64,000 nucleotides of DNA, from positions 3,752,001-3,816,000 of the forward strand of contig NZ_CP130318.1 in assembly GCF_032268605.1 (NCBI RefSeq). Direction: 5' to 3'. The notes below the pieces were generated by a model. It made no database searches, was not told the origin of the DNA, and saw only the letters and a list, made by a program, of their open reading frames with translations. Each line of letters begins with the position of its first letter. Position 1 is the stretch's first letter. The position numbers and the translations under genes are program-made. Below, one piece after another: positions 1-64,000 of the stretch. The DNA comes from Paenibacillus aurantius (GTDB taxonomy: Bacteria; Bacillota; Bacilli; Paenibacillales; NBRC-103111).

Positions 1-1280
1 GTTCCTTCGAAGTTAAAGGACGCCCGGATTTTGTTCTCGAGGTATCGCAGATAAGAAAAGTGCATCAGCTCCGGATCATTAACGAAGAAGACGATGGTCG
101 GAGGCTTCACTGCTACTTGAGTGGCATAATTTACGCGCAGCCGGCGTCCCTTATCCGTAGGAGGCGGCGTTACCGCTACCGCATCGGAGACCACGTCATT
201 CAGGACGTGAGTCGGCACCCGCATCGAATGGTGCTCGGCCACCTCTGTTACAACCGGCAGCAGCTTATGCAGCCTCTGCTTAGTTTTGGCCGATACGAAG
301 GTGACGGGGGCATACGACATGAAGAGAAAGTGATCCCGGATGTTCTGAGTAAACTGGTTCATCGTTTTGTCGTCCTTCTCCACGACATCCCACTTGTTTA
401 CCACGAACAGGGCGGCCTTTCCGGCTTCGTGAGCGTATCCGGCAATATGCTTATCCTGATCGATAATGCCTTCCTCGCCGTTAATGACCACCAGCACCAC
501 ATCCGCTCTTTCAATCGCTTTCAAGGCGCGCATGACGCTGTATTTCTCCGTCGTTTCGTATACCTTGCCCCGCTTCCTCATTCCGGCGGTATCGATCAGC
601 ACATACTGCTGGCCGTCCCGTTCAAACGGAGTATCGATGGCATCCCGGGTTGTTCCCGCCACCGGACTGACGATTACCCGGTCCTCGCCAAGGATGGCGT
701 TCACGAGCGAGGACTTGCCGACATTCGGACGGCCGATGAGAGCGACCTTAATGACGTCTTCGCCGTACGGATCCTCCTGGTCTTCCGGAAAATGCTGGGC
801 TGCCGCGTCGAGCAAATCCCCAATTCCGATTCCATGAGCCCCGGAAACCGCAATGGGATCTCCAAATCCCAGGCTGTAGAATTCATAGATGTTTTCCTGC
901 ATTTTGATATTGTCGATTTTGTTGACGGCCAGCACCACGGGCTTATGCGACCGGAACAACAGCTGGCCGATCTCTTCGTCAGCCGGTGTTATTCCCACCT
1001 TGCCGTCTACCATGAACACGATGACGTCTGCTTCTTCAATCGCAAGCTCGGCCTGTACCCGGACCGATTTCAGGATCTCGTCCTCGCCGTCTATCTCGAT
1101 GCCACCGGTATCAATGACATTAAAGCTTTGATTCAGCCATTCGCCCGTACCGTAAAGGCGGTCACGGGTAATGCCCGGTTTGTCCTCCACGATGGCCAAG
1201 CGATCCCCGATCAGCCGGTTGAATATTGTTGATTTGCCTACGTTCGGCCGGCCTACAATGGCTATAACGGGCTTTGCCAT
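1..1280 (-). CDS. der: Ribosome biogenesis GTPase Der (EngA), C-terminus cut by window edge
   Basis: Tandem-GTPase essential for maturation of the 50S ribosomal subunit in the cytoplasm. Reading the minus strand from ATG at 1280 gives about 426 residues: a first G domain with GRPNVGKS near residue 10 and DTGG, a second G domain with GRPNVGKSS near residue 180 and [10 protein letters not shown], NKxD motifs in both (NKID, NKWD), then the KH-like domain. The frame is open to base 1 and ends in FNFEGT, so only about ten C-terminal residues are missing by comparison with the roughly 436-residue family. GGGAGTGG lies just upstream of the start. It follows the YIEGIA gene pair, as der follows yphA-yphB in B. 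subtilis. Confidence 0.95.
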
Positions 1281-1359
1281 TCGCTCCACTCCCAAGTTCC
1301 ATATAGTTGTCACACAACCTTCATCATATCAAATAACCGGCCAAAAGGCTAATCCCCGA

Positions 1360-1539
1360 TCAATGATGATTAACCAGGATCATGGTTTCCTCATCCAGTT
1401 CATGAGCCATAGCATCCAGTATCTTTTCCAGCTCAAAGGCCAGCTTCTGCCGCTCGGCCGAATCGGAGGCAAGAAAGATCGGGGCTCCTCCTGCAATTTT
1501 GTCTCTCTGGGTGGATACGACGGCTACTATCTTAGCCAT
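1360..1539 (-). CDS. Small partner of YIEGIA protein (capping complex subunit type)
   Basis: A 59-residue cytoplasmic protein too short for usual ORF cut-offs. It begins MAKIVAVVSTQRDKIAGGAP and ends VNHH. ATG at 1539 lies three bases after the stop of the YIEGIA gene, with AAGGAAGGAGCGG upstream, so the two are translationally linked. A small protein of this type is regularly found beside YIEGIA in spore-formers and is named after it (capping complex subunit for YIEGIA). No catalytic motif is visible. Assignment rests on position, size and my memory of the family; the biochemical role is unknown. Confidence 0.7.
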   Translation of the reverse strand: MAKIVAVVSTQRDKIAGGAPIFLASDSAERQKLAFELEKILDAMAHELDEETMILVNHH

Positions 1540-1542
1540 GGC

Positions 1543-2442
1543 CTATCCGCTCCTTCCCTTGCGCTCCGCCTTGCGAGGCAGCCGGACGGCATACTCGAGC
1601 AGGGGCACATGCTGCAATATTTGAAGGGCCTGCTCCAGGTGAACTTGAGGGGCCAGGAAGAAAACGGCCAGCCTCCCGTCCTCCAGATCAAGTTTGGCCA
1701 TCGGCAGCAGAGAAGGTTCTCCGGAATCCCGGTAGATCCCGAGAATCGCCGAGAGGTTGTGCAGGATGGCCTGCCGCTGTCCCAGATTCGCTATGGAGAT
1801 GCGCCCGTCTTTGTTAGACGGAGTCAGAATAAAGCCCATGCCATGCTTCCGCATTTTGTCCCGGGTGTCCTCAAGTCCTATATTCATTATATAAATATTG
1901 TCCACATAAAGACCGGGTCCGTCGATTCGGATTTCGGCCGGTTGAACGTCCACAATGCTTTTTAAATTCTTCCCCGATTTCAGCATGGCGTTCAGAAGCA
2001 GAGCGAGGACACCCGCCGTCACTCCCCAATACCAGGCAAAAAGAACGGTACACAAAGTCGTGACGAGCGCCGTCAGAATAACCAGGTAGTTTCTCCCCTC
2101 GAAGACCATGGCGATTCCTTCAATATAGGCGCTCCCTCGGGGAACCAGCTCCGTCTCATCAATTTTCATCAATGTTTCCCGTTCCATTTTTCTCACGTCC
2201 CGAAACTGCTGGGCGGCCAGAGTCAGAAAAGTGACGGCCGTATATTCTTTGTTCAAGAGAGCGGGAACCGCCACAGCGCCAAGACCGGCTGCTATAAAGC
2301 CCAATGCGATATGAATAATCTTCCCGTGGGGATAAGTCGGATACTGCCGGTAATCCGTCCGGAGCATCTGAAACCTCGCAATCATCCCGAACACAATCCC
2401 TATGGCGATGCCTAGCGTAAATCTGCCTTCATACCAAGCCAA
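1543..2442 (-). CDS. YIEGIA family membrane protein
   Basis: A 299-residue membrane protein named for the motif SAYIEGIAMVFEGRN at about residues 104-118. Hydrophobic segments lie at the N-terminus (residues 8-25), around 45-65 and around 120-155, followed by a soluble C-terminal half. The gene starts two bases before the stop-proximal end of the preceding yphA-like gene and is followed at three bases by its small partner, so the three form an operon running into der. In B. subtilis the matching position is held by yphB (seaA), a spore-envelope-associated gene. That link is inferred from order; the function is not established here. Confidence 0.75.
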   Translation of the reverse strand: MAWYEGRFTLGIAIGIVFGMIARFQMLRTDYRQYPTYPHGKIIHIALGFIAAGLGAVAVPALLNKEYTAVTFLTLAAQQFRDVRKMERETLMKIDETELVPRGSAYIEGIAMVFEGRNYLVILTALVTTLCTVLFAWYWGVTAGVLALLLNAMLKSGKNLKSIVDVQPAEIRIDGPGLYVDNIYIMNIGLEDTRDKMRKHGMGFILTPSNKDGRISIANLGQRQAILHNLSAILGIYRDSGEPSLLPMAKLDLEDGRLAVFFLAPQVHLEQALQILQHVPLLEYAVRLPRKAERKGRSG

Positions 2443-2443
2443 G

Positions 2444-3058
2444 TCATTCCCGCCTCTCTTTCCAAACCAGGGACGCCAACCGTTTGCCCGCGACGGCTAA
2501 GCCCCAGGCAGCTTCCGAGATGAGCCGCGTCAAGCAGACCACGAGCCACCACCTGTCCTGAAATCCCGCGCCTCCGAGCACCTTAGCCGTCCCCAGAAGA
2601 GGAAGGGACAGCAACCAGTGGGCGAAAAGCAGCCCAATCGTCAAAGCCGTCAGCTGCCTCAAGGCTTCTCTCTGAAGCAGCGGCATCGTCAAAGAAAGCA
2701 GCAGCCCCTTGTCCAGCTCGGGTGACAGGAGCACTGCCGCCGGAGCCATTCGTGTCATTTCCGTGTACAAATAAACGAGAATGGCGCAAAGCGTCCCGGA
2801 CAAGATCACCTGAAGCCGGTCCAGAAGCCCTTCCATCCGAAACAGCGCACCAGCCGCTCCTGCTATAAGCAGGGGAACCACCAGGGAAATCCTAGATCCC
2901 GCAAAGGGGAAAGAGAACGGCGACAAAGCGATCCACCCTACCATAAACAACCCGATCACCCGCGGGGAGACCTGTCGGAGAAAGACCTCCTTCCATCCGG
3001 TAGTCAGCAAAATCATGGTAAGTACCATCAGCAAACTTGCCAGGTATCCTTCGTTCAT
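2444..3058 (-). CDS. yphA: YphA-like integral membrane protein
   Basis: A 204-residue hydrophobic protein with about six predicted membrane spans and no catalytic motif. The start chosen is ATG at 3058 because CGGAGGTTCAC stands directly upstream. A longer reading to 3142 would begin inside the transcription terminator of the upstream S1-domain gene, which makes it unlikely. The product begins MNEGYLASLLMVLTMIL and ends VWKERRE. Position between ypfD and the YIEGIA gene matches B. subtilis yphA, a membrane protein of unknown function. Identification is by synteny, length and topology only. Confidence 0.7.
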   Translation of the reverse strand: MNEGYLASLLMVLTMILLTTGWKEVFLRQVSPRVIGLFMVGWIALSPFSFPFAGSRISLVVPLLIAGAAGALFRMEGLLDRLQVILSGTLCAILVYLYTEMTRMAPAAVLLSPELDKGLLLSLTMPLLQREALRQLTALTIGLLFAHWLLSLPLLGTAKVLGGAGFQDRWWLVVCLTRLISEAAWGLAVAGKRLASLVWKERRE

Positions 3059-3126
3059 GTGAACCTCCGTAGCGCCCGAAGCTAGTCCCCTCCTGCCTAG
3101 TATGTTCAATGCCATCCCTAACATGC

Positions 3127-3155
3127 AAAAAAGCCTCCACATTCCGTGGAGGCTT
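3127..3155 (-). terminator. Rho-independent terminator after ypfD
   Basis: Ten-base perfect stem AAGCCTCCAC / GTGGAGGCTT (3131-3140 and 3146-3155) with a five-base loop, followed on the minus strand by a T-run. It closes the S1-domain gene and separates it from the yphA operon. Confidence 0.9.
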
Positions 3156-3189
3156 CCGGCTCGCTTCGATTCTTAGAACCTAAGGCGAC

Positions 3190-4545
3190 TTATTTAAACT
3201 TGCTGAGTTTGTCCCCGAATCTTTCTCCAAGGGTCAGGCTCAGCTTCTCGTTCTTGTTGTTGGCCATGTACTCGTCGGCAGCCGCGTCGCGCTGCTGTCT
3301 AGGCTGTCTCGACTGTCTTGGCTGACGCTCGGAACCGGCTTCCTGGGCAGGAGCTTCTTCGGTCTCCTTGATGCTCAGGCTTACGCGCTTCTCTTGCGGA
3401 TTGATGTCGAGAATCTTCACGTTCACCTGCTGGCCTTCTTCCAGCACTTCATGCGGAGTGCCGATATGGCGATGAGCAATCTGGGAGATGTGGACCAGGC
3501 CTTCGATGCCAGGCGCCACTTCCACAAAAGCTCCGAAGGAGGCAAGACGCTTAACGGTTCCCGTTATGATCGAACCGATCTCCAGCTCTTCGTTTACGCG
3601 CTCCCATGGTCCCGGTTGAGCGGCCTTGATGCTCAGGCTGATGCGCTCGCTTTCCGGTACCACTTTCAGCACCTTCACCTTCACTTTGTCGCCTTCCTTC
3701 ACGACTTCGGACGGATGCTCGACATGGTTCCAAGCCATTTCGGAAATGTGGACCAAGCCGTCGATGCCGCCGATATCCACGAAAGCACCGAAAGGAGTCA
3801 GGCGTTGAACCGTTCCCTCGATAACCTGGCCGGCTTCAATGCCGCTAAGCACTTGCTGCTTGTTGGCTTCGAATTCTTCGTCCAGAACGTCTTTCTGGGA
3901 TAGGATGACCTTGTTCTTCTCGCGGTCGATCTCTTTTACGCGAAGCTTCAAGGTGCGGCCCTTGTAATCGCTGAAATCTTCCACGAAATGACGCTCCACC
4001 ATCGAAGCAGGGATAAATCCGCGAACGCCCAGGTCCACAACCAGACCGCCTTTGACGACGTCAGTAACCTTGGCTTCGAAAGTCTCCTTGCTGTCGAGCT
4101 TCTGCTGAAGCTCATCCCACGCATTCTCGCTGTCCACAGCACGCTTGGAAAGAACCAGCTTCTCCTTCTCGTCATTCAGGGATACGACTTTCAATTCCAC
4201 TTCTTGCCCCACTTCGACTACATCGGCGGCAGTGCCGACTTGTACGGAGGACAACTCACGGATAGGGATGATGCCGTCGTACTTGTAGCCGATGTCTACG
4301 AAAGCTTGGTCGGCGTCCACTTTAACAATCTTGCCTTTTACCGTGGAGCCCTTCTTCAGTTCGGCCACATCCGTATATTCATCCTGGCCGGCTGCAGGGG
4401 TTTCCTCTGCTGTCGCATTGGCTTGCTCTACGGCGTCCCCTCCCACTTCGGCCACGGTTTCGTTGCCGTTAGCTGCCTCCGTTGTTTCCGGGTTCACGCC
4501 GTTTTCCGGCGTGGAATTTCCTTGAACATTCGTCTCGTCGCTCAT
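3190..4545 (-). CDS. ypfD: S1 RNA-binding domain protein, ribosomal protein S1 homologue
   Basis: A 451-residue RNA-binding protein with four S1 domains at about residues 63-135, 150-220, 236-308 and 322-393. The latter two carry the usual TPFGAFVDI and ASFGAFVEV strands and GLVHISE/GLVHISQ signatures. It corresponds to B. subtilis YpfD, which is S1-like but not essential. Two additions stand out: an acidic, Glu/Ala/Asn-rich N-terminal extension of about 60 residues, and a basic Gln/Arg/Pro-rich segment (QPRQSRQPRQQR) before a conserved tail. The start has GAGGAGG upstream. The gene has its own promoter (4625-4653) and terminator, so it is monocistronic. Confidence 0.93.
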   Translation of the reverse strand: MSDETNVQGNSTPENGVNPETTEAANGNETVAEVGGDAVEQANATAEETPAAGQDEYTDVAELKKGSTVKGKIVKVDADQAFVDIGYKYDGIIPIRELSSVQVGTAADVVEVGQEVELKVVSLNDEKEKLVLSKRAVDSENAWDELQQKLDSKETFEAKVTDVVKGGLVVDLGVRGFIPASMVERHFVEDFSDYKGRTLKLRVKEIDREKNKVILSQKDVLDEEFEANKQQVLSGIEAGQVIEGTVQRLTPFGAFVDIGGIDGLVHISEMAWNHVEHPSEVVKEGDKVKVKVLKVVPESERISLSIKAAQPGPWERVNEELEIGSIITGTVKRLASFGAFVEVAPGIEGLVHISQIAHRHIGTPHEVLEEGQQVNVKILDINPQEKRVSLSIKETEEAPAQEAGSERQPRQSRQPRQQRDAAADEYMANNKNEKLSLTLGERFGDKLSKFK

Positions 4546-4624
4546 ACGATAACCTCCTCAATTAGACAACCCATGCAAGAAAGAGAATGGGTAAAATAAC
4601 AAATTTAATGGGTAGTATAAATCC

Positions 4625-4653
4625 AAGATACCATTTTCATTCACTTCAATCAA
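4625..4653 (-). promoter_or_regulatory. Sigma-A-type promoter of ypfD
   Basis: On the minus strand TTGATT (4648-4653) and TATCTT (4625-4630) are 17 bp apart, about 80 bp before the ypfD start. The -35 overlaps the plsC stop codon. The leader carries several ACCCAT/ATGGGT copies (see findings). Confidence 0.55.
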
Positions 4654-5240
4654 TTTTTACCCATTATTTTATGGGTTGTAACCATTTGGCGAATGGTATT
4701 CATGATTTTGTCGGTAGCCGCTTCGAGAGACTCGGACCCGCCGCCGGCAAATTCGCTCAAATCCACCGGTTTGCCATAAATAATCGTCATTTTGCGAAAA
4801 GGTATGTATTCGCCAACGATGGCAACCGGAATAACGGTGGCATTGGACCGGAGCGCTAGCATGGCCGCCCCTTTCTTGCCCATCCCGCCCGCATTGCTGC
4901 GGCTTCCTTCGGGGAAGATCCCCATCATCCGGTTTTCTTTCAGCAGCTGGATAGCCAGCCGGATGGATTCTTTGCTTACGCCGCCTCTTTTGACAGGGAA
5001 GGCTCCGAAGCGGCTGATCAGCCAGCCCAGGACCGGAACACGGAAGAGCTCTTCCTTAGCCATATAATGAACCTTCCGCTTGAGCGGTACCCCCACTAAA
5101 GGCGGATCGAGATTGCTTGTGTGATTGGCACACAGAACGACCGGTCCATGGGCCGGCACATTCTCTCTCCCAATCACCTCAAGCCGGTAAATCCCAACGA
5201 ACAACAGCTTGAAAAGAAAACGGAATATCCGATACAGCAT
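4650..5240 (-). CDS. plsC: 1-acyl-sn-glycerol-3-phosphate acyltransferase (PlsC family)
   Basis: Membrane-associated acyltransferase that makes phosphatidic acid from lysophosphatidic acid in phospholipid synthesis. The 196-residue product has an N-terminal hydrophobic segment (residues 1-20), the catalytic NHTSNLD (HX4D) motif near residue 40 and FPEGSR near residue 110. The start is ATG at 5240, preceded by GGCGGAGGGAGATAGC. It comes one base after the cmk stop, so cmk and plsC are co-translated. A longer reading upstream would lie inside cmk. The same pairing occurs in other Firmicutes. Confidence 0.9.
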   Translation of the reverse strand: MLYRIFRFLFKLLFVGIYRLEVIGRENVPAHGPVVLCANHTSNLDPPLVGVPLKRKVHYMAKEELFRVPVLGWLISRFGAFPVKRGGVSKESIRLAIQLLKENRMMGIFPEGSRSNAGGMGKKGAAMLALRSNATVIPVAIVGEYIPFRKMTIIYGKPVDLSEFAGGGSESLEAATDKIMNTIRQMVTTHKIMGKN

Positions 5241-5241
5241 G

Positions 5242-5916
5242 CTATCTCCCTCCGCCCACTTTGCTGCGGCAAAGCTCCAGTACGGCCTCGACCACCTCAT
5301 GAAGAGACATTCCGGTCGTATCCAGAAGCACGGCATCTTCCGCTTGGGCCAGCGGAGAAATGCATCTTTCGCTGTCCATCCGGTCCCGTGCGGCGATTTC
5401 TTTCTCCAGCTCGTCTAAGGTGAGAGTGGGATTGACGAGCTCGCTGTATCTTCTTTCGGCCCTTTCCCGGGTGCTCGCGGTAAGATAAACCTTGACCTCG
5501 GCATCAGGAAGCACCTTCGTTCCGATGTCCCGGCCATCCATGACAATCCCTTTGTTCGCGGCAAGCTCCTTCTGCTTGTCCACCAGTAGCTCTCGAATTT
5601 CGGCGATTTGGGCAACCTGCGACACATTGCGGTTGATGTCCCCCGATCGGATCAAGTCCGTGACATCCATTCCGTCCACATAGACCTGCTGGCCTTCCGG
5701 CCCCGGGGTAAGCTTGATGTTCATGCGCCGGGCTGCTTTCACAACCTCTTCCGTTTGCTCAGGCTTCAAGCCCAGCTGCAATATTTTCCAGGTCACCGCC
5801 CGGTACATGGCACCGGTATCCACATACACGAATCCCAGTCGTCCGGCAACCAAACGCGCTGCCGAGCTTTTGCCTGCTCCTGCGGGACCATCGAGCGCAA
5901 TATTGAATCTGTCCAA
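5242..5916 (-). CDS. cmk: Cytidylate kinase
   Basis: Phosphorylates CMP and dCMP to the diphosphates with ATP in the cytoplasm. The 224-residue product begins with a P-loop, ALDGPAGAGKSS, then VDTGAMYRA and a GRDIGTKV motif near residue 130, all typical of Cmk. The start chosen is TTG at 5916 because GGGAGGCTC lies at the right distance and the resulting length equals that of the B. subtilis enzyme; an ATG 33 bases further upstream has no ribosome site. It is followed directly by plsC. Confidence 0.93.
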   Translation of the reverse strand: MDRFNIALDGPAGAGKSSAARLVAGRLGFVYVDTGAMYRAVTWKILQLGLKPEQTEEVVKAARRMNIKLTPGPEGQQVYVDGMDVTDLIRSGDINRNVSQVAQIAEIRELLVDKQKELAANKGIVMDGRDIGTKVLPDAEVKVYLTASTRERAERRYSELVNPTLTLDELEKEIAARDRMDSERCISPLAQAEDAVLLDTTGMSLHEVVEAVLELCRSKVGGGR

Positions 5917-6033
5917 AAAAAGAGCCTCCCAGTAATGATTAGTCCGCACTCGCTTTAAGAGAAAAAAGCAGGCGCGTGCCTGCGAACGAAAAAATTATAA
6001 CAAAATCGCTTCCCGATTGCAAAAGCCGGGGAG

Positions 6034-6684
6034 CTAATTTTTCCGAAAATCGAGCTGGCGCTCGAAGCAATAGCGAATGATCTTTTGCCGGTCGCGGTCG
6101 GCTATTTCCGAAAAACGAAGCATACCGAGCTGCCGGTTGTCGAGCGGCTTCACGCGCACTACATCTCCCTTGAAGGCAATGTGGTCGATTTTACCGTTTT
6201 TGTAAGGGACCAGCAGCCAGCAGGCAATCTGCATCCCCACGGAAAGAGGGGAATGCTTGTCGCAATGAAAGGAAATGCCTCCGCCTCCGACGTCCTCCGT
6301 TACGGCCACGGTCCTTCCCCGCTCCCCGAACTGGACCGCCATTTCCAGCTCGGCCGGCACCCGGAGAAAGTTTCTCCTCTGGATTTTGGAAATATCGTCT
6401 TCTGCCGGTTTCTTGATAATGACCTGGCGAATCCCTTCCTCTTTGAAGCCCAGAACGGAGGTGGTGAAATAGTGCTTCACTCCCCCTTCCGTGATGAAGT
6501 AGGCCGACAGCTCGTCCCCGACGTACAGCCGCTTCAGACGGCCTGTCGCTTCATGAATAGGGATTTCCACAGAAAGATAATTGGTTTCGATGTCCGCGAT
6601 GCGGGATTTGTATTCCTGCTTGGCCTCTTCATCGTCGATGGAGTTGATTTGGAGGTAGAGCAGCTGGTTTATCGAAGGAAGCAA
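6034..6684 (-). CDS. ypfA: PilZ/YcgR-type c-di-GMP-binding protein, YpfA-like
   Basis: Probable cyclic-di-GMP receptor that brakes flagellar rotation in B. subtilis (YpfA, also called DgrA or MotI). The 216-residue product has a YcgR-like N-terminal domain and a C-terminal PilZ domain with RRNFLRV (RxxxR) near residue 100 and DVGGGGISF near residue 128, matching the D/NxSxxG site with Gly in place of Ser. TTG at 6684 is taken as start, with AAAGGGG upstream, giving the family length; an in-frame ATG at 6747 would overlap the -10 region of the gene's own promoter. It is transcribed alone, after the ypeB terminator. Confidence 0.85.
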   Translation of the reverse strand: MLPSINQLLYLQINSIDDEEAKQEYKSRIADIETNYLSVEIPIHEATGRLKRLYVGDELSAYFITEGGVKHYFTTSVLGFKEEGIRQVIIKKPAEDDISKIQRRNFLRVPAELEMAVQFGERGRTVAVTEDVGGGGISFHCDKHSPLSVGMQIACWLLVPYKNGKIDHIAFKGDVVRVKPLDNRQLGMLRFSEIADRDRQKIIRYCFERQLDFRKN

Positions 6685-6730
6685 GAAAGGCACCCCTTTT
6701 ACGGTCAACGGATAGTATGAAGCTATCCTG

Positions 6731-6759
6731 ATTATACCATGCCTCACCTTCCCGTTGAA
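6731..6759 (-). promoter_or_regulatory. Sigma-A-type promoter of ypfA
   Basis: Minus strand TTCAAC (6754-6759), 17 bp spacer, perfect TATAAT (6731-6736). It abuts the ypeB terminator and sets the transcription start just before the TTG start of ypfA. Confidence 0.75.
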
Positions 6760-6760
6760 T

Positions 6761-6788
6761 AAAAAAAGAGAAGGGTTTCCCCTCCTCT
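6761..6788 (-). terminator. Terminator after ypeB
   Basis: Stem AGAGGAGGG / CCCTTCTCT with a GAAA loop on the minus strand followed by seven T residues, only a few bases beyond the ypeB stop. Confidence 0.85.
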
Positions 6789-6795
6789 CGCTTAG

Positions 6796-8151
6796 TCAGC
6801 TTGCGGCGTGGACATCGCTCGCCCGCAGCGTCTCGATCTTCTCCTCGCCGCCGCTCTCTCCGTTGATATAAATCTTGTAGGAGGTGCCGTTGATCCGCCC
6901 AAGGAACTGGTGGCAGAGCACTTCCTCATTCAGCTCGTTCTTGATCAAGGCTTGATCGTGAGCGAGCACCTCGAACTTAGGGTTAAGTTCCTTCTTCGCC
7001 TTCTCCATCGACACAGCCATCTTGCCGAGCTTCCGGTCCTTGTGTTCCAGGACGTAGTCAGTTGCCTGCATGTCGATCACTTCTCCGTTATCGAGGGCTA
7101 CGTTTACCGTAAGCTTCTCCGGGTAGACGATGACGTCGTCCTGAACGCGGGCAAACGTTAGCGAGGCCACGTTGTTGGCTTCGTCGTAGGCCACGGGAGT
7201 GAAGTTCGGCAGCTTGTGGTGGTCGAGAAATTCCTGAGCGGCGTCGCGGGCTCCGCGCACATCAAGCGTCTTAGATGCGACCGGACGGGAATGCGTGTAG
7301 AACAGCACTTCTCCGCCCTTCTTCGCTACGTCCATCGACATCTCATCCTGCGTGCCGGGCTTAACGGTAGACAGCGTGTAGGTATTGTAATCCGTTCCTT
7401 TGCCGTTTTCGGTTGCGTGGATGACGGAAATATCGGGCAGTCCGAAAAATTGGGCGGCTTTCTGCTTGGCCTGATCCATCGTAATCTCCGCCCCTGGCAG
7501 CCGGTTCAGGTTCCGGTTCCGGGCCGTATCGGTAACCGACGGACCCCAGTTCATCGCGGTATAGCCTTCCACTTTCTTGTCTATCGTCTTGATGCCGTCG
7601 ATAATGGCATTGTCCGTGTTTTCCTTCTGGGAGGCAAGAGCCGTTTCCACATCCATCCACCGGAGGTTTTTGGCCAGAATGTGGGTCTGCATTTTCTTAA
7701 GCTCGGCATTGATTTCCTTGGACCGCTCGTACAAGGTATTCAAATTGGCCTTTTCCGTTTCGGACATGGGGCTTGTCGAGAGATCCCTTACCGAGGTGTG
7801 ATACGTGAACTTGGCAATTTGGTCGAGAAAAGCTTGCGTTTTGCTGAAAGGAACGAGGGCCAGCGGAAGCTGTCCAATGTCGTTCTGGGCTTCGCTCGTC
7901 ATTCTCCACATATTTACCAGTTCCTTGCGGTAAAAATTCTGGGAGGAGGCATTCACGGCAACGGTATTTCCTAGTTCGCTGTGGAGCTTATCCATGTGAA
8001 ACGAAAGATCATGGAAAGCCCGCTGGTACTGATTCTCAGCTTTGATCAGTACCGTGTTCTTCTCCTTGTTTTCCTGGTAGCCCCACACCACGGACCCGAT
8101 CAGGAACAAGGCCGTAATGGGAAACAAGATGGCGCTTAGTCTTTTGTACAT
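6796..8151 (-). CDS. ypeB: Germination protein YpeB
   Basis: Spore membrane protein needed for localisation and stability of the cortex-lytic enzyme SleB. The 451-residue product has one N-terminal membrane anchor (residues 6-24), a helical region and two or three PepSY-like repeats in the C-terminal half, for example the segment around ITMDQAKQKAAQFFG. The length equals that of B. subtilis YpeB. CAGAAAGGAG precedes the ATG. In B. subtilis ypeB follows sleB in one operon; here the gene upstream is a small Cys-rich protein with its own terminator, and sleB is absent from the window. Confidence 0.93.
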   Translation of the reverse strand: MYKRLSAILFPITALFLIGSVVWGYQENKEKNTVLIKAENQYQRAFHDLSFHMDKLHSELGNTVAVNASSQNFYRKELVNMWRMTSEAQNDIGQLPLALVPFSKTQAFLDQIAKFTYHTSVRDLSTSPMSETEKANLNTLYERSKEINAELKKMQTHILAKNLRWMDVETALASQKENTDNAIIDGIKTIDKKVEGYTAMNWGPSVTDTARNRNLNRLPGAEITMDQAKQKAAQFFGLPDISVIHATENGKGTDYNTYTLSTVKPGTQDEMSMDVAKKGGEVLFYTHSRPVASKTLDVRGARDAAQEFLDHHKLPNFTPVAYDEANNVASLTFARVQDDVIVYPEKLTVNVALDNGEVIDMQATDYVLEHKDRKLGKMAVSMEKAKKELNPKFEVLAHDQALIKNELNEEVLCHQFLGRINGTSYKIYINGESGGEEKIETLRASDVHAAS

Positions 8152-8321
8152 GATTCCTTCTCCTTTCTGGCATGACAGGCCGGGAACCGTCCTGTGGTCG
8201 TGCAGTCTTAAGCAGCATGCCTTTATTGTTCTTTATGCGCAGAAGGATTATGCAGGCAGCCCCCAAAATGGGAGGACTGCCGTCCTTCCCCCGCCGGGAG
8301 GGCCATCCGTCCGGACACAGC

Positions 8322-8350
8322 AAAAAAGAGGCTTGTCACCAAGCCTCTTT
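8322..8350 (-). terminator. Terminator after the 51-residue Cys-rich gene
   Basis: Eleven-base perfect stem AAAGAGGCTTG / CAAGCCTCTTT (8325-8335 and 8340-8350) with a 4-base loop and a T-run on the minus strand. The 170 bases between it and ypeB must hold the ypeB promoter; no clear consensus was recognised there. Confidence 0.88.
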
Positions 8351-8360
8351 CCCTTGAATC

Positions 8361-8516
8361 TTATTCCAGGACATCGATGTCCAGGTCGTGCTCGTTGTCG
8401 CACAGGCACCGCTTGAAGCCCGTATCGAGCTTGCCTTTGCCGTAGCTGCCCCGGAGAACGAACCGCTCTCCGCATTGCTTGCAGTAAATCCTTACCTTAA
8501 CTCTGGGGGATGACAT
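8361..8516 (-). CDS. Small Cys-rich (zinc-ribbon-like) protein
   Basis: A 51-residue protein not seen with ordinary length cut-offs. It contains CKQC near residue 12 and CLC near residue 38, a pattern that could bind one zinc ion, and an acidic C-terminus ending DLDIDVLE. ATG at 8516 has a strong CGGAGGTTATAAA upstream and the gene ends just before a good terminator, so it is a genuine transcription unit between prsW and ypeB. I do not recognise the family and assign no function. Confidence 0.75.
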   Translation of the reverse strand: MSSPRVKVRIYCKQCGERFVLRGSYGKGKLDTGFKRCLCDNEHDLDIDVLE

Positions 8517-8558
8517 TTTATAACCTCCGTCCGCCTGATCCTGTTACCAGTATACCCA

Positions 8559-9254
8559 TCAGGTGGGGAGTTTAACCTCGTCTTCGCTATAAACAGCCCT
8601 AAGAGGCGAGCGGGAATTCGCGTGGTTCACTTTCCACAGAGAGCGTGCCCAGAGGAAGACCATAAGCGGAACGATAAGCCATATCCAATACCGCTTAAGC
8701 TCGATCAGAATATAGTCGTAAAGCCCGTGGTAGAAAACGGGAAAGGCCAGGGATACGGCAAGCAGGCCCAGCGGCCGGCCCGTGTGAAACTTGGCTTTGC
8801 CCATATAGAAGCCCATCACCACACCGAAGAGGGCGTGACCCGAAACCGGAAGAAAGGCCCGGAAGAGCAGCTGGGAGAAGGACTTGTAATCGAGCAGCGA
8901 ATAGATAACATTCTCCACCGTGGCAAAACCTAGAGAAACCGCCACGGCATAAACGATCCCGTCATAAGGCTCGTCGAATTCCACATGCTTGTAGATCAGA
9001 AAGTACAAAAGGAACCACTTGAAGAACTCTTCCACTCCCGCTGAATACACAAACGAGAACAAAAAGGGATTTTCCCCGAATGCCAGGACGACCGCCCTTT
9101 GCAGAACCATGACCGGAAAGACGACCAAAGCCCCGGCCAGGAACATCCGGATGACCATGGAGATCGGCTCGGGGGCATACCGGTCCTTCAAATAAAAATA
9201 AGCGAGCAGCGCCGCCCCGGGGGCAACCGCAGCCGCCAAAACGGAAATGATCAT
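8559..9254 (-). CDS. prsW: Intramembrane protease PrsW
   Basis: Membrane metalloprotease-like enzyme that cleaves the anti-sigma factor RsiW at site 1 in B. subtilis, releasing sigma-W in response to envelope stress. The 231-residue product has about seven membrane spans, the EEFFKW motif near residue 72, and conserved His residues in SGHALFG and FYHGLYD. The start chosen is ATG at 9254 on family length (B. subtilis about 218); the ribosome site there (AAAGGG) is weak, and an in-frame ATG at 9320 cannot be excluded. Neighbours ypeB and the 51-residue gene are co-oriented. Confidence 0.88.
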   Translation of the reverse strand: MIISVLAAAVAPGAALLAYFYLKDRYAPEPISMVIRMFLAGALVVFPVMVLQRAVVLAFGENPFLFSFVYSAGVEEFFKWFLLYFLIYKHVEFDEPYDGIVYAVAVSLGFATVENVIYSLLDYKSFSQLLFRAFLPVSGHALFGVVMGFYMGKAKFHTGRPLGLLAVSLAFPVFYHGLYDYILIELKRYWIWLIVPLMVFLWARSLWKVNHANSRSPLRAVYSEDEVKLPT

Positions 9255-9378
9255 AAGGCTATCCAACCCTTTGCGGCTAATGATACTTCCAGTATACCCT
9301 TTTTGCAGCCGGCTGGCCATACTTCCTGCAGGGCCTTATCCGCAAAAGGAAGCGCTGCTCTTCTATTGCTTAACGATG

Positions 9379-10878
9379 TCAGGCAAATACGGCCTTGTCC
9401 TCCTGGAAGGTTACCGTGACTTCCCCCAGGCCTCCATGCCGGTTCTTGGTGAGCTTCAGCCGGAGGAAGGAGCCCGGGTTCCCCGAGTTGACCGCCGGAT
9501 CGGATTCCATGAGCAGAATCCCGTCCGCCGTCGCCTGAATGCTGCCCATGAGATGAAGATCGGAATGATCAACCGAAACCGCTGTAATGATCGGCGTGTT
9601 CCATTCCCGCGCCCACTGCTTCAGACGGTAGATGATATATTCCTCGGCATTTTCTTCCTCGCCATCCCGCGCCGCGAATACCAGGCGGTGGAAGTGATCG
9701 AGAAACAGGACGGGCGGCTTACCGGCCTGAACGGCGATTTTCTCGATAAAGGCACAGATTTCATCAGGGGTTGTTTGCATGCTGCATTCGAATGTCCACT
9801 GCATCCGGCTCATCTCCGTAAAGCTCCGGTTGGCCGCTTCGATTTCTTCCGGATCGAGCGATCCGTCCATGACCTCCTGAGGGGCTTTGCCTAGGAACCG
9901 GGCGACGCTTCTTGCCCATAACTCGAAGGGAGTCAAATCCCAGGTCACATAAACGACTGGCTGCCCTCCCATGGAGATGTGATCCGCCATCTGCTTCATA
10001 AGGGTACTCTTGCCGATGTTGGGCTGTCCGGCGAGCATATACAAGCCGTTGACGAACCCGCCGTTAAGCAGATCGTCTAGGAGGGAGATGCCCGACGGGG
10101 CCTTCGCTTCCGGCTCCTGATGCCGCTTGATATACTCCTCGTTAAACACGGTCAAATATTTAAGGTCGGAGGAGATGGGGGCCTTGATGGTATCCTCGAT
10201 CGTTTTCTTTAGAATTTCCCGGAAGAGCTCGAGCGGCCGCTCCCTTTTGACAAAAAGATCGTTGATGGTACGGATCTTCTCCGGAAGATGGACGGTGAAC
10301 AGTTCCTTCGCTTGCTCCTTAAGGATGCTTTCAATACGCACGCTCTCCCTGCGGCCCGTTTCGTCGTTGGCCAGGCAGATGAACACGCGTTTGCCCGCAA
10401 ACTTCTCGCTGAAGGACTCCTTAAACAAGAGCGTATTCGGCATGCATACGGCCGGCAGGTCCACCTGGGTTAACGTAAGCACATCCAGAATGTCAGAGCA
10501 GAGAATGACTTCCTCGGAATCCTTCAGCACCTGCTCGTTATAAAGAAATTCGTCCACCCCGTAAAGCGATTTGTAGAGGGGTTCTCTCTGGTCAAAGGAA
10601 CGCCCGACGAGGTCGACGACGGTCCCCTTGGCATCGGTTATCGGAACGATGATCCGGTCCTCGAAATACTCCGCCAGGCTGTTTTCCCTTATGTAGAAGC
10701 CGATTTTACCCGATTCGAAGCCCAACCGGAACTTATCGATCGTTTCCTGACGGATTCCCTTGTTCTCCAGATAGTAGAAGGCTTCCCGGTTCAAATTCTT
10801 GTGGTAGTAGGTGACCAGTTCTTCCAGATCATATTTGTTATCCTCCGCCATCTCGTGGATTCGTTCCATGTTTGGCAT
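9379..10878 (-). CDS. Primase-helicase-like fusion with degenerate TOPRIM domain
   Basis: A 499-residue two-part protein. Residues 14-100 resemble the N-terminal part of the DnaG catalytic core (YYLENKGI, RIIVPITD, PLYKSL). Residues 115-225 follow the TOPRIM fold, but the catalytic Glu of the EGxxDV motif is replaced (CSDILDV) and the first Asp of DxDxAG is Ala (ANDETG). There is no N-terminal zinc-binding domain. Residues 245-499 are a DnaB/Twinkle-type RecA helicase domain with Walker A GQPNIGKST, Walker B VLFLDH and a C-terminal KNRHGG arginine-finger motif. CGGAGGGAGAAGT precedes the start. No phage or plasmid genes lie nearby. The helicase may work; primer synthesis is doubtful. The biological role is unknown to me. 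Confidence 0.75.
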   Translation of the reverse strand: MPNMERIHEMAEDNKYDLEELVTYYHKNLNREAFYYLENKGIRQETIDKFRLGFESGKIGFYIRENSLAEYFEDRIIVPITDAKGTVVDLVGRSFDQREPLYKSLYGVDEFLYNEQVLKDSEEVILCSDILDVLTLTQVDLPAVCMPNTLLFKESFSEKFAGKRVFICLANDETGRRESVRIESILKEQAKELFTVHLPEKIRTINDLFVKRERPLELFREILKKTIEDTIKAPISSDLKYLTVFNEEYIKRHQEPEAKAPSGISLLDDLLNGGFVNGLYMLAGQPNIGKSTLMKQMADHISMGGQPVVYVTWDLTPFELWARSVARFLGKAPQEVMDGSLDPEEIEAANRSFTEMSRMQWTFECSMQTTPDEICAFIEKIAVQAGKPPVLFLDHFHRLVFAARDGEEENAEEYIIYRLKQWAREWNTPIITAVSVDHSDLHLMGSIQATADGILLMESDPAVNSGNPGSFLRLKLTKNRHGGLGEVTVTFQEDKAVFA

Positions 10879-10917
10879 ACTTCTCCCTCCGTTTAACAGA
10901 TTCTTAATTTATATTTA

Positions 10918-10963
10918 AACAAAAAGCATCCTCCAAAAACGTTTCGTTTTGGAAAGATGCTTT
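10918..10963 (-). terminator. Terminator after mecA
   Basis: Long hairpin with outer arms AAAGCATC (10923-10930) and GATGCTTT (10956-10963), an inner CCAAAA/TTTTGG stem and a T-rich tail on the minus strand. Confidence 0.8.
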
Positions 10964-10988
10964 AAGGGCGGCCGGCAGCGGCCGATAT

Positions 10989-11594
10989 TCAGGATTGAAA
11001 ATGAGTGCATAGGACAGGCACAGCGTTCTCGGCAATGACAACTTTTCCGTATTCTTCCAGAACTGCCGGAGTAACGGACGTAGCTTCCCCGAACTCGGAC
11101 AGGACGGCGATTTGAGCCTGGTAGCGGCTGTCGCTTTCCTCCAAATCCCCGGGATCGAGAACCAGGATCCAACGGTCCTTATAGGAGTATAAGACTCCCC
11201 CGTCGGTGAGGAGCGGCTGAATCACCTTGGCCATCCGGAGCAAATCCTCGAAATCGCGGAAGGCGTAAGAGATGACATCCGTCTGTTCGAGCGTAACTTC
11301 CATTTCATACACATCTTCATCTTCATCTATAGCTTCGTCCTGCCTGCTGTTCATTTTGCCGCGGGTCACGATCACAACCATCCCCTGGGCCGGCAGGGCG
11401 AATACTTCGACGGCGAGAGGACCGGTAGCATCGAATCCTAACTCCGAGTATGCCTGTTCCATCATTTCACTGAATAGCTCATGGACTTTAGGAATTTCGC
11501 GCCACATGTCTTCCTTCTGGATGCCTCTTTCCGTCAAGTCGTCAAACGTTAGGAAAATCCTTATTTTGTCCGTGCTTAAACGCTCAATTTTCAT
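10989..11594 (-). CDS. mecA: Adaptor protein MecA
   Basis: Cytoplasmic adaptor that hands substrates (ComK, Spo0A, ComS-regulated targets) to the ClpCP protease. The 201-residue product begins MKIERLSTDKIRIFLTFDDL, the characteristic MecA N-terminal domain, has an acidic linker around residues 85-97 (DEAIDEDEDVYEME), and a C-terminal ClpC-binding domain with the segment YAFRDFEDLLRMA. AAGGAGGATCCTGT precedes the start. A promoter lies about 170 bases upstream, so the leader is rather long. It is monocistronic. Confidence 0.93.
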   Translation of the reverse strand: MKIERLSTDKIRIFLTFDDLTERGIQKEDMWREIPKVHELFSEMMEQAYSELGFDATGPLAVEVFALPAQGMVVIVTRGKMNSRQDEAIDEDEDVYEMEVTLEQTDVISYAFRDFEDLLRMAKVIQPLLTDGGVLYSYKDRWILVLDPGDLEESDSRYQAQIAVLSEFGEATSVTPAVLEEYGKVVIAENAVPVLCTHFQS

Positions 11595-11755
11595 ACAGGA
11601 TCCTCCTTAAAGCTTCTCTGGGGACGGCCCGAAGAGAAAGGTCACGGAACCCGAGAAACTCGTTAAAATGAAAGGCTGCTGCGTTTACTACAGATTATGA
11701 ATGCGGCGGGGAATGGTGAGACCATCCCTCTAATTCCTTGCCGGTTCTTCCTTTT

Positions 11756-11784
11756 AGTATACCACGAGGGGACCTTTTTGAAAA
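11756..11784 (-). promoter_or_regulatory. Candidate promoter of mecA
   Basis: Minus strand TTTTCA (11779-11784), 17 bp, TATACT (11756-11761), implying a leader of about 150 bases before mecA. The -35 is poor; the -10 is good. Nothing else recognisable lies in the 286-base gap apart from this and the preceding terminator. Confidence 0.4.
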
Positions 11785-11830
11785 ATGATGTTGGCCCTTT
11801 TCTCCCCTTATGGTTATTTACACAAAAAAA

Positions 11831-11869
11831 TGAAAAATAACACAACTCCTGTTGGGAATTGTGTTATTT
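11831..11869 (-). terminator. Terminator after the 111-residue membrane protein gene
   Basis: Eleven-base perfect outer stem AAATAACACAA / TTGTGTTATTT (11835-11845, 11859-11869) with T-rich sequence following on the minus strand. Confidence 0.85.
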
Positions 11870-11880
11870 GACGGATAACT

Positions 11881-12216
11881 TTACCGGACCTGAGACGGGG
11901 AATAGGCAGACTTCTGATGATTATCCGCCAGGATGGCATTAACCTCGGCTTTGACTCCCGCATCCTGGTTCGCGAATTGGCTAACCTCGTTCAGGCCGGA
12001 TTGGCCGTACGGGTAGTTCATCGCGGAATGAGACGCGCTCTGGTTTTTGGATTCCATACGATCGGCCACGGCCGACTTCGCGTTGTTGAACATTTTGCCA
12101 AGCGATTGGCCGGCACTCGTCATGGTGGACATAACCATGGGACGTCTGTTGCCCTTGGTCAGATAGATGGCCGCCGCAGCGCCGGCGATTCCCCCGAGCC
12201 AGAAGCTTAAACGCAT
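11881..12216 (-). CDS. Small N-terminally anchored protein, unknown
   Basis: A 111-residue protein beginning MRLSFWLGGIAGAAAAIYL, a single hydrophobic anchor rich in Gly and Ala, then a basic KGNRR stretch and a polar, Ser/Asn/Gln-rich remainder without Cys. AAGGAGGAAACTTT precedes ATG at 12216, which was preferred to an in-frame ATG 39 bases upstream that lacks a ribosome site. It has its own terminator. The shape recalls YtxH-type small membrane proteins of Bacillales, but no diagnostic motif is present, so the family is left open. Confidence 0.65.
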   Translation of the reverse strand: MRLSFWLGGIAGAAAAIYLTKGNRRPMVMSTMTSAGQSLGKMFNNAKSAVADRMESKNQSASHSAMNYPYGQSGLNEVSQFANQDAGVKAEVNAILADNHQKSAYSPSQVR

Positions 12217-12393
12217 AAAGTTTCCTCCTTCCTGTAAGGGATACATAAGTATCATTAGCTAACGCAAAGAACCTATTCCCGAGAAAATCAGGAAACAGAG
12301 GAAGGAAACCCGGGGAGGGATATGGTACAATAAATCCCGAATCCTGCCAGACGCAGATCCGAACTATATGGAGATAAGGAGATTACCCTACCC

Positions 12394-13257
12394 ATGAAAA
12401 GAACCTTCGCCGCCATCACCCTTATGTCTCTCCTTCTGGCAGCTTGCGGAAGCGAAAGCCCATCCGTCAACGGGGAAAGCCCTTCCCCTTCGGCCAGCGG
12501 AGCCCCTGCACCTACGGTGTCAACGTCACCCAGTCCGTCTCCTTCCCCTTCCTTGTCGCCGAGCCCTTCTCCTTCTCCGTCTCCTTCTCCAGTTCCGACG
12601 GAGGCGCCAAAGGCTTACAAGATGAACAAAAATTACGACATGATCCCGATCGACCCGGCCGGCAACAAAAAGGTCGTCCTCCTAACCTTTGATGACGGTC
12701 CGAAGGAAAAAGGCATGATCGACGGGCTTATCAACACTCTGGACAAGCATAAAGCCAAAGCCATCTTCTTCGTTAACGGCTACCGCATCAAAGAGCATCC
12801 CGAGCTTCTGAAGCTCATTCATGACCGCGGCCAAGTCATCGGCAATCATTCCTATGATCATATCAGCCTGCGCAAAGAAACGAACGACAAGGTGGATTAT
12901 CAGATTGGCGAAGTGCAAAAGCAGGTCAAAGAAGTTACAGGGACCACCCCCGTTTTCTTCCGTCCTCCCTTTGGAGAAGGAAGCGACTATGTAAGGGAGA
13001 AGGCCAAGAAGGAAAACCTCCTCTACATGACCTGGTCGAACGGTTCCCTGGATTGGGATTTGCCGAAGAACAGCACCGACAAGCCTCAGGCGGTGATCGA
13101 CAATGTCATGAAGCAGCTGCACCCGGGCTCCAATATTCTTATGCACGAGCTGGCCTGGACCGTCGAAACGCTTGATAATCTTCTAACCCAGCTGGAAGCA
13201 AAAGGGTATTCCTTTGTGGATCCACGTTCCATCGATACGCAGCAGATTCCTCAGTAA
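12394..13257 (+). CDS. Polysaccharide deacetylase family lipoprotein
   Basis: Probable extracytoplasmic carbohydrate esterase (CE4, NodB domain) that removes acetyl groups from peptidoglycan or another glycan. The 287-residue product has a lipoprotein signal with lipobox LLAAC (Cys18), a low-complexity Ser-Pro linker at about residues 28-68, and a NodB domain with TFDDGP near residue 103 (Asp pair), HSYDH (zinc His pair) near residue 150 and RPPFGEG near residue 190, followed by WSNGSLDWD and HE near the end. The metal and catalytic residues are present, so it is likely active. It is alone on the plus strand with a strong terminator. Confidence 0.9.
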   Translation: MKRTFAAITLMSLLLAACGSESPSVNGESPSPSASGAPAPTVSTSPSPSPSPSLSPSPSPSPSPSPVPTEAPKAYKMNKNYDMIPIDPAGNKKVVLLTFDDGPKEKGMIDGLINTLDKHKAKAIFFVNGYRIKEHPELLKLIHDRGQVIGNHSYDHISLRKETNDKVDYQIGEVQKQVKEVTGTTPVFFRPPFGEGSDYVREKAKKENLLYMTWSNGSLDWDLPKNSTDKPQAVIDNVMKQLHPGSNILMHELAWTVETLDNLLTQLEAKGYSFVDPRSIDTQQIPQ

Positions 13258-13274
13258 GCCTGGTGATCCCGTCC

Positions 13275-13302
13275 GGCTGCCGGTTCTCCGGCAGCCTTTT
13301 TT
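13275..13302 (+). terminator. Terminator after the deacetylase gene
   Basis: Nine-base perfect stem GGCTGCCGG / CCGGCAGCC with TTCT loop followed by six T residues, 17 bases after the stop codon. Confidence 0.93.
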
Positions 13303-13445
13303 CTGCTGGGCTTGCCCCGTCATATAATGTCCGGAACCCGGCAAGTTCTGGCCATGGTACCCGTCTGTTTCCTATTAAGATGAGACTTGTAAGCCGGATG
13401 CCTTTCATCCGGCCTCATGCAGAGACAGACAGGAGGAAACGGACG

Positions 13446-14678
13446 ATGAACGGTACCAATCCAGCCGGAAAGCTGGCCATTGACGGGGGAACGCCGGTCA
13501 GGAGCAAGCCTTTTGCCCCTTGGCCGGTATGGGACGAACGGGAGGAAAGGATGGTGATCGAGGCCATACGCTCCGGCAAATGGGGGGGAACCGGAACGGT
13601 GCTCTCCGACGGCTTCCAGGAAAAGCTGCCGGAGATGGAGACGGCGGTGGCACGTCTTCAGGATGCCCGGTACGGGGTAAGTGTCGTCAACGGAACGGTT
13701 GCTTTAAGCGTAGCCCTGCATGCGGCGGGACTAAAGCCGGGGGATGAAGTCATTGTCCCTCCTTACACCTTCATCGCTACCGCTTCCGCTCCTCTATACA
13801 CGGGCATTATCCCCGTGTTTGCGGACATCGAAGAAGAGACCCTGCTTCTCGATCCGGTGAAGGCGGAGCAGGCCATTACCCCCAGGACGAAAGCGATCAT
13901 GCCCGTTCATATCGCCGGAGCTCCGGCCGACATGGACCGCATTCTGGAAGTGGCCCGCCGCCACGGGCTTCGGGTTATCGAAGATTCGGCCCAGGCTATC
14001 GGCGCCCAGTGGAACGGCAAAGGGGTGGGAGCACTAGGGGACCTCGGAACCTTCAGTTTTCAATCGAGCAAAAACTTGAACTGCGGAGAAGGCGGCGTCA
14101 TCGTCACGAACAGCGAAGAGCTGTGGGAACGAGCCTGGTCGATCTGCAATGTGGGGAGGGTGCCGGGAGGGGGATGGTACCAGCATGACAGGCTCGGGCA
14201 GAACTTCCGGATGACCGAGCTGCAGGCCGCGCTCTTGCTGGCCCAGCTGACAAGACTTGAAGAGCAGATGCTTCGGCGGGAGAAGAATGCGGCTCTCCTG
14301 GATCAAATGCTGAGCCAAGTAAAGGGCATTCAATTGATCAAACGAAGCCCGTCCATCACCCGGCATGCCCATCACCTCTATATGTTCAAACTGGCGCGGG
14401 GAGCCGCGGGAACGATGGGCAAGGAGGATTTTATCCGCAAGGTGGAAGCCGAAGGAATTCCCGTGTCCGCCGGGTACTCGTCCCTCAACCGTAACGAAGC
14501 CATTCTGGCCGAAACCCGGGAAAGGGCAGGAGAAGCCCGGACCTATTCGTGTCCCGTAAGCGAACGGCTGTGCGAGCAAGAGGTCGTCTGGCTTCCCCAT
14601 ACGGTTCTCCTCTCGGATGAGGAAGCGATCCAGGACATCTCCCGCGGGATCGAGAAGGTACTGCAGTCTTACCAATAG
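13446..14678 (+). CDS. DegT/DnrJ/EryC1/StrS family PLP-dependent aminotransferase
   Basis: Probable sugar or cyclitol aminotransferase (fold type I). The 410-residue product starts at ATG 13446 with AGGAGG nine bases upstream; the frame runs further upstream but without a ribosome site. Visible signatures are KLAIDGGTPVRSKPF at the N-terminus, NGTVALSVAL, PPYTFIATASAP, EDSAQAIGA and the PLP-lysine region FQSSKNLNCGEGG near residue 200. Enzymes of this family aminate keto sugars or scyllo-inosose-like substrates; the precise substrate is not readable here. No sugar-nucleotide or antibiotic genes accompany it. It converges on an AraC regulator 20 bases away. Confidence 0.85.
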   Translation: MNGTNPAGKLAIDGGTPVRSKPFAPWPVWDEREERMVIEAIRSGKWGGTGTVLSDGFQEKLPEMETAVARLQDARYGVSVVNGTVALSVALHAAGLKPGDEVIVPPYTFIATASAPLYTGIIPVFADIEEETLLLDPVKAEQAITPRTKAIMPVHIAGAPADMDRILEVARRHGLRVIEDSAQAIGAQWNGKGVGALGDLGTFSFQSSKNLNCGEGGVIVTNSEELWERAWSICNVGRVPGGGWYQHDRLGQNFRMTELQAALLLAQLTRLEEQMLRREKNAALLDQMLSQVKGIQLIKRSPSITRHAHHLYMFKLARGAAGTMGKEDFIRKVEAEGIPVSAGYSSLNRNEAILAETRERAGEARTYSCPVSERLCEQEVVWLPHTVLLSDEEAIQDISRGIEKVLQSYQ

Positions 14679-14698
14679 ACGGCAGGTCCATGCCGGTT

Positions 14699-15562
14699 CT
14701 AACGCCGTTCCCGGTACTGCGAAGGGGTAGCGCCGGCATGGCGCTTAAACACCCGGGAGAACGTCCGGTAGGAATCAAATCCGACCTCGGCCGCTATGTC
14801 CAAGGCGCTCATTTCGGTCGTGGCCAGCAAATGAGCCGCATGCCGGGTTCGCAGATGGTGCACGTAATCAAGGAAAGCATGGCCCGCCGCCCGGCTGAAG
14901 TATCGGCTGATGTAGGAGGGGCTGTGCCCGAACCGGTCGGCCATCGTCTGCAAGGTGAGCGGCTCATTGAAGTGCAGATGGACATAATGGACCATATCCT
15001 CCAGCAAACGGCTCTCCCGGCCCGTTACGGGCATAACGGCGGGAGCCGTCCCCTTCATTCCCCGTGCCAGGAGAACGAGAATCTCGACCAGCCTCGTCCG
15101 CAGCAGAGACATCCTGCCGAACCTCAAATGCCGGTACTCGTCCAGCATGTCCGTCATGATGCCGAGAAACCTCCCTCTTTCGTTCTCGGGAAGGAGCAGG
15201 AATCGTTCCCCCTGCCCGTCCTCCTGCAGCATCCACTTGTATAGCTCCGAATCCGCCGCTCCCACAAGCATACTTAAATCGAACATGCAGCAGAATACCC
15301 GCAGAGGACGTTCGGAGGACACGGACTCGACCTTGTGCATCTGTCGGGGCAAGAAGAGCGACAGGGCCCCCTCGCCTACTGCCCGGGAATGCCCGTCACA
15401 CCACTCGGTCCCTTCCCCTTCCACCACAAAAGAAACCTCGGCAAAATCATGATAGTGAAGAGGAACGCGGCCTATCGAGTGAAGCCGGACATCAAACGGC
15501 AGCTGCCCCCGGCGAATCTGCCGTTCCTCCGCTATGTTCTCGTAAACGGGATATTTGTCCAT
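14699..15562 (-). CDS. AraC family transcriptional regulator
   Basis: A 287-residue DNA-binding regulator. The N-terminal half is a cupin-like sensor domain (PLHYHDFAEVSFVVEGEGT around residues 34-52 and the FLPRQMHKVE turn), and the C-terminal 100 residues form two helix-turn-helix units (LTLQTMADRFGHSPSYISRYF; SALDIAAEVGFDSYRTFSRVF). Such proteins usually sense sugars or related small molecules. It lies 22 bases downstream of a CPBP protease gene in the same direction and converges on the DegT aminotransferase gene, which is a plausible but untested target. Confidence 0.88.
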   Translation of the reverse strand: MDKYPVYENIAEERQIRRGQLPFDVRLHSIGRVPLHYHDFAEVSFVVEGEGTEWCDGHSRAVGEGALSLFLPRQMHKVESVSSERPLRVFCCMFDLSMLVGAADSELYKWMLQEDGQGERFLLLPENERGRFLGIMTDMLDEYRHLRFGRMSLLRTRLVEILVLLARGMKGTAPAVMPVTGRESRLLEDMVHYVHLHFNEPLTLQTMADRFGHSPSYISRYFSRAAGHAFLDYVHHLRTRHAAHLLATTEMSALDIAAEVGFDSYRTFSRVFKRHAGATPSQYRERR

Positions 15563-15583
15563 GGAAATCCCCTGCTCCCTTAT

Positions 15584-16177
15584 TCATTCCTTCTTCCGAT
15601 ACCGGATGATAAGGCCCATCACCAGGTCGATGAGAAAATGGGCGGCCACCGGCGCCAGCAAGGAGCCGGTATGGATGTAGATCCAGCCAAGACCATAGCT
15701 GATGGAGAACACCATGCCGGTCATCAGCCAGTGCCGCAAATACCGGACATGGATCGCCGCAAAAAGGATACTCGTCCAGTACGCTCCGAGAGCATGCTGC
15801 ACCGCTCCCCGGAACAGAATTTCCTCACACAGGGCGACGATCAGGCAGATCAGGACCAAGTGCCATAGAGAACGGTTTCCGAACAGCCTCTCGTTGATTC
15901 CGCCGTCGTCCGTTATTTCTTCCGGCACCCAGCGGGAGATAAGTAGATCGACGCTCAGCACGGCGGCGGCCAATCCGGCACCCCATAATAGAACCGAGGA
16001 ATAAGAGTCTGCCGGAAACTGCTTCCAGAAAGGATTCCTCTGGAAGAGGGTAATCACGGCTCCCAGAAGGAACGTCAAGCCTTGCGTCAGGTACAGATTG
16101 AGCAGAAGGGTCCGGTCATCCAGGGAGGCCGCGTCAACCGTTTTCCACTCTAGTTTTCTAAGCTTCCATTTTTTCAT
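15584..16177 (-). CDS. CPBP family intramembrane metalloprotease
   Basis: A 197-residue membrane protein with about five spans and the CPBP/CAAX-protease motifs CEEILFRGAVQ near residue 112 (EExxxR), FAAIHVRY near residue 137 and HFLID near residue 180. Members cleave or process membrane peptides, and several protect producers from bacteriocins. ATG at 16177 is preceded by GTCTTCGAGAAT, a weak ribosome site. The AraC gene follows in the same direction. Substrate unknown. Confidence 0.82.
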   Translation of the reverse strand: MKKWKLRKLEWKTVDAASLDDRTLLLNLYLTQGLTFLLGAVITLFQRNPFWKQFPADSYSSVLLWGAGLAAAVLSVDLLISRWVPEEITDDGGINERLFGNRSLWHLVLICLIVALCEEILFRGAVQHALGAYWTSILFAAIHVRYLRHWLMTGMVFSISYGLGWIYIHTGSLLAPVAAHFLIDLVMGLIIRYRKKE

Positions 16178-16261
16178 ATTCTCGAAGACGGGCTCCTATC
16201 CATGTATTCCCTTTTCTAGATTTTTCCCCTATACTGAAAGGAAAAACAGTGGGGGTTTATT

Positions 16262-17188
16262 TTGAACAAAAGGCTAACCAGATCCGACTATCTATTTGCC
16301 CTTCTTTTTATCTTCATGCTGTTCTGTACGCTCGGAGCATTCTTCTATGGGTTGAAGCTGGGAGCGGATAGGACCGAAGCGCGTTACGAACAGCAGAGAA
16401 AGGCGGAGGAAACGGCCTCCAAAGGCTTGACCGCCTATCATCAGAGTTATCTGGTTTCTTTCTATCATACCATCTATTTGCCTTATAAGGATTTTCAAAA
16501 TAAGTGGTTTCAGGATTTGGCCTCTATCGAGAGCGGCGGCTCTTCGGTCGATCCCTCTTCCCTCCTAAAGGAGCTCGCCAAGCTGGCCGAAGAGAAGGAG
16601 AAGTCTCTCGAAGCGGGATCCGCTCCCGAGACATCCCCCCTCCTGCAGTCCGCCCATCAGAAATACAAGCAGAGCTTGACACTCTTTCATGACGGCGCCG
16701 ACAGCCTCCGTTCCAAATCCGGATCCGCCCGGGGCTCTGCCCTGTTGAGCCAGATTCAAGCCGACCGTACGATTGCCGAAGCTCAGAAGCTGGCGCTTCA
16801 AGCCCAGAAAGACTACTTCGATGCCATCGTCAAATGGAACGAGAAGGACAGCGGCCCTCCTGCCGGCATGGAGCTTCTGAAACAGGAAGCCATCAGCATC
16901 GCCGATTGGGACCGAATGAACCTCAACCTGAAGAACGATTACATGGCCTCCCGAATGGCCGCCGGCCGGCTGTTCGAGGATTACATGCCGCAGGATCTTG
17001 CTTCCCGGGTTGACGAGATGATCAAAACCGGACAAGCCAAGAAAATGAACGCCGCCGACATTCCCCGCCTTATCGAGGCCCTAACCGCTACGAACGCGGT
17101 CAGAGCCGGAGATTTTCTCAAGAACAAGCCCAAATGGTACATGAAGGAGCCTCTCCCTCAGCTTCCCTTCTTTACGGCATCCAATTGA
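16262..17188 (+). CDS. Membrane-anchored helical protein, unknown
   Basis: A 308-residue protein starting at TTG 16262 with GTGGGGG upstream and a TATACT element at 16230. It has one N-terminal membrane span (residues about 11-33, LFALLFIFMLFCTLGAFFYG) and a long, charged, helix-rich extracytoplasmic part with coiled-coil character. There is no Cys after the anchor and no recognised catalytic motif. It is followed by a terminator and faces the rhodanese gene. I do not recognise the family. It could be a structural or sporulation-related envelope protein, but nothing in the sequence proves this. Confidence 0.65.
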   Translation: MNKRLTRSDYLFALLFIFMLFCTLGAFFYGLKLGADRTEARYEQQRKAEETASKGLTAYHQSYLVSFYHTIYLPYKDFQNKWFQDLASIESGGSSVDPSSLLKELAKLAEEKEKSLEAGSAPETSPLLQSAHQKYKQSLTLFHDGADSLRSKSGSARGSALLSQIQADRTIAEAQKLALQAQKDYFDAIVKWNEKDSGPPAGMELLKQEAISIADWDRMNLNLKNDYMASRMAAGRLFEDYMPQDLASRVDEMIKTGQAKKMNAADIPRLIEALTATNAVRAGDFLKNKPKWYMKEPLPQLPFFTASN

Positions 17189-17197
17189 CCAGCCTGC

Positions 17198-17224
17198 CCC
17201 CCCTCTCTCCCTGGAGGGGGTTTT
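17198..17224 (+). terminator. Terminator after the anchored unknown gene
   Basis: Stem CCCCCTC / GAGGGGG followed by TTTT, ten bases after the stop codon. Confidence 0.7.
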
Positions 17225-17238
17225 GCTTTCCCCAGGGA

Positions 17239-17559
17239 TCAGTCGTAGGCAAATCCTCTCATCCCCGAGACGGCCGCCATTCCGCCTGCCACGCTTTTGA
17301 CATCGGAGAAGCCATGGCCGAGAAGGTACTCGCAAACCACCGCACTCCGGACCCCGTGAGCGCATATCACATAAAGGGTTTCGTTCTCGGGCAGTTCTCC
17401 TAGCCGGGAAGGAATCGTGTTCATCGGCATATGGTGCGACCCCTCCAGATGATAATAATTCCACTCGTGGATCTCTCTTACATCCAGCACATAAAGCTTC
17501 TCGCCCTTGTCTTCGGTCAGCATCCGGTTGAACTCAACCGGTGATAGTTCATACTCCAT
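17239..17559 (-). CDS. Rhodanese-like domain protein
   Basis: A 106-residue single-domain rhodanese, a family that transfers sulfane sulfur. It has VLDVREIHEWNYYHLEG in the first half and the active-site loop CAHGVRS near residue 70, with Cys as the persulfide carrier, then the helix and GGMAA motif. Of two close ATG codons, the one at 17559 has GGAGG at acceptable distance, whereas the one nine bases upstream is almost inside that site. It is transcribed away from serA. The partner and sulfur acceptor are unknown. Confidence 0.88.
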   Translation of the reverse strand: MEYELSPVEFNRMLTEDKGEKLYVLDVREIHEWNYYHLEGSHHMPMNTIPSRLGELPENETLYVICAHGVRSAVVCEYLLGHGFSDVKSVAGGMAAVSGMRGFAYD

Positions 17560-17719
17560 GTCTTCCATCCCTCCACTGGATCTTCTAACCGAAGAATACC
17601 CAACTTGCCGCCATTGTTCAACTCCGCAGCGGTAACGAATGCACAAAAATTACGTTATACCGATTAAAAGACATTTGTGACAAAGGCGTGAACTTCGTCA
17701 TTTGGCGGCTTCTGCCGTA

Positions 17720-17749
17720 TTGACACCCTTCCCAAGGGCATGATACAGT
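17720..17749 (+). promoter_or_regulatory. Promoter of the serA T-box transcript
   Basis: Perfect TTGACA (17720-17725) and TACAGT (17744-17749) separated by 18 bp, just before the T-box leader. Confidence 0.7.
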
Positions 17750-17764
17750 ATGAAAAAATAAATC

Positions 17765-18041
17765 GGATACGAAACGATGACGGAAACAAGCATAACAAGC
17801 TTGCTCAGAGAACCGGTGGTTGGTGCAAACCGGTGAAGCGGGTTATGCGGAGCACTCCCGAGTTATTGCATGGAACCTTTCGAGTAAATGCAGTCGGCAG
17901 GAAAGCCGTTACCCTTCCAGGTCAGAATCGACCAATGAGGCCGTTCTATGTGAATAGACGGCGAAATAGGGTGGCACCGCGAAACCAAACTCTCGTCCCT
18001 TTATACGGTATACGTATGAGGATCGGGAGTTTTTTTATTTT
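17765..18041 (+). promoter_or_regulatory. T-box leader (tRNA-responsive riboswitch) of serA
   Basis: The leader carries the T-box core AGGGTGGCACCGCG (17968-17981), which pairs with the uncharged tRNA acceptor end, preceded by a long stem I with GGTGGTTGGTGCAAACC-type loops. It is followed by a terminator stem between AACTCTCG (about 17989) and CGGGAGTT (about 18024) and a T-run at 18030-18040. A serine codon, TCC at 17856-17858, stands where the specifier is expected, consistent with control of serine synthesis by uncharged tRNA-Ser. The specifier choice is an inference from position, not a folded structure. This leader accounts for most of the 516-base gap upstream of serA. Confidence 0.92.
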
Positions 18042-18075
18042 ATATTGGTTTATCAACCTAAGGAGGCTTCTTTAC

Positions 18076-19662
18076 ATGTTCAAAGTATTGGTTTCGGATC
18101 CCATCAGCGATTTGGGGATTCAGCAGCTTCACGACGCGGCAGATATTCAGGTGGACAAGAATACCGGACTCAGCGAAGACGAATTGGTTGCCATTATCGG
18201 AGATTATGACGCTCTTCTCGTGCGCAGCCAGACGAAGGTAACCGAGCGCATCATGCAGGCCGGCACCAAGCTTAAAGTAATCGGCCGCGCCGGGGTCGGG
18301 GTGGACAACATTAACCTCGAAGCCGCTACCCATCGCGGAATTGTCGTCATCAACGCTCCGGACGGAAACACCATCGCCACCTGCGAGCTTACCTTTGCCA
18401 TGATGATGGCCGTGGCCCGTCAAATTCCTCAAGCCTACAAGAAGACGGTTAGCGCCGAATGGGACCGCAAATCTTTCGTCGGCGTAGAGCTCCGCAACAA
18501 AGTGCTCGGCGTTATCGGAATGGGCCGCATCGGCAGTGAAGTGGCGAAGCGTGCCAAGGTATTCGGCATGGAAGTGTTCGGCTACGATCCCTTCCTGACG
18601 GAAGAGCGGGCCGAGAAGCTTGGCGTCAAGCTTGGCACCGTGAATGAAATCGCGGCCGCGGCGGATTTTATTACTGTGCATACCCCGCTTACGAACGAGA
18701 CCCGCAACATCCTGGACCGCCCTCAATTCGAGCTGATGAAGAAAGGCGTGCGGATCATCAATTGTGCCCGCGGCGGAATCATTAACGAGCAGGCTCTCGT
18801 GGAAGCCATCGACAAAGGCATTGTGGCAGGAGCTGCCTTCGACGTCTTCGTCGAGGAGCCGCCGGCTGCCGACCATCCGTTCCTGAACAACCCTAAAATC
18901 ATCGTAACGCCCCACCTGGGCGCTTCGACGGTGGAAGCTCAAGAGAACGTGGCCATTGACGTATCGGAAGAGGTTCTGCATATTCTGCGCAACGAACCGT
19001 TCAAGAATGCGGTCAACATGCCTCCGGTTCCGCCCGTTGTGCTTAACAAGCTGCAGCCTTATTTCAACCTTGGAGAGAAGCTCGGCCGTTTTGTCGGCCA
19101 AATGGCCGACGGTCCCGTCTCGGAGATCAGCATCAATTATGCCGGCGAGCTGATGGATGTGGATACGAACCCGCTGACCCGATACGTGGTCAAAGGGGTG
19201 CTTACGAACCATCTGGGACACGAGGTGAACCTCGTGAATGCCATGCACCAGGCCAAGCAGCGCGATCTGAACGTGACCGTACAGAAATCGTCGGCGACGG
19301 GGAGCTTTACGAACCTCGTGACCGTTACGCTTAAATCGAAGAGTGAAGAAAGAACATTGGCCGGAACTCTGCTTGCCGGTTACGGGGAGCGGATCGTGCG
19401 GGTCGGTCAATATCCGGTGGACATTTCACCGGAAGGAACCCTGCTCCTCATCTCCCATAACGACAAGCCGGGGATCATCGGCCGGGTGGGAACGCTTCTC
19501 GGAAGCAACGATGTGAACATCGCTTCCATGCAGGTAGGCCGTAAGGATATCGGCGGTTCGGCCATCATGATCCTGACGATCGACAAGGAAGCGTCCAAGG
19601 ATGTACTGGATCAGCTCGCAAAGCTTCCCGAGATCCAGAACGTCCGGGAGCTCACCCTGTAA
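18076..19662 (+). CDS. serA: D-3-phosphoglycerate dehydrogenase
   Basis: First enzyme of serine synthesis: oxidises 3-phosphoglycerate to 3-phosphohydroxypyruvate with NAD. The 528-residue product has the substrate/NAD domain (GRAGVGVDN, GMGRIGSEVAKRA near residue 150, catalytic Arg in NCARGGI, Glu in FVEEPPA, His in TPHLGAS), an allosteric-substrate-binding domain, and a C-terminal ACT domain that usually mediates serine feedback. The start is ATG at 18076 with AAGGAGG upstream; the frame remains open through the T-box leader but no ribosome site supports a longer protein. Expression is controlled by the T-box. Confidence 0.96.
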   Translation: MFKVLVSDPISDLGIQQLHDAADIQVDKNTGLSEDELVAIIGDYDALLVRSQTKVTERIMQAGTKLKVIGRAGVGVDNINLEAATHRGIVVINAPDGNTIATCELTFAMMMAVARQIPQAYKKTVSAEWDRKSFVGVELRNKVLGVIGMGRIGSEVAKRAKVFGMEVFGYDPFLTEERAEKLGVKLGTVNEIAAAADFITVHTPLTNETRNILDRPQFELMKKGVRIINCARGGIINEQALVEAIDKGIVAGAAFDVFVEEPPAADHPFLNNPKIIVTPHLGASTVEAQENVAIDVSEEVLHILRNEPFKNAVNMPPVPPVVLNKLQPYFNLGEKLGRFVGQMADGPVSEISINYAGELMDVDTNPLTRYVVKGVLTNHLGHEVNLVNAMHQAKQRDLNVTVQKSSATGSFTNLVTVTLKSKSEERTLAGTLLAGYGERIVRVGQYPVDISPEGTLLLISHNDKPGIIGRVGTLLGSNDVNIASMQVGRKDIGGSAIMILTIDKEASKDVLDQLAKLPEIQNVRELTL

Positions 19663-19810
19663 TCACCCGCTCTTATGACCTGGTGGGAAGGGATGTTCCA
19701 CGAACAACAAGATTAATGTATAGGTTTCAACAAATCCTTCCTTATTGCGACGCCTTGCGAGCATAAGAAAGAAGCTGCCGGCTGTCACGCCGGCGGCTGA
19801 TCAAGGCAAA

Positions 19811-19847
19811 GGCCCTTTCCGCCGCTAAGACGGAAAGGGCCTTTTTT
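19811..19847. terminator. Terminator between serA and resE
   Basis: Eleven-base perfect stem GGCCCTTTCCG / CGGAAAGGGCC followed by a T-run on the plus strand. It ends the serA transcript about 150 bases after the stop and may also act on convergent resE, where the T-tract is weaker. A smaller GCCGGC hairpin precedes it at about 19775-19792. Confidence 0.88.
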
Positions 19848-19872
19848 AATGGTTAAGCGGAGCGACGGTTCC

Positions 19873-21717
19873 TTAGGCGGAGCCAGGCGTCCCCTCCACG
19901 GGAAGCAGAATGGAGAAGGTGGTTCCCTGACCAACCGTGCTGCGCGCCTGAATGGTACCCTGGTGGGCGTCCACAATGTTCTTGACGATGGCGAGCCCGA
20001 GTCCGGTTCCCCCTGAGGATCCCCTAGTTCGAGCCTTATCGGCCTTATAGAAGCGTTCGAAGATGTAGGGGAGGTCTCCTGCCGGAATCCCCTGCCCCTG
20101 GTCTTCGATTTCCAGCGAAACGGCGGGACGCCCTTTCCATTCCGTTTCCTCGGCCCGGATGATGATGGCCGTATCGGGAGGAGAATGTCTAACCGCATTG
20201 TCCAACAGGTTCGTCATCACCTGCTCCAGCCGGTCTTCATCCGCTCGGTGAAGGTGAAGTCCAGGAGTCCGCATGTCCAGCTCAAAACGGATTCCCCGTT
20301 CCTTGCCGTAGGCATAAAATTTCCGGTGAACGCGCTTCAGCAGAGGATCCAGATCGACCTCACGGAAGTTAAGCTCCATATGGCCGGCCTCCATACGGGC
20401 CAGATCCAGAAGGTCTTTGACCAGACGGCCCATGCGAAGGGATTCGTCATGAATGACCTGGGCCAGCTCCTTCCTCTCCTCCGGGGAAGCCGCGATATCG
20501 TCGATCAGCGCCTCGCTGTAGCCCTGCAGCATGGACAGCGGCGTCCTCAGCTCGTGGGAGACGTTCGCCACAAAGTCCTTGCGCAGCTTCTCCAGCCGGT
20601 TCTCTTCCGTTACATCGCGCAGCACGGCTACTGCTCCCCTTATGACGTCCTTCGAGTACAAGGGAGCGATAATAATGGACCATACGCTGCTCTGCACATG
20701 AATTTTGGACGTGATCTCCCGGGTATCGCTTACCACCTGCTCGAACAGCTGCTGCAGCGGCATGGGAATGAGCGGCGCCCGTCTGGCTCTCTCTTCTCCT
20801 TCTTCGGGATCTTCCCAGGCGATGGCCGCCCAATCTTCCAGGAGCTTCTCTCCTTCGGGATTCGTGAAGATCACCTTGCCTTCCACATCGAAGGAGATGA
20901 CGGCGTCCGCCATGCTCCGCAGAACGCTCGAGAGGTTGTCCTTCTCATGGTTAAGATCCTTGATCGTTTCTTCCAGCTGATCCCCCATCAGGTTAAAGGT
21001 ATTGGTAAGATCGCCGATTTCATCATCAGACAGAACCGGAACGCGTGTCCCGTATTCCCCCCGGGTAATAAAGTCCGCGGCTTTCTTCAGCTCGACAAGA
21101 GGGCGGGTAATCCGGGTAATCAGGAAGAACGCGAAGAACGTGGTTAACAGAAAGCCAATGAACGAGACAAGGGCAAACAGCTTCTTCACATACGTCTGGG
21201 TGTTCTCCACGGACTTCTTCGATTGGAACAAGAGCAGGCTATGCGTGGAGGCACCTTGTTCGTTCCCGGTTACGGGGACGGCGGTAATCAGGAAGTCCTC
21301 GCGGGTGTTGTCTCCCGTATAGCTGGAGAACGGGACGGGAGCTAACGTTTTGCCGGACATAACGGTGTTAAGCTCCGCCGGCGGAAGGATGTCCGACAGC
21401 TTCTCCTTCTGCCCCCCCGGCAGCTCCAGCTCGGCGTGAAGGTTCTCCGGCTTCCGTTCGATAAGCAGAATGCCGGCGTCCTGGGCATGCAGCAGATCCT
21501 TCATCGCTTGAACGTAATTGGTGTCGTTGCGGTGGATCCCGGCGTCTCCCGCTATTTTGCCGGCCAGGCTTTTGAGCGTCGCGATCTGGTCGTTCGATTT
21601 CGGAAAGCTTGTGTCGATGTACCTAAAAAGAAACAAGCCCAGGATGATAAGCACGACAGCCACCAGTGCAATAATCGTCATCCAGAGCTTGCCCACGACA
21701 CTTTTGAGAATGAACAC
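19873..21717 (-). CDS. resE: Sensor histidine kinase ResE
   Basis: Membrane sensor kinase of the ResDE system, which controls aerobic and anaerobic respiration. The 614-residue product has two membrane spans (about 9-31 and 180-202) flanking an extracytoplasmic sensor, a HAMP domain, a PAS domain around residues 255-370, the phospho-acceptor box VSHELRTPLS, and ATPase motifs (TNLLDNAVRHS, DQGQGIP, GGTGLGLAIV). It starts with GTG at 21717, overlapping the resD stop by one base, so the two are translationally coupled. Confidence 0.93.
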   Translation of the reverse strand: MFILKSVVGKLWMTIIALVAVVLIILGLFLFRYIDTSFPKSNDQIATLKSLAGKIAGDAGIHRNDTNYVQAMKDLLHAQDAGILLIERKPENLHAELELPGGQKEKLSDILPPAELNTVMSGKTLAPVPFSSYTGDNTREDFLITAVPVTGNEQGASTHSLLLFQSKKSVENTQTYVKKLFALVSFIGFLLTTFFAFFLITRITRPLVELKKAADFITRGEYGTRVPVLSDDEIGDLTNTFNLMGDQLEETIKDLNHEKDNLSSVLRSMADAVISFDVEGKVIFTNPEGEKLLEDWAAIAWEDPEEGEERARRAPLIPMPLQQLFEQVVSDTREITSKIHVQSSVWSIIIAPLYSKDVIRGAVAVLRDVTEENRLEKLRKDFVANVSHELRTPLSMLQGYSEALIDDIAASPEERKELAQVIHDESLRMGRLVKDLLDLARMEAGHMELNFREVDLDPLLKRVHRKFYAYGKERGIRFELDMRTPGLHLHRADEDRLEQVMTNLLDNAVRHSPPDTAIIIRAEETEWKGRPAVSLEIEDQGQGIPAGDLPYIFERFYKADKARTRGSSGGTGLGLAIVKNIVDAHQGTIQARSTVGQGTTFSILLPVEGTPGSA

Positions 21718-22433
21718 TATTTGGGCACCTCAAGCTTGTAGCCGACTCCCCAGACGGTTGTAATCATGGCTGCCGCATCCGGGGAAACCTTGTTCAGCTT
21801 CTCGCGCAGGCGCTTCACGTGAGTATCGACGGTCCGGAGATCGCCGAAAAATTCATAATTCCATACGTCCTTGAGAAGCTCCTCGCGGGAGAACACCTTG
21901 TCGGGCGACACGGCCAGGTAATGAAGAAGCTCGTACTCCTTCGGAGTCAGCGAGACCTCCTGCCCCCCTGCCGTTACCCGGTGGGCATCATGCTCGATGA
22001 CCAGGTTCGGGAATACAATGTTGTTGCTCGTGTTGGCTTCCTTCGACAGGTAAGCCGTCGCCGAGGAGCGGCGCAGAATCGCTTTTACCCGGTAAATCAC
22101 TTCTCTCGGAGAGAACGGCTTCACGACGTAATCGTCGGTTCCTACCTCGAAGCCTTGAACCCGGTTCGATTCCTCCCCCTTGGCCGTCAGCATAATGACG
22201 GGTGTGGCCTTATACTGCCTCAGGCGGAGACAGACTTCAATCCCGTCGATCCCGGGCAGCATCAAATCAAGAAGAATCAGGTCATAATCCTGATCCAACG
22301 CTTTCTGAAGGGCCGTTTCCCCGTCCTCGGCCTCCTCAATGACATAGCCTTCCTTCTCCAAATACATACGAAGCAGGCGGCGGATTCTTTCCTCATCGTC
22401 AACAACAAGAATACTGGCTTTGATTTCCGACAT
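21717..22433 (-). CDS. resD: Response regulator ResD
   Basis: OmpR-family DNA-binding response regulator paired with ResE, activating cytochrome biogenesis, ctaA and nitrate-respiration genes in Bacillus. The 238-residue product has the receiver domain with the acidic pair (VVDDEERIRRLL), phospho-acceptor Asp in LILLDLMLPG near residue 56, Lys in VVKPFSPRE, and a winged-helix C-terminal domain (KEYELLHYLA, RTVDTHVKRLREK, VWGVGYKLEVP). GGAGGTTGTCTCC precedes the ATG. It follows resC in the res operon. Confidence 0.95.
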   Translation of the reverse strand: MSEIKASILVVDDEERIRRLLRMYLEKEGYVIEEAEDGETALQKALDQDYDLILLDLMLPGIDGIEVCLRLRQYKATPVIMLTAKGEESNRVQGFEVGTDDYVVKPFSPREVIYRVKAILRRSSATAYLSKEANTSNNIVFPNLVIEHDAHRVTAGGQEVSLTPKEYELLHYLAVSPDKVFSREELLKDVWNYEFFGDLRTVDTHVKRLREKLNKVSPDAAAMITTVWGVGYKLEVPK

Positions 22434-22466
22434 GGAGACAACCTCCTTTAGACTATTGGTCCGCCG

Positions 22467-23741
22467 TTAAACCCCTGCGTAAGAGTGCAGGCCGGCAATG
22501 ACCAGGTTAACGCCTATCAAGGTAAACATAACGACGATAAAACCTATTACGGACAACCAGGAGGAACGTTTCCCCGTCCATCCCCGCGACAGGCGCAGGT
22601 GCAGGTAGGCCGCGTAGAACAACCAGGTAATGAGAGCCCACACTTCCTTCGGATCCCATCCCCAGAAGCGTCCCCAGGCCTCATGCGCCCAGATCATGGC
22701 GAAGATCAGGGCTCCCAGGGTAAAGATAGGATAGCCTATGGCAATGGAACGGTAGCTGATCTCATCGAGATCCTCCTTATCCAGACCGTTCATGAGAGGC
22801 GCGATCGCGGCCCCGAGCGGCTTGCGGGCAATCAGCCGGCATACGCCGTATAGGATCAGGCCGGACAGGACGGACCAGATCACCGTGTTCAGCTTCCGTC
22901 CCGCCGACGCTCCTTTCATCCAGGAGGGCGCCCGGAAAAGAGGCTCGTTCATTCCGAGAAACGGAGTCATTTCTATCGTTTGCCCGTTGTGGGGCATCAC
23001 AAGCGGAGGAAGAACATACAGCGTCTCCTGTTCCATGGTCTGCTCCACGCCCGCTTTGTCCGTATAGGTCACGGTTTCCGTGAACTTCGCTTTGTAACCC
23101 GCCGCGTTAAAGGAGAAGATGGACCCGACGAAGCCGATGATCATGACCATGACCAACAGGGTAAACTCCAGCCACTTCTGTTCCTTGCGCGCGGACGGGG
23201 ACCGGTCCGTGAAATCGATGCTGCGAAGTAGATACATGATTCCGCCCGCGAAGCCGACGGCGAAGAAGGCCTCCCCTGTTGCGGCGGTGGTGACGTGGAT
23301 TTTGAGCCAATAGCTTTGCAGCGCCGGAATGAGCGGCTGAATTTCCTGAGGAAAGACCGCCGCGTAAGCCAGGATGATGATCGCAACGGGAAGTGCGAAC
23401 GCGCCGAGCACATGCTTGCGGTACAGCAGGAAAACAATGATAAAAGCCAGAACGATCATCATGCCGAGGAAAGTCATGAATTCATACATGTTGCTGGTCG
23501 GAATATGACCGCCCGCATACCATCGGGTAAAGAAGAAGATCAGATGGCAGAGAAAGGCGATCAGCGTTACCGTGAAAGCCGTCCCGCCCCATTTGCGGGT
23601 GTGGGCTTCCGGATCCCCGTGGTTCCACTTTTTCCCTGTTAAGGAAACCACAAACAGGAGAAAGGCCACGCAGTAAAGAGCGAAGGCGATAATAAAGAAA
23701 TTGGAGCTCCAAGAGCTGATTGAATCGGTTAACGAAGTCAC
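22467..23741 (-). CDS. resC: Cytochrome c biogenesis protein ResC (CcsA/CcsB family)
   Basis: Haem-handling membrane component of the system II cytochrome c maturation machinery, forming the haem export and ligation complex with ResB. The 424-residue product has eight or more membrane spans and the tryptophan-rich signature WGRFWGWDPKEVWALITW near residue 345, with conserved His residues on flanking loops. It starts with GTG at 23741, overlapping the resB stop by four bases (GTGA). Confidence 0.93.
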   Translation of the reverse strand: MTSLTDSISSWSSNFFIIAFALYCVAFLLFVVSLTGKKWNHGDPEAHTRKWGGTAFTVTLIAFLCHLIFFFTRWYAGGHIPTSNMYEFMTFLGMMIVLAFIIVFLLYRKHVLGAFALPVAIIILAYAAVFPQEIQPLIPALQSYWLKIHVTTAATGEAFFAVGFAGGIMYLLRSIDFTDRSPSARKEQKWLEFTLLVMVMIIGFVGSIFSFNAAGYKAKFTETVTYTDKAGVEQTMEQETLYVLPPLVMPHNGQTIEMTPFLGMNEPLFRAPSWMKGASAGRKLNTVIWSVLSGLILYGVCRLIARKPLGAAIAPLMNGLDKEDLDEISYRSIAIGYPIFTLGALIFAMIWAHEAWGRFWGWDPKEVWALITWLFYAAYLHLRLSRGWTGKRSSWLSVIGFIVVMFTLIGVNLVIAGLHSYAGV

Positions 23742-25426
23742 GATGAAGGTCCTCCCGCTTCCAGCGATTTAGAATCTACGACTATTCCGGTTTTATGCAG
23801 AACATCGGCCACTTCCTTGCGGATCCCGAACCAGTTCTTGTTCGTATGCGCACCGAGAGCGAGCCGGTTCCCATCAATCCGGAGCCAGATCCGGCGATGC
23901 TGCCAATAGAAGCCCATGATCAAACCGATCATGGAAATGGCCGCCCCCACCCAGATATAAGGCATCGCCGTGTCCTTGCGGATATTCAGGTAGCTGGTGT
24001 AGGCGGCGATTTCCACATCGTCCATGGAGGATGCCGAAAGGTCTAGCTTCTGCGCCAGCTTGCCGTTCAGCTCGTCCTGCCGGTAAATCTGTCTGTCCAC
24101 CTGGCGGGGAAAGTACAAGTACACGTCCCCTTGCGAATCAAGTCCGGGCCCGGTGATGGTAAAAATAAAAGCCGGCGCCTTCGGATCCCGGGATTTGGTC
24201 ATCGGCTGCCCTTTGTCGTCTAGACCGAAATCCGGGAAGTAATTTTTGATTTCCAAGTGGTAGGGCCCCGCATCAAACCCAGAGGGCGGATTGAACATCG
24301 GCACGTGAATTTTGCCGTAAGCTTCACCCGTCTGAGGATTCTTAAGCGTAGGATTAACGGAAAGCAGCATTGGGGTTTCTTTGTAATCGAACTGGTACGC
24401 CATGAAGCCCTTATACTGGAGAGGCTTGTTCACCTCAATGTTCTGCTGGTGGACCTCCTTCAGAACAGGTTCCTTGGACGGATCGTCGCAATTCTCCGTG
24501 CACTCATAGAGGACCGCCTTCGTCATATAGGTTTTAGGGACATCCCGCTGACGTTCTTTGAAGCCCTCCGACATTTCTTCTTCGGAATAATAATCCACCG
24601 TGAATTTCTCATTCTTCAAGTAATAGGGCGTTTCCGGCACTTTGACGGCCCGTCCCTCCAGAAAGCCCATGTATTGGTCCATATGCCAGCCGGGGATGCT
24701 CCTCGCCAGAACGGCAAGCAGAAAAATAATAAGGCCGATATGGTTAATATAGGGCCCCCAGCGGCTGAACCGGTATTTTTCCGCGAGAAGGGCTTGTCCG
24801 TCGGAATCCAGGTGAACGCGGTAGTGCTTCTTGCGCAGGGCTTGGGACGCTTCTTTCATCCATGGCCCGGAAGTCTCCCCCTCCGTCTGAACGGGCACGG
24901 CGGGTAATTCTCCTTCATAGGACACCTTCTGCCGGAGGATGAAGCTCAGGTGCTTGCGGATTTGCTGTTTGTTCAGGGCCCGGTACAGCGGAAGCACCCG
25001 GTCCAGGCTGCATACCACGAGCGAAGTTCCAATCATAAAGAGCAGTCCGATGAACCACCAGGAGTCAAAGGTATGCGAGAGCCCCAGACGATAGTAAAGG
25101 TCGCCTAATGTTCCATAGGTTTCCTTGTAGTAGACCGAGGGATCCATGCTAATAAACGTATTCTCCTGGGGAAACACCGTTCCCAGTGCCGAGGCCAGAA
25201 GAGTGATAATAATAAGGTAGACGGCGATCTTGACGGAGGAGAAGAAATTCCATACCCGGTCGATCAGAGCGGGGTTTTCCTTCTGGGACCGTCTTGCCAT
25301 CCCGTCGTATCTCATTTCGAGCGGCGCCGTTCCGTCTTTGTCCTCCAGCGGTTTCCCGCAGGATTCACAGAGCAGCGTGCCCAGCGGATTCTGGTGTCCG
25401 CATTCGCATTTCGTATTCTCAAACAA
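23738..25426 (-). CDS. resB: Cytochrome c biogenesis protein ResB
   Basis: Membrane partner of ResC in system II cytochrome c assembly. The 562-residue product has a short N-terminal zinc-ribbon-like segment, CECGHQNPLGTLLCESC (residues 7-23), then membrane spans near residues 65-90, 125-145 and 225-245, a large extracytoplasmic domain and a last span near residue 510. The start is TTG at 25426 with TAGGAGGTATCGCGA upstream. The N-terminal Cys motif is an addition compared with shorter ResB proteins; its role is unknown. It follows resA at 36 bases. Confidence 0.92.
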   Translation of the reverse strand: MFENTKCECGHQNPLGTLLCESCGKPLEDKDGTAPLEMRYDGMARRSQKENPALIDRVWNFFSSVKIAVYLIIITLLASALGTVFPQENTFISMDPSVYYKETYGTLGDLYYRLGLSHTFDSWWFIGLLFMIGTSLVVCSLDRVLPLYRALNKQQIRKHLSFILRQKVSYEGELPAVPVQTEGETSGPWMKEASQALRKKHYRVHLDSDGQALLAEKYRFSRWGPYINHIGLIIFLLAVLARSIPGWHMDQYMGFLEGRAVKVPETPYYLKNEKFTVDYYSEEEMSEGFKERQRDVPKTYMTKAVLYECTENCDDPSKEPVLKEVHQQNIEVNKPLQYKGFMAYQFDYKETPMLLSVNPTLKNPQTGEAYGKIHVPMFNPPSGFDAGPYHLEIKNYFPDFGLDDKGQPMTKSRDPKAPAFIFTITGPGLDSQGDVYLYFPRQVDRQIYRQDELNGKLAQKLDLSASSMDDVEIAAYTSYLNIRKDTAMPYIWVGAAISMIGLIMGFYWQHRRIWLRIDGNRLALGAHTNKNWFGIRKEVADVLHKTGIVVDSKSLEAGGPSS

Positions 25427-25462
25427 TCGCGATACCTCCTAAAGCCTGCCTAACCCAACCGC

Positions 25463-26035
25463 TTACTTCTTCAGAATAGCGGATAACGTCTGCCGGATGG
25501 CTTGTTCCTTCAGCGGTCCGGTAACGATTTGCACGATTTTGCCTTCCGGGTTAATAAAGAAGGTGGTGGGAAAATCGGCCACGCCGTACTTTCTGCGTGT
25601 CGCGTCATCGGGATCGAGAAGGATCGGGAAGTCCACCTTAACCTGATCAATGAAGCTTTTGACCGTTACCTTGCTCTCCCCCATCACATTAACCCCCAGC
25701 ACGACGGCGGAATCCGCCCATTCCTTGGACTGCTGCTGGATATCTGGCATCTCCTTGCGGCAGGGCTCGCAGAAGGTGCCCCAGAAGTTAACGATCACCG
25801 CTTTCCCCTTGTAGTCGGACAGGCGGTGCACTTGACCGTCCAGCCCGGCCAGCTTGAAATCGGGGGCTTTGTCGCCGACCCGAGGCAGCTTGTCGTCCTT
25901 GAAGACGCTGCCGGCCATGGTGAGACCTCCGATGACGAGAACCACCACCAGAATGGAAATCTGCACCCATTTGTTACGTTTTCCCAAACGGATCACCTTC
26001 AAACTTATCATTCTATAGTTTCTATACTCGTTCAA
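25463..26035 (-). CDS. resA: Thiol-disulfide oxidoreductase ResA
   Basis: Extracytoplasmic, membrane-anchored thioredoxin-like protein that reduces the CxxCH haem-binding cysteines of apocytochrome c. It has an N-terminal anchor (WVQISILVVVLVIGGLTMAG), an AhpC/TSA-type thioredoxin fold with active site WGTFCEPC and the cis-proline motif DFPTTFFI. The start is uncertain: ATG at 26035 gives 190 residues, but TTG at 25987 with AAGGTGAT upstream gives a more usual 174-residue protein. A TATAAT element lies at 26041-26046. It is the first gene of the res operon. Confidence 0.92.
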   Translation of the reverse strand: MNEYRNYRMISLKVIRLGKRNKWVQISILVVVLVIGGLTMAGSVFKDDKLPRVGDKAPDFKLAGLDGQVHRLSDYKGKAVIVNFWGTFCEPCRKEMPDIQQQSKEWADSAVVLGVNVMGESKVTVKSFIDQVKVDFPILLDPDDATRRKYGVADFPTTFFINPEGKIVQIVTGPLKEQAIRQTLSAILKK

Positions 26036-26110
26036 ACTCCATTATAGCGAATTTTGGCGAAATCTCCTCTTTTGCCTTTTGAACATTATGTGAAGTCGGT
26101 CACATATAAA

Positions 26111-26138
26111 GGAAAAACGGCACCGTCAGCCGTTTTCC
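26111..26138 (-). terminator. Terminator overlapping the end of rluB
   Basis: Stem GGAAAACGGC / GCCGTTTTTCC on the minus strand with T-rich tail; its 5' arm contains the last codons and stop of rluB. Confidence 0.75.
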
Positions 26139-26875
26139 TCAGAGGATGGTCCCGCCTCAAGCGCCGCCTTCTTCAACTCTTCGATTTCTTCCGTCGTCAA
26201 AGGACGAAACTTGCCTCTCGGAAGCCCGCTTAGGAGCAGGGGGCCGAACTTAATTCGTTTCAGTTTGATGACCGGAAAATGAATCGCCTCGAACATCCGG
26301 CGCACCTGCCGGTTACGGCCTTCGTAAATCGTGATCGTGATGACCGACTCGTTCTTCTCCGGGTTCACATCGTGGTAATCCACTTCCGCCGGCGCCGTCA
26401 TTCCGTCCTCCAGCATAATGCCCTTCTGAAGCCTCTCCAGCAGGGTGCCATGCGGCGTTCCTTTCACCGTAGCCCGATAGGTACGGGGCACATGGTGCTT
26501 CGGATGCGTCAGCAGATTGGCGAAATCCCCATCATTGGTAAGCAGAAGCAGGCCTTCCGTGTCGTAATCCAGCCGGCCAATTGGGTAAACTCTTTCCTTA
26601 ACACCCGGAAGGAAATCCGTGACCACCTTTCGGCCTTCCGGATCTTTGGCGCTTGTGATGACACCCTTCGGTTTATTCAGAACAAGGTAGATTTTGTTTT
26701 GCCTGTTGATCAGCCGTCCATCCACCTTGATAACATCGCTTACGGGATCCACTTTCGCTCCAAGCGTCCGGATCTGCTCACCGTTTACTTCCACCCGGCC
26801 CTGGGTTATGTATTCCTCGCATTTTCGGCGCGAAGCCAAGCCGGCCTGGGCCAAAACCTTTTGCAAACGTTCCAT
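26126..26875 (-). CDS. rluB: 23S rRNA pseudouridine synthase RluB
   Basis: Converts a specific uridine near the peptidyl-transferase centre (position 2605 in E. coli numbering) of 23S rRNA to pseudouridine. The 249-residue product starts with an S4 RNA-binding domain (MERLQKVLAQAGLASRRKCEEYI) and then the catalytic domain with GRLDYDTEGLLLLTNDG near residue 100, whose Asp is the nucleophile, and GRNRQVRRMFE. It lies upstream of resA in the same direction but is separated from it by a terminator that overlaps its own stop. Confidence 0.93.
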   Translation of the reverse strand: MERLQKVLAQAGLASRRKCEEYITQGRVEVNGEQIRTLGAKVDPVSDVIKVDGRLINRQNKIYLVLNKPKGVITSAKDPEGRKVVTDFLPGVKERVYPIGRLDYDTEGLLLLTNDGDFANLLTHPKHHVPRTYRATVKGTPHGTLLERLQKGIMLEDGMTAPAEVDYHDVNPEKNESVITITIYEGRNRQVRRMFEAIHFPVIKLKRIKFGPLLLSGLPRGKFRPLTTEEIEELKKAALEAGPSSEENG

Positions 26876-26964
26876 TTTGTCGGTTCACCTCAAGCTAATA
26901 ATACCCATCCTGGGGTAAAATCACAAGTTGCCCGCCATGGAAACGCAAAAAACTCCCGAGGGAG

Positions 26965-27498
26965 TCAGCGGAAGACGAGATAGCAGATCAGAATGGCGGA
27001 GACGAACCCCACCGCATCGGAGATAAGGCCGACTTTAAGGGCATATCCCGCCTTGCGGATGCCCACCGCCCCGAAATAGACGGTAATGACATACAACGTA
27101 GTATCCGTGCTTCCTTGAATCGTGGAAGCGATTCTCCCGATCATGGAGTCGGGCCCGAACTGATGAATCAGATCCGTGGTAAACGCAAGCGATCCCGCAC
27201 CGGTGATAGGACGGAGAATGGCTAGCGGGAACACCTCGCCCGGAATTCCTATCCGGGCGAGCAGCGGCTTGATGACATCCATCACCAGGTCCAACGCTCC
27301 GGAAGCCCGGAACACGGTTATGGCTACCATCATCCCCACCAAATGGGGAATGATCGAGACAGCCGTCTGGAACCCGTCCTTGGCTCCTTCCACGAAGGAT
27401 TCGTAAGCCGGCACCTTCCGGTAAGAAGCATAGAGCGGAATAAAGACAATGATGATGGGAATGGCCCAGGCCGAAATGGCGGTAATGATCGAATACAT
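26965..27498 (-). CDS. spmB: Spore maturation protein SpmB
   Basis: Membrane protein required with SpmA for full spore core dehydration and heat resistance. The 177-residue product has a nucleoside-transporter-gate domain (GMMVAITVFRASGALD, ITGAGSLAFTTDL, GSTDTTLYVITVYFGAVG) and four or five spans. ATG at 27498 is chosen on family length (178 in B. subtilis) with AAGGGGTGA upstream, which also contains the spmA stop. The order dacB-spmA-spmB equals the B. subtilis operon. Confidence 0.94.
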   Translation of the reverse strand: MYSIITAISAWAIPIIIVFIPLYASYRKVPAYESFVEGAKDGFQTAVSIIPHLVGMMVAITVFRASGALDLVMDVIKPLLARIGIPGEVFPLAILRPITGAGSLAFTTDLIHQFGPDSMIGRIASTIQGSTDTTLYVITVYFGAVGIRKAGYALKVGLISDAVGFVSAILICYLVFR

Positions 27499-27506
27499 GG
27501 ACACCG

Positions 27507-28106
27507 TCACCCCTTCAGTGGAGGCAGGGGAGCGGCTTTGCGCCGGTACCAGCGGTCCACGAGAATGGCGGCGGCCGTCGAGACAGCGGTTGCAAACAGC
27601 GTCGTCCCCACGATTTCTGCGGGATTGAGCGAGGCCGCATTCATCCGGATGGCGATCAGGGTGGTCGGAATCAGAGTAATGGAAGACGTATTTAGAGCGA
27701 GTAAGGTGCACATGGCCGGACTGGCGGCATCCTTGTAAGGATTAAGCTTCTGAAGCTCCTGCATCGCCTTGATTCCCATCGGGGTTGCGGCATTTCCGAG
27801 TCCCAGGATATTGGCGCTCATGTTCGACATGATATACCCGACCGCCGGATGATTAGCCGGAACGCTCGGAAACAGAAAACGGACGATGGGATAGAGCATC
27901 CGCGACAGCCGTTCAAGTAAACCGGCATCCTCGGCAATCCGCATCATGCCGAGCCAGAAAACCAGGATGCTGATCAGCCCGAAGCAGACGGTCACCCCTG
28001 TTTTGGCCCCGTCAAACACGGCTTGTGTCACGAGCTCGATTCTCCCCTGTACCGCGGCCACCACGAACCCGGCCACGATCATAAACAGCCAAATAAGATT
28101 AACCAT
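27507..28106 (-). CDS. spmA: Spore maturation protein SpmA
   Basis: Partner of SpmB in spore core dehydration. The 199-residue membrane protein shows YIMSNMSANILGLGNAATPMGIKAM near residue 95 and TLLALNTSSITLIPTT near residue 135, characteristic of SpmA. ATG at 28106 has GGGGAGGAGAACC upstream; the annotated longer reading by five codons lacks a site. The spmB gene follows after eight bases. Confidence 0.94.
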   Translation of the reverse strand: MVNLIWLFMIVAGFVVAAVQGRIELVTQAVFDGAKTGVTVCFGLISILVFWLGMMRIAEDAGLLERLSRMLYPIVRFLFPSVPANHPAVGYIMSNMSANILGLGNAATPMGIKAMQELQKLNPYKDAASPAMCTLLALNTSSITLIPTTLIAIRMNAASLNPAEIVGTTLFATAVSTAAAILVDRWYRRKAAPLPPLKG

Positions 28107-28183
28107 GGTTCTCCTCCCCACGAGGTCAGCCGGCGGGTAACCGGCTTAATTGGTACACGTGCCAGACTTGCTGCGGGCACTCC

Positions 28184-29341
28184 TTACAGCTCGAACAAGG
28201 TCTTCCAAACCCTGCGGAGCACCTGGCCGAAGCCAGGATCCGGCGAAGCCGGATCTCCTTCTACTCCCGCTTGTTGGAGAACTCCTCCCGCGGCCGGCTG
28301 GCTTGCGGACAGCGGTACGGCCCCTATCTTCCGTTCGCCCAAATAAACCTGAACCTGTCCCGGCGATCCCAGCTTGGCGTTAAGGGAACGGGCCGGCTCC
28401 CAAACGGTCACTTTACGCACGGACGCTTTTTCTTCTTCGGCAAGCGGGTATTCGAACGAATAGGCTGTTCTTCCCTTTCCATCGACCTCCGCCCCCTTAA
28501 CGACGAGCGTCTGAAGCGGATAATTATGAAATCCGTAGTCCAGCAGGCGGCTGTGATCCGCCCAGTCATCCGAGTCGTTAAGGGTGACGACGGCAAGCTG
28601 CTGGGTGCCCCGGGTGGCCGAGGAAACGAGGCAGCGGAGAGCCAGTTTGGTATACCCCGTTTTGACCCCATCGGCTCCGTCGTATATTTTCAGCATTTTG
28701 TTCTTGTTGTTCCAGACGCTATCCCAGGGCTGGTTTTCCCTCGGCACCTTTTTGGTCGGCGTTTTGACGATTTCGCGAAACTTGGGATTTTTGAGGGCGT
28801 AAGCGGTGAGCTTGGCCATATCGTTGGCGCTGGCGTAATGCTCGTTGTGGTCAAGCCCGCTTGGGTTCATGAAATGGGAATGGTCCATTCCGATTTCCTC
28901 GGCCTTGGCGTTCATCAGGGTGGCAAACCCCTCCACCGAGCCGCCTACGTGTTCGGCAATGGCCGTGGCCGCGTCATTCCCCGAACGCAGCATGAGGCCG
29001 TAGAGCAAATGCTCGAGACTGATCTTCTCCCCAAGGTTCAAGTAAATGGAGGACCCTTCCTTGCGGTAGGCATTGGGGCCGACGGTTACCATATCGGAAA
29101 TGTCGCCCTTTTCTATCGCGACGATCGCCGTCATGATTTTGGTCAGACTGGCAATCCGCATAGGACGGTCTCCCTGTTGGCTGTACAGAATCCTTCCGGA
29201 GGTCACGTCGATCAGAGCGGCCCCTTGGGCATGGGTCGTAATGGGTTCCACAGCAAGCACGCGGGATGAACCGGTGCTCCAGGCGGTTAAGCCGAGCACT
29301 ATTGCGCATGCCGTGATCAGCATCCGTTTCATCTTTTCCAC
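28184..29341 (-). CDS. dacB: Sporulation D-alanyl-D-alanine carboxypeptidase DacB
   Basis: Low-molecular-weight penicillin-binding protein that trims cross-linking peptides of the spore cortex. The 385-residue product has a signal peptide (about residues 1-30), the SxxK motif SLTK near residue 66, SGN near residue 121 and KTGYT near residue 228, with a C-terminal region ending in a probable amphipathic membrane-binding helix (GQVLRRVWKTLFEL). Its place upstream of spmA-spmB identifies it as DacB rather than DacA. In B. subtilis this operon is read by sigma-E; CATATGTT and TATACA elements lie upstream but no clean sigma-E pair was found. Confidence 0.9.
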   Translation of the reverse strand: MEKMKRMLITACAIVLGLTAWSTGSSRVLAVEPITTHAQGAALIDVTSGRILYSQQGDRPMRIASLTKIMTAIVAIEKGDISDMVTVGPNAYRKEGSSIYLNLGEKISLEHLLYGLMLRSGNDAATAIAEHVGGSVEGFATLMNAKAEEIGMDHSHFMNPSGLDHNEHYASANDMAKLTAYALKNPKFREIVKTPTKKVPRENQPWDSVWNNKNKMLKIYDGADGVKTGYTKLALRCLVSSATRGTQQLAVVTLNDSDDWADHSRLLDYGFHNYPLQTLVVKGAEVDGKGRTAYSFEYPLAEEEKASVRKVTVWEPARSLNAKLGSPGQVQVYLGERKIGAVPLSASQPAAGGVLQQAGVEGDPASPDPGFGQVLRRVWKTLFEL

Positions 29342-29434
29342 TCCCGGAAGACATAGTCTTGTATAACATATGCTTACGGCCCGAGGAACATGTCCCTTGG
29401 GCCGGACAAGTTATCGGTAAAGAAGCGAAAGCGT

Positions 29435-29472
29435 AAAACAGCCCTGCCGTGATGTCCACGGACAGGGCTGTC
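29435..29472 (-). terminator. Terminator after ytfJ
   Basis: Nine-base outer stem ACAGCCCTG / CAGGGCTGT with an inner CCGT/ACGG pair and a TTTT tail on the minus strand. Confidence 0.85.
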
Positions 29473-29488
29473 TCTGGCCCGCTATAGC

Positions 29489-30292
29489 TTAGAAATCGTA
29501 GTCGTCGCTCGTGTTCGAGTAGTTGTTCTTGTTCGTTTTGGCGCTGGCGCTTCCTGCCGTGGAGTTGGTTGCCGTTCCGGCCGTCGAAGCAGAAGCAGAC
29601 GGAGTAGAAGTTGTCGTCGACGAAATGGTCATGCCGGTGGCCGGCAGGGTAGAGCCAAGTGCGGACCCCAGGGTGATGCCGGAAGCCAGCGGGTTGCTTA
29701 CACTGGAGGTAAGCGGGTTGGTAAGGCCGGAAGTGGCATACCCGAAGTTACCGGTCGCACTCATGGTTGGAGTCGTGCTCGTCGTGGCATTCATCTGGCT
29801 GCTGTATCCCGTTTGGGTACCGGAGGTCTGGGCCGTTGGAGTGCTTTGCGGCATCTGGCCGGCGGTTCCCATCGAAGCCCCTCCCGCCATCGGTTTTTTC
29901 ATCATGCTTTGGATCTTGTCCACCACCTGAGGGGCGGAGTCGATCAGGCGCTCGTACAGGTGAGTTTGGTTGTCAAGCGGAACGATTTTGACGCCCTGCT
30001 TTCCTACCACCAGAAACGCGATCGGCGTAATGGATACCCCGCCGCCGCTCCCGCCGCCGAAAGGAAGAGCCACGTGAGCGTGTCTGGCTTCCATGCCTAC
30101 ACCCTCGTGCTCGTTCTCGGAAACAAATTCGCTTCCTCCCGCCGCGAACCCGAAGCCCACTTTGGAAATCGGCATAATGACACTTCCATCCGGCGTTTCC
30201 ACCGGATCGCCAACGATTGTGTTAACGTCGACCATTTCCTTAATGTTTTCCATCGCGGTTTTCATTAATCCTTGAATAGGATGGTCCGTCAT
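29489..30292 (-). CDS. ytfJ: Sporulation protein YtfJ (GerW family) with long low-complexity tail
   Basis: Spore protein of the GerW family, needed for normal germination in Bacillus. Residues 1 to about 140 match the family (ENIKEMVDVNTIVGDPVET, GGGSGGGVSITPIAFLVV, KIVPLDNQT). ATG at 30292 has AAAGGAGG upstream. After residue 140 there is a roughly 120-residue Ser/Thr/Gly/Ala-rich tail without Cys that ends KNNYSNTSDDYDF; the B. subtilis protein is about 151 residues and lacks it. A sigma-G-type promoter lies upstream, consistent with forespore expression. ytfI lies nearby, as in B. subtilis, but is separated here by a stress-protein gene. Confidence 0.9.
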   Translation of the reverse strand: MTDHPIQGLMKTAMENIKEMVDVNTIVGDPVETPDGSVIMPISKVGFGFAAGGSEFVSENEHEGVGMEARHAHVALPFGGGSGGGVSITPIAFLVVGKQGVKIVPLDNQTHLYERLIDSAPQVVDKIQSMMKKPMAGGASMGTAGQMPQSTPTAQTSGTQTGYSSQMNATTSTTPTMSATGNFGYATSGLTNPLTSSVSNPLASGITLGSALGSTLPATGMTISSTTTSTPSASASTAGTATNSTAGSASAKTNKNNYSNTSDDYDF

Positions 30293-30392
30293 TGCTTTTC
30301 CTCCTTTAGTTGAACTAAAATGCCTAGGCTGCAGCCCGTCGCATCTTTCAAAAAGCGAGATGGCGTCTGCATTTATAATGTTCAGCATTTGT

Positions 30393-30422
30393 TAGCATGC
30401 CCGGCCTCACGAGGTTTATGTA
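30393..30422 (-). promoter_or_regulatory. Candidate sigma-G promoter of ytfJ
   Basis: Minus strand TACATA (30417-30422), 17 bp, CATGCTA (30393-30399), which fits the sigma-G -10 pattern CATnnTA, about 100 bases before the ytfJ start. With the tandem terminators at 30537-30602 it accounts for the 319-base gap. Confidence 0.5.
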
Positions 30423-30536
30423 GGGTGAAGGCCGGTTTATTTAGACACCAACGGTAAAGGGATCGAAACGGCAGGCCTCGTCCCGGTTAAGGTGTATATA
30501 AATCCTTTGCTGTCTTCCCTTAAATTATTCGTATAA

Positions 30537-30566
30537 CCAAAAAAACCAGCCGGACTCGTCCGGCTG
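30537..30566 (-). terminator. Second of two tandem terminators after the stress-protein gene
   Basis: Ten-base perfect stem CCAGCCGGAC / GTCCGGCTGG (30545-30554, 30557-30566) with T-run on the minus strand. Confidence 0.8.
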
Positions 30567-30574
30567 GCAGGTAC

Positions 30575-30602
30575 AGAAAAAAAGCTGCCGTCGCCGGCAG
30601 CT
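30575..30602 (-). terminator. First of two tandem terminators after the stress-protein gene
   Basis: Nine-base perfect stem AAGCTGCCG / CGGCAGCTT (30581-30589, 30594-30602) with a seven-base T-run on the minus strand, immediately after the stop codon. Confidence 0.88.
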
Positions 30603-30611
30603 TATTTCCTT

Positions 30612-31769
30612 TTAGCGGTTATTGTAGCCTTTATCGGAATCCAGGTTCGAATTTCGGGGACGGTCATCCGACAGCCGCGAATCCAGATCGCGGGAACGGG
30701 AATTCCACTCATCCGACTTGTACTCGCTCGATCCGAATTCACGGGAATCGGAAAGTCCCTCGCCTCTTACGGACGGGTTGCCGGAACGGTCAATGTGGGC
30801 CTCCTCGCGCTTAACCGTATCGTGGACTTCCTTTGTTTCCTGCACTTTTCGCTTATCGATGGACACTTCACCGGTAACGACAGGCGTTTTGCGAACCTCG
30901 ACCTTTTCTTCACTTACCGGGATGCGGATGGTCTCATCCTCCCCAATCGGTGTGTGATCCGTTCGGCCGTCCCGAACGGAATGGCGTTCGATGACGACTT
31001 CTTCCCGGCTTACGGGAACGTCGATGGTCTTGTTTTCCTCTACCACTTCTTTATGAAGCTGGACTTCACCGGTCTGTACTCTCTCTTTGGAGACGTCCAG
31101 CTTCTCTTCCCGCAGCCTAAGGCTTCTCTGCTCATCCGAGTCATCCAGATGCTCGGCCCGAGCCGTTGCCGTATGGGCCCCATTCCGCGCTGTCGATCCC
31201 CATGTGGCGGTATCGCTTGTATCTCTATTGGAAGGATCGTAATCGTAGGTCTTGTAGCTGTCCGCGTTCAAGGAATGATGGGTACGGAACGTATCGTAGG
31301 CTTTGTGGTCCCGGGTGGCATCGTAATCAACGAAGACAAGAATTTTCCCTTCGTTCACATAGGAATCATACTGCTTCGCTTCCGTCTCCGACATGCCCAT
31401 TCCGATCAATCCGCCTACCAGGCCTCCGGCTCCGGCACCTACAGCCGCTCCCGTAAGAGTGGCGGCGATCGGTCCGGCGGCAATCAGCGGCCCTACTCCC
31501 GGTATAGCCAATGCGCCCAGGCCGGCTAGAAGACCGGTAACCCCTCCGAGCACTCCTCCGGTTGCCGCTCCCGTTGCCAAGCCCTCTGGGGCTTTGGTAT
31601 CGGTCTCGTCCGTAAGGCTTCTCATATCGTCCTTGTCCTTGGCAATAACCGATATATCCTCTGACGCATAGCCTTGGCTTTTCAAATCCTCGATAGCCTT
31701 CACGGCTTCCTGCTCCGTATTAAACACACCGACAATTTTCTTGTTTTCGTTCAAATTATTTTCGTTCAT
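30612..31769 (-). CDS. General stress protein with YflT-like and YsnF/AvaK (DUF2382) domains
   Basis: A 385-residue cytoplasmic stress protein. The N-terminal part (KIVGVFNTEQEAVKAIEDLKSQGY) is the YflT/GsiB-associated stress domain, residues 65-130 form a Gly/Ala-rich hydrophobic segment, and residues 215-340 carry two DUF2382 repeats (LRLREEKLDVSKERVQTGEV; IRIPVSEEKVEVRKTPVVTGEV). The tail is Ser/Asp/Arg-rich. ATG at 31769 has TGGGAGGGAATCCAA upstream. A sigma-B-like promoter is visible at 31836-31860. Molecular function of the family is unknown. Confidence 0.85.
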   Translation of the reverse strand: MNENNLNENKKIVGVFNTEQEAVKAIEDLKSQGYASEDISVIAKDKDDMRSLTDETDTKAPEGLATGAATGGVLGGVTGLLAGLGALAIPGVGPLIAAGPIAATLTGAAVGAGAGGLVGGLIGMGMSETEAKQYDSYVNEGKILVFVDYDATRDHKAYDTFRTHHSLNADSYKTYDYDPSNRDTSDTATWGSTARNGAHTATARAEHLDDSDEQRSLRLREEKLDVSKERVQTGEVQLHKEVVEENKTIDVPVSREEVVIERHSVRDGRTDHTPIGEDETIRIPVSEEKVEVRKTPVVTGEVSIDKRKVQETKEVHDTVKREEAHIDRSGNPSVRGEGLSDSREFGSSEYKSDEWNSRSRDLDSRLSDDRPRNSNLDSDKGYNNR

Positions 31770-31835
31770 TTGGATTCCCTCCCAAAAATTTTTATGGAAC
31801 TTTTGGACTATCACCAGCATGACACGATATGTATT

Positions 31836-31860
31836 TAACCCCTTAGTCCCCTGCCTAAAC
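31836..31860 (-). promoter_or_regulatory. Candidate sigma-B promoter of the stress-protein gene
   Basis: Minus strand GTTTAG (31855-31860), 13 bp, GGGTTA (31836-31841), against the sigma-B consensus GTTTAA-N12-15-GGGTAT, in front of a gene of the general stress class. Confidence 0.5.
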
Positions 31861-31901
31861 AGGCCTTTTCTTCCGTTTTCCTGTTTTCCCCCTTTTTGAA
31901 A

Positions 31902-31929
31902 CCAAAAAAAGGAACCCGAAGGTTCCTTT
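31902..31929 (-). terminator. Terminator after ytfI
   Basis: Nine-base perfect stem AAAGGAACC / GGTTCCTTT with a 4-base loop and T-run on the minus strand. Confidence 0.9.
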
Positions 31930-31940
31930 CGTGCTTCTTT

Positions 31941-32642
31941 TTAAGGCTGCTGAACCCCCGGGTCAAAAAACTTTCTCGTCCGGATCAGGCGCCACGTTTT
32001 GCGTCCCCCGTTGACTTTTACCACGCGGATGACAAGGTAAATTCCGGCAAGCATGGCATAAAACACCCGAATCTGAGCTCTTCCTTCCGCCTCCGTCGAA
32101 AACATAACTTCGTTGTAATGCGGCTGAATATGAATCTTCGGTTTGGTGTCCAGCCGGATAAACTTGAAGACATACCCCAGGAGGGAAGACTTGATCCCCC
32201 AACCGATTCCGGTCAGGATAGCCGTTTCCGGCGCATCCCCTACTCCGATTCTGGTGATCCAGCGAAGGTCCGTACACCTTACCTTGGCCAGTGTATCCCG
32301 GAACCAGTCGGAGAAGCTGAAGATCTCATTCAGGACCCTTCTTGCCGTCCGGTACCATTGCTCCAGGCTTTCCTTGGTAATCTGCTGGGTATCTTCAAAC
32401 TGTCCCGCTTGGACATTCGGGCTCTTTCCTTTTACTTTCAGGTTCAAGCCTTTCCGGAATCCTTCAAAATTCATAGTCGGAATCTTCACCTTATAGCGAA
32501 TCCACCCAAAAAGCATCCGAATCTCCAATGTCAACTTGTCATTATCCTTTACCCGGGAGAAACGGGCCAGAATATGAATATCGCTCCATAGAATGACGGC
32601 CACGGCCAGAACGATAAAGAGAAGTAACCCTATCCAGAACAT
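31941..32642 (-). CDS. ytfI: DUF2953 membrane protein YtfI
   Basis: A 233-residue protein with an N-terminal membrane span (FWIGLLLFIVLAVAVILW), a soluble part with WYRTARRVLNEIF and TDLRWITRIGVGDAPETAILTGIGWGI, and a second hydrophobic stretch near residue 200. The DUF2953 family includes B. subtilis YtfI, which is expressed in sporulation and encoded next to ytfJ. Here only the stress-protein gene lies between the two. Molecular function is unknown. Confidence 0.85.
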   Translation of the reverse strand: MFWIGLLLFIVLAVAVILWSDIHILARFSRVKDNDKLTLEIRMLFGWIRYKVKIPTMNFEGFRKGLNLKVKGKSPNVQAGQFEDTQQITKESLEQWYRTARRVLNEIFSFSDWFRDTLAKVRCTDLRWITRIGVGDAPETAILTGIGWGIKSSLLGYVFKFIRLDTKPKIHIQPHYNEVMFSTEAEGRAQIRVFYAMLAGIYLVIRVVKVNGGRKTWRLIRTRKFFDPGVQQP

Positions 32643-32681
32643 AACGCATCCCCGCCTTCTCAGGTTAAACTAGACAAAAAA

Positions 32682-32722
32682 ACAAAAAACCCCGTTCCCT
32701 GCCGGGCGTACCGGCTGTGGTT
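32682..32722 (-). terminator. Imperfect terminator after scpB
   Basis: Minus strand AACC...GCCGG-loop-CCGGC...GGGGTT hairpin with mismatches followed by a T-run. It is weaker than its neighbours. Confidence 0.5.
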
Positions 32723-32765
32723 CTCGGAGTTAGTATTCGCAAAAGGTTGGAAAAAATGCAAAAAA

Positions 32766-33377
32766 TTACGATTCCTCTTCGCCCAGATCATCCATCGTCA
32801 GCTGTCCCCCATCCAGCTTCTCGAACAACAGCCTCGCTTCTTCCTCGAGATCCGTCTCCGTTTCGAACGCCGACGATTCCGGAAGCTCTTCAATGGAACG
32901 GAGTCCGAAATAATCGAGAAACTGCTTGGTCGTGCCATAAAGAATCGGCCGGCCCACCGCTTCCGCACGGCCGGTTTCCTCAATCAATTCCTTGGTCACC
33001 AGTGTATGTAAAGCCCGGTCGCATTTAACGCCCCGGATCTCTTCAATTTCCACCCGGGTAATCGGCTGGCGGTAAGCGACGATCGACAGGGTCTCCAAGG
33101 CCGCTTGGGAAAGCGAGGACCGCGAGGGGGAATGGGCCAGACGCTCGAAATAAGGGGCATGCTCGACGAGCGTCGTCATCTGGTAAGCCCCGGCCAGCTC
33201 GACGATCTGCACCCCGCGGCCCGCTTCCTTGAGCTCCTTCTGCAGCTCCTTGACCAGCGCTTCCGCTTCCCAGTCATCCATCTCGATAACATCGGCGAGC
33301 TGCTTCAAATCCAGCCCTTCATCGCCCGCGGCAAACAAAAGCCCTTCAATAACGGATTTCATCCGCTGCAAGTCCAT
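32766..33377 (-). CDS. scpB: Segregation and condensation protein ScpB
   Basis: Winged-helix kleisin-interacting subunit of the Smc-ScpA-ScpB condensin that compacts and segregates the chromosome. The 203-residue product has two winged-helix domains, with LSQAALETLSIVAYRQPITR and VGRPILYGTTKQFLDYFGL as family signatures, and an acidic tail. ATG at 33377 lies inside the 3' end of scpA (32-base overlap) and has GGAAGGA upstream, so translation is coupled. Confidence 0.95.
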   Translation of the reverse strand: MDLQRMKSVIEGLLFAAGDEGLDLKQLADVIEMDDWEAEALVKELQKELKEAGRGVQIVELAGAYQMTTLVEHAPYFERLAHSPSRSSLSQAALETLSIVAYRQPITRVEIEEIRGVKCDRALHTLVTKELIEETGRAEAVGRPILYGTTKQFLDYFGLRSIEELPESSAFETETDLEEEARLLFEKLDGGQLTMDDLGEEES

Positions 33378-34128
33378 CGATGCTTCCTTCCTCTCTGGCC
33401 TGTATAACAATATCTTCAAAAAGCTTGTGCTGGTAGCACAAGATCCTTTTCATTTTCATCAGCTCCAGCAGGGCCAGGAACGTAACCACGATCTCCTCCC
33501 GGGTGATTTCCGCGTCAAACAGCTTGGAGAAGAGAATCTTCCCGCCGCTTTGCTTCAGCTGTCCGACCACTTCCTTCATCCGGTCCTTCACCGAGATTTC
33601 GTCCCGGCGGATCTTAGCGACCTTGCCTCGTCCCGCCAATTTGCGCAGAGCCTTGCGGAACGCCCAGACGAGATCGGCCACTTGAAGGCCCTCCACCGGA
33701 TTTTCCTGGTCTATGGGCAGAAAAGGGGTCAAATCCGCCGGCTCCCGGGTGAAGATCAGGCTTCTCTCCAGCTCCTTGTCCCGCAAATGATCGGCAATTT
33801 CCTTGAACTTGCGGTATTCCACCAGCTTCTGAACCAGCTCATCCCTCGGGTCGTAGCCTTCGTCCTCGTAATCGTTCCATTCCATCTCCAGAACGGGCGG
33901 CTTCGGCAGAAGAAGCTTGCTTTTGATAGAGAGAAGCGTGGCGGCCATCACCAGAAATTCACTGGTAATTTCCAGCTCGAGTTCCTGCATCATGCCCAGG
34001 TATTCCATATACTGGTCGGTGATCATTTTGATGGGAATGTCGTAAATGTCCACTTCCGATTTGTCAATCAAATGAAGAAGAAGATCAAGGGGGCCTTCAA
34101 ATGTTTCCAGTTTAAACGTTACCTTCAC
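33346..34128 (-). CDS. scpA: Segregation and condensation protein ScpA
   Basis: Kleisin subunit that bridges Smc heads in condensin. The 260-residue product begins VTFKLETFEGPLDLLLHLI, the conserved N-terminal Smc-neck-binding helix region, and ends in the C-terminal winged helix (VVTFLALLELMKMKRI). The start is GTG at 34128 with AGGGGGGC upstream. It follows the M50-like gene by 15 bases and overlaps scpB. Confidence 0.95.
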   Translation of the reverse strand: MKVTFKLETFEGPLDLLLHLIDKSEVDIYDIPIKMITDQYMEYLGMMQELELEITSEFLVMAATLLSIKSKLLLPKPPVLEMEWNDYEDEGYDPRDELVQKLVEYRKFKEIADHLRDKELERSLIFTREPADLTPFLPIDQENPVEGLQVADLVWAFRKALRKLAGRGKVAKIRRDEISVKDRMKEVVGQLKQSGGKILFSKLFDAEITREEIVVTFLALLELMKMKRILCYQHKLFEDIVIQAREEGSIDGLAADEIRY

Positions 34129-34143
34129 TCCATAGCCCCCCTG

Positions 34144-34791
34144 TCAAATAGCATAGCTGTGCATAATCCATTGGCTGAAAAGCCGGAAGATAGCCTCCAG
34201 GTAATGCTGCCCAAGCGGAGTAACCAACATGACCGTTAGCAGAAAAAAGCTTCCCCAGGCAAAGGCCCCTTTTCTTTCCTCCGCCGGCTTCCCCGCCGTA
34301 ACCAGAATGGCTTTGGCCGCATCCATCGGGTACAAGGGAAGCAGGTTAAGAATGCAGAGAAGGATGCTGACGATAAAGCAGTAGTGGAGGGTCTCTTTCA
34401 GCAAAAGCACGGCCCAGGTCGCCGGCCCGCTTTCCTCAAAGGGTACGGCAAAATACAGCCACCAGAACAGAAGCCCAAGCAGAAAGTAAAGAATCGGGCC
34501 CATCCCATAGACGAGCCATGTGCTGAGGCGCGGGCTCTTGCGGAAGTTCGCCGGGGTCACGGGAACCGGCCGTCCCCAGCCGTATGGACCGAACAGAATC
34601 ATGGCAAGGCCCAGGAAGTCCAAATGCGCGGCCGGATTGAGCGTGACCCTCCCCTGCTCCTTGGCCGTCCTGTCGCCAAAGGCCAGAGCCAGAGCCCCCT
34701 GCATGAAATCATGCAGGGTCACGACCAGAACAAAGGCCGCGACCCGGTAGAGGAGCGTTTCAAAATCGAGAAAAGGAGAAGCAACCTCCAT
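34144..34791 (-). CDS. Site-2-protease-like (M50) membrane protein with degenerate active site
   Basis: A 215-residue membrane protein with about six spans and the layout of short M50/YwhC-type site-2 proteases (PYGWGRPVPVTPANFR, YGMGPILYF, ILCILNLLPLYPMD). The zinc-binding HExxH motif is replaced by HDFMQ near residue 27, losing Glu and the second His, and the LDG motif reads MDAAK. It is therefore probably not a working protease of the usual type. ATG at 34791 overlaps the ribH stop by one base, and scpA follows at 15 bases. It stands where B. subtilis has ribT. Its role is unknown. Confidence 0.75.
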   Translation of the reverse strand: MEVASPFLDFETLLYRVAAFVLVVTLHDFMQGALALAFGDRTAKEQGRVTLNPAAHLDFLGLAMILFGPYGWGRPVPVTPANFRKSPRLSTWLVYGMGPILYFLLGLLFWWLYFAVPFEESGPATWAVLLLKETLHYCFIVSILLCILNLLPLYPMDAAKAILVTAGKPAEERKGAFAWGSFFLLTVMLVTPLGQHYLEAIFRLFSQWIMHSYAI

Positions 34792-35261
34792 CAGGCTTTC
34801 AGTTGCTTGACCAGATTTGCCATCTCAATGGCAGCCGCTGCCGCTTCCCAGCCTTTGTTGCCGGCCTTCGTACCGGCGCGCTCGATAGCCTGCTCAATGG
34901 AATCCGTCGTCAGGACGCCGAAAATCGTCGGCACGCCGGTTTTGAGATTGATCGCCGCCACCCCTTTGGAGACCTCGCTGCACACATAATCGAAGTGAGG
35001 CGTCGATCCGCGGATCACCGCGCCGATTGTAATGACGGCATCATACCGTCCGCTTTCGGCCAATTTCTGGGCAACAAGCGGGATTTCGAACGCTCCCGGT
35101 ACCCAGGCCACATCCACGTCGGCTTCCCCGGCTCCGTGACGCTTGAAGGCGTCCAGCGCGCCGGAGAGAAGCTTTCCGGTGATAAACTCGTTAAAGCGGC
35201 CGGCTACTATCCCATATTTCGCATTCTCCGAAACCAAATGTCCTTCATAAATTCTACCCAT
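34791..35261 (-). CDS. ribH: 6,7-dimethyl-8-ribityllumazine synthase
   Basis: Penultimate enzyme of riboflavin synthesis; condenses the aminopyrimidine with dihydroxybutanone phosphate and usually forms a 60-subunit capsid. The 156-residue product has [31 protein letters not shown] and the catalytic-His region [15 protein letters not shown] at 35261 was preferred to one 12 bases upstream, whose GAGAGG would touch the start codon. Transcribed with ribD-ribE-ribBA from the FMN riboswitch. Confidence 0.95.
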
Positions 35262-35304
35262 GGTTCTCTTCATCCTCTCAACGGTTAAATAACGGTGTAT
35301 GGTT

Positions 35305-35340
35305 CTGGTGCTTTATCCGGTAACTTTATTGGCGAGAAGC
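35305..35340 (+). repeat. Arm A of a long inverted repeat flanking ribD-ribE-ribBA
   Basis: The first 29 bases (35305-35333) match the reverse complement of 38469-38497 at 27 positions; similarity extends to about 36 bases. Arm A lies between ribBA and ribH. Within the same spacer a second, shorter complement (CGGATAAGGCA, 35354-35364) can fold back on it. Confidence 0.75.
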
Positions 35341-35371
35341 TGAACTTCATTTGCGGATAAGGCATTGGCGC

Positions 35372-36607
35372 TTACTTGGCGGAGGTTTCGTTCTGTTCCA
35401 CAAAGGTCAGCATATGGCCAAGCTTCTCCTGCTTCGTATGAAGGTAGTTCGTGTTGTCTTCGTTCTCCTTCATCTGCAGCGGCACCCGTTCCACCACTTC
35501 CATGCCGTAGCCTTCCAGGCCTTTGATTTTGCGCGGATTGTTCGTTAAGAGCCGGATCTGGCGCACTCCGATATCCTTCAAAATCTGGGCCCCGATTCCA
35601 TAATCCCGCAGGTCGGGAGCAAAGCCTAGTTTAATATTCGCGTCGACCGTGTCCAATCCTTCTTCCTGGAGACGGTAAGCTTTCAGCTTGTTAATAAGGC
35701 CGATTCCTCTTCCCTCCTGGCGCATATAGAGAAGGACGCCGGTGCCCTCTTCCTCAATGCGCTGCAGAGCGGCTTCCAGCTGGGGTCCGCAGTCGCAGCG
35801 GTGGGAGTGGAAGACATCGCCCGTCAGGCATTCGGAGTGGACGCGGACAAGCACGGGGACGGAGCCGTCAATCGTACCTTTGACCAGCGCCACATGCTCC
35901 TTGCCGTCGACCTCATTCGTATAGGCGATGGCCCGGAACGTTCCGGCATCGGTCGGCATGCGGACTTCGACCTCACGGGTCACCAGCTTCTCCTTCTCAT
36001 TGCGGTAGCGGATCAGATCGCGGATCGTAATGAGCTTCAGGCCGTGCTCCCGGGCAAACTTCATGAGATCGGGGACGCGCGCCATCGTTCCGTCTTCCTT
36101 GATCACTTCGCAGATGACCGCGGCCGGGTATGATCCGCACATCCGGGCGAGATCCACCGCGGCTTCCGTATGACCCGCACGGCGGAGCACTCCGCCATTC
36201 TTCGCCACGAGCGGGAAAATATGCCCCGGCCGGCGGAATTCATGAGCCTTCGTGGCCGGGTCGATCAGCGCCTGTACGGTCCTCGACCGTTCATGCGCGG
36301 AAATGCCGGTAGACGTATCCGCATGATCGACGGAAACCGTGAACGCCGTTCCGTGGTAATCGGTGTTGCGGGCCACCATCGGAGGAAGATCCAGCTCCTT
36401 CGCCCGCTCCTCGGTGATTGGAACGCAGACCAGGCCGCGGCCTTCCTTGATCATAAAGTTGATGACTTCCGGGGTAGCCTTGTCGGCCAAGGCGATAAAA
36501 TCTCCTTCGTTCTCCCGGTCCTCATCGTCCACGACGATAATGACTTTCCCCATCATCAAATCATAAATGGCTTCTTCGATCAAATCAAATTTTATCTCTT
36601 CTGACAT
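35372..36607 (-). CDS. ribBA: Bifunctional 3,4-dihydroxy-2-butanone 4-phosphate synthase / GTP cyclohydrolase II
   Basis: Makes both precursors of riboflavin. The 411-residue product has an N-terminal DHBP synthase domain ([36 protein letters not shown]) and a C-terminal GTP cyclohydrolase II domain with the zinc site [15 protein letters not shown] and [14 protein letters not shown] at 36607 has AAAGGAGTGGTAACC upstream; the frame extends further but into ribE. It follows ribE by 20 bases. Called ribA in B. subtilis. Confidence 0.96.
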
Positions 36608-36627
36608 GGTTACCACTCCTTTGCTCT

Positions 36628-37290
36628 TTACCTGAAGCCGTGCTCGGCGAGGAAGCTTTCCGTTAGGCGTCCCGTCTTCCTGACCGGCTCCCCCGCCTCG
36701 CGGAAGGTCAACAGGCGTTCGAGGTACTTGCCCATCATGTCGCATTCCACGTTCACCATATCTCCCGGCTGCTTATCCGCCAGTATCGTTTGAGCCAGCG
36801 TGTGCGGGATGATGGAGACGCTGAACGTCGCATCCGTAACCCGGATGACCGTCAAGCTTATGCCGTCCAGGGTGATGGAACCGCGGGGAACGATATACTT
36901 GAGGGCCCCCGCATCGTCAGGCTCAACGGTGAACACGACGGCGTTCTCTTCCGGCTGCCGGCCGGTTATCGTCCCGGGGGAATCCACGTGGCCCTGCACC
37001 ATATGGCCTCCATACCGGCCGTTGGCAGCCATCGCCCTCTCCAGGTTGACCCGGTCGCCCGGCTTAAGCCCCTTCAGATTCGTATGGCGGTACGTTTCCG
37101 GCATGACATCCATGGTGACGGACGAGCGGTCGAACGCGACCACCGTCAGGCAGACTCCATTGACGGAAATGCTGTCCCCGAGATGAACGTCCTCCAGTAT
37201 CTTGGAAGCGGCTATGGTCAGGATCATCGCCTGCCCTTGACGGGCAATCCGGGACATCGTGCCAATTTCTTCAATAATTCCTGTAAACAT
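36628..37290 (-). CDS. ribE: Riboflavin synthase alpha subunit
   Basis: Last step of riboflavin synthesis: dismutation of two lumazine molecules. The 220-residue product starts [12 protein letters not shown], has two lumazine-binding barrels each with a VNGVCLTVV or LDGISLTVI strand, and VQGHVD. ATG at 37290 overlaps the ribD stop by one base. Called ribB in B. subtilis. Confidence 0.96.
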
Positions 37291-38399
37291 CAAGGCTTCT
37301 CCTTTCCATACACGGGATAGCCGGTAAGGCAAATGTCTTCTCCATACATCTCCACCTCGGTCCGTTCGAGCCGGATGGCGTCATCCATCCGCTCGAATCC
37401 GCCGAATTGGAAATTGCCCGGTGCGTCGGCACCTCCAATGATTTTGGGAGCGTAGAAGAGGATGCACTTGTCGATCAAGCCCGCTTCCAGCATGGCTCCG
37501 TTAAGCTTGCCTCCGCCCTCGAGCAGAACGGAGGCGATCTCGAGCTTCCCCAGAAGCTCCAGGGCAAGCGGCAGATCGACCTTCGGCCCTTCTCCGGCCG
37601 TGACCAGCTCGGCCCCGGCCGCTTCAAGCAGAAGGCGGCGGTCCTTCGGCGCCTGTTCCGTCGTGAGCAGGATGACCTTCCCCTGCTGGTTAAAGAGCCT
37701 CGATTCCGGATTCGTACGGAGGGTCGAATCCACGATCACCTTGACCGGATGGAGAGCCGGGACGCTGAGGCGGGTCGTGAGGGACGGGTCGTCGGCAATC
37801 ACCGTCTCCACTCCGGCCATGATGGCCTGGTGCCGGTGACGCAGCGTGTGAACGAATTCACGCGAGTGCTCATTCGTGATCCACTTGCTGTCCCCCGTCC
37901 GGCTCGCAATGCGGCCGTCGAGCGTGCTGGCCGTCTTCAGCGTAACGAACGGCCGGCCGGTCACGATGTACTTGTTGTACATCTCGTTCAGCCTCCGGGC
38001 CTCTTCCTCGCGGACCCCGACCGTCACCTCGACGCCGTTTGCCCGCAAGCGGGCGATGCCGGTTCCCGCCACCTTCGGATTGGGGTCCTGGCAGGCCACC
38101 ACGACGCGGGCTACCTTCTCCGCGATCAGCCGGTCGCTGCACGGCGGGGTCCGGCCGAAGTGGGAGCACGGTTCGAGCGTGACATAAGCCGTGCTGCCTT
38201 CAGCGTTCTTCCCGGCCATCTGCAAGGCATGGACCTCGGCATGAGCGGCTCCCCGCTCCAGATGGGCCCCCATGCCGACAATGCGGCCGTCCTTGACGAT
38301 CACGCAGCCCACAACAGGATTGATCCCGGTCTGGCCTCTTGCGCCCCGTGCCAGGTTCAAGGCCAGATCCATGTAATAGTCATGATTCAACAAGTCCAT
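37290..38399 (-). CDS. ribD: Bifunctional pyrimidine deaminase/reductase RibD
   Basis: Second and third steps of riboflavin synthesis: deamination of the GTP cyclohydrolase product and NADPH-dependent reduction. The 369-residue product has the deaminase zinc motifs HAEVHAL and EPCSHFGRTPPC and the reductase domain with TLDGRIA and GAGVETV-like segments near the C-terminal half. ATG at 38399 has GGTGGGAAGC upstream, a modest site. It is the first structural gene after the FMN riboswitch. Confidence 0.95.
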   Translation of the reverse strand: MDLLNHDYYMDLALNLARGARGQTGINPVVGCVIVKDGRIVGMGAHLERGAAHAEVHALQMAGKNAEGSTAYVTLEPCSHFGRTPPCSDRLIAEKVARVVVACQDPNPKVAGTGIARLRANGVEVTVGVREEEARRLNEMYNKYIVTGRPFVTLKTASTLDGRIASRTGDSKWITNEHSREFVHTLRHRHQAIMAGVETVIADDPSLTTRLSVPALHPVKVIVDSTLRTNPESRLFNQQGKVILLTTEQAPKDRRLLLEAAGAELVTAGEGPKVDLPLALELLGKLEIASVLLEGGGKLNGAMLEAGLIDKCILFYAPKIIGGADAPGNFQFGGFERMDDAIRLERTEVEMYGEDICLTGYPVYGKEKP

Positions 38400-38461
38400 G
38401 CTTCCCACCCGCCTTGCCCGTTTAATGGATTCCCCATCCCCTAATGCCTTACTTTTCGTGC

Positions 38462-38497
38462 GCATCTTGCCAACAAAGTTACCGGATAAGGCACCAG
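38462..38497 (-). repeat. Arm B of the inverted repeat flanking ribD-ribE-ribBA
   Basis: Read on the minus strand, 38497-38469 matches arm A (35305-35333, plus strand) at 27 of 29 bases. In the rib mRNA the two arms are complementary, one mismatch being a G-U wobble. Arm B lies between the riboswitch terminator and the ribD start. Confidence 0.75.
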
Positions 38498-38504
38498 GCC
38501 AAAC

Positions 38505-38535
38505 CAAAAAGCCCCTGTTTTCGTGACAGGGGCTT
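38505..38535 (-). terminator. Terminator of the FMN riboswitch expression platform
   Basis: Ten-base perfect stem AAGCCCCTGT / ACAGGGGCTT (38509-38518, 38526-38535) and a T-run on the minus strand, about 200 bases after the aptamer and 110 bases before ribD. Confidence 0.88.
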
Positions 38536-38731
38536 GAATGGTAAAAGGAAGCGGCAAGGAAAGAAGAAAGCTCCGAACGAAGCTTTCCAAACGCATAGAA
38601 GCCTCCCCTTGTAGGGAAGCCCGGCTTTGCTCACTGGCAAGCCAACCGAAGAAGACCGTTGTTCGGGTTCTCCTCAACCTGGCCTTTGCATGTGAAAAAA
38701 AGAACAAAACCTGCGCGTTTCCTTGCTGCTT

Positions 38732-38905
38732 TCTCCTTCTCCCATCCAGACTATACTGTCGGTCCCGGATTCACACCAGGTCCACCGGCTGACGGGTCAT
38801 AAGGCTGCATACGAATGCTCGCCGTCAGCACGGGTCACGGACTGACCGGGAACGTCAACCGTTCCCGGATCACCGCCGGTAGGGAATTTCACCCTGCCCC
38901 GAAGG
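38732..38905 (-). promoter_or_regulatory. FMN riboswitch (RFN element) of the rib operon
   Basis: On the minus strand the leader contains the conserved RFN blocks: GGGGCAGGGTGAAATTCCC, GACCGGCGGT-type block (here ACCGGCGGTGATC), CCCGTCAGCCGGTGGACC region, GGTGTGAATCCGGGACCGACAG and TATAGTCTGGATGGGAGAAGG. It binds FMN and attenuates rib transcription. Stretch 38536-38731 between aptamer and terminator holds no recognisable gene. The promoter must lie near or within the end of ppiB; TACAAT at 38906-38911 is too close to be convincing. Confidence 0.96.
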
Positions 38906-38945
38906 ATTGTATCTATGTTATTCGTTGACTTGCCCGGTAGGTACC

Positions 38946-39377
38946 TTAAACCTCTACCACTTGGACCGTTTCCATCTTGTCGCGGCCCTGGAACTTGTCT
39001 ACGTGCTCCATGCCTTTGATGACTTTGCCGAAGACGGTATGCTGCCCGTCCAGATGCGGCTGCGGCGCATAGCAGATGTAGAATTGGCTTCCGCCCGTGT
39101 TGCGGCCGGCATGTGCCATCGCGAGGGTCCCGCGCTCGTGCTTGTTCGGGTTGATCTCGCAGTTGATCTGGTAGCCGGGGCCACCGGTGCCCGTTCCGTT
39201 AGGGCAGCCGCCCTGGGCTACGAAGCCGGGGATAACACGGTGGAAGACAAGGCCGTTGTAGAAGCCGGAATTGGCCAGCTTCTCAAAGTTGGCTACCGTG
39301 TTAGGAGCATCTTTCTCGAACAGCTCGATGACGACTTCGTCGCCGTTTGCCATTTTGATCTGGGCTTGTTTGGTCAT
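38946..39377 (-). CDS. ppiB: Peptidyl-prolyl cis-trans isomerase (cyclophilin)
   Basis: Cytoplasmic cyclophilin that speeds proline isomerisation in protein folding. The 143-residue product is a compact single domain with [13 protein letters not shown] (active-site Arg), [16 protein letters not shown] and [11 protein letters not shown]. The ATG has CAGGAGGAAATCCAATC upstream and lies 27 bases after lysA. lysA and ppiB are also neighbours in B. subtilis. Confidence 0.96.
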
Positions 39378-39403
39378 GATTGGATTTCCTCCTGTGCTGC
39401 GAT

Positions 39404-40741
39404 TTATGGGGTAGTGTTAACGGCTTCCTTGCACAACCGGGCCGGAATGACGTCGTTGCCGGTGATGTCCTCGTAAGACTCCCGCTTGACGATGACGTCG
39501 GCTTGGCCGTCCTTGACGAAGACGACGGCCGGGCGGCGGATCCGGTTGTAGTTGCTTGCCATAGCATAATTATAGGCTCCCGTGCTCGCCACCGCAAGCA
39601 GATCGCCCGGGTTGACCTTGGGCAGGCTCACATCCCAGATCAGCATATCTCCGCTCTCGCAGCATTTGCCGGCGATGGAGACCGTCTCTTCGTCCTTATC
39701 CCGCGCCCGGTTGGCCAGCATCGCCTCGTATTGGGACTGGTAGAGCGCCGGGCGCGGATTGTCCGTCATTCCGCCGTCGACGGCCACGTATTTGCGGACG
39801 CCGGGAATGTCCTTCGTGCTCCCCACCGTGTATAGAGTGGTTCCCGAATCGCCCACGATGCTGCGGCCCGGTTCAATCCAGATTTCCGGCACCGGATAGT
39901 CGTGGCTTGTGAAATGGGAGAGGATATTTTCCGTAATGGCTTTGACATAATCGCCGACCGGAAGAGGCGTGTCTCCCTCTACATAACGAATGCCGAAGCC
40001 GCCGCCCAGGTTCACGACCTTGAAGGTCACCCCGAGCTCGGAACGAACGCGGGTCGCAAAGCCGATCATCTTCTCTCCGGCCAGCTTGAAGCCCTCTACC
40101 TCGAAGATCTGGGAGCCGATATGAGAGTGAATGCCAAGCAGGTCGATATGGGGAAGCTTGGAAGCCTCTTCCACCGCCCGGAAGGCGGAGCCGTTGTTCA
40201 TGTTGAAGCCGAACTTCGAATCCTCCTGGCCCGTCGTGATATATTCATGCGTATGGGCCTCCACGCCCGGCGTGAGGCGCAGCAGAATGCGGGCGCACTT
40301 CTTATGGTCGGCGGCGATGGCGTTCAGAAGGTGAAGCTCGGTAAAGTTATCGACGACGAAGCATCCGATCCCGGCATCCAAGGCCATCTCGATTTCGTAG
40401 GGCGTCTTGTTGTTCCCGTGGAAATGAATCCGCTCCGGCGGGAACCCGGCCTGCAGGGCGGTATGAAGCTCCCCGTCGGATACGACGTCGAGCGAAAGGC
40501 CTTCCTCCTCCACCAGCCGGCACATGGCCATGACACAAAAGGCTTTGCTCGCATAGGCCACCTGGAAGGAAAGCCCGGAGGCCCGGAAAGCTTGGACGAA
40601 TTCCCGGCATCTTTGGCGGATGAGCGCCTCGTCCATGACATATAACGGAGTGCCGAACTGCGCGGCAAGCTCCATCGTATCGCAGCCGCCGATCTGAAGG
40701 TGGCCCTGTCCGTTGATTTGACTCGTTCCGTGTAGGTACAT
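39404..40741 (-). CDS. lysA: Diaminopimelate decarboxylase
   Basis: Final step of lysine synthesis: PLP-dependent decarboxylation of meso-diaminopimelate. The 445-residue product shows VAYASKAF (PLP lysine near residue 60), [30 protein letters not shown] and CCESGD. ATG at 40741 has AGAGGAACC upstream. A sigma-A promoter lies 40 bases before it. Since meso-diaminopimelate also feeds peptidoglycan and dipicolinate synthesis, its place beside sporulation genes fits the conserved Bacillus order. Confidence 0.96.
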
Positions 40742-40781
40742 GACTGGTTCCTCTTTCATCCGTAAAATCGTTTTACTTATT

Positions 40782-40810
40782 AAAGTAACATACGGATACG
40801 GATCTGACAA
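40782..40810 (-). promoter_or_regulatory. Promoter of lysA
   Basis: Minus strand TTGTCA (40805-40810), 17 bp, TACTTT (40782-40787), about 40 bases before the lysA start. Confidence 0.55.
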
Positions 40811-40840
40811 TCCTGACAGGTACCGTGTTTTTCCGGCCTT

Positions 40841-41260
40841 TCAATAGACAAGCCATTCGAACAAAGACCCGAGCACCTTCCCGAGAATCATCGCGAACAG
40901 CATATGCATCATATACTTCTTCATGCCGATCCGTTTAGCCAGGATGGGGAGAACATTGATCACCTCGGTTAGGGCCGCCGCCAGAAGGCCCACGAAGCCT
41001 CCGGCGAGCAGGCCGGTCACGACCGTCGAGAACAGCGTTAGCCGGCCCGCCCAGTTGAAGAAGTCGGCAAAGGTCCAATACAGCGAACCGGCTATGACCG
41101 AGCCTTCGTACCAATGAATATAACGGTGAGACCGGGTCACCTGGGTGAGCCTCGGAATAATGTCCAGCACGACGAGAAACGCCACCATCCCGCTTCCGAC
41201 GGCAATTCCGCCCGCGAGCCCGATCAGAATCTCCAGCAGATCAAGAACGGTTGTCCACAT
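40841..41260 (-). CDS. spoVAB: Stage V sporulation protein AB
   Basis: Inner-spore-membrane protein of the SpoVA group, involved in dipicolinate uptake or release. The 139-residue product has four membrane spans, with VVLDIIPRLTQVTRSHRYI near residue 30 and a Gly-rich span GLLAGGFVGLLAAAL. ATG at 41260 is preferred because the in-frame ATG at 41272 touches the AAGG site; the gene overlaps the end of spoVAA. Unlike in B. subtilis, no spoVAC-AF follow: the next gene is lysA. Confidence 0.88.
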   Translation of the reverse strand: MWTTVLDLLEILIGLAGGIAVGSGMVAFLVVLDIIPRLTQVTRSHRYIHWYEGSVIAGSLYWTFADFFNWAGRLTLFSTVVTGLLAGGFVGLLAAALTEVINVLPILAKRIGMKKYMMHMLFAMILGKVLGSLFEWLVY

Positions 41261-41894
41261 GGGCTTCGGCATCCTTCTTCCCCTGCAGCTTCATATACTC
41301 TTCGGTGATGATATAGTGATTCATGTTCTCCTGGTAAAGAAACATCTCCACCTCCAGAGGACTTGGCTCTTCGTTGAACTTCTTCTTGAACAAATGATTG
41401 AAGAAGAGAACCATCCCGATTCCGATGCCGAGCGAATAGGGAATCTGCAGAAAATACGGATGCTCGGACTGACGGCCGGTCAACAGCTCGTAGATGCGCT
41501 GGTGAACCTTGAGCATGCTCACGTCGGCATGAAAGTTCATAATCGCGAGACCTGATCCGATAAAAAGCACAAGCCAGACCAGCACGACAAGGACCAGGCG
41601 GGGAGGCTTGGGTTTGGCGGCGATCTCCACCAGGGCATGAGGCTCTCCGTAGTGCTCGATGACCAGATGCGGGGCGACGGCTTTTATGGCACGGATGACT
41701 TCCAGAATATCGATCAGAAGCATATTGCCGTCCAGAGGACCGGGCTGCCGGATGATCAAGCTCTTCAGCTTATGGTCCCATTCCGGCCCGGTCAGCAGCT
41801 GGGCAATCTGGCTAAGGCGGATGGGCTCGTCCGGATTCAGGGCTGTCCTCTTACGGAAGCGGATATAGAGCACGGAATTGTCGGGTTGGTCCAC
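41241..41894 (-). CDS. spoVAA: Stage V sporulation protein AA
   Basis: SpoVA component with an N-terminal cytoplasmic domain and a membrane part. The 217-residue product begins VYIRFRKR-like (VLYIRFRKRTALNPDEPIRL), has spans near residues 105-122 and 155-172, and the segment NFHADVSMLKVHQRIYELLTG. The start is GTG at 41894 with AGAGGTGAT upstream. A sigma-G-type promoter precedes it, so it can be transcribed apart from the sigF operon. Confidence 0.9.
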   Translation of the reverse strand: MDQPDNSVLYIRFRKRTALNPDEPIRLSQIAQLLTGPEWDHKLKSLIIRQPGPLDGNMLLIDILEVIRAIKAVAPHLVIEHYGEPHALVEIAAKPKPPRLVLVVLVWLVLFIGSGLAIMNFHADVSMLKVHQRIYELLTGRQSEHPYFLQIPYSLGIGIGMVLFFNHLFKKKFNEEPSPLEVEMFLYQENMNHYIITEEYMKLQGKKDAEAHVDNRS

Positions 41895-41966
41895 TCTCCA
41901 TCACCTCTTTGGCTGGCGTCTCCCCCCCTCGTCCATTCATCAGGGAGGAAGCCGCACTCTTTAACA

Positions 41967-41996
41967 AAGTATGCCAAAAAGGGAAGACAATTATGT
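41967..41996 (-). promoter_or_regulatory. Candidate sigma-G promoter of spoVAA-spoVAB
   Basis: Minus strand ACATA (41992-41996), 18 bp, CATACTT (41967-41973), close to the sigma-G pattern CATnnTA, about 75 bases before spoVAA. B. subtilis spoVA is sigma-G dependent. Confidence 0.5.
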
Positions 41997-42044
41997 CCCG
42001 TCGGGCGGGATTCCCTGCGTACTGGAAGAGGCAGGGTCCGGCCG

Positions 42045-42479
42045 CTAATGGATCTCGTAGCCAAAGTAGGCGGCAAACCGGATGCGCAGCTCCGCCTCCA
42101 CAAAGACCCAGCGGAGAAAGACGCGGTCGCTGTAGCCTTGGTAGACGTAGAGATGGCGGATTCCCTCCTCATCCTTCGTTTCCAGATAAACCTGGACACC
42201 CCGGCGGCGCAGCTGCCTACGGACAGCAGTTAAATCGGTATGTACGGTCTTCATGACCTTATCGAGCATTTCGAGATAGGCCGCTTTCAGCTTCATCGTG
42301 CTGCTCTCGATTTTTATGCGGTTGCGCTCCAGCACGGTCAGCAGAATCGGCAGAAGGATGAACTCCTTGATCAGCGCCTGATCCTGAAGTCCCAAGGTTC
42401 CGGGGACGCGAAAAGCGGACTCCCCGGCCGCCGCCCCGGCAAGCCGGGCGGAAGGTTCGGATGTCGGTTCCTGCTCCAT
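42045..42479 (-). CDS. Unknown protein encoded between sigF and spoVAA
   Basis: A 144-residue soluble protein. The first 25 residues are low-complexity; then a hydrophobic helix (ALIKEFILLPILLTVLERN), a helical region and a basic QLRRRG stretch, ending in an aromatic-rich C-terminus (VFLRWVFVEAELRIRFAAYFG). ATG at 42479 has GGGAGGACAG upstream. It lies after the sigF terminator, so it needs readthrough or its own promoter. There is no counterpart at this position in B. subtilis. I do not recognise the family. Confidence 0.6.
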   Translation of the reverse strand: MEQEPTSEPSARLAGAAAGESAFRVPGTLGLQDQALIKEFILLPILLTVLERNRIKIESSTMKLKAAYLEMLDKVMKTVHTDLTAVRRQLRRRGVQVYLETKDEEGIRHLYVYQGYSDRVFLRWVFVEAELRIRFAAYFGYEIH

Positions 42480-42594
42480 AAGACTGTCCTCCCAATCGGA
42501 ACGTTTGTTCTTATTATATGCGCCCTTGACTATCTTATGCAATTCTCTTTAGGGCCCGAGCCCTATTTCTTCCCCGCTTTCCCTTTCTCCACAG

Positions 42595-42628
42595 AAAAAA
42601 GACCAAATCGTCATTGGGCGATTTGGTC
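42595..42628 (-). terminator. Terminator of the spoIIA operon, nested in the end of sigF
   Basis: Ten-base perfect stem GACCAAATCG / CGATTTGGTC (42601-42610, 42619-42628) and six T residues on the minus strand. The sigF stop codon (42611-42613) lies in the loop. Confidence 0.9.
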
Positions 42629-43366
42629 TTTGATCGACTGCAAAATTTTCTTTTCGAGCCGGGACACCTGCACCTGCGAGATGCCGAGCCGGCTTGCTAC
42701 TTCGGATTGGGTCTGATCCCGGAAGTACCGCAAATAGACGATGAGCCGCTCCCGTTCATTCAGCGTGCCGATCGCTTCGTTCAGCGCCAGCTTCTCGAAC
42801 CACTTCTCCTGGGATTCGTCCGATATTTGATCCATCAGCGTAATGGGATCTCCGTCATTTTCGAACACCGTCTCGTGGATGGAGGACGGCGGCTTGTTCG
42901 CCTCCTGCGCAAAGACGACATCCTCGGGGGAGATGCCGAGCGCCTCGGCCACCTCGCTGATCGTAGGAAGGCGGCCCAGCGTTTTGGACAGCTCATCCTT
43001 CGTCTTGCGCACCTTGTTCGCCAGCTCCTTAAGGGAGCGGCTCACCTTCAGCGTACCGTCGTCCCGCAGAAAACGCTGAATCTCCCCAATGATCATGGGC
43101 ACGGCGTACGTCGAAAATTTGACATCGTAGGACAGATCGAACTTGTCTACGGACTTCAGCAGGCCGATGCAGCCGATCTGGAACAGATCGTCCGCTTCGT
43201 AGCCCCGGTTAAGGAAACGCTGAACCACCGACCAGACGAGACGGATGTTGCAGTTGACGAGAGTATCCCGGGCAATCGGATCGCCGGACTGGCTCAAGGC
43301 AATCAGCCGTTTGACTTCACTGTCGTCCAGATAGCTGTGAGAGGCATGCTTCAAATCTGAATTCAT
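42611..43366 (-). CDS. sigF: RNA polymerase sigma factor SigF
   Basis: First forespore-specific sigma factor, held inactive by SpoIIAB until asymmetric division. The 251-residue product has region 2 (NIRLVWSVVQRFLNRGYEADDLFQIGCIGLLKSVDKFD), region 3 and region 4 (TLNERERLIVYLRYFRDQTQSEVASRLGISQVQVSRLEKKIL shortened here by citation of its ends). Twelve bases separate it from spoIIAB. It is the third gene of the spoIIA operon. Confidence 0.96.
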   Translation of the reverse strand: MNSDLKHASHSYLDDSEVKRLIALSQSGDPIARDTLVNCNIRLVWSVVQRFLNRGYEADDLFQIGCIGLLKSVDKFDLSYDVKFSTYAVPMIIGEIQRFLRDDGTLKVSRSLKELANKVRKTKDELSKTLGRLPTISEVAEALGISPEDVVFAQEANKPPSSIHETVFENDGDPITLMDQISDESQEKWFEKLALNEAIGTLNERERLIVYLRYFRDQTQSEVASRLGISQVQVSRLEKKILQSIKDQIAQ

Positions 43367-43377
43367 AGACCAGACCC

Positions 43378-43824
43378 CTAATTAAAAAGCGCTTTTTTGG
43401 ATTCGATTCGCTTGATCATCCGAACGACGGTTCCCCGCCCCACTCCGGTCTCAATTTCCACATGGTCCATAAAGTTTTCCATAATCGTAAAGCCCATTCC
43501 GGAACGCTCCAGCTCGGGTTTGGACGTATACAGCGGCTGCATCGCCTGCTCAAGGTCGGGAATGCCCGCCCCTTCGTCCTCCACGGTGATCCGTACCGTA
43601 TCGCCGTCGATTTCGGACGTGATGGTGACGGTTTGGTCGGGATCATTGTCGTATCCATGAATAATGGCGTTGGTGACCGCTTCGGATACGACCGTCTTGA
43701 TGTCGGTCAGCTCATTCATCGTCGGGTCCAGCTGGGAAATGAACGAGGCCACGGCCACCCGGGCAAACGCCTCATTCTCAGAACGGCTCGCAAACTGCAG
43801 CTTCATAAAATTGGCTCCGCTCAT
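43378..43824 (-). CDS. spoIIAB: Anti-sigma-F factor SpoIIAB
   Basis: GHKL-fold protein kinase that binds SigF and phosphorylates SpoIIAA on serine. The 148-residue product has the N-box [11 protein letters not shown], the G1 box [19 protein letters not shown] and [15 protein letters not shown] at 43824 overlaps the spoIIAA stop by four bases. Confidence 0.96.
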
Positions 43825-44174
43825 GATACGACCTCCAGACTGGAAATCGCTTGACGCTCGTTTTCCTGGATCGATACGATTTTGAACAGGCCCGACATTT
43901 CGAACAGCCGGTAAACCGACGGATTCACGTCGCAGACGACCATTTTGCCGCCGCGGCCGGTGATCAGCTTGTAACGCCCGAGAATGACCCCGAGACCCGA
44001 GCTGTCCATGAAGGACAGGTCCTTAAGGCTTAGGATGACGTGGGAGACGGCACCCTTCTCGATGGCCTCCTCCATTCCCATCTTGACCGTTTCGGCGGTA
44101 TGATGGTCCAATTCCCCTTTCAGGCGGACGATCAACGTTTTGCGCTTCTGCTCGAGTTCCATTTGTAAGCTCAA
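43821..44174 (-). CDS. spoIIAA: Anti-anti-sigma factor SpoIIAA
   Basis: STAS-domain protein that, when dephosphorylated by SpoIIE, displaces SigF from SpoIIAB. The 117-residue product has GELDHHTAE and the phosphorylation motif [16 protein letters not shown] with the regulatory Ser near residue 57. TTG at 44174 is chosen because AAGGAGTG lies eight bases upstream and the length then equals the B. subtilis protein. It starts the spoIIA operon, read from a sigma-H-type promoter about 115 bases upstream. Confidence 0.96.
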
Positions 44175-44290
44175 TCGATACACTCCTTCCGCTGCTTCAC
44201 GGATAACCGCACCCTCCGGCACTTGGGCTGGACGGGGTTACCGAAGAAAGATCCGGGAATGGGATTCCTTGATGATCTTTAGAACAAAGA

Positions 44291-44317
44291 GTTCTACAGG
44301 GGAAGGAGGTTTCCTGC
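44291..44317 (-). promoter_or_regulatory. Candidate sigma-H promoter of spoIIA
   Basis: Minus strand GCAGGAAAC (44309-44317), 11 bp, GTAGAAC (44291-44297), against the sigma-H consensus RnAGGAwWW / RnnGAAT. spoIIA is a classic sigma-H and Spo0A target. Confidence 0.6.
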
Positions 44318-44380
44318 ACCGACGACAAAACTAGAAGAAATCAGCCAGAAGAAGTCTGCAATCGACTAAATCCGCGAAAC

Positions 44381-45556
44381 TTATTTCAAGAAAAAGAGGT
44401 GCGAGGCGGTACGCTTCACCATAATCCAGAGCGTAGCCTTCTTGACCTCGACAGGAGACTCAAGTGGAAATTCCATCACGGCGCTGTTATCTTTGTAAAC
44501 CACCAGCTTGCCGATCGGCTGTCCCGCTTGAATGGGCGCCTTCAGGTTGGAGTCCAGGACGATCTCGTGGCGGACGCCCGCGGGATCCTCGCCTTTCTTC
44601 ATGAGAATGCCGTAAGGATGCTTGGCCGTCAGCGGAACGCTTTCCACCGCGCCCTTCTTCACCTGGAAGCTTCCGATTGTGTCCCCGGTCTTGAAGATCG
44701 GATGGTTCGTATATTGGCTGAAGGCGAAGTCGAAGAGCTTCGTCACTTCGGCGTTGCGCGTTTTGGTATCGGGTTCTCCCAGCACGACGGCAATCACCCT
44801 CAGGTTGTCCCGTTTGGCCGTTGCGGTCAAGCAGTATTTGGCTTCCACGGTGTAGCCCGTCTTCAAGCCGTCCGCTCCGGAGTAGAAGCGCACCAGCTTG
44901 TTCGTGTTCACCAGCCAGAAGGGCTTCTCGCTGTCCTTGCGCAGGTAATCCTGGTAGGCGCTCGTAAAGCGGGTAATCTCCTCATGCTTCAGCAGCTCGC
45001 GGGACATGACGGCGATATCGTAAGCCGATGTGTAATGATTGGCCACCGGCAGTCCATTCGTATTGACAAAATGGGTGTTCTTAAGCCCCAGTTCCTTCGC
45101 TTTGTCGTTCATCATCGCGACAAAGGCTTCTTCAGAGCCGGCGAGCTTCTCGGCCATCGCAACCGAAGCATCGTTGCCCGAAGCCATGGCGATGCCTTTC
45201 AGCATGTCTTCCACGGTCATCTCTTCACCGGGCTCTAAGAAAATTTGGGACCCTCCCATGGAAGCGGCGTATTCGCTCGTGCGGACTTTCTCGTCCATCT
45301 TAAGCTTGCCGGAATCCAGGGCTTCCATAATAAGCAGCATCGTCATGACTTTGGTGATGCTCGCGGGAGGAAGCTTCTCGTCTTTGTTCTTCTCGGATAT
45401 CACCGTTCCCGTATCCGCATCGATCAAGACGGAAGAGCGGGCGTTCGGGGCAAGGTCAACGGACGCGTTCTTCTTCTCCTCCGCTCCGGCGGATGTGAGC
45501 ACGAACAGCAGCGTCAGCTGAAGACACAACAAGGTAAGCAATCCTTTTCTAAGCAT
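44381..45556 (-). CDS. dacF: Sporulation D-alanyl-D-alanine carboxypeptidase DacF
   Basis: Penicillin-binding protein acting on the cortex in the forespore. The 391-residue product has a signal peptide (cleavage near AGAEE), SITK near residue 68, SGN near residue 125, KTGYT near residue 233 and a C-terminal amphipathic membrane-binding helix. GGAGGGAGAACCGACC precedes the ATG. Position directly upstream of spoIIAA identifies it as DacF. A sigma-F-like -10 element lies about 105 bases upstream. Confidence 0.92.
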   Translation of the reverse strand: MLRKGLLTLLCLQLTLLFVLTSAGAEEKKNASVDLAPNARSSVLIDADTGTVISEKNKDEKLPPASITKVMTMLLIMEALDSGKLKMDEKVRTSEYAASMGGSQIFLEPGEEMTVEDMLKGIAMASGNDASVAMAEKLAGSEEAFVAMMNDKAKELGLKNTHFVNTNGLPVANHYTSAYDIAVMSRELLKHEEITRFTSAYQDYLRKDSEKPFWLVNTNKLVRFYSGADGLKTGYTVEAKYCLTATAKRDNLRVIAVVLGEPDTKTRNAEVTKLFDFAFSQYTNHPIFKTGDTIGSFQVKKGAVESVPLTAKHPYGILMKKGEDPAGVRHEIVLDSNLKAPIQAGQPIGKLVVYKDNSAVMEFPLESPVEVKKATLWIMVKRTASHLFFLK

Positions 45557-45661
45557 GGTCGGTTCTCCCTCCTGGTTATCACATCGCAGCTCCCCGCCTC
45601 TCCCGCAGAAGGTCAGACGAAGGAGTCATTGCTGTCAACCAGTCTTGCCCAATTTCTAGGG

Positions 45662-45671
45662 AAATATTCCC
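45662..45671 (-). promoter_or_regulatory. Possible sigma-F -10 element for dacF
   Basis: Minus strand GGGAATATTT fits the sigma-F -10 pattern GGnrAnAnTw at every fixed position, but no good GyATA -35 lies at the expected distance. Confidence 0.3.
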
Positions 45672-45706
45672 TTCGCTTCAGCATTCGTCATTCCAAAAGA
45701 AAATGC

Positions 45707-45735
45707 TTTACCACAGTAACGTGTTGGTGTATCAT
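45707..45735 (+). promoter_or_regulatory. Promoter of hisC
   Basis: TTTACC (45707-45712), 17 bp, TATCAT (45730-45735), about 30 bases before the hisC start. Confidence 0.5.
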
Positions 45736-45765
45736 AGAACAAAGGAACCCAAGGGGGTACACTCG

Positions 45766-46887
45766 ATGAACAGCTTCAATCGTCCGCAGCCAAGACCTGC
45801 CGTCCGGCAGATGAATGCCTACTCGCCCGGCAAGCCCATCTGGGAAGTCAAGGAGGAGCTGGCGCTCGACCACGTGATCAAGCTCGCTTCCAACGAAAAT
45901 CCGTTAGGGGCTTCTCCCCTTGCCCAGGAAGCCATTCTCCGTCATTTGACCGACATCCACCGCTATCCGGATGCCCGCAGCCAGAAGCTCAAGGAAGCGA
46001 TCGCCGCGGTCTATGGGGTCACCCCCGACCATATACTGACCGGCAACGGAGCCGATGAGCTCATTACGTTAATTTCCGAAACCTTCCTTACGGAAGATCA
46101 TGAAGTCATCGTCCCAACTCCCTCCTTCACGGAGTACGAATTCGGGGCGCAGCTCATGGGCGCGACCGTCGTTCCTGTTCCACTCACGGAGGATTACCAG
46201 TACGACATCCGGGGTATTCTGGAGGCGGTCACGCCGCGGACCAAGATTCTGTATCTGTGCTCTCCGAACAACCCTACGGGAACTTACCTTCCCCGCTGCC
46301 AGCTGAATGATCTGCTTAAGAAACTTCCATCCTCTATCCTTGTGGTTGTCGATGCGGCCTATTCGCACTACGCCACTGAAGTGGACTACACGGATGGACT
46401 GGAGTATGTAAGAGCAGGCTGTCCGATCCTTGTCTTGAACACCTTCTCCAAAATATACGGGCTGGCCGGAATCCGGGTGGGCTTCGCCCTTTCGGACCCT
46501 CGGATCATCCGGGATATTCACCGGTGCAAGGAGCCGTTTAACGTCAACCTGCTGGCCCAGCATGCCGCGGCGGCCGCCCTGTACGACGAGGAGCACGTTC
46601 GCGCCTCGCGGCGGACGGTGGAGAATGGACGAATCTCCCTGTACGGCGCGTTTGACCGCCTGGGGATAAGGTTCACGCCCAGCATGGGGAATTTTGTGTT
46701 GATCCGGGTCGGTGACCGTGCCCCCGACATCTATGAAGCCCTCCTGCGTCGGGGGATTATCGTGCGCAAAGGGGACACGTGGGGGCTGCCGGATCACTTA
46801 AGAATCTCCGTCGGGTCGGAGGAGGAGAACGAGGCTTTCGTCCGGGCGCTCGAGGAAATAGCGGGCGAGAGCCGGCTCGCGGTATAA
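45766..46887 (+). CDS. hisC: Histidinol-phosphate aminotransferase
   Basis: PLP aminotransferase of histidine synthesis, in Bacillus also serving tyrosine and phenylalanine synthesis. The 373-residue product has IKLASNENPLG near residue 40, GNGADELI, CSPNNPTGT near residue 165, and the PLP-lysine region LNTFSKIYGLAGIRVGF. ATG at 45766 has AAGGGGGT eight bases upstream. It stands alone on the plus strand, not in a his or aro operon. Confidence 0.93.
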   Translation: MNSFNRPQPRPAVRQMNAYSPGKPIWEVKEELALDHVIKLASNENPLGASPLAQEAILRHLTDIHRYPDARSQKLKEAIAAVYGVTPDHILTGNGADELITLISETFLTEDHEVIVPTPSFTEYEFGAQLMGATVVPVPLTEDYQYDIRGILEAVTPRTKILYLCSPNNPTGTYLPRCQLNDLLKKLPSSILVVVDAAYSHYATEVDYTDGLEYVRAGCPILVLNTFSKIYGLAGIRVGFALSDPRIIRDIHRCKEPFNVNLLAQHAAAAALYDEEHVRASRRTVENGRISLYGAFDRLGIRFTPSMGNFVLIRVGDRAPDIYEALLRRGIIVRKGDTWGLPDHLRISVGSEEENEAFVRALEEIAGESRLAV

Positions 46888-46917
46888 CTATCGGATTAGC
46901 TTCAGGAGGTAGGGCGG

Positions 46918-47082
46918 ATGGCCCCGGCCGTCCCTTGGTCGCTTGTGCTAAGGAAGGCGCCAATGAAGCCGATAGTGAAACAGCTGCAGTCCCGCTCACG
47001 AACGGACATTGGAACGGCGAAGGGCTTGCCCGCTGAGCAAAGTAAAAAGGCATTTCCCGACAAATCGGGAAATGCCTTTTAA
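46918..47082 (+). CDS. Possible small ORF downstream of hisC
   Basis: ATG at 46918 follows a strong CAGGAGGTAGGGCGG and opens a 54-codon basic reading frame (MAPAVPWSLVLRKAPMKPIV...) that ends just past the hisC/lpdA terminator. The ribosome site is better than that of many genes here, but the frame running through the terminator and the unusual composition argue against a conserved protein. It may be a leaderless remnant. Confidence 0.2.
   Translation: MAPAVPWSLVLRKAPMKPIVKQLQSRSRTDIGTAKGLPAEQSKKAFPDKSGNAF
47045..47080. terminator. Bidirectional terminator between hisC and pdhD
   Basis: Sixteen-base perfect stem AAAAGGCATTTCCCGA / TCGGGAAATGCCTTTT with CAAA loop, serving the convergent hisC and pdh transcripts. 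Confidence 0.93.
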
Positions 47083-47102
47083 GGTTGGCCGGGAGCGTAA
47101 TG

Positions 47103-48518
47103 TTACTTGCCCATCATATGAATCGGATGACCGAGCGCGCCTTCGGCCGCTTCCATCACAATCTCTCCCAGGGTCGGGTGAGCATGGATGGTGAGGGTGA
47201 TATCCTCAAGCGTAGCGCCCATCTCGATGGCGAGCCCCAGCTCGGCGATCAGGTTGGAGGCTTCCGCTCCCACGATCTGAGCCCCCAGCACGATGCCGGT
47301 TTCCTTGTTCGCCACTACCTTCACGAAGCCGTCCGTGGCGTTCAGGGAAAGGGCGCGGCCGTTAACCCCGAACGGGAACTTGCCGATGCTGACGGCGATT
47401 CCTTTGTCCTTGGCTTCGGTTTCGCTCAATCCCACGCTTGCAATCTCCGGCTCGGAGAAGACAACGAGCGGCATAGCCTTGTAGTCCACTTCACTCGGCT
47501 GCCCGGCAATGGCTTCCGCCGCCACTTTGCCTTCATAGGAGGCTTTGTGGGCGAGGGCCGGACCCGCAACGATGTCGCCGATGGCGAAGATATGCGGAAT
47601 GCTCGTGCGGCCCTGCTTGTCGACTTCGATAAGCCCGCGGTCGGACAGCTTCATGTTGATGAGGTCGAGGCCCAGCTCCCCGTCCGTATTCGGACGACGG
47701 CCGACTGTAACGAGCACGTAGTCGGCGGTCAGCTTCTTCTCTTCCCCTTTAACCGTAAAGGTTACGGTAACGTCCTTATCGGTCTGCTCCGACCCTTGGG
47801 CCATCGCTTCCGTAAAGATCTCCACGTTGGACTTCTTCAGGTTGCGTTCCACCAGGTTGGAGAGCTCTTTCTCGAAGCCCGGCAGAATCGTTTTGGAGCC
47901 TTCGAGGACGGTTACCTTCGTTCCGAACTTCGCGAACGTCTGGCCAAGCTCAATTCCGATATACCCGCCGCCGATGACGACCATGCTCTTCGGAATTTCC
48001 GGGAGCTCAAGAGCTTCCGTAGAGGACAGGATCCGCTTGCCGAACGGGAACGGCTTCAGCTCAATCGGACGGGAGCCCGTCGCAATGATGCAGTTCTTGA
48101 AGCGGTAGCGCGGTGATTCGCTCTCGTTGAACAGACGGGCCTCATTCTCGTTGATAAACATGGCCTCGCCGTTAAAAATTTGAACCTTGTTCCCTTTCAG
48201 AAGAGAACCGACCCCGCCCGTCAGCTTCTTGACGACGGACTGCTTCCACTCTTGAACCTTGCCGAAATCGACCTTCACGCCTTCGGCGGAAATGCCGATG
48301 CCGGAGCCATGCGACATCTGCTCATACTGATGAGCGGCCGAGATGAGCGCCTTGGAAGGAATACAGCCGCGGTTCAAGCAGACACCGCCTACTTCCGCCT
48401 TGTCTACGATGATTACACTTTTACCGAGCTGGGCGGCGCGGATGGCGGCCACATAACCGCCGGGCCCCGCACCGATCACCAACACGTCAATATCCAAAGA
48501 AGCGTCTCCTACTACCAT
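47103..48518 (-). CDS. pdhD: Dihydrolipoyl dehydrogenase (E3 of pyruvate dehydrogenase)
   Basis: FAD enzyme that reoxidises dihydrolipoamide on E2 with NAD. The 471-residue product has the FAD-binding [19 protein letters not shown], redox-active pair in [16 protein letters not shown] site [13 protein letters not shown], the FAD phosphate motif IFAIGDIV and the C-terminal HAHPTLGE with the catalytic His. Its ribosome site GGAGGTG overlaps the last codons of pdhC. Confidence 0.95.
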
Positions 48519-48522
48519 TTCC

Positions 48523-49887
48523 TTACACCTCCATAACGAACAGTTCAGGATCAGCTAGCAGCTGTTTGATGTAATTCAAGAAGTTCTGTGCCGTTGCCCC
48601 GTCGATAATGCGGTGATCGAAGCTTAAGGAGAGGGCCATGACCGGCGCCGCCACGATTTCGCCGTTGCGGACAACCGGCTTCTCGGCAATACGTCCCGTT
48701 CCGAGAATCGCCACTTCCGGGAAGTTGATAACCGGCGTGAAGAACATGCCTCCGGCGGATCCAATGTTCGTAATCGTAATGGTGCTGCCCTTCATTTCGT
48801 TAGGGGACAGCTTGCCTTCGCGGCCGCGGGCGGCCAGGTCCTTGATGCTGTCGGCGATCATGTACAGGTTCTTGCGGTCGGCATCATGGATGACCGGTAC
48901 AAGCAGACCGTTGTCCGTATCCGTGGCGATGCCGATGTTGTAGTACTTCTTGTACACGATTTCGTTCGCTTCCTCGTCGATCATGGCATTCAGCACCGGG
49001 AATTCACGGGCGGCCGCCACAAGAGCCTTGACAATGAACGGCAGGTACGTAAGCTTAACGCCTTTCTTCTCAGCCAGCACCTTGGCACGGGACCGGAATT
49101 CGACGAGCTTCGTTACGTCCACTTCGTCCATAAGCGTTACATGCGGAGCCGTGTAGACGGATTTCACCATCGCGTTAGCGATGGCTTTGCGGATGCCCTT
49201 GAACGGCACGCGCTCTTCCTCGCGGTTGCCGGCCGGCTGGCCTGCCGCGGCTTTAGCGGCTGCAGCCGGAGCTTCCCCGGCCTTAGCAGCTTCCTGAGCA
49301 GCTGGAGCAGCCGCTTCCGGAGCCTTCGCACCGCCTTCGGCAAAGGCCTGAACGTCCTCGCGGGTTACGCGGCCGTTCTTGCCGGTAGCCGGAACGTCTG
49401 CGATGGCCACGCCCTTCTCACGGGCAAATTTGCGCACGCTTGGCGTAGCGAGCACTTCCTTACCGGCGCTGCCGGCAGGAGCCGCCCCTTCCGCCTTCGG
49501 CGCCCCTTGGCCTTCCGATTTAAGCGGGGTGGACACGCTGGATTCGTTAACGTTCTCCACGGCGGCCTGCCCGACATTCTCTTTCACGTTCTCTTCCGAG
49601 GAAGGAGCCTCCGTGCTTCCGTGATCCTGCTGCTCCGGGAGATCCCCTTCGGCGTCAATGACGGCTACCACATCGCCGACATGGCAAACCTGGCCTTCCT
49701 TAACTTTAATCTCGAGAACCTTGCCGTTAACCGGGCAGGGCACCTCCACGACGGCCTTGTCGTTCTGGACGTCCATAATCAAATCCTCGTCGGTCACCGT
49801 ATCTCCGACATTGATATGAAGCTTGACGATTTCCCCTTCATGGAGACCTTCGCCCAGCTCCGGAAAGCGGTATTCAAACTTGGCCAA
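48523..49887 (-). CDS. pdhC: Dihydrolipoamide acetyltransferase (E2 of pyruvate dehydrogenase)
   Basis: Core subunit that transfers acetyl groups from lipoamide to CoA. The 454-residue product has one lipoyl domain with lipoyl-lysine in [11 protein letters not shown] near residue 43, Ala/Pro-rich linkers, a peripheral-subunit-binding domain ([16 protein letters not shown]), and a catalytic domain ending in FDHRIIDGA with the active His. The start is TTG at 49887 with GAGGAGGTTATACTC upstream. The lipoyl lysine is a likely target of the LipL-type enzyme encoded 3 kb away. Confidence 0.95.
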
Positions 49888-50020
49888 GAGTATAACCTCC
49901 TCAACGGTAACAGAGCGATCTTCGCCGCCCTTACGAGCACCGGCCGCTCCGTTCAATTAATGTCTCTCAATCTTTCCCTTCTTCCCTGCCCTGCGGCAGG
50001 AAAGCCGCAATTTAAGTTAC

Positions 50021-51001
50021 TTAAAAGTCCAGAACTTTGTTCAGGCCGTCGATAATGCGGGCCGGATTAGGAAGCCAAGCATCCTCGATCTGGGCAAAAG
50101 GATAAACCGTGTCCGGAGGAGCTACCCGCAGAACCGGAGCTTCCAGGTGAAGAATGGCTTTCTCGTTGATCTGGGCGATCACTTCGGCTGCAACACCGGA
50201 GGTCTTCTGGGCTTCTTGAACCACGATAGCCCGGTTGGTTTTCTTGATGGATTCCACGATGGTGTCGATGTCAAGCGGCATCAGGGTACGCAGGTCGATC
50301 ACCTCTACCTTAACGCCCTTCGTTTTCTCGATCTCCTCGGCTGCCTTGAGGGAAGTATGAACCATCATCCCGTAAGTAATGATCGTGACGTCGCTGCCTT
50401 CCTTCACCACGTTCGCTTTGCCGATCGGCACCGTATATTCGCCTTCCGGCACTTCGGAACGGAAAGCATGGTACAGGTTCAGGTGCTCCATGAAGAAGAC
50501 CGGGTCGTTATCGCGGATGGCCGAGATCATCAAACCTTTGGCGTCATAAGGATTCGACGGAACGACTACCTTGATGCCGGGCGTTTGAACCAGGAGCCCT
50601 TCGAGCGCATCCGTGTGCAGCTCAGCCGCTTTAACCCCGCCGCCGAAAGGCGTACGGAACGTAATCGGGGCATTGTAGCGTCCGCCGGAGCGGTAGCGCA
50701 GACGGGCGGCCTGAACGGCCATCTGGTCCAAAGCCTCGTAGATAAAACCGACGAATTGAATTTCCGCGATCGGGCGGAAGCCTTGAACCGCCAAGCCAAC
50801 GGCCAAGCCGCCGATAGCCGATTCCGCCAGCGGCGTATCGAACACGCGGTCCTCGCTGAATTCGTTCTGCAGGCCTTCCGTGGCGCGGAAAACTCCGCCG
50901 ACCTTTCCTACATCTTCGCCGAACAGCAGTACGTTCGGATCGCGCTTGAGCTCGACGCGCATTCCGTCACGGATGGCTTCCTTCATGTTCATTTGTGCCA
51001 T
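50021..51001 (-). CDS. pdhB: Pyruvate dehydrogenase E1 component, beta subunit
   Basis: With PdhA forms the thiamine-diphosphate E1 that decarboxylates pyruvate and acetylates the E2 lipoyl group. The 326-residue product has the transketolase-like pyrimidine-binding domain ([35 protein letters not shown]) and C-terminal domain ([13 protein letters not shown]). AAGGAGGATAAACTTGTC precedes the ATG. A 130-base gap separates it from pdhC. Confidence 0.95.
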
Positions 51002-51154
51002 GACAAGTTTATCCTCCTTAAAAGTTTACCCCTGTAAACTTGGTTCGTATCGCAATGTTTGGAATTTCCATAGGGAGAACCGGGCAAGCCCCTTCGTTTC
51101 ATTCGGCGGCCGGCCGGTGATAAATCCATAAGGATGAGACGGCAGGAAGAGATT

Positions 51155-52240
<1,086 letters not shown>

Positions 52241-52271
52241 TTATTGATTGCATGTAAACTGTTATACTGTA

Positions 52272-52300
52272 ATTATAGTACTGTTTTAGTTTCATTTCTA
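52272..52300 (-). promoter_or_regulatory. Promoter of pdhABCD
   Basis: Minus strand TAGAAA (52295-52300), 17 bp, TATAAT (52272-52277), about 50 bases before pdhA. The motif ACAGTA recurs around the -10. Confidence 0.55.
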
Positions 52301-52332
52301 CCGCTCGCGTATATTTTTGAGGAAAACACCAA

Positions 52333-52361
52333 GTTTCTGTTAGAAACAGTTTTGATATAAT
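52333..52361 (+). promoter_or_regulatory. TATAAT promoter with GTTTC-N5-GAAAC palindrome before the esterase gene
   Basis: A perfect TATAAT (52356-52361) is preceded by the palindrome GTTTC-TGTTA-GAAAC (52333-52347), which occupies the -35/spacer area and looks like an operator. No good -35 is present. A further TATACT lies at 52432-52437. The 261-base divergent gap holds nothing else recognisable. Confidence 0.4.
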
Positions 52362-52480
52362 GGTATAACAGACGGCCGAACCGACGGGCCCTAGTGCTTA
52401 TTATGCCTTTATCCGACAGATTTTTTCCTGTTATACTTAAAACATTGCCAGCGCGGACGAGTCCGCCGAAAGGAGCTGCC

Positions 52481-53209
52481 ATGAACCAGCCATCGATCTA
52501 CCAGCGCACCATCATCCGTCACCAAATTCAATCCACGGCTTTGTCGGCCGAACGCAAGCTGTGGGTTTATCTCCCTCCGGGTTATAACGAGCTTCTGTCC
52601 TATCCGGTTGTCTACTGCCAGGACGGATTGGAATTTCTTAACTTCGGCCGGATCGCCACCCACACGAACAAGCTCATTCTCGAGGAGGATATGGAGCCTC
52701 CCATTATCGTCGGCCTGGAAGTGGACCTGAAGAGGAGGTCGGCCGAATATTCGCCCGACGGGGAGCGGTATGACCTCTACCGGCGCTTCGTCACGGAGGA
52801 AGCCCTCCCCTGGGTGGAGAGTCAGTTTCCTGTCCGCCGGACTCCCGAGGAACGCATTCTCGCCGGGGACTCCTTAGGCGGCACGGTGTCGCTCCATCTC
52901 GCTCTCGATTATCCGGAGCTCTTCCGCAAGGTGCTGTCTCTGTCCGGTGCTTACCGATACTCCACCCTGGACCGCCTGGAAGCGGAAGAAGACTTGTCCC
53001 GGCTTGACCTGCATATGATCGTGGGCCTCCAGGAAACAGCGGTTTCCACCCAGTGGGGGGATATCGATTTCATAACCTTGAACCGGAAAGCCAAGTCCCT
53101 GCTCGAAGCCAAAGGAGCGACTCTCCATTACAAGGAGGCGGACGGGAAGCATGTTTGGGGATTCTGGCAGAATCATCTGCCGGACGCCCTCCGGTATTTT
53201 CTCGGATAA
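52481..53209 (+). CDS. Esterase family alpha/beta hydrolase (enterochelin-esterase-like)
   Basis: A 242-residue cytoplasmic hydrolase (no signal peptide). It has the esterase-D/enterochelin-esterase pattern WVYLPPGYNELLSYPVVYCQDG, the nucleophile elbow GDSLGG near residue 128, VGLQETAV near the acid residue and a C-terminal HVWGFW with the catalytic His. ATG at 52481 has AAAGGAGCTGCC upstream. Related proteins hydrolyse siderophore trilactones or small esters; no siderophore genes are near, so the substrate is open. It converges on the lipL-like gene 35 bases away. Confidence 0.85.
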   Translation: MNQPSIYQRTIIRHQIQSTALSAERKLWVYLPPGYNELLSYPVVYCQDGLEFLNFGRIATHTNKLILEEDMEPPIIVGLEVDLKRRSAEYSPDGERYDLYRRFVTEEALPWVESQFPVRRTPEERILAGDSLGGTVSLHLALDYPELFRKVLSLSGAYRYSTLDRLEAEEDLSRLDLHMIVGLQETAVSTQWGDIDFITLNRKAKSLLEAKGATLHYKEADGKHVWGFWQNHLPDALRYFLG

Positions 53210-53243
53210 ACGGCAAGCGGTTGGACCGGCCCCGGCTGGACCC

Positions 53244-54068
53244 TTACCTGTCGTAGCGGGCTCTCAGCGCGGGGATCATCGCCCTGATCTCTTCCTTAGG
53301 CAGCTCGCCGGGAACGACCTTCTTCATACCCGGCTGAGCGGACAGGAAGCGGCGGACTCCCGCGGCGAAGGCTTGTCCGCCGCCGCTTCCCGTCAGCTCC
53401 TGCAGGCTCGCCATGCTTTCGGGCTTCACGACGGGGTAGGCCCCGTCGGAAGCGCCTTCCGCCGCCGTCCGGTAGAACTCCCTCACCCGCTCCGCTCTTC
53501 TCTCTCCACTGCCTTCCGCCACGACAAACGCCTGGATGACATAGGCTTTCGTCTGCCGGCGCTGGGCAATGCCGCAAAATTTCCTCCCCCGGATACTCAA
53601 GTCATAATCCCCCGGGCAGTAGGCTCCGGCAATCTCTCCCGCCTCGACGGAAGCCCCCGACCCGAGCAGGCTGCCGCGGATCAGCTCCACCATCACGTCG
53701 AAATCCTGCCGAAAATCCATGGTCCGCTCCGGATTGGGCAGGATAATCGACAGGTTGACCACCCCTTCGTCCAGAGGCACCGCCGCCCCTCCCGAATTTC
53801 GGACCGCTACCTCGTAGCCTTCTTTCCGAAGGTCCTCCATCGCCTTCTCCGCCGATGGAAGCCGGCGGTCCCGCAGGCCGATCACCATAGCCCGCGGATG
53901 GGTCCACATATGGATAAGGGGCCGCCTCCCTTCTCCTACCCGCCTTGCCATGATCTCATCCACGGCAAAGGGATAGAGAATGTCCGGAAGGGACGGACCT
54001 TCCGTTCCATCCATGAATTCAAACTCCCGCGGCAAAAGTACGCTTCCCATCTTCCCCATCTTTCCCAT
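53244..54068 (-). CDS. lipL: Octanoyl-[GcvH]:protein N-octanoyltransferase (LipL type)
   Basis: Lipoyl-relay amidotransferase that moves octanoyl or lipoyl groups from GcvH to E2 subunits. The 274-residue product belongs to the biotin/lipoate ligase fold (VIGLRDRRLP, RNSGGAAVPLDEGVVNLS) and carries YCPGDYDLS with the expected catalytic Cys near residue 147, and RKFCGIAQRR where most members have an Ala. The CPG-YDLS context fits LipL rather than LipM. AAAGGAGAAGG precedes the first of three close ATG codons. Its place beside pdhABCD suggests it serves PdhC. Confidence 0.78.
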   Translation of the reverse strand: MGKMGKMGSVLLPREFEFMDGTEGPSLPDILYPFAVDEIMARRVGEGRRPLIHMWTHPRAMVIGLRDRRLPSAEKAMEDLRKEGYEVAVRNSGGAAVPLDEGVVNLSIILPNPERTMDFRQDFDVMVELIRGSLLGSGASVEAGEIAGAYCPGDYDLSIRGRKFCGIAQRRQTKAYVIQAFVVAEGSGERRAERVREFYRTAAEGASDGAYPVVKPESMASLQELTGSGGGQAFAAGVRRFLSAQPGMKKVVPGELPKEEIRAMIPALRARYDR

Positions 54069-54297
54069 CCTTCTCCTTTACAGCCGGTTTCCGGCATTCT
54101 TCTATTCTTACCACCGGACAAGGGAAGGAAACCATTTTTCCCCTTCCCCTTATGACCCGGACTCCCTTTCTTAAGGCCAATGAGAAAGCCGGTCCTTCGG
54201 GACCGGCCTTTCCATTATCACCATAACCCGACCGGCTGCCGCGGAGGCTTCGGAACAATCCTCTTCTTCGCCGGACAGGCCTGCGCCGGGTGCAGCA

Positions 54298-55629
54298 TTA
54301 GAAGCGCTGAACGCCTTCTTTTGTAATGACCGCATAAACAAGCGGCGGCTTCTCCACCGGAGCTTCGCTTACCGTATAGGCACGGCGGATCTTCTGCTCG
54401 GCAGCCGAAAGCTCTATTCCGTCTCCCGGGTTCGCATACAGGGTGACAAGCGTTTCTCCGGCCTTCACGGGATCGCCGATTCTTTTGTGCAGCACGAGTC
54501 CTACGCCCAAATCGATCACCGATTCCTTCGTGGCGCGTCCCGCTCCTAGCAGCATGGCGGCCAGCCCCAGCTCCTCCGCTTCAACGGAGGAAACATATCC
54601 GTCCGCTTCGGCCTTTACCTCCACGGTTTCGGCGGCGCCCGGCATCCTCGATGGATCATCCACCACGGAGGAATCACCGCCCTGGGCCTCGATCATTTCC
54701 TTAAATTTACGAAGGGCCGAGCCATCTTCTATCCGTGCTTTCAGACTTTCACGGGCTTCCTCCAGGTCGGAGGCTTTCCCACCAAGGACCAGCATATAGG
54801 AGCCGAGCACCAGGGACACTTCCTTCAAGCTCGCATGCCCTCTTCCGCCGAGCACCTCTATCGCCTCCTTGACTTCCAGCGCATTGCCGATGGACATGCC
54901 GAGCGGCTCGTTCATGCTGGTAATGACCGCAACCGTTTCCCTGCCCACCTCCGTCCCGATTCCCACCATTGCCTGGGCAAGCTGAATGGATTCCTCCAGC
55001 GTCTTCATGAACGCTCCCTTGCCGGTCTTTACATCGAGGACGATGGCGTCCGCTCCCGCCGCGATCTTCTTGCTCATGACCGAGGAGGCGATGAGCGGGA
55101 TCGAATTGACGGTGGCTGTCACGTCCCGGAGCCCGTACAGCTTCTTATCGGCCGGCGTGATGTTCCCGGACTGCCCGATGACCGCCGCTCCGACCCGGGT
55201 GACCTGGTCGAGGAATTCCTCTCTTGTCCGCTCCACCTGAAATCCCGGGATCGCTTCCAGCTTGTCAATCGTTCCTCCGGTATGCCCGAGTCCTCTTCCG
55301 GACATTTTGGCCACGGGAACCCCTGCCGAGGCCAGCAGAGGGGCCAGAATAAGGGTCGTCGTATCTCCCACGCCGCCGGTGCTGTGCTTGTCGACCTTGA
55401 TGCCGGGAATGGCGCTCAAGTCCATCTGGTCGCCCGAACGGGCCATCTCGAGCGTCAGATCGGCGGTCTCCCGGTCCGTCATGCCGCGAAAGAACACGGC
55501 CATCGCCCAGGCCGAAATTTGGTAGTCGGGAATTTGTCCCGAGGTATAGCCACGGATCAGGTGGGCGATTTCCTCCCGGGTTAACTCCCCGCCGTCCCGC
55601 TTTTTCTGAATGAGATCGACTGTGCGCAT
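54298..55629 (-). CDS. pdp: Pyrimidine-nucleoside phosphorylase
   Basis: Phosphorolyses uridine, thymidine and deoxyuridine to base plus (deoxy)ribose 1-phosphate. The 443-residue product has the phosphate-binding DKHSTGGVGDTTTL near residue 83, KMSGRGLGHTGGTIDKLE near residue 108 and DVKTGKGAFMK near residue 190. ATG at 55629 has GGGAGGGATTCAAAC upstream. Its sugar phosphates are the substrates of deoB, encoded upstream in the same direction, though a terminator separates the units. Confidence 0.95.
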   Translation of the reverse strand: MRTVDLIQKKRDGGELTREEIAHLIRGYTSGQIPDYQISAWAMAVFFRGMTDRETADLTLEMARSGDQMDLSAIPGIKVDKHSTGGVGDTTTLILAPLLASAGVPVAKMSGRGLGHTGGTIDKLEAIPGFQVERTREEFLDQVTRVGAAVIGQSGNITPADKKLYGLRDVTATVNSIPLIASSVMSKKIAAGADAIVLDVKTGKGAFMKTLEESIQLAQAMVGIGTEVGRETVAVITSMNEPLGMSIGNALEVKEAIEVLGGRGHASLKEVSLVLGSYMLVLGGKASDLEEARESLKARIEDGSALRKFKEMIEAQGGDSSVVDDPSRMPGAAETVEVKAEADGYVSSVEAEELGLAAMLLGAGRATKESVIDLGVGLVLHKRIGDPVKAGETLVTLYANPGDGIELSAAEQKIRRAYTVSEAPVEKPPLVYAVITKEGVQRF

Positions 55630-55695
55630 GTTTGAATCCCTCCCGTGTTCGTTAGGACTGCTCGCCTTGCCGGCCCTCTGGGCCAATCTACCGAC

Positions 55696-55724
55696 AGTAT
55701 AGTATTGACCAAAAAAAAGAGCAA
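55696..55724 (-). promoter_or_regulatory. Candidate promoter of pdp
   Basis: Minus strand TTGCTC (55719-55724), 17 bp, TATACT (55696-55701). The -35 lies within the 3' arm of the upstream terminator. Confidence 0.4.
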
Positions 55725-55749
55725 ATGACGCGGAACGCCATTCGCTCTT
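55711..55749 (-). terminator. Terminator after the cupredoxin gene
   Basis: Twelve-base stem AGAGCGAATGGC / GACATTTGCTCT-type (55737-55748 with 55718-55729, G-U pairs) followed by eight T residues on the minus strand. Confidence 0.85.
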
Positions 55750-55760
55750 CAGGCTGTGCC

Positions 55761-56144
55761 TTACTGCACAACCAATTTGGTTTTCATCCCGTCATGGCCG
55801 GGTCCGCAAGGAAGGACGCACTCGACGACATACGTGCCGGGCTTGTCAAAGGTCACTTCCGCGGTAGGGGCATCCTTCGTCAGATGAACGTTAAAGTCCT
55901 TGATTCCGACCTCGTGGATCCCTTCCTTGATGTTCATGCTTACCTTTACTTTTTCTCCTGCTTTTACGGTGTACTCGGGCTGGTCGAACTTAAAGTTGCT
56001 CACATTTAACGCCAGCTTAGGAACCCCCGATGTATCCGGAGCGTTTTCCCTGGCGTGTTGGGCTACTTCACCGAACAGTGTTCCCAGGCCCAGCACCCCT
56101 GCGCCCACAAACAGAACAAACATGATCCATTTATACATGGACAA
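55761..56144 (-). CDS. Membrane-anchored cupredoxin with CuA-type copper site
   Basis: A 127-residue protein with one N-terminal span (residues 5-25, WIMFVLFVGAGVLGLGTLFG) and an extracytoplasmic cupredoxin domain. Its C-terminus carries CVLPCGPGHDGM, matching the Cx3Cx3Hx2M spacing of the binuclear CuA centre of cytochrome oxidase subunit II, and GIHEVGI supplies the upstream His. It lacks the two-span hairpin of subunit II and no oxidase genes are adjacent. AAGGGGATCTGATTGTCC precedes the ATG. It may be an electron carrier or a copper donor to an oxidase; neither is shown here. Confidence 0.85.
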   Translation of the reverse strand: MSMYKWIMFVLFVGAGVLGLGTLFGEVAQHARENAPDTSGVPKLALNVSNFKFDQPEYTVKAGEKVKVSMNIKEGIHEVGIKDFNVHLTKDAPTAEVTFDKPGTYVVECVLPCGPGHDGMKTKLVVQ

Positions 56145-56433
56145 TCAGATCCCCTTTTCGTAGTAGTCACTTCACCCATTTTACAGGATTCGGCATGATT
56201 TGCCTAATAACTTTGCCGACTTAATAATGAACAAATTGTGACAAGTGGCAAGCCGTGCCAAGAGTCCTTCGGGAAAAGCCAACATCTTCTATCTTATCCA
56301 TTATGGTCGTTTCGGAAACGATTGGCAAGTTGCTAACCGGGCAACGTCTGGTCAAGCCAAACAACCCGCCGCTTGCTCCGGACAGGAAATCCGGCTGCAG
56401 CGCAGGCTGTTCGTGGTTAACGGCAAGACAGTC

Positions 56434-57294
56434 TCAATCGGCCAGCTCGCGGACAAAAGCCCGAACCAGCGACTGGAACATCGGCTTCGTGCGTTCGGCG
56501 GTGGCCATGACCTGCTCGTGCGTCAAAGGCTCAAGCTCGTCGCCGATCGCCATGTCCGTGATGCAGGAAATGCCGAGGACCTTAAGCCCCGCATGCCGGG
56601 CGGCAATGACCTCGCCCACGGTGGACATCCCGACAGCATCACCGCCAAGACGGGCCAGCATCGTCAGCTCCGAAGGCGTCATATAGGCGGGACCGCTGAT
56701 TCCGCAGTAGACGCCCTCCTGCAGGCGCAGGGGCGCTCCTTCCGCGCTGGTGATACCGGCGGCAAGCCGCTTCGCCAGCTCGCGGTACCCGCGGTCGTAA
56801 GCTTCCGACATGTCGGGGAACCGGACGCCGAGCTCCTTGAAGTTCGGCCCGATGAGCGGGTTCGCGCCCGTAAAGTTGATATGGTCCGAAATCAGCATGA
56901 GATCGCCCGCCTGAAAAGAGCGGTTCATGCCCCCGGCCGCATTCGTCATCACCACGCTGGTAACCCCAAGCATACGCATGACGTAGACCGGGAAAACCAC
57001 CTTCTGCATCGGGTACCCTTCATAGAAATGAAACCGGCCCTGCATGACGATCACTGGCTTGCCTTCCAGTGTTCCGGCGACGAACCGGCCGGCATGTCCT
57101 TCTACCGTCGAAACCGGAAAATGAGGAATCTCGCCGAAGGGAACATAACCCGGCCCCTCCACCTTCTCCGCCAAATCGCCGAGGCCGGAGCCCAGGACCA
57201 GGCCGATGGACGGCTTCACCCCTCCAAGCTTCGTGCGGACATAATCCGCCGCTTCCGTAATGTGCTGCAAGTAAGACTGGTTCTCTGCCGTCAT
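56434..57294 (-). CDS. punA2: Purine nucleoside phosphorylase paralogue with altered base-recognition residues
   Basis: Trimeric-type PNP that cleaves purine nucleosides with phosphate. The 286-residue product keeps the phosphate and ribose motifs (LGSGLGDLA, GHAGRFVAG, MQGRFHFYEG, TNAAGGMN, GMSTVGEVIAARHAGL) but differs at the base contacts: the family FET/YET Glu is Met (AYMTP) and the Asn of ITN is Asp (ISCITDMA). AGGAGGAAACGCC precedes ATG 57294, which overlaps the stop of the first PNP by four bases. An adenosine- or 6-aminopurine-accepting activity is possible. B. subtilis has a single punA here. Confidence 0.9.
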   Translation of the reverse strand: MTAENQSYLQHITEAADYVRTKLGGVKPSIGLVLGSGLGDLAEKVEGPGYVPFGEIPHFPVSTVEGHAGRFVAGTLEGKPVIVMQGRFHFYEGYPMQKVVFPVYVMRMLGVTSVVMTNAAGGMNRSFQAGDLMLISDHINFTGANPLIGPNFKELGVRFPDMSEAYDRGYRELAKRLAAGITSAEGAPLRLQEGVYCGISGPAYMTPSELTMLARLGGDAVGMSTVGEVIAARHAGLKVLGISCITDMAIGDELEPLTHEQVMATAERTKPMFQSLVRAFVRELAD

Positions 57295-58133
57295 GGCGTT
57301 TCCTCCTGAAGTTGTGGAATAAGGGCCATCACCAAATCCAAAAACGTCTGCTTCGCCTGCTCCGCCGCCTCCATGACCTCCTCATGCGACAGCGGGCCTT
57401 CTCCAATGCCGGATGCGGCATTCGTGATGCACGAGAAGCCGATGACTTCGAGCCCGGCATGGCGGGCCGCCAGCACCTCGGGAACCGTGGACATGCCGAC
57501 GGCATCCGCTCCAAGGCGGCGCATCATGCGGATTTCGGCCGGGGTCTCGTAATTCGGGCCCGTCACGGCCAGGTATACCCCTTCGCGGAGCTGCAGTCCC
57601 TGATTCTTCGCAGCCGCCTTGGCCACTTGCCGCAGCCTGGCGCTGTAAGCCTCCGACATATCCGGGAACCTGACTCCGAGCTCCGCCGGATTCGGGCCGA
57701 TCAGCGGGCTGCGGAACATAAAATTGATATGGTCGCGGAGGAGCATGATATCCCCGACGCGGTACTCCTCGTTAACCCCTCCTGCCGCGTTCGTGACGAC
57801 CAGGGTACGGATACCCAGGCTTTGCATAACGCGAACCGGGAAGCTGACCGTTTCCTCGGCGTGTCCTTCATACAAGTGGAACCGGCCCTTCATCATCACA
57901 ACGGGCGTTCCCGCCACGCGGCCGAAAACGAGCTCCCCGGCGTGTCCTTCTACCGTCGGAACGGGAAAATGCGGGATCTCTCCGTAAGGAATCGAAACCG
58001 CCCCCTCCAGCAAATCCGCCAGCACGCCGAGCCCGGACCCCAGAATCAATCCGACAGCCGGTGCTTCTCCCATTCGTTTCGTCAGGAAGTCCGACGCTTC
58101 CCGGATCTTGTCCAATCCACTCACTGCCGCCAA
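57291..58133 (-). CDS. punA: Purine nucleoside phosphorylase (inosine/guanosine type)
   Basis: Phosphorolyses inosine and guanosine and their deoxy forms to base and (deoxy)ribose 1-phosphate. The 280-residue product has LGSGLGVLA, GHAGELVFG, MKGRFHLYEG, TNAAGGVN and the canonical base site GPNYETPAE plus SCITNAASG. The start is TTG at 58133 with GGGGAG upstream, or possibly GTG nine bases further in. It follows deoB by 25 bases and is translationally coupled to the second PNP. Confidence 0.93.
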   Translation of the reverse strand: MAAVSGLDKIREASDFLTKRMGEAPAVGLILGSGLGVLADLLEGAVSIPYGEIPHFPVPTVEGHAGELVFGRVAGTPVVMMKGRFHLYEGHAEETVSFPVRVMQSLGIRTLVVTNAAGGVNEEYRVGDIMLLRDHINFMFRSPLIGPNPAELGVRFPDMSEAYSARLRQVAKAAAKNQGLQLREGVYLAVTGPNYETPAEIRMMRRLGADAVGMSTVPEVLAARHAGLEVIGFSCITNAASGIGEGPLSHEEVMEAAEQAKQTFLDLVMALIPQLQEETP

Positions 58134-58158
58134 TCCCTTTCTCCCCTTCCCTGCTGCC

Positions 58159-59343
58159 TTACTTCAATTCGTTCAAAAAGCTCTTCCCGTTCACCGGCAT
58201 TCCCACTCCGAAATTATCGGCGATCGTAGCTCCGAGATCGGAGAAGGTGGCCCGGACGCCCAAGCTCGCCGTCTCCTTTAAGGACGGACTCCAAACGAGC
58301 AGCGGCACATACTCCCGGGTATGATCGGTTCCGCTGTGAACCGGATCGTTGCCGTGATCTGCCGTCAGGATGAGCAGATCCTCTTCCCCAAGCTTGGCTT
58401 GGATTTCCGGGAGCCTCTTGTCAAAGTCCATCAAGGCCTGCCCGTAGCCCTCGGGATCCCGGCGGTGCCCGTACAGCGAGTCAAAATCAACGAGGTTGGT
58501 GAACAGAAGGCCGTGGAAATCGCTGCTAAGAGCTTCGATGGTCTGTGTCACCCCATCGTCGTTGCTCTTCGTATGCCGCGCTTCCGTCACTCCTTCTCCG
58601 GAGTAGATGTCGTTGATTTTGCCCACCGCGATACAGGCCAGTCCGGCTTCCTGGATCCGGTTCATGACCGTCGGCTCGGGGGGCTTGACCGCATAATCGT
58701 GCCGGTTGGACGTTCTGGTGAAAGCCCCCGGCTTGCCTATGTACGGACGCGCGATGACGCGGCCAACCGCGAACTCTTCCTTGAGCGTCAGCCGGCGAGC
58801 GATCTCGCAAGCCCGGTACAGCTCCTCAAGAGGGATAACCTCTTCATGGGCCGCCAGCTGGAAGACGCTGTCCGCCGACGTATAGACGATCCAAGCCCCC
58901 GTCTTCATCTGCTCTTCCCCAAGCTCGTCAAGAATTTCGGTTCCTGACGCCGGCTTGTTGCCGATCACCCGGCGTCCCGTCTCTTTCTCGAACTCGCGGA
59001 TCAAGGCTTCGGGAAATCCGTCCGGATACGTGTTGAACGGAATGGTGACTTTTAGTCCCATAATTTCCCAGTGTCCGGTCATCGTATCCTTCCCGACGGA
59101 AACCTCCGTCATTTTACCATAATAAGCTTCCGGTTTCCCGGCCGGCTCGATTCCCTTTAAGGGGGAAATGTTTCCCAAGCCGAGCTTGGCCAAGTTCGGA
59201 AGAGCAAAACCGGTTACCCGTTCCGCAATATGGCCAAGCGTATCCGCCCCGGTATCCCCGAACCGGGCGGCATCCGGCTGTTCCCCGATTCCTACGCTGT
59301 CCAGCACAATCAAGCACACCCTGCGAAAGGTCTTGTTTGTCAT
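58159..59343 (-). CDS. deoB: Phosphopentomutase
   Basis: Interconverts (deoxy)ribose 1-phosphate and 5-phosphate, linking nucleoside breakdown to central metabolism. The 394-residue product is an alkaline-phosphatase-superfamily enzyme with VLDSVGIGE (metal Asp) near residue 12, [10 protein letters not shown] with the phosphorylated Thr near residue 85, and TADHGNDP and HTREYVP near the C-terminus. ATG at 59343 has AAGGAGGCGGACAAG upstream. It heads the unit deoB-punA-punA2. Called drm in B. subtilis. Confidence 0.96.
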
Positions 59344-59437
59344 CTTGTCCGCCTCCTTATGATCATGCCTTTCCAAAGTTTATCCAGCTTTCGTCTTCCG
59401 AATCCTCTGCCCGGTTAAAGCGGTTCTCAACAAACGA

Positions 59438-59462
59438 AAAGCCCCCAGGAGGAGCTTTCCAT
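59438..59462 (-). terminator. Possible terminator after xerD
   Basis: Minus strand GAAAGCTCC-loop-GGGGCTTTTC hairpin between xerD and deoB; the stem uses G-U pairs and the T-run is short. Confidence 0.45.
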
Positions 59463-59525
59463 TCAAGTGAATATACGGATAGGCCCGTTTTGTTTGTCTT
59501 ACCCCATTCGGCTCTCCGTCAAACG

Positions 59526-60458
59526 TCAGACACGGCTGCTTCCCTGTCCCTGCTCGGATAGCTGCATTTTGGCCCGGGGATGGGTCCGGTCGTACACTTC
59601 CTTCATTCTCGATTTCGTCACGTGCGTGTAGATCTGGGTCGTGGAAATATCGGCATGCCCCAGCATTTCCTGGACGGCCCGGAGATCGGCCCCGTTGTCG
59701 AGCAGATGGGTGGCGAAGGAATGCCGGAGTGTATGCGGCGTAATATCTTTCACGATCTGCGCTTCCCGCGCATACTTCTTGATGATTTTCCAGAAGCCCT
59801 GCCGGGTTAACCGCGTTCCGAGATGATTGATGAATAGGGCTTCTTCTTCCTTAGCCTGCTTGAGCAGCTTCGGACGCATGGCTTGGATATACTGATCCAG
59901 CCAATGGGCTGCAATCCGGCCGAGTGGAATGATCCGTTCCTTCGAACCTTTGCCGATGCACCGGACAAAACCCATGCCGAGATTCACGTTGCCCACATCA
60001 AGCGAGATGAGCTCCGTCACCCGGATGCCGGTGGCATAGAGGATTTCCAGCATTGCCTTGTCGCGAAGTCCGGAAGGAGTGGTGGTTTCCGGCGCGTCCA
60101 GCAAGGTCTCGACCTCGGCGATGGACAGCACCTTGGGCAGGCGCTTGTCCAGCTTCGGAGTCTCCATATGGAGGGAAGGATCACTGTCCAGCAGGCGTTC
60201 GCGGATCAGAAACTGGTAGAAGGACCGGATGGACACCATGCTTCGGGAAACGGTCGAAGAGGCGCGTCCCAGCTTTTTTAGCTGCAGCAAATAATTTTGA
60301 ATATGTATTTTACGGGAATCGGCCGGCTTGACAATGCCGCTCTTCTCCAAAAATTCGATATACTGCGTCAGGTCCCTCTCATAAGACTCCAGCGTATTCT
60401 GCGCAAGGCCCCTTTCCACCGAAAGGTAATGAATAAAGGTCTGCAGTTCGTTTTTCAT
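59526..60458 (-). CDS. xerD: Tyrosine recombinase XerD
   Basis: Resolves chromosome dimers at dif with XerC/CodV. The 310-residue product has the N-terminal SAM-like domain and catalytic residues Arg in [35 protein letters not shown] with the nucleophilic Tyr. ATG at 60458 has AGGGGCGTCAGCT upstream. It is about twelve residues longer than usual at the C-terminus. Position between yqzK and deoB, next to fur, is the conserved Bacillus location, so it is the housekeeping enzyme rather than a phage integrase. Confidence 0.94.
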
Positions 60459-60521
60459 AGCTGACGCCCCTGTCTGTATAAGTTCCTCTATCACTTCCAC
60501 ACGGGGCCCCGGATTTCCTGC

Positions 60522-60755
60522 TTACTGCCCGTACCAATAGAAGCGCTTCAGCCTTTCCCCCATCGTCAGCTGCTCCTCCCGGACCGCTTCATCGCGGAAG
60601 ACTTTAACGGCCCTGCCGGTCGGCTCCCGGTAACGGTCCACGGGCTTGATCCACGGCTGGGCTAAGGCGAGAAGCTGATACAGGCAGACCGTAAGGGCGA
60701 CAAACAGCAGGATGAGCTTGAAGCGCTGAGCGATTTTGCGGACGGATACGATCAT
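60522..60755 (-). CDS. yqzK: DUF4227 family small membrane protein YqzK
   Basis: A 77-residue protein with one N-terminal span (FKLILLFVALTVCLYQLLAL) and a charged tail ending RFYWYGQ. ATG at 60755 has GGGGAGGAG eight bases upstream; a GTG nine bases earlier touches that site. In Bacillus yqzK lies between fur and xerD; here the divergent subtilase gene is inserted between it and fur. Function unknown. Confidence 0.82.
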   Translation of the reverse strand: MIVSVRKIAQRFKLILLFVALTVCLYQLLALAQPWIKPVDRYREPTGRAVKVFRDEAVREEQLTMGERLKRFYWYGQ

Positions 60756-60912
60756 TAGCGGCACTCCTCCCCGATGGTTCCTTACTAGCTACCATATGAA
60801 GGACGGGCAGCCGGTAGACCCCTTACCGGTCGATAACAATTGGGCCGTTGACGGCATCCGGCCGGCTCCCTCCGCACATACAATACACCATAACGCCTAC
60901 GGAGGGATTCTT

Positions 60913-62049
60913 CTGAAATCATTAAGCAAGCTCCTCGGCCGCGCCGTCGCTCCCCGTTCCAAGAGCAAGCCCGTACGCCGGCTCGTTGTCCTGCAAAATG
61001 CTTCCGCTTACCACCAATGCCTGAAGGAACTAAAAAAGCAGGGGATTCGTCCGATCAAAAAAATCCGCTCCCTGCACGCCATCCTCTGCCGGGTGCACCC
61101 GGAAGCCGATATCGCCACTCTTAAAAAGCATCCGCTCGTCAAACGGATCGACCATGACCGCCGCATCCGGCTTCACCGCCGAAGAATCTCGTCTCCGCTC
61201 CTTGCGGCCGCCGCCTGTGCCGTCTCCGGCCGGCAGACGGTACCGTGGGGAATCAGCCGGATTCAGGCGCCTTCCCTTTGGGGCCGTACGACCGGACGCT
61301 CCGTCCGGGTAGCGGTCCTGGATACGGGCATCGCCCCCCATCCCGATCTGAAGGTGGCGGGAAGCTTTAACACGATCGGAAGCGGGCCCGTGGTTGACGA
61401 CAACGGGCACGGCACCCACGTGGCCGGCACGATTGGAGCCCTTAACAACTCGATCGGAGTGGTCGGAGCGGCTCCCCGGGTTAAGCTGTATGCGGTAAAA
61501 GCTTTCGACCGCAACGGCAGCGCCTATATGTCCGACATCATAGAGGGCATCGACTGGTGCATCCGGAACAACATTCAGGTCATCAACATGAGCTTCGGGG
61601 ATCCGACCTACAGCGAATCCCTGCGCGACATCATCCGCCAGGCCTACAAGAAAGGCATCATCATGGTCGCCTCTGCGGGCAATGACGGCCCAAGAAACCA
61701 GGACCTGAATTATCCCGCCCGGTTCCCGGAAACGATCGCTGTCGCCGCCTCCGACAGCCGGGGAAGAATCGCTTCCTTCTCGAGCCGGGGAGCCGGAGTG
61801 GACATTGCCGCTCCGGGAGCGGAAATCTGCTCCACCTACCCGGGCGGCACGTATGCCAAGCTGGACGGAACGTCCATGGCGGCTCCTCACGTATCGGGAA
61901 CGGCCGCTCTCCTGCTCCGGCTTCACCCCGGGATGACGCCCAAGGGCTTCCGGAGCCGTATCCGGCGGTCCGCTCTTAAGCTGAAAGGCTATTCCGCCCG
62001 TTCCCAGGGAAGCGGCCTCCTGCAAGCGAAGAAGGCGGCTCAGGGGTAA
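60913..62049 (+). CDS. S8 family serine protease (subtilase) without signal peptide
   Basis: A 378-residue subtilisin-like protease. Residues up to about 95 form an inhibitor_I9-like propeptide rich in Lys and Arg, followed by the catalytic domain with Asp in VAVLDTGIAPH, His in NGHGTHVAGT, oxyanion Asn in VASAGNDG and Ser in GTSMAAPH, so the triad is complete. No signal peptide is seen. No ATG, GTG or TTG with a ribosome site exists; GGAGGG stands eight bases before CTG at 60913, the proposed start. An in-frame ATG at 60736 would lie across the divergent yqzK start. It may act on cytoplasmic or spore proteins. Confidence 0.8.
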   Translation: MKSLSKLLGRAVAPRSKSKPVRRLVVLQNASAYHQCLKELKKQGIRPIKKIRSLHAILCRVHPEADIATLKKHPLVKRIDHDRRIRLHRRRISSPLLAAAACAVSGRQTVPWGISRIQAPSLWGRTTGRSVRVAVLDTGIAPHPDLKVAGSFNTIGSGPVVDDNGHGTHVAGTIGALNNSIGVVGAAPRVKLYAVKAFDRNGSAYMSDIIEGIDWCIRNNIQVINMSFGDPTYSESLRDIIRQAYKKGIIMVASAGNDGPRNQDLNYPARFPETIAVAASDSRGRIASFSSRGAGVDIAAPGAEICSTYPGGTYAKLDGTSMAAPHVSGTAALLLRLHPGMTPKGFRSRIRRSALKLKGYSARSQGSGLLQAKKAAQG

Positions 62050-62180
62050 AGGGAGGAACCGGATCGAGCCGCTTGCCGCGACCTTCCTAACCTGGATCCC
62101 CTTGCCGGCCGGCGGGCCTGCCCGGATCGTCCCCTGGCTCCCGAACGGCTTCACTGCCGCCCGGCTCTTTCCCCCTTCAA

Positions 62181-62226
62181 CCAAAAAGCACCCTCCTGTC
62201 CGGCTGCTGCCGGATTAGAGGGTGCT
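62181..62226 (-). terminator. Terminator overlapping the end of fur
   Basis: Stem AGCACCCTC / GAGGGTGCT (62187-62195, 62218-62226) with an inner CCGGC/GCCGG hairpin and five T residues on the minus strand; its 5' arm includes the fur stop codon. Confidence 0.85.
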
Positions 62227-62703
62227 GCTGTGGGATTCCGCCGGAATTTTGGGCTTGCCCTTGTCCTTGTCGAGGCAGCGGTGGCAAATGCCTTGGAAAT
62301 CCAGCCGGTGGTCCAATACCTTGAAATGGTATTCCTTCTCCAGCCGTTCCTCCAAAGGAAGCAGCCAATCTTCCATGATTTCATCGACCGCTCCGCACTG
62401 TACGCAGATCAGATGATGATGATGGTGATGAGTGCTTTCGTTGCGCAGATCGTACCGGGCCACTCCGTCTCCGAAGTTCATCTTCTCCAGCACATGAAGC
62501 TCAGTCAAAAGCTCCAGCGTGCGGTAAACGGTAGCCAGGCCAATCTCCGGTGCTTTATCTTTAACGAGCATGAAAACTTCTTCCGCGCTCAAATGGTCCT
62601 CTTCGTTCTCCAGCAGCACCCTAACCGTCGCCTCACGCTGGGGCGTAAGCTTGTAACCCTGCGACTGGAGCTGCTGCTTGATTTTTTCAATCCGGGATTC
62701 CAT
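62215..62703 (-). CDS. fur: Ferric uptake regulator family protein (Fur)
   Basis: Metal-sensing repressor. The 162-residue product has a winged helix (LTPQREATVRVLLENEEDHLSAEEVF; ATVYRTLELL), the regulatory metal site with six successive His residues (residues 88-93) and structural zinc Cys pairs CVQC and CHRC. ATG at 62703 has GGGGGAGAAGT upstream. Conserved synteny with xerD-yqzK and spoIIM identifies it as Fur proper rather than PerR or Zur. Called yqkL in early B. subtilis maps. Confidence 0.93.
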   Translation of the reverse strand: MESRIEKIKQQLQSQGYKLTPQREATVRVLLENEEDHLSAEEVFMLVKDKAPEIGLATVYRTLELLTELHVLEKMNFGDGVARYDLRNESTHHHHHHLICVQCGAVDEIMEDWLLPLEERLEKEYHFKVLDHRLDFQGICHRCLDKDKGKPKIPAESHSSTL

Positions 62704-62807
62704 ACTTCTCCCCCTAACGGCCACGCTGGTTCCCCATGGCGGTCCATCGCCATTTCCTTCATTATAGGAGGTTATCTTCCCGAAAGTCAAACCATTTCAA
62801 GGGTCTC

Positions 62808-63452
62808 TCAGCCCCCGGCGGTCACGAGCATAGGGGTAACCCAACGCATCAGCTCCGGGGACAGAAAGGCTTCGTACAAGGAAACGGCACCCGTCACCAA
62901 GACCATCGAGAAAGACAAAATCAAATAATTCATAAAGGGCGCGTAAAGGTTTCCTCTTTTTTGGATAAACCGGTTTTTGATCAGGTACAGAGAGAAGCTC
63001 ATCCCGGCTACGCTGCAGATGACGATAACCGGAATATGAATAAGGTTCTGGGGCGCGACGGATACCAGGGAGAACAGGACGCCTTTCCAGGCATACTGCC
63101 CCGCGAGATAGCCTACTGTGAAGCCGACCAGAACGCCCTTCAGAAAATCAAGAATGAAGATAAGCGGAAGCCCCACTACCGAGAGCCCCAGCAGCCAGAT
63201 CAGCAGCACCCATTTGACGTTCATGCTGAAGGACTGCCAGAACGAGTGGGCCTGGTCCCAGCTGGTCCCTTGGTCGACAACCTGAAAGAAGCTGCCCAGG
63301 TGCCTCCTGAGCTCCTGCGTCTGGTCCAGGGTCAGCGCATTAACCAGAATGGCGCCGAACACCACGCCGGTTACGAAAATAACGCCTATAAAAACATAGA
63401 GCGATAAATGCTCCTTCATGTACAACCGCATTGCCTGATTGCCGTATGGCAT
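62808..63452 (-). CDS. spoIIM: Stage II sporulation protein M
   Basis: Membrane component of the SpoIID-SpoIIM-SpoIIP peptidoglycan-degrading machine that drives engulfment, made in the mother cell. The 214-residue product has five membrane spans, with LLIWLLGLSVVGLPLIFILDFLKG and FSLVSVAPQNLIHIPVI as family signatures. GAGAGGCTGCG precedes ATG 63452. Lies directly upstream of fur, as in B. subtilis. Confidence 0.93.
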   Translation of the reverse strand: MPYGNQAMRLYMKEHLSLYVFIGVIFVTGVVFGAILVNALTLDQTQELRRHLGSFFQVVDQGTSWDQAHSFWQSFSMNVKWVLLIWLLGLSVVGLPLIFILDFLKGVLVGFTVGYLAGQYAWKGVLFSLVSVAPQNLIHIPVIVICSVAGMSFSLYLIKNRFIQKRGNLYAPFMNYLILSFSMVLVTGAVSLYEAFLSPELMRWVTPMLVTAGG

Positions 63453-63571
63453 CGCAGCCTCTCCCCTCTTGTCCCGTTAGTAACAGGATATGAGGGGCAG
63501 ACAGGCAGTATGCCAGCTTGCGTGCCGGAATAAAGAACAGGCAATCGAGCGGCTGCCGATTCAACCAACCG

Positions 63572-64000
63572 TTATCGGCTTACCTTGCCGTAACGGCCTC
63601 CGCCCCCGGCGTCAAGCCGGAGGGTGCCTTCCCTCGCCTGAACGATAAGTCCGGCTATGGCCTCCCCGGCGACTTCCGCCAGCCCTTCGCGGGAGGCTTG
63701 GTGAAGAATGGCCATTTCCGTGCCAAAGCGGTCGAGCAGCCGGTCAAACAACTTCGGTCCGAGACCCGGTATGAACTCCAGCGGCACCTGATACTGGTAG
63801 GGAGGACGAGGAATGGAGGAATCCGGCTCCTCCCGGTCGGAAATTTCCTCGATCCGGTCCATCACCCCGCGAACGATCTTGGTCGAGCCGCAGTTCAGGC
63901 AGCGTTCGACGGCCGTCCCGGCTTCGTCCAGGATAGACTCGCATTGGCCGCAGTAGGTGCGGTGGTATTTGCCGAGACGGGGGTTCAGCCCGTAATTCGC
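63572..64000 (-). CDS. Endonuclease Q family protein (PHP domain), C-terminal part only
   Basis: The frame is open at the window edge, so the N-terminus and the PHP catalytic domain lie outside. The visible 142 residues begin NYGLNPRLGKYHRTYCGQC, followed by a second CLNCGST pair forming a zinc ribbon, then GLGPKLFDRLLDRFGTEMAILHQA, a helix-hairpin-helix-like segment. These features match the family once known as TIGR00375, of which EndoQ cuts DNA at deaminated bases. Position next to spoIIM matches B. subtilis yqxK. Activity of this copy cannot be judged from the fragment. Confidence 0.8.
   Translation of the reverse strand, partial: ANYGLNPRLGKYHRTYCGQCESILDEAGTAVERCLNCGSTKIVRGVMDRIEEISDREEPDSSIPRPPYQYQVPLEFIPGLGPKLFDRLLDRFGTEMAILHQASREGLAEVAGEAIAGLIVQAREGTLRLDAGGGGRYGKVSR

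Follow-up and report, generated by a model that had tools for sequence, protein, structure and literature searches.

The window, that is the whole stretch of 64,000 nucleotides that was analysed, carries on its minus strand a gene, here designated Q, that is flanked by prsW and mecA; ypeB and a PilZ gene lie further out (Table 1). The opposite (plus) frame of the same interval is interrupted by stops. The first-pass annotation had described the product as a primase-helicase fusion of 499 amino acids devoid of a zinc-binding domain and had placed it between these two neighbours, and both points were borne out: Pfam identified a DNAG_N domain (E 3e-10, above its cut-off) and a DnaB_C domain (E 1e-22, residues 261-498), assigned prsW and mecA on either side, and at E ≤ 1 listed no zinc-binding family (CHC2-type or zinc-finger), the protein beginning directly at the RNA-polymerase domain (RPD). 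Toprim_2, in turn, remained under its cut-off (E 0.014), so the profile search recovered the helicase and DNAG_N parts of the proposed architecture, whereas the TOPRIM part was matched at sub-threshold level. No Lon-type family was listed by Pfam either. Among NCBIfam models, both DnaG and DnaB ones matched, every listed one far under its cut-off, and the sms model scored 27.1 bits against a cut-off of 403; the matches in PHROGs were phage primase/helicase families. The host genome, a single contig of 6.3 Mb, encodes elsewhere a full DnaB (395 bits to DnaB_C), a 611-amino-acid DnaG with intact catalytic acids, and a protein that we take, by eye, to be RadA-like.

Table 1. Features of the Q locus (positions in the window; residues refer to the Q protein)
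Feature	Position	Strand	Basis
ypeB, sporulation protein, conserved downstream neighbour	6796..8151	-	Pfam YPEB domains
prsW, conserved downstream neighbour	8559..9320	-	Pfam PrsW-protease, E 7e-33
CDS of putative pseudo-primase/helicase Q	9379..10878	-	ORF, 499 aa; Pfam; relatives
DnaB_C / SF4 motor domain	9382..10113	-	residues 256-499; Pfam; DnaB Z 29.3
Arginine-finger-like motif KNRHG	9433..9447	-	residues 478-482; R480 in 53/55
H3/L2 region	9523..9594	-	residues 429-452; H3 motif apparently missing, loop L2 apparently shorter
Walker B VLFLDH	9694..9711	-	residues 390-395; D394 in 55/55
D314, SF4 catalytic Glu position (H1a)	9937..9939	-	D 47, E 4, Q 3, G 1 of 55
Walker A GQPNIGKS	10006..10029	-	residues 284-291; GK in 55/55
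Linker, mostly helical	10114..10242	-	residues 213-255; predicted secondary structure
TOPRIM fold	10243..10524	-	residues 119-212, limits set by eye; weak Toprim_2, alignment to own DnaG, fold match
A170-N171-D172, DxD position	10363..10371	-	Asp at 170 in 0/55, at 172 in 55/55
S128 codon, TOPRIM catalytic Glu position (lost)	10495..10497	-	Glu in 0/55 members
RNA-polymerase-domain N-terminal part	10525..10836	-	residues 15-118; DNAG_N match 65-100; fold match 5guj
Hairpin and T run between mecA and Q	10921..10960 (ends approximate)	-	terminator-like by eye
mecA, conserved upstream neighbour	10989..11594	-	Pfam MecA, E 5e-41; synteny

An AlphaFold2 model of Q, built from a 29-row alignment, reached a pLDDT of 85 and a pTM of 0.53. 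In a full-length Foldseek search of the PDB the top matches were human Twinkle (7t8b) and T7 gp4 (5ikn), with TM-scores of 0.37-0.51, low values that we put down to the predicted domain orientation. Compared by domain, the model matched DnaB (4esv, Z 29.3 over 238 residues), the RPD of Bacillus subtilis DnaG (5guj, Z 22.2 over 237 residues, model residues 9-254) and, with its motor part, RadA folds (8rxc, Z 23.8; 5lkm, Z 23.2). Much of the fold score is explained by the DnaB_C part alone.

The interval between mecA and Q contains a hairpin followed by a T run (AAGCAT..CAAAAC..GTTTTTG..ATGCTTTTT). Of 75 upstream regions, 44 have a similar pattern 18-90 bases ahead of the Q start, and similar hairpins were seen by eye behind mecA in many genomes lacking Q (L169-L196). 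The structure reads as a mecA terminator, and Q may be expressed by read-through or from a promoter that lies in the hairpin or ahead of it. A consensus scan of positions 9300-12000 gave one promoter-like and two terminator-like sites, which were not above shuffled sequences, and did not list this hairpin as a terminator. Within 8000-12500 the sole Rfam match was a sub-threshold hit to Corio-PBP just upstream of ypeB (8307-8382, minus strand; 28 bits against a gathering threshold of 63.5, E 0.02), which is likely due to chance.

Distribution of the Q family and its chromosomal slot

A search of 58 other genomes detected full-length relatives of Q in 10. Larger, mutually overlapping draws were then searched. 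At E ≤ 1e-40, 392 genomes of the order yielded 51 carriers (counting this genome and a broken copy from the same species) and 398 genomes of the class yielded 20 (counting this genome); at E ≤ 1e-35, 398 genomes of the phylum yielded 3 (again counting this genome). Of the order-level matches, the best 30 were fetched as loci. The class we take to be Bacilli, from the named Paenibacillus records and standard taxonomy. The family is therefore patchy (51/392 in the order, 20/398 in the class), and many relatives manage without it. The named carriers comprise 15 Paenibacillus records, of which one has the broken copy, together with a single Bacillales MAG, and the closest relatives found are bacterial. 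After merging of identical proteins, 55 distinct members from the class were used for residue counts; left out were two same-species copies (L046 and G208) and L050 of Prevotella, which consists of the helicase part only.

Apart from G208, the matches are full-length and free of inner stops among the rows listed. In G208 Q is split into three pieces, as it is in L046 (CP106741), where mecA, prsW and the PilZ gene are split as well; this looks like sequencing error. In Paenibacillus sp. CC-CFT747 the locus is 99% identical and its Q copy is broken by frameshifts.

The position of the gene is mostly kept. The typical order at the slot is mecA-X-[gudB]-prsW-ypeB, the gudB label being assigned by eye; a gene on the opposite strand is presumably an asparaginase, judging from its start. 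Among 31 fetched loci, mecA lies at most two ORFs upstream of Q in 23, spread across seven family codes, and in 22 of these it is followed by at least one of gudB, prsW and ypeB; none of the four genes is present at five of the 31. At the loci of the named records, which share genomes with this set, mecA precedes and ypeB follows Q in 16/16 and prsW is found in 15/16. In 28 of 28 relatives without Q, chosen by hand, mecA is followed within about 370 bases by gudB or prsW as the next gene tested. Most carriers thus share the slot and all 28 non-carriers checked cleanly lack the gene there, so that in the majority of lineages a single position either has Q or does not.

Mobile relatives are distant. 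Matches in tblastn searches came from 525 phage and 291 plasmid records, of which one and nine, respectively, covered at least 80% of Q; these ten share 21-25% identity with Q over 83-93% of its length. A pattern-based scan that applied the 29-row alignment to 2.9 million viral contigs returned 25 loci, none of them full-length, the widest spanning residues 93-456 at 24% identity; more distant viral relatives may be missed there, because the scan used two peptide patterns. Thus, no close relative of Q on a mobile element was found among the viral contigs and the phage and plasmid records, and the idea that this copy came from a phage or plasmid is rejected in view of the remoteness of the mobile matches (21-25%) and the lack of a full-length viral locus. 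That Q is the decaying remnant of a mobile element (phage or plasmid) once integrated here, or a product of faulty assembly, is accordingly a highly improbable reading: plasmid and phage proteins of equal domain order exist and two same-species assemblies carry broken copies, but the family occupies one locus across family codes, its dN/dS is low (see below), its matches are full-length as described, and no close viral relative was found. The suggestion of the first-pass annotation that the gene is vertically kept agrees with the mostly fixed chromosomal locus, the missing close mobile relatives and the purifying selection acting on the TOPRIM part; the relatives are mostly chromosomal at the mecA slot and by no means confined to mobile elements.

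The roles in repair, competence or spore DNA handling that were proposed for Q are guesses. Spo0A was found in 24 of 24 carriers tested and, for comparison, in 168 members of a 200-genome sample of the class, a weak link to sporulation that is confounded by ancestry. A LexA-type consensus pattern (at most two mismatches) was matched once, in L014 with two mismatches, in 75 upstream regions (55 distinct).

The primase-like domain

Alignment of Q with DnaG of the same genome (FEGYMDT ... YDGDQAG) places S128 in the column of the TOPRIM catalytic glutamate and A170 in that of the first aspartate of the DxD motif, while D132 and D172 are retained. Glu-bearing relatives and the host DnaG both indicate that the Glu column is that of residue 128 and not the adjoining conserved cysteine (C127). 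The replacement of both acids, noted in the first-pass annotation for this one protein, proved to be a property of the whole family: the Glu column contains N (16), G (15), R (11), S (9), H (2), Q (1) and K (1), and the first-Asp column G (42), P (10), S (2) and A (1). The triad formed by the Glu and the DxD motif binds divalent metals in the TOPRIM domain of T7 primase (PMC5517523). At the sequence level, a dead primase centre with loss of priming is well supported.

D132, N171 and D172 are each present in 55/55 members and an acid, E or D, occupies position 173 in all 55, so the TOPRIM pocket is not decaying freely. Within the RPD, R93 is kept in 49/55 members and K103 in 53/55, the remaining two having Arg. 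Values of dN/dS for the TOPRIM part were 0.04-0.15 (six of ten pairs computable), similar to those for the helicase part (0.04-0.10, seven pairs), the remaining pairs having saturated dS; the primase-like domain is under purifying selection and is maintained. The invariant D132, N171 and D172, together with the acid at 173, could form a rebuilt metal site through which Q still primes, and in seven of the 55 members, Q of this genome among them, column 129 beside the lost Glu contains Asp. Such an acid, shifted by one position, is a feature of few members and not family-wide, both the Glu and the first Asp are missing in all 55, no zinc finger is present and the cell has an ordinary DnaG, all of which make continued priming very unlikely.

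The motor domain

The first-pass annotation regarded the helicase motifs as intact. This stands for Walker A, Walker B and the arginine-finger motif K-x-R-x-G (K478 in 52/55, R480 in 53/55 and G482 in 55/55 members), but not for the motor centre, in which the catalytic Glu is D314, H3 appears to be missing and the L2-bearing segment has 24 amino acids. The catalytic Glu corresponds to E343 of T7 gp4 and E325 of fish Twinkle, of which E325Q was used as a catalysis-defective subunit (PMC9723800). It is present in all nine outsiders counted (seven mobile relatives and the chromosomal L111 and L112, described below) and in the RadA-like protein of the host; members retaining it are L011, L087, L088 and L097. 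The H3 pattern S-x-N-R occurs in 7/7 mobile relatives counted, and the host DnaB has SQLSR at this place; an H3-like regular expression matched 1 of the 55 members. The K/RESG pattern of L2 was likewise found in 7/7 mobile relatives counted and in 1 of the 55 members. Both single matches are stray by eye, and the alignment of the loop is uncertain. L111 and L112 lack both patterns. The segment 429-452 has a median length of 24 amino acids (22-27) in the members, compared with 33-36 in the host DnaB and the mobile relatives and 25 in the RadA-like protein.

Outside the mecA locus, three members of family code f46 (L095, L096 and L098) have Gln at the motor Glu position and one of f58 (L100) has Gly. 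The finger Arg is missing in L098 and L100, and the finger Lys is replaced by Gln in the three f46 members. The motors of L095, L096, L098 and L100 may be fully dead.

A less likely, though by no means negligible, alternative is that both centres are dead or nearly so and Q acts as an NTP-gated scaffold, that is a nucleotide-dependent DNA clamp or platform with no priming and no unwinding. The loss of the TOPRIM acids, the replacement of the motor Glu in 51/55 members and the scarcity of H3 and K/RESG patterns (1/55 each, stray) are consistent with this, but Walker A and Walker B are retained in 55/55, the arginine finger in 53/55 and the motor Glu itself in 4/55. Since Asp sometimes replaces Glu functionally and four of the 55 keep Glu, the motor may be active. 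A short L2, moreover, does not show that unwinding is lost, because the RadA-like protein is equally short and the helicase activity of RadA is established (PMC5512693).

RadA also suggests a specific role. It is the DnaB-type helicase of D-loop extension (PMC5512693), and Q might act in parallel in homologous recombination or natural transformation. The motor of Q matches the RadA fold, shares the KNR-x-G motif and has an L2 segment of 24 versus 25 amino acids, and the neighbouring mecA is named for competence. We nevertheless consider this role unlikely: the host already has its RadA-like protein, neither a zinc-finger nor a Lon-type family was listed for Q, MecA also serves ClpC as a general adaptor, and mecA keeps its locus without Q in 28/28 non-carriers.

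Acid-keeping relatives and comparison with known primase-helicases

The TOPRIM Glu is present in eight, and the first Asp in all nine, of the nine mobile relatives examined, several of which also have zinc-finger-like Cys pairs by eye. A protein of a Parabacteroides plasmid annotated as 'bifunctional DNA primase/helicase' (PARABp; L106:1060-3132) has Gly in place of the TOPRIM Glu and keeps DxD, possibly a second, separate acid loss. Two chromosomal proteins from other classes of the phylum, L111 (genome G774) and L112 (G770), match the family over its full length (448 and 440 bits). Like Q, they show no zinc finger and lack the H3 and K/RESG patterns; they differ from it in having intact TOPRIM acids (C-E-G with D-N-D or D-S-D) and an intact motor Glu, and in lying off the mecA locus, next to neighbours without a phage look by eye. 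Each of these lineages rests on one draft genome (94% and 78% complete, respectively), which was the sole genome of its class searched.

In a maximum-likelihood tree of 54 rows, the 45 acid-less rows form one clade (support 100/98) and the seven mobile rows a second (100/100); L111 and L112 fall between the two. A second tree, from which the long rows FECALph, SEBAp, L100 and L014 and the motif columns were also excluded, again united the 43 acid-less rows left (100/100); in it L111 and L112 did not group together. Ten near-identical rows, PARABp and GORDphage were omitted from both trees, the latter two also being absent from the motif counts for members and mobile relatives (hence n=7 mobile), and both trees drew a long-branch warning from the tree tool. 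Since the acid-less rows form one clade and the relatives outside it (L111, L112 and 8/9 mobile proteins) keep the acids, the loss looks single and old, which is the simplest reading; its direction rests on the mobile proteins as outgroup.

It is quite conceivable, if a little short of probable, that these relatives are living intermediates of a conversion from (i) a zinc-finger plasmid or phage primase-helicase, through (ii) a zinc-less chromosomal form with acids (L111, L112), to (iii) the Bacilli form, devoid of the TOPRIM acids and mostly of the motor Glu, located at the mecA locus and turned into a DNA ring that is gated by nucleotide and has acquired a new function in the cell, the same change as in animal Twinkle.

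Taking these data together, we find it fairly probable that this chromosomally encoded protein is an SF4 ring ATPase of the Twinkle type, in which a structural pseudo-primase domain is joined to a weakened or altered motor, and that it acts as an accessory DNA-remodelling ring. The low full-length TM-scores, the pTM of 0.53 and the patchy distribution weigh against this reading, as does the possibility that the motor is active. Its N-terminal RPD/TOPRIM part would make no primers and would be kept as a structural, DNA-holding platform; the DnaB-type domain would retain nucleotide binding and assemble with the arginine finger reaching across the subunit interface. Because the Glu is mostly Asp and H3/L2 appear changed, ATP turnover would be expected to be slow or gated, and DNA to be gripped differently. 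With an ordinary DnaG and DnaB in the same genome, Q would most likely serve as an accessory ring, neither primase nor fork helicase.

Several known systems share parts of this organization. Metazoan Twinkle has the same domain order (RPD-TOPRIM-SF4), no functional zinc finger and a non-priming primase-like domain; it has lost priming (PMC7231222; PMC3610141), and its NTD is still required for long products (PMC7231222). Q differs in being encoded on a bacterial chromosome, in a cell that already has DnaB, in a motor whose Glu is mostly Asp and whose H3 is apparently lost, and in lacking the TOPRIM Glu and first Asp, whereas the Twinkle NTD has motifs II-VI (PMC7231222). T7 gp4 and the phage and plasmid primase-helicases (pSMQ-316, pLRI05, pSTERM02 and contig MT839351) have the order RPD-TOPRIM-DnaB_C in common with Q, but mostly keep the TOPRIM acids, S-x-N-R and K/RESG, and Q, unlike them, is chromosomal. 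In gp4, a primase-domain mutation harms helicase activity and DNA binding, an effect not seen when the protein lacks its zinc-binding domain (PMC9198812); the precedent is therefore weak for Q, which lacks that domain. DnaG shares the RPD and TOPRIM fold, whereas Q has neither the catalytic acids nor the zinc finger and carries a motor in place of the helicase-binding domain. DnaB shares the RecA-like motor, Walker A and B and the arginine finger; Q lacks its N-domain, has Asp for Glu and apparently changed H3 and L2, and scores far under the listed DnaB model cut-offs. RadA/Sms resembles Q in the KNR-x-G motif, the short L2 segment (24 vs. 25 amino acids) and the motor fold, and differs in that Q has no listed zinc-finger (C4) or Lon-type family, while the RadA-like protein of the host keeps the Glu.

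No paper on the Q family was found in the open-licence PMC full text. The parts of Q are of known kinds; what is new is their combination, in which a primase-helicase of bacterial chromosomes has lost the acids throughout its family and has an altered motor, a mostly fixed locus and acid-keeping relatives. In spore-formers, Q is a conserved gene that NCBIfam profiles match to DnaB-type helicase and DNA primase models, each listed one under its cut-off, yet key residues of both centres are replaced. The family offers a bacterial counterpart to the puzzle of the dead primase domain kept on animal Twinkle, one in which the dead domain is strongly constrained and relatives with and without the acids can be compared.
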